Position numbers and translations under genes: made by a program | Notes under the pieces: generated by a model | What the model was told of the DNA's origin: nothing | The model's input: the letters and a program-made list of their open reading frames with translations, nothing else | Databases searched by the model: none | DNA from: a virus | Direction: 5' to 3' (one strand) | DNA: 22,657 bases | IMG/VR virus record: IMGVR_UViG_3300030331_001517 | Span: 1 to 22,657 of that record | Part shown: in pieces, positions 1 to 22,657 of the stretch | How the letters are laid out: the number at the start of each line of letters is the position of its first letter | How positions within the stretch are numbered: position 1 is the first letter of the stretch

Positions 1-2099
1 GTTTGACGTTACTTGGCATACGTTATGAGGAAAGAAGTGAACCGTTCCCGGGGTCTTCTGGTGTAACCCACCCGTTGTTAAGTGAGGCAATCACACAGTT
101 TCAGGCGCAGGCATACAAGGAAATGCTACCAGCAGGTGGGCCTGTGAAGACATCGATTATTGGTACACCGACACCGGAAACCGAAGCACAGGCAAGTCGT
201 GTAGAAGATTACATGAATTATCAGATAACCGAAGTTATGGAAGAGTATGACCAAGATACAGACCAGATGCTGTATTATTTGCCAATCACAGGCTCTACTT
301 TCAAGAAAGTGTACTTCGACCCATCTAAGCAACGAGCGGTATCTAAGTTTGTACATGCTGAAGATTTGGTTGTGAACTACGATGCATCGGATATTCGTAC
401 GGCAGAGCGGTGTACACACATCGTAAAAATGACGGACAATGAGGTCAGAAAGTTACAGATTGGCGGTATTTACAGGGATGTTTCTCTGTCTTACTCAGAC
501 CAGGAGGAGTCTGATTCTACAATTCAGGGCAAGGCAGACGAACTTCAGGGAATGCGCCCCGGATATAGTGACGAGGTTTACACCTTATATGAAATACATA
601 CCGAGCTTGACTTAGAAGGCTTTGAAGATGTGGATGCGATGGGAGAGCCAACAGGCATTAAACTTCCATACATTGTTACGATTGACGAGGGCTCTGGTCA
701 GGTATTGTCGGTTACTCGAAACTATCGTGAGATGGATCCGCTTCGCAGAAAGCGGCAGTATTTTGTACATTACAAGTTTTTACCCGGCCTTGGTTTCTAT
801 GGATTTGGGTTACTGCATACGATAGGTGGTCTGTCTCGAGCAGCAACCTCTATCCTGCGTCAGCTAATCGATGCAGGCACATTATCTAATCTTCCTGGTG
901 GTTTCAAAGCACGCGGTGTGAGGATTCGTAACGATGACGAGCCCGTGGTTCCTGGTGAGTTTAGAGATATTGATGCTCCTGCTGGGGATGTTCGCAATGC
1001 AATAATACCGTTACCATACAAAGAACCATCAGGTACATTGGCACAATTGCTTGGTGTTGTGGTAGATTCTGGTAAACGCTTTGCACAGGTGGCAGACGCA
1101 AAGATTGCAGATGTAAACTCACAAGCCCCTGTTGGTACAACTGTTGCTCTGATAGAACAAGGCTCAAAGGTTATTAGCAGTATTCACAAGCGTATGCACT
1201 ATGGGCAGAAGCAAGAGTTCCGTATGCTTGCAGAGATATTTGGCGAGAATCCGGTGCCGTATCCGTATTTTGTAGGTCCAAATGCGAACCCACAGTTGAT
1301 GGCGCAGGACTTTGATGGTCGTGTAGATATACTTCCTGTATCTGATCCAAGCATCTTTTCAATGGCACAGCGTATGTCTCTGGCACAAACACAACTGCAA
1401 ATGGCACAGGCTGCTCCGCAGTTGCATAATATGTACGAGGCATATCGAAGGGTGTATGATGCACTAGATATTAAGAATATTGAAGCGATTCTGCCCCCTC
1501 CACCACAGCCTGCACCTACAGATCCAGGGACAGAGAACGGAAATGTATTGAAGAATATTCCGTTGAAGGCGTTTCAACAGCAAGACCATATTGCACATAT
1601 ACGGGTGCACGCAGCCATGGTTCGCTCTAAGGTATCCACAGTAAATCCACAGGCGTTTATTTTGCTTCAGTCTCACATACAGGAACACATATCCATGCAT
1701 GCTCGAGATGTAGTACAAGAGATGTTTCGTCAGATTATTCAACAGGCACAGATGGCTGGAGAGATGGCACCGCAGGTTGACCCTGTTGCTGTTGAGGCAG
1801 CAATCGCACAGCAGGCAGCCGATACAACTGAACAGTTGGCACCTCTGCTTGTACCAGCCGATACGCAAGACCCATTGATAGGTATCAGGCAGAAAGAGCT
1901 AGAGAACGATACCATGGAGATACAGCGTAAGATGCAGAGCGATGCGATGGATTTCCAAGTAGACCAAGCCAAGTTAATGCAGGCTTACGAGTTGGCGCAA
2001 CAAAGAATAAATACGCAGTCTCAGATAGCTGAAGATAGGAACGATGTGAATATTTACAGAATAAATACACAAGCAGCATTGAAAAGAGGAGCTAAATGA
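1..2099 (+). CDS. Portal protein, P22-type, 5' end outside window
   Basis: Portal subunits form the dodecameric ring at one capsid vertex through which DNA is packaged and ejected. About 698 residues are visible. The first in-frame TTG at base 3 is read here as an internal Leu codon: the sequence opens directly on conserved portal core (LLGI, then PFPGSSGVTHPLL), and this family normally has further N-terminal residues, so the true start lies upstream. Segments typical of marine P22-like portals include YLPITGSTFKKVYFDPS at about 92-108, FVHAEDLVVNY at about 116-126, and FLPGLGFYGFGLLH at about 259-272. The last 80 residues are polar and helical, rich in Gln and Lys, consistent with the C-terminal barrel of P22 portals. 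The stop overlaps the holin start as ATGA. A terminase large subunit would be expected just upstream. The family call is firm; its exact subfamily is not. Confidence 0.9.
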   Translation, partial: LTLLGIRYEERSEPFPGSSGVTHPLLSEAITQFQAQAYKEMLPAGGPVKTSIIGTPTPETEAQASRVEDYMNYQITEVMEEYDQDTDQMLYYLPITGSTFKKVYFDPSKQRAVSKFVHAEDLVVNYDASDIRTAERCTHIVKMTDNEVRKLQIGGIYRDVSLSYSDQEESDSTIQGKADELQGMRPGYSDEVYTLYEIHTELDLEGFEDVDAMGEPTGIKLPYIVTIDEGSGQVLSVTRNYREMDPLRRKRQYFVHYKFLPGLGFYGFGLLHTIGGLSRAATSILRQLIDAGTLSNLPGGFKARGVRIRNDDEPVVPGEFRDIDAPAGDVRNAIIPLPYKEPSGTLAQLLGVVVDSGKRFAQVADAKIADVNSQAPVGTTVALIEQGSKVISSIHKRMHYGQKQEFRMLAEIFGENPVPYPYFVGPNANPQLMAQDFDGRVDILPVSDPSIFSMAQRMSLAQTQLQMAQAAPQLHNMYEAYRRVYDALDIKNIEAILPPPPQPAPTDPGTENGNVLKNIPLKAFQQQDHIAHIRVHAAMVRSKVSTVNPQAFILLQSHIQEHISMHARDVVQEMFRQIIQQAQMAGEMAPQVDPVAVEAAIAQQAADTTEQLAPLLVPADTQDPLIGIRQKELENDTMEIQRKMQSDAMDFQVDQAKLMQAYELAQQRINTQSQIAEDRNDVNIYRINTQAALKRGAK

Positions 2100-2491
2100 T
2101 ACAAGCTTTAATAGGACCCGTAACAGGATTATTGGATAAGTTCATTGAAGACAAAGACCAAAAAAACGCGCTCGCGCACGAAATCGCCACCCTTGCCGAA
2201 AAACAAGCCCACGAAGCGGCCATCGCGCAAGTCGAAGTCAACAAAGCAGAAGCGCAACACAGATCAATTTTTGTTGCTGGATGGAGGCCATGTGTTGGAT
2301 GGGTCACTGCGCTCGCGCTTGCGTGGCACTTTATCGTTAGCCCCCTTATTCTTTTCGCAGTTGCGATTGCTGGTATTGAGATTCCTGAGTTACCTCAGTT
2401 TGATATGGAAACGCTAACCACAATCTTGTTAGGCATGCTCGGGCTTGGCGGTTTGAGGAGCTTCGAGAAGTTCAAAGGGGTGTCTAAATGA
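2096..2491 (+). CDS. Holin, 3TM type (GTA/phage family)
   Basis: Holins make inner-membrane lesions that time phage lysis. The 131-residue protein has a charged, helical N-terminal half (about 1-60), then three hydrophobic segments at about 65-81, 82-96 and 104-121. It ends in a short basic tail (RSFEKFKGVSK). The run RPCVGWVTALALAWHFIV followed by SPLILF resembles the 3TM holin family (Pfam GTA_holin_3TM) known from gene transfer agents and marine phages. The start overlaps the portal stop by four bases (ATGA), so translation is probably coupled to the portal gene. It sits inside the head-gene block with no endolysin beside it, so a lysis role is inferred from family resemblance alone. A structural membrane role during ejection is a less likely alternative. 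Confidence 0.8.
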   Translation: MIQALIGPVTGLLDKFIEDKDQKNALAHEIATLAEKQAHEAAIAQVEVNKAEAQHRSIFVAGWRPCVGWVTALALAWHFIVSPLILFAVAIAGIEIPELPQFDMETLTTILLGMLGLGGLRSFEKFKGVSK

Positions 2492-2829
2492 TTCAGAAAA
2501 AGCTACAAAAAGGTTCCGACTATAACAAATATGATCTAGATGGGGACGGAATTGTAGACGATGATGAGTTGTTGGCAGCCGAAAAGTTACATGAAATAGA
2601 GGCAGCCGAGAAGCAAGAGGCAGCAGAACTGCGCAAAATGACAGCACAAAGACGTATGGCTACGGCTGTATTGTGTTTTATGGCACTGTATACGTTGTTA
2701 ATGTTTATGCCTTTTGTGTCAGATGAAAGAGTAAAACTTCTTACAGACCTTTCTAATTTATTATATTTGACGGGAGGGGGCATAGTGGGAGCCTATATGG
2801 CTGTATCCGTATGGCCGAAAAAAGGGTAA
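2488..2829 (+). CDS. EF-hand membrane protein, two TM segments
   Basis: This 113-residue protein starts with a near-perfect EF-hand loop at residues 16-27 (DLDGDGIVDDDE). It has Asp at loop positions 1, 3, 5 and 9, Gly at 6, a hydrophobic residue at 8 and Glu at 12. All side-chain calcium ligands are present, although only one hand is visible. An acidic, Ala/Glu-rich helix follows (about 28-50), then two hydrophobic segments at about 58-77 and 91-109 and a short basic tail. The start overlaps the holin stop by four bases, which suggests one lysis or membrane module. Single EF-hand loops of this kind can be calcium-binding or a dockerin-like imitation. Possible roles are a second holin, an antiholin or a calcium-responsive membrane factor; the sequence does not decide among them. 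Confidence 0.72.
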   Translation: MIQKKLQKGSDYNKYDLDGDGIVDDDELLAAEKLHEIEAAEKQEAAELRKMTAQRRMATAVLCFMALYTLLMFMPFVSDERVKLLTDLSNLLYLTGGGIVGAYMAVSVWPKKG

Positions 2830-2996
2830 GAAAATATGGAGAACGAAAGTTTAAGAAGCATGACATTCGTTGGCCTAAAGAATGTAAGATATATCAATCC
2901 ACAGAATGCGCTACATGTGGTGCCAAGACATCAGGATTTTCTAAAGATAAGGGAGAGACTTGGTATTGTTCGAGTTGCATAACAAAAGTGCAATAG
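2811..2996 (+). CDS. Small zinc-ribbon-like protein
   Basis: This is a 61-residue basic protein with two Cys pairs, C33-x2-C36 (CATC) and C53-x2-C56 (CSSC), separated by 16 residues, plus an isolated Cys25. The CxxC-x16-CxxC spacing is that of a zinc ribbon or similar treble-clef knuckle. The N-terminal 25 residues are strongly basic, so nucleic-acid binding is plausible but unproven. The gene overlaps the end of the EF-hand gene by 19 bases and no good Shine-Dalgarno sequence precedes its ATG, so it may depend on translational coupling. No later in-frame ATG exists. I do not recognise a named family. Existence as a real gene is likely because of the paired cysteines and because it fills the only open space here. 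Confidence 0.6.
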   Translation: MAEKRVRKYGERKFKKHDIRWPKECKIYQSTECATCGAKTSGFSKDKGETWYCSSCITKVQ

Positions 2997-3049
2997 ACAA
3001 AATTAAACAATTACGGCATACTGTTTCTTAAGACATAAAGGTGACTTAA

Positions 3050-3619
3050 ATGGCAAGACCCAGAATAAATCAATTTGCAGATGATTTAAGTATTAGTAGA
3101 AGTCAGGCTGTAAACTTAATCAACAAAGGCCGCAGTAAAAAAGATGGTGGCTCACAAGTATTGGAGAACAATATGAATAAAATGAAAGGCTACAAAAAAG
3201 GTGGTAAAAACTCTGTCGGTCCTATTCCGTTACCTGATGAAGCAAAACGTATTCGTTTAGCTGCTGCCTTAGACCCGAAAAGAAGAGAAGACAAAGAGGC
3301 TGCTAGAGAAGCCATAGCTACAAAAAATTTACTTGAATATGAAAGATCAGCCAAAAAAGCCAGGGAAGAGCAAAGAGGCGGAGAAGAAAGGGTTATGACT
3401 AAGCAGGAGCTCATAGAGAAGTATGCGCCCAAAGGTAGAGAAGAAACACTTATGACTAGAGAGGAGCTCATAAAAAAGTATGGGCCCAAAGGTCGTATGG
3501 CTGGTGGTGTAGAAAGACGCGGTGATGACCAACCAGTAATCATGGCAAAAGATGGTAAGTTTGTATGTCGTGGTGGCGGTGCAGCGATTAGAGGCACAGG
3601 TTTTTCAGGGGTTAGCTAA
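3050..3619 (+). CDS. Unknown basic protein with internal repeat
   Basis: The 189-residue product has no function I recognise. An AAAGGTGA ribosome site precedes the ATG. Residues 1-30 (FADDLSISRSQAVNLINKGR) look like a small helix-turn-helix, with a Ser/Lys-rich stretch after. The middle is charged and helical. Residues 116-149 hold two copies of the motif MTxxELIxKYxPKGR, nineteen codons apart. The C-terminus (VCRGGGAAIRGTGFSGV) belongs to a short Gly/Arg tail that I recall at the ends of several otherwise unrelated small marine-phage proteins. High Lys and Arg content suggests nucleic-acid contact or an ejected internal protein, but that is only inference. Its stop overlaps the next start by one base (TAATG). 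Confidence 0.62.
   Translation: MARPRINQFADDLSISRSQAVNLINKGRSKKDGGSQVLENNMNKMKGYKKGGKNSVGPIPLPDEAKRIRLAAALDPKRREDKEAAREAIATKNLLEYERSAKKAREEQRGGEERVMTKQELIEKYAPKGREETLMTREELIKKYGPKGRMAGGVERRGDDQPVIMAKDGKFVCRGGGAAIRGTGFSGVS
3395..3496 (+). repeat. In-frame direct repeat coding MTxxELIxKYxPKGR
   Basis: Two direct copies begin at 3395 and 3452 (57-base period). Both share ATGACTA, then AGGAGCTCATA and CCCAAAGGT in the same order. They encode MTKQELIEKYAPKGR and MTREELIKKYGPKGR, so the repeat is kept at protein level as well as in DNA. Confidence 0.8.
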
Positions 3620-4647
3620 TGCTTACAAACCGTCCCTTTGATAGAGACACAATGACAAACATAGGCTCAAACAGAGAGCCTAAAAAGTCTGGAATCATGT
3701 CTTCTTTGGCTTCGGCTATAGAAAGAGGGAAACAAACACGCTTAAGAAATGAAGCTAGAAGATTTGGCAAAGCGGGTAGAGACAGTTCTTTTCCAACTAC
3801 TTCTCAAGCTAGAGCCCCTAAAAGAGTTAGTGACCCAATTGTAAGCGAGTTTCAGTTAGCAAACATGATTGATGCAGGGTATGAACCTGCAAGAAGAAAC
3901 CTCTCTGGAAACATAGTAAACCCTTATGGTTCAACAGGGCTCAAGCAGTATATTAGCTTTCCAAATTTAGAACAAAACCAAAGAAATGAAATATTAAACA
4001 AACGGGTTCAAAGATTTATGAACCCACAAACAGACGACCCTTCTTTAAGAAAAGGCTTTGGTAGTTTGTTTGGTAGCAGTGAAGGAGAGCCTACTATTTC
4101 CGGGCCTCTTCGCAAACAAGTCCAACCAATGTCACCGATAGAGATGGGGGCTAGAGGTGTTTTTTCTCTTCTTCCTGGTAATATTTTTGGACCGATTATC
4201 TCTATGGCTGACCCAGCAGGAACAACGATGGTTCCAGAATTTAGCATTGATCCTGTGACTCGGGAAAATCTTTATGATCCTAACAAAGATCCTCGTAATA
4301 ATCCTAAAAGCATGGTTGGAAGTATGCTTGATTTCTTTACAGGGGGCGCAGGAACAGAGGCACTTAGTAGAATATCTGATTTGCTTCCTGGTAGTAACCA
4401 AGAAGTTTTACCAGAGCAAGGGCCTGTAGCGAATCCTTTTTATCCTGATATGGAAAGACCTTCCATGATGGGTATGGATTTAGGGTTTGAAGATATTTCT
4501 GATGAGGCGGATCCAAGTCGTTTGTCTGATATTGACTATTTAAAAAACATAGCAAAAAATTTAGCAGATGACCCGGATAATTTTACTTTTCAATTACCAG
4601 GAGGTGCATATACAGTTCGTACAATTGGTAACCCAGAGCTTTTTTAA
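3619..4647 (+). CDS. Unknown phage protein, Pro/Ser/Gly-rich
   Basis: This 342-residue protein has no family I can name. Its first 60 residues are basic and Ser-rich, with a probable helix (SLASAIERGKQTRLRNEARR). The centre holds a moderately hydrophobic segment at about 178-195 (ARGVFSLLPGNIFGPIISM). The C-terminal third is acidic (for example FEDISDEADPSRLSDIDY) and ends in a short beta-like segment. It has many Asn-Pro and Asp-Pro turns and no cysteine or obvious catalytic motif. It starts on the last base of the preceding stop (TAATG) and its stop directly abuts the next ATG, so it belongs to the same transcription unit. Position between lysis and capsid genes suggests a virion or assembly role. 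That inference is weak. Confidence 0.6.
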   Translation: MLTNRPFDRDTMTNIGSNREPKKSGIMSSLASAIERGKQTRLRNEARRFGKAGRDSSFPTTSQARAPKRVSDPIVSEFQLANMIDAGYEPARRNLSGNIVNPYGSTGLKQYISFPNLEQNQRNEILNKRVQRFMNPQTDDPSLRKGFGSLFGSSEGEPTISGPLRKQVQPMSPIEMGARGVFSLLPGNIFGPIISMADPAGTTMVPEFSIDPVTRENLYDPNKDPRNNPKSMVGSMLDFFTGGAGTEALSRISDLLPGSNQEVLPEQGPVANPFYPDMERPSMMGMDLGFEDISDEADPSRLSDIDYLKNIAKNLADDPDNFTFQLPGGAYTVRTIGNPELF

Positions 4648-4857
4648 ATGGATTTAGTTAATATTTTAACAAAATATCAAAAAGTCTTGAAACAAAGAGT
4701 AGATGATATTAGTGTAGGTTTAGCAAGTGGTGGTATTTCAAATATGGAAGACTACCGAGCAAGAGTCGGTGAAATACAGGGTGTCACCTATGCTCTTGAT
4801 GAATTACAGGCCCTGCTAAAGAAGAGCAACTATGACGAAGACACTTCTAGTTCCTGA
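4648..4857 (+). CDS. Small conserved helical phage protein
   Basis: The 69-residue product is predicted to be largely alpha-helical, with heptad-like Leu, Val and Ile spacing. The segment RVDDISVGLASGGISNMEDY followed by an aromatic/Leu helix is one I recall upstream of capsid genes in several marine phages, where it carries no assigned function. It begins directly after the preceding stop codon. Its last 26 bases overlap the start of the GroES-like gene in another frame, so the Ser-rich end (DEDTSSS) and the co-chaperonin N-terminus share DNA. It may be an oligomeric head-assembly or regulatory factor; there is no direct evidence. Confidence 0.65.
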   Translation: MDLVNILTKYQKVLKQRVDDISVGLASGGISNMEDYRARVGEIQGVTYALDELQALLKKSNYDEDTSSS

Positions 4858-5257
4858 CTATATTCTCCAGCAGCAGAGAGCAAAAAAAGAATCCGAAAAA
4901 GCTGCACAAGACATGTCCTTAAAAGAAAGAGTACCACAGCCAACAGGGTGGCGCATACTTGTTATGCCCTACACTGGTAACGATAAAACAGATGGCGGTG
5001 TGTATATTCCAGACCAGGTTCGAGAGCGAGAAGCTCGAGCAACGGTTGTTGCATATGTAATTAAAGTTGGGCCGTTAGCCTATCAAGACCAAGACAAGTT
5101 TGGTGGAGAGGCGTGGTGCAAGGAAGGAGACTGGGTCTGCATTGGCAGATATGCAGGTTCTCGTTTCAACATCACGGGTGGAGAGGTTCGCATCATTAAT
5201 GATGACGAGGTTATCGCCACAATCGTAGATCCTGACGACATTAAAAGTTACAAATAG
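4832..5257 (+). CDS. GroES-like co-chaperonin (phage encoded)
   Basis: The product caps a chaperonin ring, as T4 gp31 does for host GroEL, and probably helps fold the capsid protein encoded 2 kb downstream. The 141 residues have an unusual 35-residue charged N-terminal extension, then a GroES beta-barrel. Visible parts are GWRILVMPYT at about 39-48, a mobile-loop region NDKTDGGVYIPDQ at about 50-62 with the hydrophobic VYIP contact, the strand and turn VIKVGPLAYQ at about 76-85, EGDWVCIGRYAG at about 98-109, and the closing strand DEVIATIVDPDDI at about 125-137. The ATG overlaps the preceding gene by 26 bases, with an AAGAAG stretch as the likely ribosome site. A shorter form starting at Met28 is possible. 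Confidence in the fold is high; chaperonin partner is inferred. Confidence 0.85.
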   Translation: MTKTLLVPDYILQQQRAKKESEKAAQDMSLKERVPQPTGWRILVMPYTGNDKTDGGVYIPDQVREREARATVVAYVIKVGPLAYQDQDKFGGEAWCKEGDWVCIGRYAGSRFNITGGEVRIINDDEVIATIVDPDDIKSYK

Positions 5258-5265
5258 AGGACATC

Positions 5266-6153
5266 ATGAGCAAAGAAAACGTAGCTGAACAGCAAGAATT
5301 AGAGTTTGAAACCGAAGTTGATGTGAAAGAGGAGACAGAAGAGGCTCCTCAAGAAGCTGAAGCAGAGGCTCAAACCGAAGAAAAAGAAGCATCAAACGAT
5401 GATGAGTTATCTGAATATTCTAAGAATGTTCAAGATAGAATACGAAAAATAACACAGAAATATCGTAAGGAAGAGTCTGAGCGCAAGGCCGCAATAGAGT
5501 ATGCAGAGGCGGTGCAGAAACAAAACAAAGAGCTTAAAGAAAGACTTGATTCCTTAGATCAGTCCTATGTTGGAGAGTTTGGTACAAGAATAGATTCTCA
5601 GATTCAAGCAGCCAAGGCAGCATATCAAAAGGCATATGATGAAGGTAATGCTGATGAAATGTTTGAGGCTCAGAAGAATTTGAGCAAGTTGGCTCTTGAC
5701 CAAGCACAGCTAGAACAATCTAAAAAACAGATGGAAAAGAGGGCGAAGCAAGCTGAAGAAGCACCTCAACAACCAGCGCAAGCACCTCAACAACAGGCAC
5801 AGCCCGATCCGAAAGCAGAAGCCTGGGCAGAAAAAAATGATTGGTTTGGCACAGACCAGCCTATGACATACGCAGCTTTTGGCGTTCATAGGCAACTAAT
5901 AGAGGACGAAGGTTTCGATCCACAGTCTGATGAATACTACAAAGAATTAGATAGAAGAATACGAACTGAGTTCCCACATAAGTTCTCAGACACTCAAAAG
6001 TCTTCTAGCCCTAGAGTTGCTTCGGCTGATTCCTCTGCATCAAGGGCACCATCGAAGGGTAAAAGAAAGGTTAAACTAACACCTTCTCAGATTGCAATTG
6101 CAAAAAGATTAAATGTACCATTGGAAGAATACGCAAAGTATGTTAAGGATTAA
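5266..6153 (+). CDS. Capsid scaffolding protein
   Basis: Scaffolding proteins template procapsid assembly and then leave. This 295-residue protein has the expected make-up. The N-terminus is extremely acidic (about 9-50, mostly Glu). A long charged coiled coil runs from about 60 to 110. A Gln/Pro/Ala linker lies at about 163-182. A more ordered segment contains WAEKNDWFGTDQPMTYAAFG at about 187-206. The end is a basic helix-turn-helix (KGKRKVKLTPSQIAIAKRL, then NVPLEEYAKYVKD), the usual capsid-binding end of scaffolds, and this KLTPSQxAxAKxLxVPLEEYA ending is one I recall from marine phage scaffolds. A GAGG ribosome site precedes the ATG. Position just upstream of the capsid gene supports the call. 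No protease motif is seen. Confidence 0.85.
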   Translation: MSKENVAEQQELEFETEVDVKEETEEAPQEAEAEAQTEEKEASNDDELSEYSKNVQDRIRKITQKYRKEESERKAAIEYAEAVQKQNKELKERLDSLDQSYVGEFGTRIDSQIQAAKAAYQKAYDEGNADEMFEAQKNLSKLALDQAQLEQSKKQMEKRAKQAEEAPQQPAQAPQQQAQPDPKAEAWAEKNDWFGTDQPMTYAAFGVHRQLIEDEGFDPQSDEYYKELDRRIRTEFPHKFSDTQKSSSPRVASADSSASRAPSKGKRKVKLTPSQIAIAKRLNVPLEEYAKYVKD

Positions 6154-6155
6154 TT

Positions 6156-6617
6156 ATGACAGATTCTAAAAGACAGCCACGCGAGGCTGCAACTCGCGCA
6201 AAGACCCAAAGACGAAAGCCTTGGGCACCTCCATCTAAACTGGAGGCTCCGGAAGCCCCCGCAGGCTTCAAGCACCGCTGGATTAGAACATCCATTCGTG
6301 GGGAAGACGATTCTATGAACGTAGGCGCAAAACTGCGGGAAGGATGGGAACCTGTTCGTGCTGACGAATATCCTGACCAAGAGGGGGTTTACCCTTCTAT
6401 AGAGGATGGTAAGCATGCAGGAATAATAGGTGTAGGTGGTTTGATGCTTGCACGGATCCCAGAGGAAACGGTTGAAGAGAGAACTGAATATTTTCGGGAG
6501 CAGACCCGCACACAAATGGATGCCGTGGACCAAAACTTGATGAGGGAGCAAGATTCCTCAATGCCTATTCATAAACCGGATAGGCGTAGTCGTGTAACTT
6601 TTGGTGGTAAAGATTAG
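6156..6617 (+). CDS. Conserved head-region protein of unknown function
   Basis: The 153-residue protein has a basic, Pro-rich start (about 1-35), then a compact conserved core: FKHRWIRTSIRGEDDSMNV at about 38-56, GWEPVRADEYPD at about 63-74, GVGGLMLARIPEE at about 91-103, MDAVDQNLMREQ at about 121-132, and a final RSRVTFGG. Proteins with this layout recur between scaffold and capsid genes in marine podovirus-like genomes, where I know of no assigned function. An AAGGA ribosome site lies ahead of the ATG, which follows the scaffold stop by two bases. Tight placement between scaffold and capsid suggests a head-assembly or minor head role. Confidence 0.7.
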   Translation: MTDSKRQPREAATRAKTQRRKPWAPPSKLEAPEAPAGFKHRWIRTSIRGEDDSMNVGAKLREGWEPVRADEYPDQEGVYPSIEDGKHAGIIGVGGLMLARIPEETVEERTEYFREQTRTQMDAVDQNLMREQDSSMPIHKPDRRSRVTFGGKD

Positions 6618-6641
6618 CCACCTAATTTTAGGAGCTAAGAT

Positions 6642-7274
6642 ATGGCAAATGCAAATGTTGGATTTGGTTTAAAACCAATCAGCATGCTCGGTGGCGCACC
6701 AGCCACTCAGGGCACTAATTCATATCACATTGCCAGTGATGCTTCTGCGATTTTTCAAGGTTCTCCAGTTATTGCAACAAACGGTGGCACAATTGCCGTG
6801 TCAAGTTCTGCTTCTGGTGACACATTAAAATTCGTAGGTGTTTTTGCAGGCTGTGAATATGTATCATCATCAACAGGCAAAAAGGTCTTTTCAAATTTTT
6901 GGCCTGGATCAGGAGCAGATACAAACTTTGATATTATCGGGTTTGTTCATGACAATCCTTTCCAGCGTTTCATAGTTTGTACAGACGATTCGGTTACAAA
7001 TAAGGCAGGAGCAATCGCTACTATCTTTGAGGGTGCCGAGTTTTCCGCTGAGTCTGGTAAGGGTGCAGCGGATGGAAGCACAACCACTGGCCTATCAGCC
7101 GCACAACTGGACGTTTCAACTGTAGACGCTTCAGATTTATCTCATCCTCTAAAGATTGTTGGCATTCTTGACGATCCAGATAATGAAGATTTTTCCGCTG
7201 CTGGTATTCCTTTGATTGTGGTAATTAACAACCATGCGCTTCTAGCAGGCTCTGCTGAAGCAACAGTAAGTTAA
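6642..7274 (+). CDS. Probable head decoration / virion protein
   Basis: This 210-residue protein is rich in Ala, Gly, Ser, Thr and beta-prone residues, with no membrane helix or enzyme motif. The opening NANVGFGLKPISMLGG and the later GVFAGCEYV and NFWPGSG segments are typical of small virion proteins found immediately upstream of the major capsid gene in marine phages. It has a strong ribosome site (TAGGAGCTAAGAT before ATG), fitting a protein made in quantity. The likely role is capsid decoration or a cementing protein; a head fibre is the main alternative. Mass spectrometry of virions would settle it. Confidence 0.65.
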   Translation: MANANVGFGLKPISMLGGAPATQGTNSYHIASDASAIFQGSPVIATNGGTIAVSSSASGDTLKFVGVFAGCEYVSSSTGKKVFSNFWPGSGADTNFDIIGFVHDNPFQRFIVCTDDSVTNKAGAIATIFEGAEFSAESGKGAADGSTTTGLSAAQLDVSTVDASDLSHPLKIVGILDDPDNEDFSAAGIPLIVVINNHALLAGSAEATVS

Positions 7275-7287
7275 GGGAGACTAGATC

Positions 7288-8199
7288 ATGGCTATTTCTA
7301 GAGCACAACTCGCCAAAGAATTAGAGCCCGGTTTAAACGCTCTTTTTGGCATGGAATACAACCGTTATGAAGGTCAGCATGCTGAAATCTTCGACACAGA
7401 GGCATCAGATCGTGCTTTTGAAGAAGAGGTAATGCTATCAGGTTTCGGTGCAGCCCCGGTAAAAAGTGAGGGTTCAGGTGTAACATTTGATGATGCACAA
7501 GAAGCATACACTGCTCGTTACAACCACGAGACAGTTGCTATGGCCTTTTCAATTACCGAAGAAGCTATCGAAGATAATCTGTATGATCGTCTAGCATCAC
7601 GCTATACTCGTGCACTTGCACGTTCTATGGCACACTCAAAACAAGTAAAAGCTGCGTCAATATTAAACAATGCTTTCTCCGCTGGTGCTTTTGCTGGTGG
7701 TGACGGTGTTGCCTTATGTGATGCATCTCACCCTCTAACAACTGGTGGGACGTTCAATAACGAACCATCAACTGCTGCTGACTTAAACGAAACTTCCCTT
7801 GAAGATGCGTTAATCAGTATTGCTGGATTTGTTGATGAGCGTGGTTTGATTATCGCACTTCGTGGTATGAAACTAATCGTTCCTCGTCAGCTTCAGTTTA
7901 TTGCAGAGAGGCTGCTTGTTTCTAATCTTCGTGTTGGAACATCCGACAATGATGTAAACGCATTAAAATCTATGGGTATGCTACCAGATGGTTATGTTGT
8001 TAACGACTATCTAACAGATACAGATGCGTTCTTCTTAAAAACAGATGCACCAAATGGTTTTAAACACTTTGAGCGTCTGGCGTTGGCTACCAACATGGAT
8101 CCTGATTTTGACACAGGTAACATGAGATTCAAGGCTCGTGAGCGTTACAGCTTTGGATTCTCTGATCCAAGATGTGTGTTCGGTTCACCGGGCGCATAA
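7288..8199 (+). CDS. Major capsid protein, HK97 fold
   Basis: This is the shell protein of the head. At 303 residues it lies in the normal range for unprocessed HK97-fold capsid proteins. The layout fits: an N-terminal arm (1-40), the E-loop region with GFGAAPVKSEGSGVTFDD at about 52-69, a long helix with ITEEAIEDNLYDRLASRYTR at about 93-112, the P-domain and central A-domain (GGDGVALCDASHPL at about 137-150, LIIALRGMKLIVPRQLQFIA at about 187-206), and a C-terminal YSFGFSDPR strand. The conserved HPL and VPR segments match the Mu gpT-like/HK97-type capsid families. A GGGAGA ribosome site precedes the ATG, and scaffold, decoration gene and terminator surround it in the expected order. No N-terminal cleavage domain is apparent. 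Confidence 0.9.
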   Translation: MAISRAQLAKELEPGLNALFGMEYNRYEGQHAEIFDTEASDRAFEEEVMLSGFGAAPVKSEGSGVTFDDAQEAYTARYNHETVAMAFSITEEAIEDNLYDRLASRYTRALARSMAHSKQVKAASILNNAFSAGAFAGGDGVALCDASHPLTTGGTFNNEPSTAADLNETSLEDALISIAGFVDERGLIIALRGMKLIVPRQLQFIAERLLVSNLRVGTSDNDVNALKSMGMLPDGYVVNDYLTDTDAFFLKTDAPNGFKHFERLALATNMDPDFDTGNMRFKARERYSFGFSDPRCVFGSPGA

Positions 8200-8224
8200 A
8201 ATAAACATCTCTCCTGTAGATGTG

Positions 8225-8270
8225 GCGGTAAGGTCTAGGTATCAACTAACCTTGCCGCTTTTTATTTTTT
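8225..8270 (+). terminator. Rho-independent terminator after capsid gene
   Basis: A 10-bp stem pairs GCGGTAAGGT (8225-8234) with ACCTTGCCGC (8249-8258), with one G-U pair. It encloses a 14-base loop whose TAG/CTA ends may extend the stem. TTTTTATTTTTT follows at 8259-8270. It starts 26 bases after the capsid stop and should protect or limit read-through from the head operon. Confidence 0.88.
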
Positions 8271-8280
8271 AAGGTATGAT
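8253..8280 (+). promoter_or_regulatory. Candidate sigma70-type promoter
   Basis: TTGCCG (8253-8258) and TATGAT (8275-8280) are separated by 16 bases, matching the -35 and -10 consensus at 4 and 5 of 6 positions. The -35 lies in the 3' arm of the terminator, so the promoter would restart transcription for the genes at 8335 onward. Such matches occur by chance in AT-rich DNA, so this is a suggestion supported mainly by its position. Confidence 0.35.
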
Positions 8281-8289
8281 TATTTAACC

Positions 8290-8305
8290 CTTGACTGCAA
8301 TCAAG
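8290..8305. promoter_or_regulatory. Imperfect 16-bp palindrome, possible operator
   Basis: CTTGACTGCAATCAAG is symmetric apart from one mismatched pair (CTTGA, C/A, TGCA core, TCAAG). It lies just downstream of the candidate -10 and about 30 bases ahead of the ATG at 8335. It could be a repressor site or a short leader hairpin. A good GGAG ribosome site (8324-8327) follows it. Confidence 0.35.
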
Positions 8306-8334
8306 CAGACATTAGCCAAGACAAGGAGATTAAT

Positions 8335-8790
8335 ATGGCTACAACATCTTTTCAGGGCATTGTTCGCTCTTATGGTGGTGGTATTAAAGGTACCCACACA
8401 CCTGTTCCTGTAACGCAAAGCGTTCAGATTTCTTTTGACCCAACAGCAAATTCAGCTACTAACGTAAGAATTGGTACTTCAGCTACTTCTGGTGAAACAC
8501 TTACTCTACCAGCAGGGGCTATACCAATTTCGATTATGGTTATCGGTGGTTCAACTGGTGGTACAAACCCAACAGTTGATATTGGTACTTCAGCCGATCC
8601 AGATGGTTTGTTCAATGAAGTTGATGCAGACACCAAAGGCACAATAGCAGGTGCAGGTGGTGCTTTGGCTGTTGCAGGTGGTTTAGCTGCTGATGCTACT
8701 GTTACAGGCATGAAAGGCTCATCTGCTGCTACTGGTGGTACGTTTACAGGCATCCTTACTTATGTGATGGCTAACAACAGCGTTCAATAA
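8335..8790 (+). CDS. Small beta-rich virion protein
   Basis: The 151-residue protein is almost entirely Gly, Ala, Thr, Ser and Val, with beta-strand alternation and no membrane helix. Motifs such as GETLTLPAGAIPISIMV at about 53-69 and a later VDIGTSADPDGLFNEVDAD segment are typical of small structural proteins placed just after the capsid gene in marine phages. It has one of the best ribosome sites in the window (AAGGAGATTAATATG) and is the first gene after the terminator and candidate promoter, so it may be strongly expressed. Capsid decoration or head fibre are the likely roles; neither is shown. Confidence 0.62.
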   Translation: MATTSFQGIVRSYGGGIKGTHTPVPVTQSVQISFDPTANSATNVRIGTSATSGETLTLPAGAIPISIMVIGGSTGGTNPTVDIGTSADPDGLFNEVDADTKGTIAGAGGALAVAGGLAADATVTGMKGSSAATGGTFTGILTYVMANNSVQ

Positions 8791-8802
8791 TAGGAGGCTA
8801 CA

Positions 8803-9078
8803 ATGGCTAGTTCTATTATTGCAAAAACAGCTACTAGTACAGGCACACTAAACGGTGGCAGGACACGTTTGAAATCATTTGTTGTAAGAAGCGCGGGTAG
8901 TGGTTCTCCTGCCGCAGTGTTTAGAAATGGTAGTGCTTCAGGAGCAACGCTTCTAAGTATGACCTTTTTAGCATCAGATGATACTCAGATTAGCATTCCT
9001 GACCATGGTATAATATTCTCGGATGGCTGCCATGTTACGCTTACTGCCGTAGATTCTATTACAGGATTCTTCGGGTAG
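8803..9078 (+). CDS. Small beta-sandwich-like virion protein
   Basis: The 91-residue product is beta-rich and compact: a Thr/Ser start, then TRLKSFVVRSAGSGSPAAVF, then LSMTFLASDDTQISIPDHGI and a closing strand GCHVTLTAVDSITGFFG. This layout recurs in small proteins of marine phage structural modules. A TAGGAGG ribosome site lies directly ahead. It is paired with the preceding gene (12-base gap) and probably co-expressed. A minor capsid or tail accessory role is inferred only from neighbourhood and composition. Confidence 0.58.
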   Translation: MASSIIAKTATSTGTLNGGRTRLKSFVVRSAGSGSPAAVFRNGSASGATLLSMTFLASDDTQISIPDHGIIFSDGCHVTLTAVDSITGFFG

Positions 9079-9082
9079 AGTT

Positions 9083-9367
9083 ATGACTCGGAAGCGAGAC
9101 AAGCAACCGCCAAAAACAAAAAAATATTTCCGCTCCACTAAGTCTGGGGCGGGAATGACTAAGGCTGGTGTTGCTCGTTACAGGCGAGAAAACCCAGGCT
9201 CTAAGTTAAAAACGGCTGTTACAGGCAAGGTAAAGAAAGGCAGTAAAGATGCTAAAAGGCGTAAGTCTTTTTGCGCTCGTTCTGCTGGACAAATGAAGAA
9301 GTTTCCGAAGGCAGCCAAAGACCCTAACAGTCGTTTGAGACAAGCAAGAAGAAGATGGAAGTGTTGA
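9083..9367 (+). CDS. Very basic small protein (DUF6321-like)
   Basis: About a third of its 94 residues are Lys or Arg. The conserved parts are STKSGAGMTKAGVARYRREN at about 18-37, RRKSFCARSAGQMKKFP at about 59-75 and the end DPNSRLRQARRRWKC. I associate the FCAR...DPNSR...RRW-x-C layout with a short domain of unknown function (DUF6321-type) found in marine phages and some algal giant viruses; the name is from memory and less certain than the resemblance. Two cysteines, Cys63 and the terminal Cys94, could form a disulfide or bind metal. Nucleic-acid binding fits the charge. The stop overlaps the next start as TGATG. Confidence 0.68.
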   Translation: MTRKRDKQPPKTKKYFRSTKSGAGMTKAGVARYRRENPGSKLKTAVTGKVKKGSKDAKRRKSFCARSAGQMKKFPKAAKDPNSRLRQARRRWKC

Positions 9368-9567
9368 TGCCAGAAAAATTAGAAGTAACTTTAGCTAGAT
9401 TAGAGGAAAGAATTGGTCAACTTCAAGATGAGGTTCGTCATGTTCATGAAGAGGTTTCTGAGTTGAAGGCTCAAGCGAACAGATGGAAAGGTGCTTTTTG
9501 GGTAATGCTTGCTATGGGCGGGATTGTTGGTTCTATAGCACATTTAGTAGTAGGGTGGATTAAATAG
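9367..9567 (+). CDS. XhlA-like coiled-coil protein with C-terminal TM
   Basis: The start is placed at the ATG at 9367 (66 residues) rather than the in-frame ATG at 9355, because 9367 forms a TGATG overlap with the preceding stop and has GGAAG five bases upstream. Residues 1-40 form an amphipathic coiled coil (LARLEERIGQLQDEVRHVHE). One hydrophobic helix follows at about 44-63 (FWVMLAMGGIVGSIAHLVVG), then a short WIK end. This is the layout of XhlA/haemolysin-type lysis accessory proteins, which are membrane-anchored with a cytoplasmic coil. It may cooperate with the 3TM holin at 2096, although a virion membrane-tethering role is possible. Confidence 0.62.
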   Translation: MPEKLEVTLARLEERIGQLQDEVRHVHEEVSELKAQANRWKGAFWVMLAMGGIVGSIAHLVVGWIK

Positions 9568-9641
9568 TGTTTATTAGAAGATCAAGCATACCTAAACAGA
9601 TTAACAATCCTCCTAATAAGAAGAAGAAAAGGAGAAGATAA
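9567..9641 (+). CDS. Very short basic peptide gene (24 aa), tentative
   Basis: A GTG codon overlapping the preceding TAG opens a 24-codon frame that ends in TAA at 9641. The peptide is FIRRSSIPKQINNPPNKKKK with a further RRR, extremely basic at its end. The tail codons AAAAGGAGAAGA also provide the ribosome site for the next gene. Short Arg/Lys-tailed peptides at this place are something I have seen in related marine phages, but the length gives little statistical support. Confidence 0.4.
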   Translation: MFIRRSSIPKQINNPPNKKKKRRR

Positions 9642-9791
9642 TTGCCTCATTATACAAAGCCCTTAAAAAAAGTTATAAAAGGTTTAAAAAAAGCATCTAA
9701 GCTTCATTCAAAACAAGCAAAGACTCTTTCAAAGATAGAGAAAGATCAAAGAGCTCGATACAAAAATGGGAAAAAGAAAAAAAGATCCTAA
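9642..9791 (+). CDS. Small basic protein (49 aa), TTG start
   Basis: A TTG start with AGGAG eight bases upstream opens a 49-codon frame. The product begins MPHYTKPLKKVIKGLKKASK and continues as a Lys-rich amphipathic helix, ending KNGKKKKRS. It overlaps the start of the next gene by 26 bases in another frame. The PHYTKPLKK opening is one I recall from small unnamed marine-phage proteins, which supports the call despite its length and unusual start codon. A function in DNA binding or condensation would fit its charge but is not shown. No ATG alternative exists near the start. Confidence 0.55.
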   Translation: MPHYTKPLKKVIKGLKKASKLHSKQAKTLSKIEKDQRARYKNGKKKKRS

Positions 9792-10065
9792 AGTAGGAAC
9801 TGGTAAAAAACCAAAGGGTTCTGGTAGACGATTGTACACAGACGAGAATCCTAGAGACACTGTTAGTATCAAGTTTGCCACACCGTCTGACGCTCGAAAA
9901 ACTGTAGCGAAAGTTAAAAAAATAAACAAACCGTTTGCTCGAAAAATACAGATATTGACGGTTGGTGAACAAAGAGCCAAAGTTATGGGTAAGTCAGAAG
10001 TTGTTAGAATATTTAAACAAGGAAAAGAGGCAATAAGAAAGGCAAAGAAAAATGGCAGCGACTAG
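9766..10065 (+). CDS. DUF5872-like basic protein
   Basis: The 99-residue protein matches, from memory, a domain of unknown function (DUF5872-type) found in marine phages and algal viruses. Diagnostic segments are KKPKGSGRRLYTDENPRDTV at about 14-33, SIKFATPSDARKTVAKVKKI at about 34-53, and NKPFARKIQILTVGEQRAKV at about 54-73. The N-terminus and C-terminus are Lys-rich; the centre looks like a small alpha/beta fold. It overlaps the previous gene by 26 bases and the next by 14. No enzymatic motif is visible. It is the best-conserved member of the basic cluster and so a good anchor for asking what the cluster does. Confidence 0.72.
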   Translation: MGKRKKDPKVGTGKKPKGSGRRLYTDENPRDTVSIKFATPSDARKTVAKVKKINKPFARKIQILTVGEQRAKVMGKSEVVRIFKQGKEAIRKAKKNGSD

Positions 10066-10264
10066 TAAACTAATTTATTTCAAAAAGGGAGGTAAGGCTA
10101 GTGCAAAGAGCAAAGGATCAAAGATATGCCCAGAGGGTAAGGCGTGGGCTAAACGCACCTTTGACACATACCCGTCAGCGTATGCGAACTTGGCCGCATC
10201 AAAATACTGTAAAGACCCAAACTACGCAAAGAAGTCAAAAGGCGGTAAGCGAAAGGGTAGGTAA
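10052..10264 (+). CDS. Small basic protein with conserved Cys pair
   Basis: This 70-residue protein has a basic start (about 1-24), a conserved centre CPEGKAWAKRTFDTYPSAYA at about 26-45 continuing NLAASKYCKDP, and a Lys/Gly/Arg tail (KKSKGGKRKGR). Cys26 and Cys53 frame the centre and could pair or hold a metal. The arrangement recurs in marine phages next to DUF5872-like genes. The start overlaps the end of the previous gene by 14 bases and the stop overlaps the next start by one base (TAATG), so the three basic genes are translationally linked. Function unknown; a DNA-binding or packaging-associated role would fit. Confidence 0.65.
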   Translation: MAATSKLIYFKKGGKASAKSKGSKICPEGKAWAKRTFDTYPSAYANLAASKYCKDPNYAKKSKGGKRKGR

Positions 10265-10644
10265 TGGGTGAGCTTAAGAAATGGCTAAAACAAGACTGGG
10301 TAAGGATTGGAAGTGATGGATCTATCAAAGGTAAATGTGGCACTTCAAAAGATAAAAAGAACCCTGATCGTTGTCTGCCAAGAGCAAAAGCAAATAGCCT
10401 TAGTAAGGCTGAACGAGCTAAGACTGCTCGTAAAAAGAAACGTGAGGGCGGCAAAGGTAAAACTGTTGTCTCTAATACAAAAAGAGCCAAAGTAAGTTTT
10501 AAAAAGTTTGGGGGCTTGGAAAAAGGAACACAAGCTAAAAGACCCTATAATGGTAAACTAACTCCGGGTTCTGTTGTAGCTAGGGGCTGTGGTGCAGTCA
10601 TGGGAGACAGAAGAAAAGTAACAACGGGAGTCGTTGGGTCTTAG
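10264..10644 (+). CDS. Basic protein with CGT...RCLP motif, unknown function
   Basis: The 126-residue protein carries WVRIGSDGSIKGKCGTSKDK at about 12-31, NPDRCLPRAKANSLSKAER at about 33-51, then a Lys-rich stretch and a less basic C-terminus with GSVVARGCGAVMGDRRKV. The first two segments form a conserved domain I recall from marine phages and large DNA viruses of algae; it may be the DUF6321 family or a relative. Cys25 and Cys37 may be a metal or disulfide pair. The C-terminal GCGAVMGDRRK segment also recurs in other small phage proteins, so this could be a fusion of two modules. Function unknown. Confidence 0.65.
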   Translation: MGELKKWLKQDWVRIGSDGSIKGKCGTSKDKKNPDRCLPRAKANSLSKAERAKTARKKKREGGKGKTVVSNTKRAKVSFKKFGGLEKGTQAKRPYNGKLTPGSVVARGCGAVMGDRRKVTTGVVGS

Positions 10645-10653
10645 GAGGGTACA

Positions 10654-11133
10654 ATGGTCGATCCCATCTCAGCAATGGCGATTGCTGGTTCCGCTTTTTC
10701 AGCACTAAAAAAAGGCATTTCCATCGGCCGTCAAGTGGAGTCGATGGGCAAAGACCTGTCACGCTGGATGAGTGCTGTATCCGATATAGACAGAGCGCAC
10801 CATGAAGCTAAAAATCCACCAATATTTAGAAAAATATTTAATGCTAAAAGTGTAGAAGAAGAGGCAATAGAGTTATTTACTCAAAAGAAACAATTAGAAA
10901 ATCAAAGAGATGAGTTAAGAAAATTAATATCTGCGATGTGTGGCCCAAATGCATGGCAAGAATTATTACGTATGGAAGCGGATATTAGAAAGCAACGAAA
11001 AGAAACACTGTATGCACAACGTGAAGCTAGAAGACATTTAATAGAAATTGTTAGTATTTTTGTTCTTGTGGTTACAGTAGCTGGTTTTTTTATATTTATA
11101 TTTTATCTTTGGTATAACAGGGGTAGTCTATAG
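10654..11133 (+). CDS. Coiled-coil protein with C-terminal TM anchor
   Basis: The 159-residue protein begins with a small-residue, weakly hydrophobic helix (PISAMAIAGSAFSALKKGIS). It continues as charged helices, with coiled-coil potential at about 65-100 and 109-130, and ends with one strong membrane helix at about 131-153 (EIVSIFVLVVTVAGFFIFIF) and a short polar tail. Related marine-phage proteins share the MVDPI opening and a middle KxLExxxxELxxMI-type helix, without a known function. It has the excellent ribosome site TTAGGAGGGTACAATG. A membrane role during DNA entry or lysis is plausible. It is not a tape measure, being far too short. Confidence 0.65.
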   Translation: MVDPISAMAIAGSAFSALKKGISIGRQVESMGKDLSRWMSAVSDIDRAHHEAKNPPIFRKIFNAKSVEEEAIELFTQKKQLENQRDELRKLISAMCGPNAWQELLRMEADIRKQRKETLYAQREARRHLIEIVSIFVLVVTVAGFFIFIFYLWYNRGSL

Positions 11134-11175
11134 ATAATTCTTGTGATAAGCTTAAAATAAGTATAGGAGAAAGAT

Positions 11176-11334
11176 ATGGCTAAATTAAAACCAATACCAG
11201 CAGATAACAAAGGGCTTCCTAATCTTCCTAAAAATGTAAGAAATAATATGGGTTACATGAGAAAAGGTGGTGCTGTTAAAAAAGAAGCTGGAGGGGTTTA
11301 CATGAGCCCTAGAAAACGAATGGCTGGAGCGTAA
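11176..11334 (+). CDS. Small basic protein (52 aa)
   Basis: An ATG preceded by ATAGGAGAAAGAT opens a 52-codon frame. The product starts AKLKPIPADNKGLPNLPKNV, has NNMGYMRKGGAVKK in the middle and ends in YMSPRKRMAGA. The KGLPxLPKxVRNxMGYMxKGG layout is one I recall in small marine-phage proteins. A second ribosome site (AAAGGAGA) follows the stop and leads into the next small gene, so the two are probably a pair. Its Gly-Gly and Met/Lys/Arg tail resembles the following repeat peptide. Function unknown. Confidence 0.6.
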   Translation: MAKLKPIPADNKGLPNLPKNVRNNMGYMRKGGAVKKEAGGVYMSPRKRMAGA

Positions 11335-11345
11335 AGGAGAAAAAA

Positions 11346-11465
11346 ATGGTAGCTAAGAAAAAGAAAAAAGGCATGGCTAATGGCGGTGCTATGAAAAAGA
11401 AAAAAGGCATGGCTCGAGGCGGTGCTATGAAGAGAGCAAGAGGCGGGGCAGCAAGAAGACGCTAA
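11346..11465 (+). CDS. Lys/Gly/Met tandem-repeat peptide (39 aa)
   Basis: A 39-codon frame with AAAGGAGA ahead of its ATG encodes two copies of KKKKGMAxGGAM and a degraded third, ending RGGAARRR. More than 40 percent of residues are Lys or Arg, and acidic residues are absent. Such RGGAM/KKGMA repeat tails are common at the ends of small marine-phage proteins. It may be a free protamine-like peptide or the remnant of a longer repeat protein. Nearly exact DNA repeats make its length liable to change by slippage. Confidence 0.55.
   Translation: MVAKKKKKGMANGGAMKKKKGMARGGAMKRARGGAARRR
11358..11429 (+). repeat. 36-base tandem direct repeat, two copies
   Basis: Copies at 11358-11393 and 11394-11429 are identical except for one codon (AAT versus CGA), giving 33 of 36 bases in common. 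Each encodes a 12-residue unit. A third, decayed unit (AGAGCAAGAGGCGGGGCA) follows, so the array probably grew by duplication. Confidence 0.85.
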
Positions 11466-11473
11466 TCCTTTAA

Positions 11474-12145
11474 ATGCCTTATTTACAAAGCAACATCCCG
11501 TATTTTAAATGCTGGGTGAGAAGAGAGTATACGCACAACCATTCTGATTATCATGGCGAGTTTATACATGCTATGGCAATTGCTGTTACAACTATTCCTG
11601 ATAGATGTTTGAGTTTTCAGCTAGTGTTTACAGGATACGAAGCGGATGATGGTGAAACCGAGAATATACACGGGGGTGCCATGTGGGCAAGAATGCCAAT
11701 TACGGCCCTTGTTGCAGACGTTCCTTTGGAAGAATGGCCTGAACAAATGCCAACACATTTAGCACAACCTTGGGATTGTAGTTCTCATTTTCACTCTGTT
11801 TATTGTCTTGACAGAGTTAGTTCTAGCCCTTGGCTGTGTAAAATAGATGGTGAGTTTTATACCGGAAAATATATCTTTACGGTTGATTACACCGAAAATG
11901 AGATAGCAGATGATCCTGCACAACACAAACAAAGTCACTTACTACAATTAACAGACGCTGGTAAATGGACAGGAAATATTGTAGCCTTACCTAATAACAG
12001 GGTTAGAGCAACAAGTCCTGCTCTTTGGGAAACTGGTGAAGGTGCTCCTGATTTTAGACCAAGTCAATGGACACATAGTGCTGAAAGTGATAGTAGTTAT
12101 ATGGACCCAGATATTACGTTCAACAATTTATATTCGGAAGAGTAA
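11474..12145 (+). CDS. Conserved neck-region protein of unknown function
   Basis: The 223-residue protein is rich in Trp, His and Cys for a phage structural protein. Distinct conserved segments are NIPYFKCWVRREYTHNH at about 7-23, HGGAMWARMPITALVADVPL at about 66-85, MPTHLAQPWDCSSHFHSVYC at about 91-110, LCKIDGEFYTGKYIFTVDYT at about 120-139, and ATSPALWETGEGAPDFRPSQ at about 179-198. I recall near relatives placed just upstream of adaptor genes in marine podovirus-like genomes, always unassigned. No ribosome site is obvious. Cys and His clusters could bind a metal. Its strong conservation argues for a core virion or assembly role, perhaps at the neck. Confidence 0.7.
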   Translation: MPYLQSNIPYFKCWVRREYTHNHSDYHGEFIHAMAIAVTTIPDRCLSFQLVFTGYEADDGETENIHGGAMWARMPITALVADVPLEEWPEQMPTHLAQPWDCSSHFHSVYCLDRVSSSPWLCKIDGEFYTGKYIFTVDYTENEIADDPAQHKQSHLLQLTDAGKWTGNIVALPNNRVRATSPALWETGEGAPDFRPSQWTHSAESDSSYMDPDITFNNLYSEE

Positions 12146-12147
12146 TC

Positions 12148-12816
12148 ATGGCTACATCAGGATCTAGAGACTTTGACTTAGACGTTGCAGATATTATTGA
12201 AGAAGCTTACGAGCGTTGTGGGTTAGAACTACGAACTGGATATGATGCCAAAACTGCTAGAAGGTCATTAAATCTTATGTTTGCTGAGTGGGCAAACAGA
12301 GGGATTAATCTTTGGACTGTTAAACAAGGCACACAATCTTTAACTGCTGGAACTGCTACCTACGCTTTTAACGCTACTTTTACTGATTTATTAGAGGTAG
12401 TTCTTAGAAGAGATGGTACTGATTTTGATTTAAACAGAATATCTAGAGGCGAATATTTAAGCATACCAAACAAAACAACACAAGGCAGACCTAGTCAATA
12501 TTATTATAATAGACAAACAATACCTGAGATAAATTTATGGGCAACACCAGATAGCTCTTCAGATACTCTGGTTTATTATTATATTCAAAGAATCGAAGAC
12601 GCAGATGCGTTGGTAAATACCACTGATGCACCTTTTAGATTCTTGCCGTGTATAGTAGCTGGTCTTGCTTATTATTTAGCAATGAAAAAGGCTCCAGACA
12701 GAATACAACTTTTAAAAGCTGTGTATGAAGAAGAGTTTCAAAGAGCGGCCGATGAGGACGAAGATAGAGTTCCATTGAAGTTACAACCAAGTTTTGAGTA
12801 TCTTAGAGTAACATAA
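12148..12816 (+). CDS. Head-tail adaptor, P22 gp4 / tail tubular A-like
   Basis: Adaptor rings sit under the portal and receive the tail. The 222-residue protein has the helix pair of this class: DVADIIEEAYERCGLELRTG at about 11-30 and TARRSLNLMFAEWANRGINL at about 35-54. A beta region follows (GTQSLTAGTATYAF), then RPSQYYYNRQTIPEINLWAT at about 114-133. The C-terminal helix includes FLPCIVAGLAYYLAMKKAP at about 165-183, a stretch matched in P22 gp4-type proteins. The ATG follows the previous stop by two bases and the stop overlaps the next start (TAATG). The class call is good; whether it is nearer to gp4 or T7 gp11 is unsure. Confidence 0.78.
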   Translation: MATSGSRDFDLDVADIIEEAYERCGLELRTGYDAKTARRSLNLMFAEWANRGINLWTVKQGTQSLTAGTATYAFNATFTDLLEVVLRRDGTDFDLNRISRGEYLSIPNKTTQGRPSQYYYNRQTIPEINLWATPDSSSDTLVYYYIQRIEDADALVNTTDAPFRFLPCIVAGLAYYLAMKKAPDRIQLLKAVYEEEFQRAADEDEDRVPLKLQPSFEYLRVT

Positions 12817-13211
12817 TGGGTAGATATGCATCTGGTAAAAATGCTTATGGTATTTCAGATAGGTCTGGATTTAGATATAGACTTTCAGAAATGCGAACCG
12901 AGTGGAACGGTTTAAAAGTTGGCCCAGATGAGTATGAAGCTAAACACCCTCAACTAGAACCCCTTAATGCAGGTCCAGATCCTCAAGCTCTTCGTAATCC
13001 AAGACCAGATCAATATGTGGATTTGATCACCCGAGTAATTGTAAGAACAAATGTTGGTGATGGTTTTATAGGAGGAGTGTTATCTAAATTAGACGCTCTT
13101 ACTATGAGTGTTGGCACCGTGGAAGTGACGACTGCTGCTTTCTCAGCATCGACTTTCGATTCTACAAGTGTTACACTTGATTCAACTACAAAAACTTTTG
13201 ACGAGGGGTAG
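12816..13211 (+). CDS. Conserved small neck/tail protein
   Basis: The 131-residue protein opens with MGRYASGKNAYGISDRSGFR and has MRTEWNGLKVGPDEYEAKHP at about 26-45, QALRNPRPDQ at about 57-66, then a Thr/Ser/Val-rich beta tail. The Lys/Arg/Tyr-rich first 70 residues form a widely shared module in marine phages, usually next to an adaptor gene. The tail varies. I know of no established function. The TAATG overlap with the adaptor gene indicates coupled translation and probably matched amounts. A role in joining head and tail is an inference from position. Confidence 0.68.
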   Translation: MGRYASGKNAYGISDRSGFRYRLSEMRTEWNGLKVGPDEYEAKHPQLEPLNAGPDPQALRNPRPDQYVDLITRVIVRTNVGDGFIGGVLSKLDALTMSVGTVEVTTAAFSASTFDSTSVTLDSTTKTFDEG

Positions 13212-13874
13212 ATGGCAAAGCAAACTGTAGGGATAGGTTCTAGTGCAAATGATGGCACAGGTGACACACTTCGTGCTGGTGCTGATAAAATAAATGACAA
13301 TTTTACAGAGATATATAATGCATTAGGAAATAGTTCTAGTGTCTTAACTGATATTATAGATGCGAATGGTCTTTTTGACGTAAGCTCTGGGGCTAATAAA
13401 ATCGTTTTTTATTACTCTGCATTAACTGATTTGCCAAGTGCTTCAACATATCATGGGGCAGTAGCTCATGTTCATGCAACTGGTGGGTTATATTTTGCTC
13501 ATGGTGGTGCTTGGCTTAGACTAAATGACGAAACATCTGGTCCTGTAACTAAATATATAGCTGGAGTAAATGGGTCAAGTGCTTACACATTTACTGGACC
13601 AGGGGCTACTTCTGGTGATAATCCAAACTTTGTTTTTTATTGTGGACATACTTATCTGATAGATAATACAGCAAACGTAAGTAGCCATCCTTTACAAATT
13701 AGGACATCTAATGGTGGTTCTGCATTTACTACAGGTGTAACAGAAAACTTTAACTCGACCACGGGATTGACACAATTTATTGTACCACATGAACCAAGTG
13801 ATACCACTTTAGTATATCAATGCACTAATCATAGTTCTATGGTTGGAAACATCACAATTATAACAACAAATTGA
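13212..13874 (+). CDS. Fibre-like virion protein with cupredoxin-like C-terminus
   Basis: The 220-residue protein begins with QTVGIGSSANDGTGDTLR and KINDNFTEIYNAL, a well-known N-terminal attachment segment of phage tail fibres and structural proteins. A short beta module follows (about 60-104, ending GGLYFAHGGAWLRL). From about 115 the sequence looks like a cupredoxin: YTFTGPG, then GHTYLIDNT, VSSHPLQI with His159, and VYQCTNHSSMVG with Cys204, His207 and Met210. His plus C-x2-H-x2-M is the ligand set of type 1 copper proteins, so the fold and perhaps copper binding may be retained. Similar domains occur in marine phage virion proteins. A GAGG ribosome site lies ahead of the ATG. Placed between the two adaptor-like genes. 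Confidence 0.68.
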   Translation: MAKQTVGIGSSANDGTGDTLRAGADKINDNFTEIYNALGNSSSVLTDIIDANGLFDVSSGANKIVFYYSALTDLPSASTYHGAVAHVHATGGLYFAHGGAWLRLNDETSGPVTKYIAGVNGSSAYTFTGPGATSGDNPNFVFYCGHTYLIDNTANVSSHPLQIRTSNGGSAFTTGVTENFNSTTGLTQFIVPHEPSDTTLVYQCTNHSSMVGNITIITTN

Positions 13875-13881
13875 ATATGAC

Positions 13882-14526
13882 ATGAGTTATACATACACTA
13901 CACTTAAACAAGCTATACAGGATTGGACAGAAAATGACGAAACAACTTTTGTCAATAATCTTGATGTTTTTATTAAAAACACAGAAGAAAAGATACTAAA
14001 AGGCATAAACCTTGATTTGTTTAGAAAGAACGCCTCTGGGTCAATGACTTCTGGAAACCAGTTTTTAGCTGTACCGACAGATTATCTAGCTCCTTTTTCT
14101 TTATCAATTACAAACAGTAGTAATAAAGAATTTTTATTGTTTAAAGATGTAAACTTTATTCAAGAGTATAATCCTAATCCATCGACCACAGGTACTCCAA
14201 AATATTATGCTCTTTTTGATGTTACAAATTTTATTATAAGTCCTACACCGGATGCAAATTACTCGAGTGAATTACATTATTACTATAGACCCACATCAAT
14301 AACAGCTACGGGGGATGGAACTTCTTGGTTGGGCACAAATGCACCCAATGCAATGTTGTATGGGGCTTTAACTGAGGCGTATATATTTATGAAAGGCGAA
14401 GCAGATGTGCTTCAATCATATCAAGCTAAGTTTAACGAGGCATTAGTTTTACTAAAGAACTATGGGGATTTTACAGAAAACACTGATTACTATAGACAAA
14501 GTGTAAGAAGCACCCAGAGAGGCTAA
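13882..14526 (+). CDS. Head-tail adaptor-like protein (SU10-adaptor type)
   Basis: This 214-residue protein has an N-terminal helix bundle (YTTLKQAIQDWTENDETTFV at about 5-24, then FIKNTEEKILKGINLDLFRK at about 30-49). A beta insert follows (QFLAVPTDYLAPFSLSITNS, EFLLFKDVNFIQEYNP), then HYYYRPTSITATGDGTSWLG and a C-terminal helix APNAMLYGALTEAYIFMKGE. I recall this layout as the adaptor of phage SU10-like and cyanophage necks. It resembles the 12148 gene in overall plan but not in sequence. Two adaptor-like genes imply a two-layer neck, or one is a tail-tube-like protein. Function is inferred from family resemblance. Confidence 0.72.
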   Translation: MSYTYTTLKQAIQDWTENDETTFVNNLDVFIKNTEEKILKGINLDLFRKNASGSMTSGNQFLAVPTDYLAPFSLSITNSSNKEFLLFKDVNFIQEYNPNPSTTGTPKYYALFDVTNFIISPTPDANYSSELHYYYRPTSITATGDGTSWLGTNAPNAMLYGALTEAYIFMKGEADVLQSYQAKFNEALVLLKNYGDFTENTDYYRQSVRSTQRG

Positions 14527-14535
14527 GAGGTTTTG

Positions 14536-14820
14536 ATGTTTCAAGCAGAAATGAATGTTCCTGACGTTACTGTGGTTACGTCAGATAACGGAGGCCATAC
14601 TAACGAGCAATTAGTTGAACTAGCTTTAGATAAGCTACTTTATATATCAGACGATGCTCATCCAGCGATTAGAGAACAAGCTAAAGCATTTAAGGAAAGA
14701 ATAGCCACAGTTATGCTTCAGTATATAACATTGGCAAGAAGCGAAGAACGTGCTACTATCGTGCATATGCTAGATAAAAACGGTCATAATGATTTAGCAA
14801 AGATAATAAGGAGCTTATAA
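14536..14820 (+). CDS. Small helical phage protein, unknown
   Basis: The start is taken as the ATG at 14536, which has AAGAGG five bases upstream, in preference to the in-frame TTG one codon earlier. The 94-residue product has a short beta start (FQAEMNVPDVTVVTSDNGGH), then three helices, including LVELALDKLLYISDDAHPAI and MLQYITLARSEERATIVHML. It is compact, mixed-charge and without membrane segments. Proteins like it are found after the adaptor gene in marine phages and have no named role that I know. Its stop overlaps the next start by one base (TAATG), and its last codons carry the GGAG ribosome site of that gene. Confidence 0.65.
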   Translation: MFQAEMNVPDVTVVTSDNGGHTNEQLVELALDKLLYISDDAHPAIREQAKAFKERIATVMLQYITLARSEERATIVHMLDKNGHNDLAKIIRSL

Positions 14821-15281
14821 TGGCAATCACTCAGGCTATGTGTACTTCTTTTAAAAAAGAATGTTTATTAGGTGTACATAGATTTGGAACAAATTCAGCA
14901 GATACGTTTAAACTTGCGTTGTATACATCTTCTGCCTCTCTTGGAGCAGCCACTACTGCGTTTACTACTTCAAATCAGGTAAGTGCTAGTGGTAGTTATT
15001 CTAGTGGAGGGGGCAGTTTAACAGGAGTTGCACCTACGACTTCTAGTACGACAGCATTCACAGATTTTTCTGACATAAGTTTTACAAGTGCAACGATTAC
15101 AGCAAGGGGAGCAATGATATATAATTCTACTCCAAGTGCTAACGATGAATCTGGAAGTACACTGACTAATCCTTCGTGTGTAATTTTAGACTTTAGTTCA
15201 GATAAAACATCTACCTCTGGTACGTTTACAATTCAGTTTCCTACTGCTGACGCATCTAACGCAATCATTCGTATTGCTTAA
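14820..15281 (+). CDS. Tail/fibre-like beta structural protein
   Basis: The 153-residue protein starts MAITQAMCTSFKKECLLGVH and FKLALYTSSASLGAATTAFT, then a Gly/Ser linker and a beta-rich end with ISFTSATITARGAMIYN. This opening is repeatedly seen in marine phage structural proteins near tail fibre genes. Long Ser/Thr runs and a lack of charged residues in the middle fit a shaft or surface domain. No catalytic motif is seen. It has a clear GGAG ribosome site inside the preceding gene. I would call it a minor tail or fibre protein and cannot be more precise. Confidence 0.65.
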   Translation: MAITQAMCTSFKKECLLGVHRFGTNSADTFKLALYTSSASLGAATTAFTTSNQVSASGSYSSGGGSLTGVAPTTSSTTAFTDFSDISFTSATITARGAMIYNSTPSANDESGSTLTNPSCVILDFSSDKTSTSGTFTIQFPTADASNAIIRIA

Positions 15282-15292
15282 TAGGTGGTGCT

Positions 15293-15811
15293 ATGGCTCT
15301 TGTTTTAGGAGATCGTGTTAAAGAAACCACGACTACCACAGGAACAGGAACTTATAGTCTTGGTGGTGCTGAAAACAATTTTCAAGCGTTTTCTGTTATA
15401 GGTAACGGAAACACAACTTATTATTGTTGTCAGGATAGTTCTAACTTTGAAGTTGGCATAGGAACATATACAGCTTCGGGCACTACACTGGCTCGAACCA
15501 CAATATTACAATCTAGCAATAGTGATAATGCTGTAAGTTGGAGTTCTGGTACAAAAACTATTTTTTGTGTATATCCTGCTGAAAAAGCAGTTTTTTTAGA
15601 TGCAAGTAATAATCTAAACACATTATCGTCTGGTGCTGTAATTATGACCACACTAAATTCAGACACACCCTCTACTACTACTTCAAGCAGTGATGCTGAC
15701 TTTATTCTCATAGATGACGGTGGCACAATGAAAAAAATTACTCCAGCTAATTTAGGAATTGGTGAGGGTGCATCAAAAGGTTTTGCTACCGCTATGGCGA
15801 TAGCCTTGTAG
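15293..15811 (+). CDS. Tail-fibre-associated protein with GDRVKE module
   Basis: The 172-residue protein has a recognisable phage fibre module: VLGDRVKETTTTTGTGTYSL at about 3-22, FQAFSVIGNGNTTYYC at about 30-45, FEVGIGTYTASGTTLARTTI at about 52-71, AVSWSSGTKTIFCVYPAEKA at about 79-98. The module is common in tail fibre and baseplate-associated proteins of marine phages. The end (ADFILIDDGGTMKKITPANL, then a short Ala-rich helix) resembles fibre segments found before a chaperone or coiled tip. An AGGTGG ribosome site precedes the ATG. Attachment of a fibre to the tail is a reasonable inference. Confidence 0.68.
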   Translation: MALVLGDRVKETTTTTGTGTYSLGGAENNFQAFSVIGNGNTTYYCCQDSSNFEVGIGTYTASGTTLARTTILQSSNSDNAVSWSSGTKTIFCVYPAEKAVFLDASNNLNTLSSGAVIMTTLNSDTPSTTTSSSDADFILIDDGGTMKKITPANLGIGEGASKGFATAMAIAL

Positions 15812-15820
15812 GAGTAAAAT

Positions 15821-16147
15821 ATGGCACAGGACTTTGAAAGAAATATAGCAAGAAACATAGGCACTTCTGCAAGCACTTTGAGAACTGCTAACTCAGATGA
15901 TGCAGTCGTTGGTATAAATATCGCTAATGTCCATACATCTCAAATATTAGTTGATGTCTATGTAACTGCAAGTTCTGCGGATTATTATCTCGTTAAAAAT
16001 GCTCCTATACCCACAGGTTCTTCTTTGCAAGTATTAGATGGTGGAGCTAAAATTGTTTTACAGACCGGAGATGCTTTGAAGATTGTAAGTAACACAGCAA
16101 GTAGTTGTGATGCTTGGGTTTCAGTGGTTGACGCAATTAGCACATAG
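15821..16147 (+). CDS. Small beta-barrel-like tail protein
   Basis: The 108-residue protein is beta-rich. Its N-terminal FERNIARNIGTSASTLRTA, then VVGINIANVHTSQILVDVYV, APIPTGSSLQVLDGGAKIVL and QTGDALKIVSNTASSCDAWV match a small domain I recall in marine phage tail modules. This domain has alternating strands like a jelly-roll or sandwich, and the GxSLQVLDGGxKIVL-type hairpin is its most diagnostic part. A TAGGAG ribosome site lies upstream. It may be a fibre accessory or a tail-tip subunit. I have no stronger evidence. Confidence 0.62.
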   Translation: MAQDFERNIARNIGTSASTLRTANSDDAVVGINIANVHTSQILVDVYVTASSADYYLVKNAPIPTGSSLQVLDGGAKIVLQTGDALKIVSNTASSCDAWVSVVDAIST

Positions 16148-16155
16148 GAAAGATC

Positions 16156-16440
16156 ATGACTAACATTATTACATATTCTAAGCGTTTTGATTCTGTTGGT
16201 GATACAGAAATAACTCAAAACATTGAGATAGTACAATTAACAGTAACTACCACCTCTGGCTCTCCTAGACTAACTTTTACAAGTGGGGATGGTGGGTTTA
16301 CTATCTTAGATATTGATTTTGTGCCAGAAAACGAGTTTCGTATTTATGTTCCTGCTCCAGGACTAAGAGCCAGTAATCTTTGGATATCCAACATGACCAA
16401 TGTAAAATCATGCACCATTTTTTATAACAACGTGGAGTAG
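16156..16440 (+). CDS. Small beta-rich protein, unknown
   Basis: The 94-residue protein has alternating hydrophobic strands (EIVQLTVTTTSGSPRLTFTS, FTILDIDFVPENEFRIYVPA, ASNLWISNMTNVKSCTIFYN) and looks like a single beta sandwich. I do not recognise a family. It sits between two structural genes with short gaps and a GGAAAG ribosome site, and shares the size and composition of the preceding protein. It is therefore probably another tail accessory protein, perhaps a paralogue too diverged to align by eye. Confidence 0.55.
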   Translation: MTNIITYSKRFDSVGDTEITQNIEIVQLTVTTTSGSPRLTFTSGDGGFTILDIDFVPENEFRIYVPAPGLRASNLWISNMTNVKSCTIFYNNVE

Positions 16441-16448
16441 GAGCTATA

Positions 16449-16895
16449 ATGCCTTATATCGGTGGTCAGCCAACAGCAAATTTTGTAGACATCCCGTCTG
16501 TAGAGAGATTTAACGGAAACAATTCTACCACCTCTTTTACATTATCTAGAACAGTAGGAAATGATCAGGATATTGTTGTTTCTGTCGATGGTGTTATTCA
16601 AGATACAAATAAATATAGTGTAAGTGGCACAACACTTAGTTTTAGCACCGCACCTTCTACAGGCACAGGTAATATCTTTGTAAACTTTCTTGGTCTTAAT
16701 ATTGCCACAGTTACACCTCCAACAGCTAATAAGTCAGACTTTCTTGGTGGTGGTATGTTTCGTGTAAACGATAAAACAGTAGGCTCTAATGTAACGATAG
16801 GTGGTGCAGAAAATGCAAGTGCTACTGGTCCTATTTCGGTTAATTCTGGTGTAACCCTTCAAGTAGAAGACGGTGGTACGTTGGCAATAATATGA
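16449..16895 (+). CDS. Fibre protein, MPYIG type (head of first cassette)
   Basis: The 148-residue protein begins MPYIGGQPTANFVDIPSVER. A beta module follows (FNGNNSTTSFTLSRTVG, QDIVVSVDGVIQDTNKYSVS, GTTLSFSTAPSTGTGNIFVN), familiar from phage tail fibre N-terminal domains. The end (NASATGPISVNSGVTLQVED, then GGTLAII) is a fibre-cap-like beta turn. It has the same three-part plan as the 20101 gene, which also opens MPYIG and ends in an AGPI...VTV segment. Each of the two leads a run of short paralogues. It carries TAGGAG as ribosome site and its stop overlaps the next start as ATGA. Confidence 0.7.
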   Translation: MPYIGGQPTANFVDIPSVERFNGNNSTTSFTLSRTVGNDQDIVVSVDGVIQDTNKYSVSGTTLSFSTAPSTGTGNIFVNFLGLNIATVTPPTANKSDFLGGGMFRVNDKTVGSNVTIGGAENASATGPISVNSGVTLQVEDGGTLAII

Positions 16896-17299
16896 GTACG
16901 TTAAAAGCAAACGCAGTACAAAGCCTTTCAGGCAGTGGCACAAATGTAACAATAGGCAATACATCTACTCATGTGTCTGACGCAGGAAATGTTACTCAGA
17001 ACACAGTGCAAGGTTTATTAAAAGCATGGACAGTTGATGCTGATTCTACTGCTGGAACTGTTGGAGATAGTTTTAATAATAGTAGTTTTAGTGATGATGG
17101 GACAGGACAAACAACTATTACTTTAACAAATCCAATGAATACGGCTACAGATTGGTGTGTTACACAAGGCAACATTACAGCTTATCCTTACAAATCTGCA
17201 GCAGAGACATCAACAACTCATTCTTTAGATGTAGTTAATGGTGCTGGAAATTTTACAAATGGTGGTTCAAATGGTCAGGTATCAGGAGACTTAGCGTGA
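16892..17299 (+). CDS. GDLA-array fibre paralogue 1
   Basis: This 135-residue protein is the first of a set of short paralogues. It has the array N-terminus in weak form (MSTLKANAVQS), an extra GTNVTIGNTS segment, then the shared core: VQGLLKAWTVDADSTAGTVG, DSFNNSSFSDDGTGQTTITL. The middle is unique and the end is the shared GDLA. The codons for SGDLA (TCAGGAGACTTAGC) include the ribosome site of the next gene. The core is of the QGLxKAWxNF / DDGTG type common in marine phage fibres. Likely a tail fibre or receptor-contact subunit; this is inference from composition and place. Confidence 0.68.
   Translation: MSTLKANAVQSLSGSGTNVTIGNTSTHVSDAGNVTQNTVQGLLKAWTVDADSTAGTVGDSFNNSSFSDDGTGQTTITLTNPMNTATDWCVTQGNITAYPYKSAAETSTTHSLDVVNGAGNFTNGGSNGQVSGDLA
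17285..17298 (+). promoter_or_regulatory. Ribosome site inside GDLA codons (before 17296)
   Basis: GGAG at 17285-17288 forms part of the Gly-Asp codons of the upstream gene and lies seven bases before the overlapping GTG start. The same string thus encodes a conserved C-terminus and starts the next gene. Confidence 0.75.
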
Positions 17300-17736
17300 G
17301 TGAGATACGAGTAGACAAAATCTCAGGCAAGACCTCTGCTAATGCTGTTACTGTAACAGGCGAAAATGGTAGCACACAAACATCTTTGCAACAAGGTTTA
17401 GCAAAAGCTTGGTGTAATTTTCAACAATCATCAACTCACACAATACGAGATAGCCTTAACATAAGCGGTCTAAATGATGATGGTTCTGGATTAACAGATA
17501 CAAATTATACAAGCAATTTTGCAAATGATGATTATGTTGCTGGAGGTCATTCAGGTAGACAATCATCTACGTCCGTTACTGCCTATTGGTTGTTTCCTAC
17601 TGCTGATGGTGGAACAATAGTATATAGTACCTCATCAACAAGTTGGACAGGTGGTTATAGTAATGGAAGTAGTTCTGATTTAGGTCCATTTGATATGGAC
17701 TTAGCTCTTTGTACTATTCACGGGGAACTAGCATGA
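17296..17736 (+). CDS. GDLA-array fibre paralogue 2 (GTG start)
   Basis: The 146-residue protein starts at GTG in a GTGA overlap. It has the full array N-terminus (MSEIRVDKISGKTSANAVTV), then the core SLQQGLAKAWCNFQQSSTHT, IRDSLNISGLNDDGSGLTDT, and NYTSNFANDDYVAGG. The last third is unlike its neighbours, and the end is GELA, a one-residue variant of GDLA. RDSxN and NDDGSG align with positions in the other copies. Conserved flanks around a divergent centre suggest exchange or selection on the exposed middle part. Its end supplies GGGG as the ribosome site for the next gene. Confidence 0.72.
   Translation: MSEIRVDKISGKTSANAVTVTGENGSTQTSLQQGLAKAWCNFQQSSTHTIRDSLNISGLNDDGSGLTDTNYTSNFANDDYVAGGHSGRQSSTSVTAYWLFPTADGGTIVYSTSSTSWTGGYSNGSSSDLGPFDMDLALCTIHGELA
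17722..17735 (+). promoter_or_regulatory. Ribosome site inside GELA codons (before 17733)
   Basis: GGGGAA at 17722-17727 begins seven-base spacing to the ATG at 17733, the same spacing as at 17285. Here Asp has changed to Glu but the purine-rich signal remains. Confidence 0.6.
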
Positions 17737-18305
17737 GCACCTTAAAAGTAGATAATCTCCTATTGCAAAATAATACCACAGGCACTGGTAGGATTTTAGA
17801 AACATTTTCTGGTTTTTGTAATGGTAGTTCCTTTTCTGTGTTAAGCGGAACATATACACTAGAAACTGTAACTGCTACTCAAAAGCTTGTAAGTACAACT
17901 CTTGTAGATGTTACAGGGTCTACAATAAATTATGTCCCACCAGCAGGAACAAAAACTGTGCTTTATGAATTTACTATGAGTGTTTCTGCCGTTGATAGTC
18001 ATGGTATCGCTCATTTTAGATCATATATTGACAGTGTAGAAGTTACTAATGCTAAAATGAGTATTAGTGCAAACAATGTCTCGCAAGATTTTATAACACA
18101 AAGAATACCTATACGATGTAATGCTGGGATTGATAACATAGATGATGCTCAATTTACTAGTTGGACTGCTTTAAAAGAGATTAAAATACAAGGAAGGTCT
18201 TATGGTGCTAGTAATGAGTCTGAGGTTCATGGAACGTATTATTGGGATGGGTCTGGGAGCAATCAATTTATTAAACCTAGATTATCAATAACAGCAATAG
18301 GATAA
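17733..18305 (+). CDS. Fibre protein: array N-terminus plus sandwich domain
   Basis: The start is the ATG at 17733, which overlaps the preceding stop as ATGA and has the embedded ribosome site; a TTG eight codons earlier is not needed. The 190-residue protein keeps the array N-terminus (MSTLKVDNLLLQ) but then carries a different domain: ILETFSGFCNGSSFSVLSGT at about 21-40, STINYVPPAGTKTVLYEFTM at about 62-81, SHGIAHFRSYIDSVEVTNAK at about 88-107, and a C-terminal RLSITAIG strand. This is a C1q/TNF-like or fibre-head sandwich of a kind seen in marine phage tails. It lacks GDLA. It ends the first run and looks like a module swap on the same N-terminal anchor. Confidence 0.68.
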   Translation: MSTLKVDNLLLQNNTTGTGRILETFSGFCNGSSFSVLSGTYTLETVTATQKLVSTTLVDVTGSTINYVPPAGTKTVLYEFTMSVSAVDSHGIAHFRSYIDSVEVTNAKMSISANNVSQDFITQRIPIRCNAGIDNIDDAQFTSWTALKEIKIQGRSYGASNESEVHGTYYWDGSGSNQFIKPRLSITAIG

Positions 18306-18767
18306 ATGATGGATACGCCACAATTTCAAGGCACACACTTATTTGACAGATTATGTTGGGCGAAAGAAAACCTAGATGGGGTGCAATCAGACTATCGAGT
18401 CGTGTATGAGGACAAGATAGACGAATGTGCAAAGATACTTGTACCTGATCCAAATTGGATGGCTTGTGCTTTACAGGGTGGTATATTGCCCCCTGTTTGG
18501 GTATACTGGGAATTAAAGAAGGATGAAGCTCAACCTGATTTTAAGAAGCATACTCGTGGGTATTTATTACATCAAACAGAGCCTATCAAGGCAATGACAG
18601 AGGAAGAAGCGATAGAATACTTAATTCAAAAGGATATACCAGAGCATGTCTGGAAGAATTGGGATGAGGGTAATCGTCCAAAGATGATTATCTGTAGGAA
18701 GAATCAACTTCCTACAACAAGAGAGTGGAGAAACGCTTGGCGCATCTCCGAAGAACTAGCCGCATAA
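18306..18767 (+). CDS. Conserved cytoplasmic-type protein of unknown function
   Basis: Unlike its neighbours, this 153-residue protein is rich in Trp, Cys, Glu and Lys. Distinct segments are HLFDRLCWAKENLDGVQSDY at about 11-30, DECAKILVPDPNWMACALQG at about 39-58, GILPPVWVYWELKKDEAQ at about 59-76, then YLLHQTEPIKAMTEEEAIEY at about 86-105, NRPKMIICRKNQLPTTREWR at about 123-142. It looks like a soluble intracellular protein, perhaps a chaperone or regulator. I recall similar proteins in marine phage fibre regions without assigned function. The ATG directly follows the previous stop; a second ATG follows at once. Its place within fibre genes hints at a helper of fibre assembly. Confidence 0.65.
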   Translation: MMDTPQFQGTHLFDRLCWAKENLDGVQSDYRVVYEDKIDECAKILVPDPNWMACALQGGILPPVWVYWELKKDEAQPDFKKHTRGYLLHQTEPIKAMTEEEAIEYLIQKDIPEHVWKNWDEGNRPKMIICRKNQLPTTREWRNAWRISEELAA

Positions 18768-18781
18768 TAAAGGAGATTTAG

Positions 18782-19156
18782 ATGGCTGTAACAACATACA
18801 TACTAGATAAGGACGGCAAACAGGCTAATGCCTCTAGTGTTACTAAGCCGTCTGATCGTCATTTTCGTGGTGCTTGGGTGCTTGATGGTAGTGTAATATC
18901 AGAAGACTTAGCTACCGCAAAAGAAATTTTTAAAGATAAAATTAGAGAGGTAAGAAAGCCTTTATTAGAAGCAGAAGACGTTGCGTATATGAAAGCATTG
19001 GAAGCAGATGACGCAACAGCAAAAGCAGCGTCTGTTACAAAGAAAACAAATCTTCGTAACGCTCCTGCTGCAAGTGCAATAACTAATGCAACAACGATTG
19101 CTGAACTTAAAGCCGCTTGGGATACAAGTTTGCTCGGAACTAGCCCATACGCATAG
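18782..19156 (+). CDS. Probable tail/fibre assembly chaperone
   Basis: The 124-residue protein starts with a beta region (TTYILDKDGKQANASSVTKP, then RHFRGAWVLDGSVIS), followed by helices: KEIFKDKIREVRKPLLEAED at about 48-67, AYMKALEADDATAKAASVTK at about 69-88, KTNLRNAPAASAITNATTIA at about 89-108, and ELKAAWDTSLLG. The pattern R-x3-LL-x2-D-x-x-Y-M-x-A-L followed by LR-x-AP and a final W resembles phage tail assembly chaperones (Pfam Phage_tail_APC type). A strong AAGGAGA ribosome site precedes the ATG. Position beside fibre genes fits a fibre-trimerisation helper. The match is by pattern only, so moderate confidence. Confidence 0.55.
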   Translation: MAVTTYILDKDGKQANASSVTKPSDRHFRGAWVLDGSVISEDLATAKEIFKDKIREVRKPLLEAEDVAYMKALEADDATAKAASVTKKTNLRNAPAASAITNATTIAELKAAWDTSLLGTSPYA

Positions 19157-19165
19157 GAGTGAGCT

Positions 19166-19696
19166 ATGGCACTAACACAAGTTAGACCAGCAGGATTAGA
19201 AACACTTCCTTCAGGTTCTATTTTACAAGTGCAGTATACGCAGTATATCACTGCCACTTCTATGAGTAACAGTGCTAATACTGATACAGCTATTGATGAA
19301 TTAGCAGTAAACATAACTCCTAAATTTAGTGATTCAATTATTAAGCTTGAAGGGTATTTGTCACACGAACATTCTAGTGCCGCCTTTGCGGCTAACGCTA
19401 TGGCTTTTTTCTTTAGAGGGTCTACAAAACTATCTCCTGCCGCTGCTTCTAATAGACGAGTGGGAATAGCCGTACCCCTTATAAGTTATCATCAAAATGC
19501 AGATTCTACGATAGATGGATTTCCTTTAACTTGGTTTGATAATGCTCATAACACAACTTCACAAGTTACTTATAAAATAGGTTTTACCACATACTATGCT
19601 GGAACTATGTACATTAATAGAACTGTTGCAGATACTGATAGTAATGAGTACGAAAGAGGGGCTTCTTACATTTCAGCTACGGAGATAAAAGCGTGA
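19166..19696 (+). CDS. Fibre-head-like beta structural protein
   Basis: The 176-residue protein opens LTQVRPAGLETLPSGSILQV, a common start of marine phage fibre proteins. It has the sandwich-like pattern ITATSMSNSANTDTAIDELA at about 28-47, ITPKFSDSIIKLEGYLSHEH at about 50-69, and the ending TYYAGTMYINRTVADTDS followed by YERGASYISATEIKA. The YERGxSxIxxxEI end is typical of this fibre-head family. Its last codons (GGAGATAAAAGCGTGA) resemble the array junctions: the ribosome site for the next gene is coded inside the C-terminus, and the start overlaps the stop. It may bind host surface. Confidence 0.66.
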   Translation: MALTQVRPAGLETLPSGSILQVQYTQYITATSMSNSANTDTAIDELAVNITPKFSDSIIKLEGYLSHEHSSAAFAANAMAFFFRGSTKLSPAAASNRRVGIAVPLISYHQNADSTIDGFPLTWFDNAHNTTSQVTYKIGFTTYYAGTMYINRTVADTDSNEYERGASYISATEIKA

Positions 19697-20100
19697 GAAT
19701 TTTTGAATCGTGTAAGTGTAGAGTTTATGAACTATTTGAAGCCTCTGGTAGAAAAGGTGAAATAAAAAGTTCTGAAACTGAGTTAATTTGGGATTCTTTT
19801 TATGGCAATACTTTTATTAAAATTTATTTTAATCCAAATCTTGTGATAGAATTTTATGATGAATTAACTGAACAATCGATTACTTATGCAATCTCTAAAA
19901 TCGGAGATATTAATAAGTATTTACCTAGCATAGAGAAGAATAAAAATATAAAATTAAAATTAGGAAGCGAAGATGCTAGAACAGGTGGTTATGGAATAAT
20001 TTTACATAATGCCTGTAAAAAATTTGGATTTCCAATAGAAATATTATTTGGAGAATTTTGCATAGGTGCGACTCCAAAAACTGCATTTGAAGGAAATTAA
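19693..20100 (+). CDS. AT-rich unknown gene inside fibre cassette
   Basis: This 135-residue protein starts at GTG in a GTGA overlap. It is unlike all neighbours: charged, rich in Ile, Phe, Lys and Glu, with four cysteines (CKC at about 7-9) and no Ser/Thr/Gly fibre pattern. I do not recognise it. Segments include NTFIKIYFNPNLVIEFYDEL, YAISKIGDINKYLPSIEKNK and a C-terminal CKKFGFPIEILFGEFCIG. My hand count for 19801-19980 is 43 G or C in 180 bases, about 24 percent, against about 37 to 47 percent in two nearby lines. A soluble alpha/beta protein acquired separately, such as a moron or host-interaction factor, is plausible but unproven. Confidence 0.62.
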   Translation: MRIFESCKCRVYELFEASGRKGEIKSSETELIWDSFYGNTFIKIYFNPNLVIEFYDELTEQSITYAISKIGDINKYLPSIEKNKNIKLKLGSEDARTGGYGIILHNACKKFGFPIEILFGEFCIGATPKTAFEGN

Positions 20101-20559
20101 ATGCCATATATAGGAAAATCCCCAACTAACGGTGTAAGAACTAGGTTTCTATATACAGCCACAGATGGACAAACAGCTTTTTCAGGAAGTGATAGTGCAT
20201 CTAATACGTTAGTATACACAGACGGAATGTTTATGGATGTATACCAAAACGGTGTGTTACTTAAACCAACTACTGACTATGCAGCGACAAACGGAACATC
20301 TGTTACATTAACCACAGGCGCACAAGGTAACGATGTTCTTGAGATGATTGTCTATGATGTATTTAGTGTTGCAGAGAACTACACTAAAACAGAGTCTGAC
20401 ACTCGATATCCATTTAAAGGTAACAACAGTATTATAAGATTAAATGGTCAGACAATAAGCAATGACCTTACGATAGATAGTGACGAAAATGGTATGTCTG
20501 CTGGACCGATTACACAAAGCGCAACTGTTACTGTTAACGGTTACTGGAGTATTGTATGA
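20101..20559 (+). CDS. Fibre protein, MPYIG type (head of second cassette)
   Basis: The 152-residue protein begins MPYIGKSPTNGVRTRFLYTA, with a fibre beta module (TDGQTAFSGSDSASNTLVYT, then MDVYQNGVLLKPTTDYAATN, GTSVTLTTGAQGNDVLEMIV) familiar from marine phage tail fibres. A link YDVFSVAENYTKTESDTRY leads into a cap-like end DENGMSAGPITQSATVTVNG, then YWSIV. It repeats the plan of the 16449 gene: same first five residues, similar middle and similar AGPI end. The ATG directly follows the previous stop. Its last codons hold GGAG (20546-20549) as the ribosome site of the next gene. Probably a proximal fibre subunit. Confidence 0.7.
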   Translation: MPYIGKSPTNGVRTRFLYTATDGQTAFSGSDSASNTLVYTDGMFMDVYQNGVLLKPTTDYAATNGTSVTLTTGAQGNDVLEMIVYDVFSVAENYTKTESDTRYPFKGNNSIIRLNGQTISNDLTIDSDENGMSAGPITQSATVTVNGYWSIV

Positions 20560-20948
20560 CTAGTGTATTAAATGTAGATACGATTGCAGCAAAAGATGGT
20601 ACAAGTCGTGTTGCACTTACTAAACAAGAAGCAGCAATTGTTTTGTTTGGTATGAATACGCATAGCACAACTTATATGGGTATAGCTACAAATCAGGTGT
20701 CTCCAAAAAATTTAAACATAAGTAGCGGAGAAGATGGTGGAACAGGGAAAATAAATGGTAATCTAACAGCAAGTTTAGATACAGTTAGTGCTATTTATCC
20801 TTCAGGTGTTATATCTGCTAATAATACTTGCACAATCGATTCTGGAACAACAACTACAGCAAAAATATTTTGTCAAATGCACGATGCTGATAGTAGTACT
20901 ATTGGAGACAGGTTAGGTTTTATGTCTGTATTTGGAGACTTGGCGTAA
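20556..20948 (+). CDS. GDLA-array fibre paralogue 3, diverged core
   Basis: The 130-residue protein overlaps the preceding gene as ATGA. It has the array-like start SVLNVDTIAAKDGTSRVALT and the GDLA end, but its middle is quite different (QEAAIVLFGMNTHSTTYMG, TASLDTVSAIYPSGVIS, KIFCQMHDADSSTIGDRL). It lacks the QGLxKW segment. It thus shows that both ends can be kept while the core is replaced. The likely role is as a fibre or spike subunit. Its end (GGAGACTTGGCG) feeds the next start in a TAATG overlap. Confidence 0.66.
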   Translation: MTSVLNVDTIAAKDGTSRVALTKQEAAIVLFGMNTHSTTYMGIATNQVSPKNLNISSGEDGGTGKINGNLTASLDTVSAIYPSGVISANNTCTIDSGTTTTAKIFCQMHDADSSTIGDRLGFMSVFGDLA

Positions 20949-20950
20949 TG
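20934..20950 (+). promoter_or_regulatory. Ribosome site inside GDLA codons (before 20948)
   Basis: GGAG at 20934-20937 lies ten bases before the ATG at 20948. TAATG junctions use ten-base spacing; ATGA/GTGA junctions use seven. Confidence 0.7.
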
Positions 20951-21379
20951 GCTAGTGAACTCAAAGTAGATAAAATATCAGGTGTCGCTGCGGCTGGGTC
21001 AGTGCTTGTGACGGCTGAAGGTGGCACTACAACAACTAGTTTGACACAAGGGTTAATTAAGGGTTGGGCTAACTTCAGTATGGGCACTGCTTCATTTAGA
21101 GATAGCATTAACATGGCTAGTATTACAGATAATGGTACAGGAGATGGAACACTTAACTACACTAATTCTTTTTCAAATGTAAACTATGCTTTTTCTGGGA
21201 TGTCTTCTTTAGATGATGGAACTAACGATTTTAATATTGGAATTATAGGACCAGACAGAGATTTTTATTCATTAACAACAAGTACGGTACGTTTAAACTT
21301 TTCTTATAATTCAGGATCTTCAAGTAACTCTTTTGATAACGGTCTAAACGGCACAATGCTTAGTGGAGATTTAGCATGA
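20948..21379 (+). CDS. GDLA-array fibre paralogue 4
   Basis: The 143-residue protein carries all array parts: MASELKVDKISGVAAAGSVL, a Gly/Thr stretch, SLTQGLIKGWANFSMGTASF, RDSINMASITDNGTGDGTLN and NSFSNVNYAFSG. A unique last third follows (DDGTNDFNIGIIGPDRDFYS, STVRLNFSYNSGSSSNSF), then GDLA. It is closest to the 17296 gene at its N-terminus (VDKISG in both) and to the 21376 and 21813 genes in the TGD core. DNA of the core (GATAATGGTACAGGAGAT, 21128-21145) recurs exactly at 21984 in the last copy. Probable fibre subunit; role inferred. Confidence 0.72.
   Translation: MASELKVDKISGVAAAGSVLVTAEGGTTTTSLTQGLIKGWANFSMGTASFRDSINMASITDNGTGDGTLNYTNSFSNVNYAFSGMSSLDDGTNDFNIGIIGPDRDFYSLTTSTVRLNFSYNSGSSSNSFDNGLNGTMLSGDLA
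21365..21378 (+). promoter_or_regulatory. Ribosome site inside GDLA codons (before 21376)
   Basis: GGAG at 21365-21368 lies seven bases before an ATG that overlaps the stop as ATGA. Base string GGAGATTTAGC differs from the 17285 copy by one synonymous base. Confidence 0.75.
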
Positions 21380-21813
21380 GCAGAGCATCTGACTTAGCAA
21401 ATCTCATAGCAAGTGGTAGCACTACAATTTTTGGTGAGGCTGGTGTTACATCTAGTGGTTCTACTGGTTTAACTACAAATCTACAGCAAGGGTTAATAAA
21501 ATCATGGGTTAGTTTTGATGGTAACACAGTAGATGCAAGCACTAATATGACAGGTGAAAATGGCAGTTTTAATGTTTCTGCTTTAGAAGATGATGGTACA
21601 GGAGACTATGATGTTCTTTTTACAAATAATATGGCAAACACTAATTATACTATAACAAGTGGTGGAACTAGAAACGCATCAAGCACTGCTCAAGCTGGAT
21701 ATTATCAGAAACATAATGTAGCAACAACTGGTTATACTGTAATGACTTTTAATACAGCCGCTGTAGAAGACCATGATTTAGTGATGACTCAAGTTGCAGG
21801 AGACTTAGCGTAA
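21376..21813 (+). CDS. GDLA-array fibre paralogue 5
   Basis: The 145-residue protein has a changed N-terminus (MSRASDLANLIASGSTTIFG) that keeps little of the S-x-L-x-V-D pattern, but it shares the core LQQGLIKSWVSFDGNTVDAS, GSFNVSALEDDGTGDYDVLF and TNNMANTNYTITSGG. A variable end (NASSTAQAGYYQKHNVATTG, then YTVMTFNTAAVEDHDLVMTQ) leads to AGDLA. It is thus a copy in which the anchor, rather than the core, differs. Its DDGTGDY and NMAN-x-NY segments are shared with the following gene. Expressed by TAATG coupling with the next gene. Confidence 0.72.
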   Translation: MSRASDLANLIASGSTTIFGEAGVTSSGSTGLTTNLQQGLIKSWVSFDGNTVDASTNMTGENGSFNVSALEDDGTGDYDVLFTNNMANTNYTITSGGTRNASSTAQAGYYQKHNVATTGYTVMTFNTAAVEDHDLVMTQVAGDLA

Positions 21814-21815
21814 TG
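21799..21815 (+). promoter_or_regulatory. Ribosome site inside GDLA codons (before 21813)
   Basis: GGAG at 21799-21802 lies ten bases before the ATG at 21813, as at 20934. The two TAATG junctions share GGAGACTTRGCGTAATGGC. Confidence 0.75.
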
Positions 21816-22220
21816 GCAAGCGAACTTAGAGTAAATACACTAAAGGATGCCAGTGGTAATAACTCTATTGCTACTTCTTTTGTGGCAGGGGGTAGTGCGA
21901 AGGCTTGGATTAATTTTGATGGAACTTCTACAGGAGCAGTTGGGGATTATGATAGAGGTTCACTTAATTGTGCAGTGATAATTGATAATGGTACAGGAGA
22001 TTATCGCATAGGTTTTACTACTAACATGGCTAATGTAAATTATTCAATATCTGTAAATGGTAGAAACTCTACTACCGCAAGAACAGTATATAACTGTGGT
22101 GGACCTAGCCAAACAGACCCAACTTCTGAAAATTTTGAAGTTGCCGCATATAATGAATCTGGAAATGCTTACATCAATCCATCACATATGTATGCACTAG
22201 TTCACGGAGACTTAGCATAG
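21813..22220 (+). CDS. GDLA-array fibre paralogue 6
   Basis: The 135-residue protein has MASELRVNTLKDASGNNSIA, FVAGGSAKAWINFDGTSTGA, NCAVIIDNGTGDYRIGFTTN and NMANVNYSISVNG. A unique end (NCGGPSQTDPTSENFEVAAY, then INPSHMYALVHGDLA) closes it. It is the most complete match to the general marine-phage KAWxNFDGT module. Although it keeps GGAGAC in its GDLA codons, the next gene has its own TAGGAGG downstream of the stop, so here the embedded signal is not needed. That makes a protein-level reason for GDLA, or recent cassette duplication, likely. Confidence 0.72.
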   Translation: MASELRVNTLKDASGNNSIATSFVAGGSAKAWINFDGTSTGAVGDYDRGSLNCAVIIDNGTGDYRIGFTTNMANVNYSISVNGRNSTTARTVYNCGGPSQTDPTSENFEVAAYNESGNAYINPSHMYALVHGDLA

Positions 22221-22230
22221 GAGGTTAAAG

Positions 22231-22657
22231 ATGGCGTTGCCTTTTTCAGCGTTTTCAGAACGTCCTTTTGCTGATGCTGACCAAGTAACTACCCCTGCCT
22301 CTGGCACTTGGGGTGGAGATGCCTGGGGCGATGGTGGTTGGGGAGGTGCAATCGGTGTTGCTGTCTCTGTTACAGGTGTTGCTGCCACTTCGGCTGTTGG
22401 CAACGAAACAGTAACTGGCACAAGTTCTACAACTCCAACAGGTATTGCAGCAACGGGCGGTGTTGGCTCTGTTACTGTATTAGGCGCAGGTATCGCAGGT
22501 GTATCTGGTACAGGGGCTACTCTAAATGTTGGCGATGAAACCGTAACGGGTTCAGCAAATATATCTGTGACAGGGCTTTCTGGCACAGGTTCAGTAGGTA
22601 ATGAAACCACTTCGATTTCAGTATCTATCGCAGTTTCAGGTTTATCTGCTACGGGTT
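22231..22657 (+). CDS. Repeat-rich fibre-like protein, 3' end outside window
   Basis: After a strong TAGGAGG ribosome site, an open frame runs to the window end (142 complete codons). It begins MALPFSAFSERPFADADQVT, followed by a Trp/Gly segment (TWGGDAWGDGGWGG at about 26-39). From about residue 43 it consists of diverged units of roughly 21-24 residues built on TG(V/I/L)xxTGxVG(N/S)(E/V)TV. Such Gly/Thr/Val repeat shafts are typical of long fibre or surface proteins in marine phages. It contains no charged catalytic cluster or membrane helix. How long the repeat is cannot be seen. It belongs to the fibre cassette as its last visible gene. Confidence 0.7.
   Translation, partial: MALPFSAFSERPFADADQVTTPASGTWGGDAWGDGGWGGAIGVAVSVTGVAATSAVGNETVTGTSSTTPTGIAATGGVGSVTVLGAGIAGVSGTGATLNVGDETVTGSANISVTGLSGTGSVGNETTSISVSIAVSGLSATG
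22357..22657 (+). repeat. Diverged tandem repeats in fibre-like gene
   Basis: Units of about 21-24 codons contain VGNETVTG, VGSVTVLG, VGDETVTG and VGNETTSI in turn, spaced by TG(V/I/L)-type turns. The DNA is related but not identical (GTTGGCAACGAAACAGTAAC, GTTGGCGATGAAACCGTAAC, GTAGGTAATGAAACCAC). The array continues beyond the window. Confidence 0.7.

Follow-up and report, generated by a model that had tools for sequence, protein, structure and literature searches.

A Cupredoxin Domain with a Conserved, Predicted Type 1 Copper Site in a Putative Tail Protein of HTVC023P-like Phages

The protein P0001 is encoded in a virus record of 22,657 bases, the whole stretch of DNA analysed here and referred to below as the window. 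It joins the N-terminus of a T4 gp9/gp10-type tail protein to a C-terminal domain for which a cupredoxin fold is predicted, and the residues His159, Cys204, His207 and Met210 of that domain occupy the positions of the four ligands of a type 1 copper site. The four residues are conserved across divergent phage relatives, the domain is under purifying selection, and the gene is an optional cassette that alternates, in related phages, with cupredoxins fused to neighbouring proteins. That the site genuinely binds copper is likely, an inference made without metal or spectral data. Our complete reading is of a tail accessory protein whose conserved type 1 copper site is loaded and acts as a contact module; the location, the copper binding, the exposure and the contact role are each inferred, and the statement as a whole is favoured by a narrow margin only.

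The P0001 gene extends from position 13212 to 13874 on the + strand, as do all its features given below, and encodes 220 aa from an ATG start. The tail-attachment part, residues 3–60 (13218..13391), matches the Pfam family PF07880, T4_gp9_10_N, at 1.3e-8 (35.5 bits against a curated cut-off of 25). The N-terminus also matches T4 gp10 among PDB sequences (phmmer, 2.2e-5), and DSSP of the structural model predicts a helix at residues 18–38. The family phrog_677, described as the gp9 baseplate wedge tail fibre connector, matches P0001 at 1.3e-49; its best stretch, residues 108–218, is the C-terminal domain, and two further stretches were not located in position. A fibre-like middle, residues 67–109 (13410..13538), is matched by phrog_9729 tail fiber (2.2e-10) and is modelled with low confidence. 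The cupredoxin domain, delimited by pLDDT, VIA-align and profile matches, takes up residues from about 110 to 220 (13539..13871). P0001 is short in comparison with the 288 aa of T4 gp9, a protein that has a middle domain between its N-terminus and its C-terminal domain. Residues 41–110 of P0001 were modelled poorly by AlphaFold2 (78 sequences), with pLDDT below 50 at residues 76–94 and 96–109.

No signal peptide is visible, by eye only, at the start of P0001 (MAKQTVGIGSS), where the T4_gp9_10_N domain sits instead. The presence of P0001 in the virion is inferred from this N-terminus and from the gene neighbourhood, without particle data. Its cyanophage relative gp9 is not named in the virion proteomics passage of a comparative study of 26 T4-like genomes (PMC3037559), and for both proteins occurrence in particles remains an inference not shown here.

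The cupredoxin fold of the C-terminal domain is predicted by both structural modelling and profiles. In the AlphaFold2 model (78 sequences), residues 111–220 have pLDDT values of 83–96 by blocks of ten. The best Foldseek matches of the model in the PDB are copper nitrite reductase 2dv6 (2.1e-4) and rusticyanin. VIA-align, which aligned 999 chains, superposes the model on 2dv6 with a Z of 11.4 and an rmsd of 2.2 over 97 residues; its best 50 rows consist entirely of copper nitrite reductases, small laccases and rusticyanin. The same picture emerges for the last domain of a second model, built for a T4-like gp9 of the environmental contig L150 (Z 10.8, rmsd 2.0, 92 residues); this second model is poor outside the C-terminal domain (mean pLDDT 70.0) and does not inform on the middle domain of gp9. 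In a library of viral structures, the top named matches of the P0001 model are cyanophage gp9 and proximal tail fibre proteins. The BFVD library also returned two Marseillevirus/Pithovirus entries named “beta-sandwich protein”, A0A481YVH3 and A0A481Z7Q7 (1.3e-6 and 4.6e-5), which may be giant-virus cupredoxins.

Searched singly, P0001 gives no match to any cupredoxin model in Pfam, even with E relaxed to 10; the relationship to cupredoxins surfaces only with profiles or structure. A 13-member alignment was made of cupredoxin domains from isolated phages together with the window protein. Six of its members are matched by PF00127, Copper-bind (best E 0.0013), and the NCBIfam amicyanin, halocyanin and plastocyanin models match seven, four and three members weakly, with best E-values of 0.0054, 0.0042 and 0.00083, respectively. 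All six PF00127 matches to the tail domains in 20 cyanophage records stay below the cut-off of the family. Searched against the PDB, the 13-member profile finds amicyanin (1.9e-4), nitrite reductase 2vmj (2.5e-4) and plastocyanin (2.8e-4), then rusticyanin and pseudoazurin; its top row, copper nitrite reductase 6hbe, owes its 1e-5 to the adding up of two domain matches, neither of which is significant by itself. The best 60 of its 70 rows are all copper proteins by name, except for the weak matches 1k5c and 1gui. A 44-member profile gives 14 rows at E up to 0.01, all of them plastocyanin, amicyanin or copper nitrite reductase, its best E-value of 3.6e-4 being weaker than with the 13-member profile.

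The predicted ligands are His159 (codon 13686..13688), within SSHPLQI, and Cys204 (13821..13823), His207 (13830..13832) and Met210 (13839..13841), within YQCTNHSSM; Cys204 would be the thiolate ligand and Met210 the axial one. The yardstick for these positions was plastocyanin from the cyanophages' own genomes. Twenty of the 21 isolate records were surveyed (AG-345-E02 was omitted); all 20 carry a tail cupredoxin, and 14 of them have, apart from it, a plastocyanin that scores over the Pfam cut-off (L254–L267). Local hhalign alignment of the 44-member profile with these 14 plastocyanins gives a score of 37.7, a probability of 85.6 and an E-value of 5.5e-6; the reversed alignment scores 12.8, and none of 50 column shuffles scores above 17.7. 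His159, Cys204, His207 and Met210 are superposed on the four copper ligands of plastocyanin (H/H, C/C, H/H, M/M), the Met pairing coming after a two-residue gap because the plastocyanin loop is longer. Global mode gives a probability of just 48.6, with an E-value of 2.7e-5.

The His-on-His pairing was obtained only by profile–profile alignment. In plain HMM alignments of the 13- and 44-member profiles against the PDB, the phage HP is displaced by one residue from the PH that contains the ligand in plastocyanin and amicyanin. In 35 of 37 complete phage domains the first His is followed by Pro, where most cupredoxins carry Asn or Asp. An engineered nitrite reductase with the loop CTPHPFM (title of 2vmj) is among both the profile and the structure matches. 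We take CTPHPFM to be the amicyanin loop, and C-x2-H-x2-M to be the amicyanin spacing. That the four residues lie at the ligand positions of the fold is thus inferred from the predicted fold and the alignment; distances between the ligands were not measured.

A first-pass annotation of the window, made from the sequence alone, had proposed most of this arrangement, and its claims can be judged here. The reading frame and the positions of the four motif residues were confirmed. The fibre-type N-terminus held, by the PF07880 and phrog_677 matches, and so did the cupredoxin-like C-terminal half, by predicted fold, structural matches to copper proteins and profiles. Attachment to the virion, stated there outright, is plausible only, resting as it does on the N-terminus and the neighbourhood. 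The claim that the ligand set matches that of blue copper proteins is upheld by the hhalign comparison with plastocyanin, copper binding itself being inferred. Two of the checks it suggested came out as follows: structure prediction returned a cupredoxin fold with copper proteins as best matches, leaving convergence of the four residues to be inferred from fold and alignment, and the search with cupredoxin profiles succeeded with the 13- and 44-member profiles and not with P0001 by itself.

In the close set, comprising the window and 80 loci (57 distinct sequences, 89–100% identical to the query), SHPL and C-x2-H-x2-M are kept in 81 of 81 sequences. In the diverse 13-member alignment, the four ligand residues are four of the nine invariant columns. 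A broader set of domains was collected by tblastn and profile rather than by motif, from the 21 isolate records (hand-picked from the best 60 rows of 332 tblastn matches), from HTVC023P-like records and from extra copies in other records. It held 44 distinct matches, seven of which were dropped for not spanning all four columns. The remaining 37 complete domains have pairwise identities of 13–96% (median 34%), and 36 of them keep all four ligands; the ligand columns rank second to fifth of 93, with the Met tied with a Tyr for first. The profile behind this set was built from motif-bearing sequences and still favours these.

A larger set, partly selected by motif, contains 158 distinct matches, and all four ligands are kept in 148 of its 150 complete distinct domains, the exceptions reading FAVM and DSTI. 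Among the eight copies that do not span all four columns, L090, L152, L202 and L208 are cut by the locus end (L090, L202 and L208 are P-HM1); the others are a copy in S-SSM4, with CRYHALM past a long insert, two pieces from S-CAM1, and P-RSM6. The P-RSM6 and S-CAM1 copies keep the His, with no C-x2-H-x2-M after it. Loci L001–L080 and L103–L182 were fetched with peptide patterns that included part of the C-x2-H-x2-M loop, so that conservation of the Cys, His and Met is partly built in for them; that of the upstream His is not. The first-pass annotation had held that homologues not conserving the four residues would refute its proposal. The counts of 81/81, 36/37 and 148/150 do not bear out that refutation. 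A chance motif, considered as an alternative, is ruled out by the close set, the 13-member alignment and the 37 domains.

Ligand losses do occur, and they are few among the copies seen. The single loss in the 37-domain set, in a second protein of Synechococcus phage RB11-B (FAVM), removes three ligands together. Locus L118 has copies without ligands that read DSTI and DSSA, the latter found by the first profile and missed by the second, and a copy in L364 has Leu in place of the Met. The 833-aa frame of L118 has a ligand-intact cupredoxin followed by two ligand-lost copies, in tandem over residues from about 200 to 484.

In the family of the window protein itself, purifying selection on the domain is strong, as shown for 13 of the 80 relatives: dS ranges from 0.86 to saturation, and dN from 0.03 to 0.11. 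The 13 were hand-picked, and no other genes were computed. Such selection is unlike what would be expected of a diversifying host-range tip, although this contrast is an inference.

Among the phage records searched, the capsid and portal proteins of the window are closest to those of Pelagibacter phage HTVC023P (69.7% and 47.6% identity). On the strength of these closest relatives, an alphaproteobacterial, SAR11-like host is inferred to be the likely one; the second-ranked record, DSL-LC04, points to a gammaproteobacterial host. P0001 is preceded by two neighbours, a phrog_12985 protein (12148..12816) and the product of the adjoining gene (12816..13211), and is followed by a phrog_2941 virion structural protein (13882..14526), whose gene forms the right border of the insertion site; all three are on the + strand. 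A homologue of the 13882-type protein is annotated as an adaptor protein in phage DSL-LC04. The 12816-type gene adjoins P0001 in 78 of the 78 loci with room for it, and the 13882-type gene does so in 63 of 68, starting about 1.25 to 1.4 kb further on in the other five. HTVC023P lacks the P0001 gene, and there the two flanking genes are directly adjacent. No cupredoxin domain turned up when the complete records of HTVC023P, HTVC027P and DSL-LC04 were searched with profiles.

Two other features of the window may be recorded. The protein encoded at 11474–12145 matches PHROG 3704, labelled ferredoxin (1.5e-31), yet its gene lies among structural genes, and the label may be a misannotation. Between 16892 and 22220, there are small proteins that share a GDLA or GELA end (stops at 17299, 17736, 20948, 21379, 21813 and 22220) and that possibly represent a run of related short fibre-like proteins.

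To avoid selection by P0001, loci were also anchored on two flanking genes. Of 152 such loci with both flanks, 19 have a full-length P0001, five match in the cupredoxin part only, and 128 have no match. The median identity to the window in these 19 is 91.7% for P0001, against 86.0, 73.7 and 67.7% for three neighbours. The P0001 gene is, in short, optional in the HTVC023P-like phage group.

Some phages without P0001 carry a different cupredoxin, fused to the C-terminus of the 12816-type protein and usually possessing all four ligands. One cupredoxin search returned 32 distinct domains, 28 of them intact; the other four are the two halves of L349 (in which the His and CFYHNLM are both present), the L364 copy with Met changed to Leu, and L385, which is cut by the contig end. 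In phage 023Pt_psg01, a cupredoxin with all four ligands is instead fused to the N-terminus of the 12148-type protein (L215:2697-3794). The fusion partner is a conserved neck protein, and the annotation is merely hypothetical.

Taking together the loci with both flanks present (63 anchored on P0001 and 154 others), 81 of 217 have P0001, 20 have a fused cupredoxin (19 on the 12816-type protein, all without P0001, and one on the 12148-type), none has both, and 116 have neither. Two of these 116 carry a cupredoxin in a more distant gene. P0001 is dispensable, as the 116 loci with neither form attest. The mutual exclusion has a Fisher p of 5.6e-5, which is just indicative because related loci were counted as independent and 63 of the 217 were selected by P0001 itself. 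More telling on exclusivity are the 3 of 121 clusters (12148-type protein at least 95% identical to the cluster seed) that contain both the P0001 and the fused states; close relatives thus carry one or the other. This alternation of a separate gene and fused domains in close relatives suggests selection on the copper-site domain itself.

A tblastn search returned matches to the domain in 332 of 50,697 phage records, almost all of which belong to Synechococcus and Prochlorococcus phages. In the cyanophage records examined, it is mostly the C-terminal domain of gp9; it occurs as well in a tail spike of P-SSM2 and in a podovirus protein of P-GSP1. The P-HM1 carrier bears the label PF07686, which we take to be Ig V-set. 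Gp10 of S-SSM4 (L210), annotated as a baseplate wedge subunit and encoded next to gp9, contains a long-insert cupredoxin with HPLALS and CRYHALM at frame residues from about 330 to 455, such that two baseplate proteins of one phage have the domain. Environmental viral contigs contain at least 599 relatives of P0001, and carriers with complete frames range from 242 to 1572 aa and have very different N-termini. No plasmid relatives of the domain were found at E up to 1. Bacterial and archaeal genomes gave 25 pattern matches, none of which was confirmed by tblastn, a search limited to close relatives.

We propose the following for P0001. In this HTVC023P-like marine phage, it would be an accessory component of the tail, into which its N-terminus would plug as those of T4 gp9 and gp10 do. 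His159, Cys204, His207 and Met210 would form a mononuclear type 1 copper site with a loop of amicyanin length (C-x2-H-x2-M). The metal would be taken up when virions meet copper, either during lysis of the cell or out in seawater. Once loaded, the domain would be a rigid and strongly conserved module through which the tail apparatus makes contact, as opposed to a host-range tip that varies. Weighing against the copper-site reading are the 116 loci without either form, the ligand-lost copies, the Pfam matches below cut-off, the weaker results of the 44-member profile and of hhalign in global mode, the Pro after the first His, and the great scarcity of free copper in the cytoplasm, the compartment in which phage particles are assembled.

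The main rivals are a metal-free fold and a structural metal staple. On the metal-free account, which remains possible, the cupredoxin fold and its residues are kept for folding and packing, and the domain binds or connects within the tail. It is supported by the persistence of ligand-lost copies as domains, by the occurrence of the domain in many different fibre-type architectures, like a generic module, and, by inference, by cytoplasmic assembly with no export signal visible. Against it, the four ligands all fall among the five best conserved columns of the 37-domain set, whose pairwise identities are 13–96%, the one loss in that set takes three ligands at once, and the cupredoxins fused to other proteins in this phage group mostly retain every ligand though the rest differs. 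The first-pass annotation had offered as its fallback that the fold might be kept just as a binding domain. The conservation of the ligand columns, which is among the highest in the domain, speaks against this fallback; diverged copies that have lost ligands (RB11-B, two in L118, and P-RSM6) mean that it is not excluded.

In the second rival, the residues do bind a metal, but one, Zn(II) or Cu(I), that staples the structure without any redox function and is comparable to the known metals of phage tails. A Cys/His/His/Met set can also hold Zn(II) or Cu(I), the iron in the HxH sites of the T4 long tail fibre is a precedent (PMC11705849), and the axial Met is replaced by Leu in one copy (L364). 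However, for a mere staple one would expect changes to other combinations of ligands, and the type 1 set has stayed complete over large divergence, down to the axial Met; we regard this alternative as unlikely. Least tenable is an auxiliary metabolic role, in which P0001 would replace or supplement host plastocyanin as an electron carrier during infection: fold and ligand set are those of plastocyanin, but the N-terminus is a tail-attachment domain with no signal peptide visible by eye, the gene lies among structural genes, and 14 of the 20 cyanophage records with the domain encode a separate plastocyanin, which together make the role very improbable.

A bolder version of the copper-site reading would place working, redox-active blue copper centres on the tails of marine phages. 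The tail would change its contact state, and gate adsorption, in response to a Cu(II)/Cu(I) change at the host surface or to light and redox chemistry in the vicinity of a cell that photosynthesises or respires. We consider this unlikely. Light-dependent adsorption has been reported for some cyanophages (PMC9229316, referring to Jia et al. 2010), and the domain, if redox-active, would be a candidate sensor for it; phages would also constitute a seawater copper pool, a copper counterpart of the iron Trojan Horse proposal. If copper is bound at all, the tail apparatus of viruses abundant in the ocean includes a complete type 1 copper site as a regular component, and copper joins the iron story of phage tails. 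The site could then be followed by straightforward measurements, namely of blue colour, EPR and metal per particle, and one would have to ask what part a redox metal plays on a virus.

In the open-access literature searched (titles and the starts of abstracts, with subscription papers and preprints outside the scope), nothing was found that describes phage tail proteins with cupredoxin domains or blue copper. The cyanophage gp9 annotations in the records examined mention neither copper nor cupredoxin. The main text of PMC3037559 contains “copper” 0 times, and both of its mentions of plastocyanin concern petE.

Metal in a phage tail protein is itself not without parallel. Iron at HxH sites has been shown in the long tail fibre gp37 of T4 and proposed for the fibre of Alteromonas phage R22Y (PMC11705849). 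These proteins resemble P0001 in having metal coordination, shown, proposed and predicted, respectively, in a tail protein; they differ in that the metal is iron, held in octahedral His sites of fibre trimers, whereas the Cys/His/His/Met set of P0001 lies inside one cupredoxin domain.

Among the nearest known systems is cyanophage gp9 (PHROG 677; T4-GC 398 in the S-SM1 and S-SSM7 records), which shares with P0001 the N-terminal attachment motif and the C-terminal cupredoxin domain, with all four ligands and the same predicted domain fold. The gp9 proteins belong to T4-like phages and are mostly of about 400–550 aa with a long middle, as against the 220 aa of P0001 in an HTVC023P-like phage; that of S-SSM7 has only 244 aa. 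The N-terminal cupredoxin domain of the Hyphomicrobium copper nitrite reductase (2dv6) is the best structural match of both models, but it belongs to an enzyme and is 18–20% identical to the phage domains. Amicyanin and plastocyanin (PF00127, TIGR02657, TIGR02656) are exported soluble electron carriers. They share with P0001 the cupredoxin fold and the H, C, H, M order, and the amicyanin loop CTPHPFM has the same C-x2-H-x2-M spacing. In contrast, P0001 has its cupredoxin as the C-terminal domain of a tail protein, with HP instead of HN after the first ligand and Pfam matches below the cut-off. Within the literature searched, then, the fold and the site are classical, and what is new is their inferred location on a phage tail.
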